From Acidobacteriota bacterium (lineage in GTDB: Bacteria; Acidobacteriota; Blastocatellia; Pyrinomonadales; Pyrinomonadaceae), in the NCBI GenBank assembly GCA_029777145.1, contig JAKOSS010000593.1, positions 1 through 6,506 of the forward strand: DNA of 6,506 nucleotides, written 5' to 3'. The translations under genes were made by a program, and so were the position numbers. The number at the start of each line of letters is the position of its first letter. Within the stretch, counting starts at the first letter, position 1. Positions 1 to 6,506 of this stretch are shown in pieces. The notes beneath the pieces are model-generated. The model saw only the letters and a program-made list of their open reading frames with translations, ran no database searches and was not told the origin of the DNA.

Positions 1-276
1 AATTCCGCTCTTGAACGGCGTCTTCACCGCCATCATTCCGCATCCGATATCGACCCCGACCGTCGCCGGGATGACCGCGTCGCGCGTCGCGACGACCGAA
101 CCGACCATCGATCCGATTCCGAGATGCGCGTCGGGCATCAGTGCCACGTGCTTGAAAAGGCACGGAAGACGTGAGACGTTGCGGAGCATGTTCTCTTCCT
201 CGAGCGACAGGCCGTGGCTTACCCACGAGAGGATGTCGGCCTTCGCGCCCGAGACGTTGAGTTTGTTGAAAGTCAT
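1..276 (-). CDS. rtcB: RNA-splicing ligase RtcB, N-terminal part (cut by window edge)
   Basis: This is the first 92 residues of RtcB, the GTP- and Mn-dependent ligase that joins 2',3'-cyclic-phosphate or 3'-phosphate RNA ends to 5'-OH ends in tRNA and rRNA repair. The signature is direct: MPDAHLGIG at residues 48-56, then VGSVVATRDAVIP, then VGVDIGCGMM at 73-82. Asp76 and Cys79 match the known metal ligands of the family (Asp75/Cys78 in the E. coli protein). The start is the ATG at 276-274, preceded by AAAGGA seven bases upstream on the minus strand. The reading frame stays open to base 1, so about three quarters of a normal-length protein (roughly 400-480 aa) lies outside the window. No archease or RtcA gene is visible here. 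Transcription probably enters through the long leader at 277-660, which looks regulated. Confidence 0.95.
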   Translation of the reverse strand, partial: MTFNKLNVSGAKADILSWVSHGLSLEEENMLRNVSRLPCLFKHVALMPDAHLGIGSMVGSVVATRDAVIPATVGVDIGCGMMAVKTPFKSGI

Positions 277-336
277 AACCAATCCTTTGATTTTGTCTGT
301 GGCCCTTCCGTTCGCCTGAAGCCTCGATTCCGACGC

Positions 337-390
337 AAAAAGGGAACGGCAGCCTGTTTCCCATGCTGGAGAACTCAAGCTGCCGCTCCC
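337..390 (-). terminator. Intrinsic terminator hairpin in the rtcB leader (possible attenuator)
   Basis: On the minus strand, arm 390-376 (GGGAGCGGCAGCTTG) pairs with arm 356-342 (CAGGCTGCCGTTCCC) over 15 bp with two G-U pairs and a 19-nt loop. Five Ts (341-337) follow directly. This is the form of a rho-independent terminator and sits about 60 bp before the rtcB start codon. It lies some 300 bp after the thiL stop, which is far for a thiL terminator. A termination signal inside the apparent rtcB leader suggests conditional read-through. The stem could instead be a dispersed palindromic repeat, because it shares GGGAGCGG/CCGCTCCC with the hairpin at 423-450. Confidence 0.6.
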
Positions 391-422
391 GATCGCGCCT
401 ATCGAACGCTTTCTCTATTTTC

Positions 423-450
423 CGGGAGCGGGCAACGCAAGCCGCTCCCG
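423..450 (-). promoter_or_regulatory. GC-rich hairpin able to compete with the downstream terminator
   Basis: CGGGAGCGG (450-442) and CCGCTCCCG (431-423), read on the minus strand, form a perfect 9-bp stem with a 10-nt loop. No T-run follows, so it is not itself a terminator. Its distal arm (431-423) is also perfectly complementary to bases 391-383, the proximal arm of the terminator at 337-390. Pairing of those two would break the terminator. The hairpin begins six bases after the stop codon of the small ORF at 456-587. It could also be one copy of a dispersed palindromic repeat family. Confidence 0.5.
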
Positions 451-455
451 CAATT

Positions 456-587
456 TCAATCCAATTTATCGAGTCCGCTGTTCGCGGATAATGTGCATCT
501 GAACGCACGATCTGACGATTCGGCGCGTTTCGGCACAAAGCCGCCTGCGCTCCGTTTGTCGTTGATGTGATATCGGTTCATCAGCAT
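456..587 (-). CDS. Possible 43-residue leader peptide or small protein
   Basis: A 43-codon minus-strand ORF starts at ATG 587-585 and stops at TGA 458-456. GAGG lies six bases before the ATG, a better ribosome binding site than several of the certain genes here have. The product starts MLMNRYHIND and ends ANSGLDKLD. It is hydrophilic and charged, with no membrane segment, no signal peptide and no family I recognise. Its stop falls six bases before the hairpin at 423-450, and a possible promoter lies just upstream, so a leader-peptide role for rtcB is plausible. There is no run of one amino-acid codon of the sort seen in amino-acid operon leaders. It may equally be a chance ORF; only the position and ribosome binding site support it. 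Confidence 0.35.
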   Translation of the reverse strand: MLMNRYHINDKRSAGGFVPKRAESSDRAFRCTLSANSGLDKLD

Positions 588-630
588 TCTTTACCTCGAT
601 CCTCGTTTCGCCACATTGAAGCGAACGAAG

Positions 631-660
631 TTTTTAGCATGGTCGGATTTCGGCTGTCAA
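631..660 (-). promoter_or_regulatory. Candidate sigma-70 promoter for the rtcB leader
   Basis: Read on the minus strand, a perfect TTGACA (660-655) is followed after 18 bp by TAAAAA (636-631), four of six matches to the -10 consensus. Transcription would begin near 624, between thiL and the small ORF at 587-456, giving an rtcB leader of about 350 nt. I see no convincing sigma-54 promoter (TGGCAC-N5-TTGC type), the kind used by E. coli rtcBA. Confidence 0.4.
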
Positions 661-689
661 GAAATTTTTTCGGCTCGAAATGTTGAACG

Positions 690-1622
690 TTAGAAGTGCC
701 GGAATGATTCGGGATTCAGCGGGAACGATCTGTTTCCGTCGGTAAGTTCCATTATTTCTTTATTTGCGGTGATGGTGCCGATGACCGAAACCTCGTCTTT
801 GAAACGCGCGACGGGGAAGTCAGGCGAAACCGAAAAAAGAAGTTCGAAGTCTTCGCCTCCGTCGAGAACGCACTTCAGGCGATCGTTCTTTTCCGAGAAA
901 ACGCGATCGACGACCGGATCGACCGGGATCGATCCGAGTTCGATCGACGCGCCGACGCGGCTCATATCGCAAATATGTTTGAGATCGCCCGAAAGGCCGT
1001 CGCTGAGATCGATCATCGCGGTGACGAGTCCGGTTTCGAACAGCCGCCGTCCGAGTTCGACACGGGGTTCGGGCGTTAGCAGCCGCGCCGCGAATTCAGC
1101 GCTCTCCCCGCGTTCGAGTGCGGCGAGACCGGCAGACGCTCCACCGAGCGAACCGCTGACGCAGATGAGATCGCCGGCGCGCGCTCCGGATCGCAGGATC
1201 GCGCGTCCGCGCCCGACCTCGCCGCCGACAAACGAATCGACGACGAACTTGTCAGGCGATCGCGAAATATCGCCGCCGGCGACTTCGACACCGAAGCGTT
1301 CCGCAACGGCGCAGTAGCCGTCGTAGAAACGCTTCGGGAAGTCGCTGTTCCAAAGCGATTCCGGGACGGCGATCGAAAGAAGCGACCATTTCGGAACGCC
1401 GCCCATCGCGGCGACGTCAGAAAGTGAAACCGCGAGCGCCTTGTGTCCGATCTGCTCGGGAGTTGCCCACCGGAGTCGAAAATCGACGTCCTCGACGAGC
1501 ATGTCGACGGTGACAACGAGGTCGTTTTCCGGGTCTTTCGGGAGCACCGCGCAATCGTCGCCGATCAGCGAAAAGTTACGGTAGTTTCTTAAGTTTCGGA
1601 GAAAGCCGAATTCGGTCTGCAT
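690..1622 (-). CDS. thiL: Thiamine-monophosphate kinase
   Basis: ThiL phosphorylates thiamine monophosphate with ATP to give thiamine diphosphate, the last step of cytoplasmic cofactor synthesis. The 310-residue length is typical. The family motifs run in order: GDDCAVL at 21-27, [11 protein letters not shown] at 38-48, [17 protein letters not shown] at 59-75, AGGDISRS at 115-122, [12 protein letters not shown] at 155-166, DLSDGL at 205-210 and DGGEDFELL at 254-262. Asp22/23, Asp40, Asp69 and Asp118 fall where the family binds Mg and nucleotide. The first half is the ATP-binding AIR-synthase-like domain and the second half its C-terminal partner. The start at 1622 has no clear Shine-Dalgarno sequence. 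A weak -10 (TATACA, 1650-1645) would give a leader of about 15 nt. No TPP riboswitch motif is visible in the 84 bp upstream, and no other thiamine gene is adjacent. Confidence 0.96.
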
Positions 1623-1631
1623 TCAAAGTTA

Positions 1632-1660
1632 TTGACACAAAGTCTGTATATTCATACAAT
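1632..1660 (+). promoter_or_regulatory. Strong sigma-70 promoter of the MerR-family gene
   Basis: TTGACA (1632-1637), an exact 17-bp spacer and TACAAT (1655-1660) make a near-consensus promoter, with a start expected near 1667 and a leader of about 40 nt. The 17-bp spacing is normal, unlike the 19-20 bp spacing of classical MerR-activated promoters. The -10 overlaps the inverted repeat TGTAT-ATTC-ATACA at 1645-1658, a plausible operator. Confidence 0.8.
1645..1658. promoter_or_regulatory. Inverted repeat over the thiL/merR divergent promoters, possible operator
   Basis: TGTAT (1645-1649) and ATACA (1654-1658) are inverted around ATTC. The plus-strand -10 TACAAT starts inside it, and a weak minus-strand -10 (TATACA, 1650-1645) for thiL also lies inside it. 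A protein bound here could affect both genes. The adjacent MerR-family product is the obvious candidate, but the arms are short and AT-rich. Confidence 0.35.
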
Positions 1661-1706
1661 AACGGCGGCGAAATTTAGTAAGCACTTTAACATAGTCGAG
1701 GTTCGA

Positions 1707-2246
1707 ATGGGACAGGCAGCCACCGCGATACCCGAGAAAATCTTTTTCAAAATTGGTGAAGTTTGCGACATCGTCGATGTCCAGGCGCACGTTCTGCGTT
1801 ATTGGGAAACCGAGTTTCCGCAGCTTTCGCCGCAGAAGAACCGTTCGGGCCAAAGGAGCTACCGGCGGCGCGACGTCGAGATTGCGCTGCGTATCAAGGA
1901 ACTTCTGTACATTGACGAATACACGATCGCCGGCGCGCGCAAGAAGCTTCAGCAGGAACTTCGCGAATCGAGCCGTTTGAAGATAGTTCCCAACGAACAG
2001 GTTCGCGAGCCCGTATTCGATCACTCATCGAATGGCCGTCACGAGACCGAAGAGATCGGCGAGATAGGGGATTTCGATCCGGAACCGGCTGTCGTCCAGC
2101 CGAGTTTGCTGGTGAATGAAGGCGCTCCGCTCTCGCAGGACAGGCGGCAGGCGCTTTCCGATCTGGCATCGCAACTGCTCGAACTTCGTGAACTCCTCAA
2201 GCGCAAGCATCCCGAGGAATCAAGCTCATTTCTTCGCAAATACTAG
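1707..2246 (+). CDS. MerR-family transcriptional regulator
   Basis: A 179-residue DNA-binding regulator. Residues 12-80 form a MerR winged helix-turn-helix: FFKIGEV at 13-19, then LRYWETEF at 30-37, [12 protein letters not shown] at 47-58 and [19 protein letters not shown] at 63-81. A polar, acidic, probably flexible region follows (95-140). The C-terminus (144-168) is Leu-rich and looks like a dimerising coiled coil. No cysteine pair or recognisable ligand domain is present in the C-terminal half, so the signal sensed cannot be named. The start at 1707 is chosen because GAGG lies five bases upstream. An in-frame TTG at 1632 is rejected because it is the -35 box of this gene's promoter. The gene is followed 45 bp later by tRNA-Pro. 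Compact MerR genes next to tRNA-Pro are, as I recall, also found after ihfA in Proteobacteria. Confidence 0.88.
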
Positions 2247-2248
2247 GT

Positions 2249-2277
2249 TTGACAAAGACAATCCGGTTACTTAATCT
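2249..2277 (+). promoter_or_regulatory. Likely promoter of tRNA-Pro
   Basis: TTGACA (2249-2254) begins three bases after the MerR-gene stop codon. After 17 bp comes TAATCT (2272-2277), which keeps the most conserved first, second and last bases of a -10. Initiation would fall near 2284, about eight bases before the mature tRNA. The tRNA therefore probably has its own transcription in addition to any read-through. Confidence 0.55.
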
Positions 2278-2291
2278 TGAGTTTCGCCTGA

Positions 2292-2365
2292 CGGGATGTA
2301 GCGCAGCCTGGTAGCGCGTTCGCTTGGGGTGCGAAAGGTCGTGAGTTCGAATCTCGCCATCCCGA
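2292..2365 (+). tRNA. tRNA-Pro (anticodon GGG)
   Basis: The acceptor stem CGGGATG (2292-2298) pairs with CATCCCG (2358-2364), giving the C1-G72 pair typical of bacterial tRNA-Pro, with discriminator A at 2365. The D arm contains GCGCAGCCTGGTAGCGC. The anticodon stem TTCGC/GCGAA encloses loop TTGGGGT, placing GGG at 2326-2328 with G37 after it. The T arm is GTGAG-TTCGAAT-CTCGC. CCA is not encoded, so it must be added after transcription. It reads CCC and CCU codons. Confidence 0.97.
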
Positions 2366-2378
2366 TACCCTTCAAAAT

Positions 2379-2409
2379 AGGGCTTTCGAAGTTTCGAGGG
2401 CCCTTTTTT
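2379..2409 (+). terminator. Rho-independent terminator after tRNA-Pro, possibly bidirectional
   Basis: AGGGCTTTCG (2379-2388) pairs with CGAGGGCCCT (2395-2404) over 10 bp with two G-U pairs and a 6-nt loop, followed by six Ts (2404-2409). It lies 14 bases after the tRNA. The minus-strand gene ends at 2409, so its stop codon touches the T-run. Read on the minus strand the stem is followed by TATTTTG, a weaker but usable tail, so the hairpin may stop both converging transcripts. Confidence 0.9.
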
Positions 2410-3473
2410 CATTCCAACTCAAATTTCTTGATCACAATATTGCGGACTTTGTTCACGCGGTAGCAGATCGCGATCCGGTCGGACTGAAAGACCGTTTCGA
2501 TGGTGCCGGGCGGCAGCTCAATGCGCCTGATCCCTTTTGCGTCGACCGCAAACAAGTTGGATGCGAACCGTGACTTTGTTTCGAGCGGTTCGACGGCAAA
2601 GATCGTCCGCGCGGCGGTTGCCGAAACGACGGACAGCGACGGAGCGCCGGAGGCCTCGGTGACCGGTGTTTTCCAGATCTCCTTCGACGATTCGTCGTCG
2701 TACCGGTAAAGTCTCGCAGCCGAATCAAAAGTGACAGCGAAATAGATCTCCGTACCGAACTGGAAACCACCAAGCAAATGCGGAAACGGCGGCGGCCCGG
2801 TCGGAATTTTCAGAATGACGTCAAAACGTTTGTTCGCGAGATCGGCAATCTGAACATCGTCGGGATATTGTGAGTACTCGTGTTTGAAGACGATCCGATC
2901 GGGACCGGCCAGAAACGCACCGTTTCCGCGCTGCAGCGCCGCTCCGATGACATCGGCCGGCAATTTCGGTTCGATCGCCGACATCCTCGCGACACTGCTC
3001 TTGAGCGCCGGATCAACGAGCGAATCGATTTCTGCGAGTCCGGAGTATTCGGTTTTGACGATCCGTCCGGTCCTCACGTCGAAGGTCACGCCCGTAGAAT
3101 CGACGTCGCCGTCGACGATCCACGCGGTAAGTCGGTTCTTCGTGGTCCAGTCAAGGGAAACAACGAATGCCGCATACGTTGCGTATTTGCGGGACCGCTC
3201 GGCGGTCAGGAGAACGCGCGGTTTACCGTTTGGAAGCGAGCGGACGACGACCTCGCAGAGTTCCATTTTGTTCCGAACCACGACGCGGGAATACGCGATC
3301 ATTGAGCCGTCCGGCGAGAAGGCCGGATGGACGACGTCGCCGTCGCGGATCTCGGTGACCGTCGTTCCCGATAGTTTTAAGACCGGGAGCGACTGTGCTG
3401 ATGCCGTGGCCGACGCGATCGCCGCTAACATCACAACGGCGACGGTCTGAAGGTTACGCTTCAACCGTTTCAT
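2409..3473 (-). CDS. Secreted TolB-like beta-propeller protein of unknown function
   Basis: A 354-residue protein with a clear Sec signal peptide: basic MKRLKRN, a hydrophobic core at 11-23, and cleavage expected after ASA (residue 26). The mature part opens with HPAFSPDGSMIAYSR (49-63), the PD40/WD40-like repeat found in TolB and other periplasmic propellers. Later segments such as GPDRIVFKHEYSQYPDDVQIADL (190-212), TEIYFAVTFDSAARLYRYDD (241-260) and ASNLFAVDAKGIRRIEL (304-320) look like further diverged blades. No catalytic motif is visible, so it is probably a periplasmic or exported binding or scaffold protein. The start at 3473 is supported by GAGG six bases upstream. That start lies inside the end of the upstream membrane-protein gene (20-bp overlap), which points to translational coupling. 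Confidence is high that it is a real secreted protein and low on its role. Confidence 0.85.
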   Translation of the reverse strand: MKRLKRNLQTVAVVMLAAIASATASAQSLPVLKLSGTTVTEIRDGDVVHPAFSPDGSMIAYSRVVVRNKMELCEVVVRSLPNGKPRVLLTAERSRKYATYAAFVVSLDWTTKNRLTAWIVDGDVDSTGVTFDVRTGRIVKTEYSGLAEIDSLVDPALKSSVARMSAIEPKLPADVIGAALQRGNGAFLAGPDRIVFKHEYSQYPDDVQIADLANKRFDVILKIPTGPPPFPHLLGGFQFGTEIYFAVTFDSAARLYRYDDESSKEIWKTPVTEASGAPSLSVVSATAARTIFAVEPLETKSRFASNLFAVDAKGIRRIELPPGTIETVFQSDRIAICYRVNKVRNIVIKKFELE

Positions 3474-3951
3474 CTTCTGCCTCTTCCTTGGCCTGGTTCT
3501 CTTCGGGCTCTGTGCCGTACATTTTCTGCAGAATCCGCACGATCAGAAACTGATCGAAAAACACCACGACCGCCGCGCCGACGATCAAGAACACGCCGAG
3601 AAACACCGAAAAATTGTAAGTCGCCGCATTCGGATCGAACGATTGGTGAAACGCGAATCCGGCGGGGCCCGTCCAGAAATAACGGATGAGCGTGAAGACG
3701 GCGAAAAAGGCGAACGTCGTCCACATTGCCCATGCCGATCGCGTGGTCAGAAGAATGATGTTGGCGAGCAACAGCAAAAGTCCCGAAGCGATCCAAAGCG
3801 CGGCGCCGCCCAGCGCGTGATGGTACGCAAATCCATCATAGGCCGTCTGCGGATCGCCGATACTCGCCAGCCACGTTTGCCCGTAATAAATGAAGAACCC
3901 GCAAACCGCGGCGCTCAGCGCCAGAACCGCAAGGTAGATATTTCTCAACAT
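3454..3951 (-). CDS. Four-helix inner-membrane protein of unknown function
   Basis: A 165-residue integral membrane protein with four predicted helices at about 5-23, 47-69, 73-93 and 113-137. The C-terminal tail is strongly acidic (EPEENQAKEEAEDE) and probably cytoplasmic. By the positive-inside tendency (Arg3, Arg71, Arg139), the loops 24-46 and 94-112 face the periplasm. They contain His44-His45 and His102 beside several aromatic residues, which could bind a metal or cofactor, but this is speculative. I do not recognise the family. The start ATG at 3951 has only a weak ribosome binding site. The gene lies just after the htrA terminator, and its end overlaps the start of the secreted propeller gene by 20 bp, so the two are likely made together and may act together at the membrane. 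Confidence 0.8.
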   Translation of the reverse strand: MLRNIYLAVLALSAAVCGFFIYYGQTWLASIGDPQTAYDGFAYHHALGGAALWIASGLLLLLANIILLTTRSAWAMWTTFAFFAVFTLIRYFWTGPAGFAFHQSFDPNAATYNFSVFLGVFLIVGAAVVVFFDQFLIVRILQKMYGTEPEENQAKEEAEDETVEA

Positions 3952-3983
3952 ATTGGCATTCTTGCACAGGTTGGCGAATGGGC

Positions 3984-4018
3984 AAAGAAATGCCCCGGCC
4001 GGAGATCCGATCGGGGCA
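3984..4018 (-). terminator. Terminator after htrA
   Basis: Read on the minus strand, TGCCCCG (4018-4012) pairs with CGGGGCA (3997-3991). Three more inner pairs (CGG/CCG) follow after two weak positions, closing a small loop. The T-rich ATTTCTTT follows. It lies 23 bases past the htrA stop and separates htrA from the membrane-protein gene. Confidence 0.8.
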
Positions 4019-4040
4019 CTGAGTTGACCTGATGTCGGTA

Positions 4041-5510
4041 CTACTTCGGTTTGACCGTCAGGTAGCTGACCTGATTGCGTCGGGCGACGAGCAACAGGAC
4101 CGACCGGTCGCCGGCCTTTTCAAGCGCCTTCTGCATCTGATCGAGCGTTTCGACGGGCTGGCGGTTCACTTCCATGATGACGTCTCCGCGCATGATGCCT
4201 TCGTCGGCCGCGGCGCCGTTGGGATCGACCGCCACGACGACGAGTCCCTTGACCTCGGACGGCACGCCCAACTGTTGAGCGTCGTCGGGAGTCAGCGGTT
4301 TAAGATCGAGTCCGAGCTTTCCGCCCGACTTCGAATCACCGTCGCTGTTCTTGTCCTGTTTGTCATCGGTCTGGCCCGGGATCTGGAATTCGTCGAGCTT
4401 GGCAGTGACTTCCTGCTCCTTGCCTTCACGGATGAGCGTCACCTTGACTTCGGTTCCGGGCGGAGTGCCGGCGACCTTGTTGCGCAAGGAATTCCCGTCC
4501 TCGAGTTTCTCGCCGTTGATCGCCGTGATGACGTCGCCGCGTTTGATCCCGGCCTTGTCGGCCGCCGATCCCGGCGTGACGTTCGAGACCAGAACGCCCT
4601 TGGTACCTTTCAGATCGAGTCCTTCGGCGACGTCGTCGGTCAGATCCTGAATGCTGATCCCGAGCATGCCGCGATGGACCTTGCCTTCCTTGAGGATCTG
4701 CTCAAGGACGTTCTTCGCCATGTTCGACGGGATCGCGAAGCCGATTCCGATGTTTCCGCCCGAAGCGCCGCCGGCGAGGATCTGGGAATTGATCCCGATA
4801 AGTTCGCCGTTGACATTGACGAGGGCTCCGCCCGAATTGCCGCGGTTGATCGGAGCGTCGGTCTGCAGAAAGTCCTGGAACGATGAGCCGTCGCTCAACC
4901 CGGTGCGGCGGCCTTTGGCGGAAATGATCCCGGCAGTCACCGTCTGACCGATTCCGAGCGGGTTTCCGATCGCGAGGACGATGTCGCCGACGCGGACCTT
5001 GTCGGAATCACCGAGCGTCAGATACGGCAAATTTTCGGCCTCGATCTTCAGGACCGCGAGATCGCTCGGCGGATCCGAGCCGACCACTTTCGCGTCGTAC
5101 GTTTTGTTGTCGACCATCTGTACGGTGATCTTTTCGGCACCGTCGATCACGTGATGATTCGTCAGGATCGTGCCGTCGGCATTGATCACGACGCCCGAAC
5201 CGGCGCCGCGTTCCTTGCGCTGCTGCGGCTGCTGCTGGCGCGGGATCATGTCGTGGAACATGTCACCGAACGGCGATTGGTCCGGAACTTCGGCCTTGCG
5301 TTCGGTCGCGATACGCACGACCGCCGGCGATGTCTTGTCGACGATGTCGGCGTACGACGTCCGGACGCCGTCCACGACGACGGGCGCCTGCGCGTTCTCC
5401 GGTTTCTGAGATGTCTGATCGTTCTGGCCGCTGAACAGCCCAGTCTTGCATGACGTCGCGAAAACGAGCGCGCATGCGGATACGAATAGCAAAATACGGC
5501 TAAGCTTCAT
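4041..5510 (-). CDS. HtrA/DegP-family serine protease with two PDZ domains, probable lipoprotein
   Basis: A 489-residue envelope quality-control protease/chaperone. The signal peptide at 1-20 ends in FATSC, so Cys21 is a possible lipidation site, although Ala-Thr-Ser is a loose lipobox. The trypsin-like domain covers about 50-275 with the full catalytic triad: His120 in TNHHVIDGA, Asp150 in PPSDLAVLK and Ser226 in RGNSGGALVN. A Q-rich stretch (91-99, QQQPQQR) sits where DegP proteases carry the LA loop. PDZ1 spans about 280-373 (GMLGISIQDL, then GDVITAING), and PDZ2 spans about 397-488 (LGLDLKPLTPDDAQQLG, then GDVIMEVNR). A charged low-complexity linker (380-397) separates them. The start at 5510 has GGGAG about ten bases upstream. 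It lies 79 bp after the agmatinase gene on the same strand, with no terminator between, so co-transcription is possible. Confidence 0.95.
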   Translation of the reverse strand: MKLSRILLFVSACALVFATSCKTGLFSGQNDQTSQKPENAQAPVVVDGVRTSYADIVDKTSPAVVRIATERKAEVPDQSPFGDMFHDMIPRQQQPQQRKERGAGSGVVINADGTILTNHHVIDGAEKITVQMVDNKTYDAKVVGSDPPSDLAVLKIEAENLPYLTLGDSDKVRVGDIVLAIGNPLGIGQTVTAGIISAKGRRTGLSDGSSFQDFLQTDAPINRGNSGGALVNVNGELIGINSQILAGGASGGNIGIGFAIPSNMAKNVLEQILKEGKVHRGMLGISIQDLTDDVAEGLDLKGTKGVLVSNVTPGSAADKAGIKRGDVITAINGEKLEDGNSLRNKVAGTPPGTEVKVTLIREGKEQEVTAKLDEFQIPGQTDDKQDKNSDGDSKSGGKLGLDLKPLTPDDAQQLGVPSEVKGLVVVAVDPNGAAADEGIMRGDVIMEVNRQPVETLDQMQKALEKAGDRSVLLLVARRNQVSYLTVKPK

Positions 5511-5589
5511 TCTCTTAAATCTCCCATTCGGGGCTTGGCAATCTGAACAGTTGTTTTACGGACGTCGGGCCGATCGGGTTCGCAGTATT

Positions 5590-6501
5590 TCAACTTCCGC
5601 CCATCACTTTCGGCGTCTCGTCCCTGAATACGTACGACAAGGTCTTGTAAACGAGTTTCGCGCACAAGAAAGCAGGAGCGTCGGAATTCTCGGTCTTCGA
5701 AAATTCGACGAGGTCCATACCGACGATCCGCTTCTTTTCCGCGACTTTCCGGATCAGTTCGAGGGTTTCATACCAGCCGAGTCCGCCCGGTTCTGGCGTT
5801 CCGGTGGTCGGCACAAGACTCGGATCAAGTCCGTCGATGTCGATCGTCAGATAAACGTTGTCCGTCAAACTATTCACGGCATCGTCGATCCAGTCGGTCT
5901 TGCCCGCAACATCGCGCGCCCAGAAGATCTTCGTCGGAAGTCCCGAAGCGATCGCGCGCGCTTCGTCGCCTGACAGCGACCTGATCCCGACCTGCACGGA
6001 CGGGATCCGCATGTCCTTGACGACGCGGGCCATGATCGATGCGTGCGAATGCGGCGTTCCGTCGTAGGAGTCGCGCAGATCGGCGTGGGCGTCGATCTGA
6101 AGGACGCTCAGATCGTGGTATTTCTCGGCGTGGGCGCGGATCACCGGCGCGCTGACCGAATGTTCGCCGCCGAGCATGCAGAGGAACTTGTCCGATTCGA
6201 GAAGCCGCCGGCTTTCCGCGTAGAGCGCGTCCATCATGGCTTCGGGCGTCGGACGCGGCGCGAACTCGGATACGGTGTGGATCCCGATGCGGTACGTCTC
6301 GGCATCGGTCTCTTCCTCGTAAAGCTCCATGTTTCGCGATGCATCGACGATCGCCATCGCGCCCTCGCCGGTGCCGGTGCCGTAGGAAACGGTTCCTTCG
6401 TACGAAACTGGAAAAACGACTACCCGGGAATTGTCGAACCCGGAGTAGTCGTCTTCCGCAATTCCGCCGAAATTCATCGGTAGATCTGCTGATTCACTCA
6501 T
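5590..6501 (-). CDS. speB: Agmatinase-family ureohydrolase
   Basis: A 303-residue arginase-fold enzyme that most likely hydrolyses agmatine to putrescine and urea with two Mn ions. The ligand motifs are intact: GGEHS at 111-115 (His114), DAHADLRDSYDG at 137-148 (Asp137, His139, Asp141) and DIDGLDPS at 221-228 (Asp221, Asp223). MDLVEF at 262-267 supplies the conserved late glutamate Glu266. The N-terminal SYEGTVSYGTGTGEG (33-47) is the family loop near the active-site entrance. Length matches bacterial agmatinases. The start at 6501 leaves only five bases to the window edge, so no ribosome binding site can be judged and an upstream start cannot be excluded. Guanidinobutyrase or another guanidino-acid hydrolase is the main alternative. 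No arginine decarboxylase is visible in the window. Confidence 0.9.
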   Translation of the reverse strand: MSESADLPMNFGGIAEDDYSGFDNSRVVVFPVSYEGTVSYGTGTGEGAMAIVDASRNMELYEEETDAETYRIGIHTVSEFAPRPTPEAMMDALYAESRRLLESDKFLCMLGGEHSVSAPVIRAHAEKYHDLSVLQIDAHADLRDSYDGTPHSHASIMARVVKDMRIPSVQVGIRSLSGDEARAIASGLPTKIFWARDVAGKTDWIDDAVNSLTDNVYLTIDIDGLDPSLVPTTGTPEPGGLGWYETLELIRKVAEKKRIVGMDLVEFSKTENSDAPAFLCAKLVYKTLSYVFRDETPKVMGGS

Positions 6502-6506
6502 AGCCA

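Follow-up and report, generated by a model that had tools for sequence, protein, structure and literature searches.

The window analysed here is a 6,506-nucleotide stretch of contig JAKOSS010000593.1 from an Acidobacteriota bacterium. One end of it carries, on the minus strand, the start of rtcB, which encodes an RNA-repair ligase. Upstream of rtcB, in order of transcription, lie a promoter, a short leader open reading frame (ORF) and two hairpins:

655..660, minus strand: TTGACA, the -35 hexamer
631..636, minus strand: TAAAAA, a -10-like hexamer, separated from TTGACA by a spacer of 18
594..597, minus strand: GAGG, Shine-Dalgarno-like, 6 nt before the ATG at 587-585
456..587, minus strand: leader ORF, 43 codons plus TGA, with 18 of the 20 amino acids (no Gln or Trp)
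442..450, minus strand: arm 1, the 5' arm of hairpin 1, beginning 5 nt past the stop codon
423..431, minus strand: arm 2, the 3' arm of hairpin 1
376..391, minus strand: arm 3, the 5' arm of hairpin 2, of which 383-391 can pair with arm 2 at 9 of 9 positions
342..356, minus strand: arm 4, the 3' arm of hairpin 2, which is the terminator stem
337..341, minus strand: terminator T-run of five T
1..276, minus strand: first 92 codons of rtcB, which leaves the window (Pfam PF01139 RtcB, E = 8.3e-20)

The promoter hexamers, GAGG, the four arms and the T-run were read from the sequence, and the leader was taken from the ORF list. The original prediction had read a promoter, a 43-codon ORF, four arms, five T and rtcB as a leader-peptide attenuator; every part was found in its place, and the gap between leader stop codon and arm 1, given as six bases, is five. 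An independent arm listing returned the same pairings (1:2; 2:3 at 9/9; 3:4 over 15 nt at 87%), and minus-strand bases 330-460 fold with -64.7 kcal/mol (z = -4.9; none of 200 shuffles equally good). A simple promoter and terminator scan of the window returned neither the leader promoter nor its terminator; its rules exclude both (T at -10 position 6; loop of 3-8 bases). An Rfam search of window positions 280-700 for a T-box or other leader RNA gave no matches at E up to 1, the leader ORF had no Pfam match and no homologue in the protein database, no rtcR was present among the eight window ORFs run against Pfam, and no plasmid match was found for positions 200-700. Elsewhere in the window, a tRNA gene (2292-2365, plus strand) lies downstream of a gene for a MerR-type regulator; it corresponds to tRNA-Pro(GGG) in the relative L001 and is also found near thiL in L118-L120, apart from the element.

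Scanning genome contigs for rtcB returned the best 80 loci, among which L001-L014 were 77-98% identical over the rtcB match and came from genomes labelled Acidobacteria, Acidobacteriota or Pyrinomonadaceae. Pyrinomonadaceae belong to the class Blastocatellia, which we take to be the class of the window and of the genomes searched. No relatives were found in genome contigs through ThiL. The nearest locus, L001 (Acidobacteriota MAG USDE_metabat.86_sub), shares 80% nucleotide identity with nearly the whole window and keeps the attenuator layout before rtcB, contrary to the absence in close relatives that the original prediction had named as grounds for giving it up. Both leaders have 43 codons without indels and differ by 18 non-synonymous and 3 synonymous codons; they show no third-position excess, whereas nearly all differences in the first 92 codons of rtcB fall at third positions. 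The comparison indicates that the leader frame is kept and the window's peptide is not conserved.

A second ground for abandoning the idea, many copies of the hairpins elsewhere in the genome, also failed where it could be tested. The stem pattern GGGAGCGG...CCGCTCCC occurred at two places in the 4.8-Mb genome of L001 (reversed control, 0), the second of which comprised TTGACA, an ORF, a stop codon, two hairpins and a T-run, followed by a tRNA-Pro gene. Both places are in the attenuator layout, and a dispersed repeat was rejected. Searching 119 genomes of the taxonomic family with a directional hairpin-1 pattern gave 8 sites, spread over 7 genomes (control, 0), and each of these sites, like the window, had an ORF stop 2-3 nt before TGCGGGAGCGG.

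A covariance model, R1, built from five copies matched 82 of 162 genomes of the relative's class at E up to 0.1, under stricter filters that possibly lost weak matches. Of 104 matches listed, 88 were fetched, and six of these without the hairpin layout (L222, L223, L227-L230) were dropped by eye; L223, L228 and L230 are false matches to the model, belonging to a dispersed inverted repeat with GGGAGCGGTAGCGAC. The 16 unfetched matches comprised eight opposite-strand shadows of fetched ones and eight weak, uninspected matches (E 0.0066-0.069). The resulting 83 copies are 82 in 76 of the 162 genomes plus the window. The genomes surveyed are mostly drafts, and relatedness inflates the counts below, an effect partly corrected by a subset of 46 leaders that are pairwise under 45% identical. 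A search of 396 genomes sampled from the phylum gave a match at E up to 0.01 in 26 genomes, 22 of them class members and 4 others; in those four, the 180 nt at the hits (L240-L243, L246) lacked the attenuator layout, an absence that is weak given the strict filters. All searches over more than 40 genomes used stricter filters and scored few candidates per genome, which makes absence weak evidence. The L244 match was the dispersed repeat already dropped.

Across the 83 copies, arms 1 and 2 pair in 704 of 741 cells, with the outermost pair formed in only 47 of 77, and arms 3 and 4 pair in 881 of 912. The stem of hairpin 1 is nearly invariant except for that outermost pair, and the upper stem of hairpin 2 varies freely; the conservation of hairpin 1 is partly ascertainment, since the model was built on copies picked up by exact match to hairpin 1 or by BLAST with the window. 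Arms 2 and 3 could pair in 541 of 645 cells, and at the seven core pairs in 525 of 566. The covariation anticipated for the arms appeared as many compensatory changes in the upper part of 3:4 and was not seen row-wise between arms 2 and 3 (506 of 2000 permutations reached the observed value), which is attributable to hairpin 1 barely varying. At least five T follow within 10 nt of hairpin 2 in 80 of 82 copies. The element has the mutually exclusive 1:2, 2:3 and 3:4 hairpins and the intrinsic terminator of an attenuator.

The end of the leader is constant in position. Every one of the 83 copies has an in-frame stop that ends 4-6 nt short of hairpin 1 and closes an open frame of at least 44 codons; model R1 spans the stop position (trained on TGA and TAA only) and not the upstream frame. 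TGA is used in 32 copies, TAA in 29 and TAG in 22, and this use of three different stop codons indicates that the function is kept and not the letters. Leader starts were picked by start codon, ribosome site and promoter distance, without use of amino-acid content. The first choice gave lengths of 34-105 codons (median 54), and refinement by promoter distance gave 38-93; amino-acid and codon counts use the refined starts unless stated otherwise. In 71 of 83 leaders a TTGAC[AT] precedes the chosen start by 20-150 nt. Judged by sequence only, the copies have the translatable leader and promoter of a ribosome-mediated attenuator.

The genes behind the element are related in kind. At least five tRNA genes (within 7 kb), RtcB or Ro60 lie downstream in 72 of 83 copies; a looser count, in which one tRNA is enough and TROVE-like genes are included, gives 80, and the other three have under 1.4 kb of sequence. 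The 11 copies outside the strict count are six with at most 1.4 kb of sequence plus L116, L117, L118, L208 and L214. Downstream sequence reaches 8 kb or more in 41 copies. The strict count takes in 39 of them; within the 41, at least 5 tRNAs follow in 34 and at least 15 in 25, RtcB in 19 and Ro60 in 13, with a TROVE-like gene and no Ro60 in 4 more. The longest array has 40 tRNAs (L210), and a full operon (L119) has 12 tRNAs, a small protein, YrlA RNA, Ro60 (vWA/TROVE) and RtcB. In genome G034, 16 of the 25 array anticodons recur among 38 tRNAs elsewhere (two tRNAs near rtcB were excluded from both sets), which makes the array a second set at least in part; nine array anticodons (including Tyr, Asn and both Ile) were not found elsewhere, perhaps through incomplete assembly. 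YrlA Y-RNA matches above the Rfam gathering score lie at L009:5516-5646 and L119:5310-5436, beside rtcB or Ro60, in Acidobacteriota. Apparent permuted tRNA genes upstream of rtcB in L009 were rejected, the Rfam YrlA match lying within 500 nt of rtcB.

Several other features of these loci were recorded. A family of proteins of about 115 amino acids containing '...VIAIVEDT...', without a significant Pfam match, is encoded inside these operons (L119:4075-4419, plus strand; L114:1989-2348, minus strand), with tblastn matches after 14 of the 41 long-flank elements and, by reading, a relative directly upstream of rtcB in L012. In L116 and L117 the element is followed by a 66-aa protein that looks ubiquitin-like (by reading, with no Pfam match), tRNA-Pro and a large gene labelled TROVE-like by reading and unsupported by Pfam, adjoining a Pfam-supported ThiF gene; both genomes carry second elements (L191, L187). 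The element at 7094-7219 in L118 (genome G048) has neither a tRNA array nor rtcB in the 8.8 kb behind it, and Phe, Trp and Tyr are missing from its leader; a neighbour resembles, by reading, the gene after rtcB in G083. L118 looks like an orphan left after operon loss.

The leaders sample the amino acids far more completely than expected. All 20 occur in 54 of 83 leaders, against 7.3 expected from draws on the pooled composition (maximum 16 in 1000), and the mean number of distinct residues is 19.41, against 17.77 +/- 0.13. The excess persists in the 46 leaders pairwise under 45% identity (all 20 in 26, against 4.5; mean 19.24, against 17.81 +/- 0.18) and with the first starts, for which the mean of 19.36 compares with 17.8 under a base-composition null, 16.9 in windows of long ORFs, and 17.0 and 17.1 in the other two reading frames. 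Residues present as a single copy are Trp in 65 of 83 leaders, Tyr in 65, Cys in 56 and His in 50, far more evenly than by chance; 13 leaders have no Trp and 5 have two. Each of the 33 leaders that are 52-54 codons long carries a single Trp, which sits at position 5 in 14 of them, at position 27 in 12 and at other positions in 7; within this set Trp thus moves but is neither lost nor doubled. Protein-database homologues to two leaders (41, trimmed to the last 54 residues, with two already among the 83 removed) showed the same: all 20 amino acids in 35 of 39 and one Trp in 39 of 39. The 39 fall into two groups and are not mutually independent, and two of them share the same core.

Sampling is also related to what the operon makes. 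In the 68 of 83 copies that could be compared (15 with short flanks were omitted), leaders preceding 15 or more tRNAs average 19.64 distinct residues, and 30 of 39 have all 20; the figures are 19.5 and 11 of 16 for those before 5-14 tRNAs, and 18.54 and 4 of 13 for those before at most 4. Leader codons relate to the operon's product, as in an attenuator, and sampling is weaker in reduced operons. With 18 of 20 amino acids, no Gln or Trp and no tRNA before rtcB, the window leader belongs with the kind preceding at most 4 tRNAs, and the window copy is a reduced member of the family.

Sampling extends below the amino acid. We compared the leaders with a null in which amino acids were fixed and synonyms drawn from pooled leader usage. 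Third-base groups number 34.35 per leader, against 32.34 +/- 0.20, and codon boxes 22.96 of 24, against 22.51 +/- 0.08, with all 24 present in 48 of 83 leaders. Ile is encoded both by ATA and by ATT or ATC (ATY) in 63 leaders, where 47.5 would be expected. Codons little used in long ORFs of the same loci are enriched in leaders (ATA, 0.36 versus 0.11; AGA, 0.22 versus 0.06; TTA, 0.19 versus 0.07). Isoacceptor boxes are over-sampled in the leaders.

We modelled the switch by folding RNAs that begin at the start codon and end within hairpin 2, either free or with a ribosome positioned on the leader. L205 is outside the fold counts (n = 82), as is L209, with a 1-nt linker in that fold, where n = 81. 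The probability of 2:3 pairing was 0.28 without a ribosome, 0.33, 0.32 and 0.37 with stalls 25, 50 and 75% along the leader, and 0.33-0.45 with stalls 8 to 2 codons before the stop (somewhat raised, 0.40-0.45, at 3-8). It reached 0.79-0.80 with the ribosome at the last or stop codon, exceeding 0.5 in 78-79 of 82 copies. With the ribosome at the stop codon, shuffling arm 3 lowered it from 0.81 to 0.46; 25 of 82 transcripts cut inside hairpin 2 favoured 2:3 without any ribosome. Stalls at regulatory codons, which free arm 2 in trp-type leaders, had no strong effect of this sort here, where the response is strong only at the last or stop codon. A rough kinetic simulation with assumed rates covered 162 settings: stalling reduced 2:3 pairing in 147 of them, made little difference in 15 and increased it in none. 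A search in the ribosome folding for an arm 0 upstream gave no clear sign. The predicted response runs against the original prediction, in which a ribosome stalled late in the leader would let 2:3 form and give read-through, for earlier stalls yield only 0.32-0.45. Of that attenuator reading, the translation-linked layout stands, kept in 82 further copies including that of L001, and the sign finds no support. The corollary that translation damage induces repair is opposite to the predicted geometry, unless an unseen element reverses the sign.

We propose that the element probably belongs to a family of ribosome-mediated attenuators that sample the whole tRNA pool and turn the operon on when all tRNAs are charged. 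A ribosome would translate the leader while RNA polymerase runs ahead. With every aminoacyl-tRNA present, it would reach the stop codon by hairpin 1 and mask arm 1; arm 2 would then pair with arm 3, blocking the terminator, and the operon (spare tRNA array, Ro60 and Y RNA, and rtcB; in the window, rtcB alone) would be read. Were any tRNA missing or uncharged, the ribosome would halt early, hairpin 1 and then the terminator would form, and the operon would be off. Because the sampled codons lie anywhere in the leader, what is read out should be the ribosome's arrival, by which arm 1 is masked; this anatomy predicts an AND gate. The anatomy, the constant stop position, the one-of-each content and the downstream genes can be read off the copies, and from these we infer co-transcriptional switching and its sign. 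For the sensor itself our confidence is good: leaders that read nearly the whole code once, minor isoacceptor boxes included, quite likely serve as an aminoacyl-tRNA checkpoint, whether as an AND gate or as a detector of damage to any tRNA. Against the proposal as a whole, an off-switch on tRNA shortage would be an odd fit for an RNA-repair operon, and the window leader lacks Trp and Gln and encodes a peptide unconserved relative to L001.

The same sensor may work with the opposite sign, a stall at any sampled codon, its tRNA cleaved or uncharged, inducing the spare tRNAs and repair genes. Such an arrangement would make biological sense, and classical attenuator leaders sense by stalling. Translation inhibitors are reported to induce both rtcB and the trn operon in Anabaena (PMC10272220), and damaged tRNAs to regulate an RNA repair operon under RtcR control (PMC7790460). 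On account of these precedents we are less sure of the sign than of the sensor. Induction by stalling would nevertheless need a feature unseen in the copies, for example a leader segment that sequesters arm 1 as long as no ribosome has arrived at the stop codon, or slow stop-codon release under stress. The folding argues against it, with 2:3 hardly raised over its ribosome-free value by stalls a quarter, half or three quarters along the leader (0.33, 0.32 and 0.37 versus 0.28), as does the absence of any increase across the 162 kinetic settings under assumed rates. We regard the opposite sign as possible but rather unlikely.

The remaining explanations do without the sensor. A trans-acting factor that binds hairpin 1 and sets termination, with translation merely clearing the leader, would suit a near-invariant hairpin-1 stem beside an upper hairpin 2 free to vary, but that invariance is partly ascertainment, and the fixed stop position and one-of-each leaders would go unexplained; we consider it improbable. 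The one-of-each content also bears on whether the leader is a real small protein with a job of its own and the hairpins its terminator, as a protein would have no need of exactly one Trp at shifting positions. Some members do share residues, as the 41 database homologues to two leaders attest, but the 46 leaders pairwise under 45% identity have widely different sequences and the window peptide has neither a homologue nor a synonymous excess, which makes this account very improbable. It is scarcely credible that an ordinary thiL terminator or a dispersed hairpin repeat lies next to rtcB by chance. The intergenic hairpin does sit downstream of thiL, and dispersed GGGAGCGGTAGCGAC repeats exist in some genomes (L223, L228, L230). 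However, the patterns occur at just two places in 4.8 Mb and 8 sites in 119 genomes, with reversed controls at 0; the element has its own promoter and ORF; the layout recurs without an upstream thiL match (for example, in L114-L117); and in many genomes leader and hairpins stay matched to each other ahead of genes of related function.

If the proposed sampling attenuator is correct, a one-of-each leader would be a sensor for the entire tRNA pool, its evenness visible for Trp, Tyr, Cys, His and the minor boxes, and the family would reveal how a second set of tRNAs is controlled in a bacterium jointly with RtcB and Ro60. It also makes testable which signal switches RNA repair on or off where RtcR is not in control, and a suitable test follows from the sequences themselves, as a lone Trp codon is found in most leaders. 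The copy in the window would show the fate of the sensor without a tRNA array.

Leaders of the trp, his and ilv type carry repeated codons of one or a few amino acids, and their stall site overlaps arm 1; to our knowledge, known attenuators sense one or a few amino acids. The present family resembles them in its leader ORF and ribosome site, its exclusive 1:2, 2:3 and 3:4 pairings, its terminator before the genes and its codons matched to what the operon supplies. It differs in carrying each rare amino acid roughly once, at positions that are free, and in a stop codon that precedes arm 1, so that arrival, not a stall, would mask arm 1. In pyrBI-type attenuation, a ribosome close behind RNA polymerase prevents termination, and polymerase speed reports nucleotide supply; ribosome arrival is likewise predicted to give read-through here, whereas pyrBI senses nucleotides and samples no amino acids. 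Ribosome-mediated attenuation is already known, and the universal sampling leader is, as far as could be seen, new: among the open-licence PMC papers listed we found no recognisable report of a leader with all 20 amino acids before rtcB or tRNA arrays. The Anabaena trn operon is similar in that one control governs both its large additional tRNA array and rtcB, with a link to translation stress (PMC10272220). According to that report, the two are co-regulated and induced by translation inhibitors or stress, the tRNAs lie on a plasmid and rtcB on the chromosome, and control is exerted by the DNA-binding repressor TrcR, in contrast to the attenuator layout here; terms beginning 'attenuat' and 'terminator' are absent from its main text (PMC10272220). 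The RtcR/sigma-54 RNA repair operons rsr-yrlBA-rtcBA, as described in PMC7790460, join rtcB with Ro60 and Y RNA, and the present family shares these components, with Ro60 (vWA/TROVE) in L119 and YrlA matches in L009 and L119. Those operons rely on an activator protein, unlike the present family, which has a TTGACA-type promoter and a proposed attenuator.
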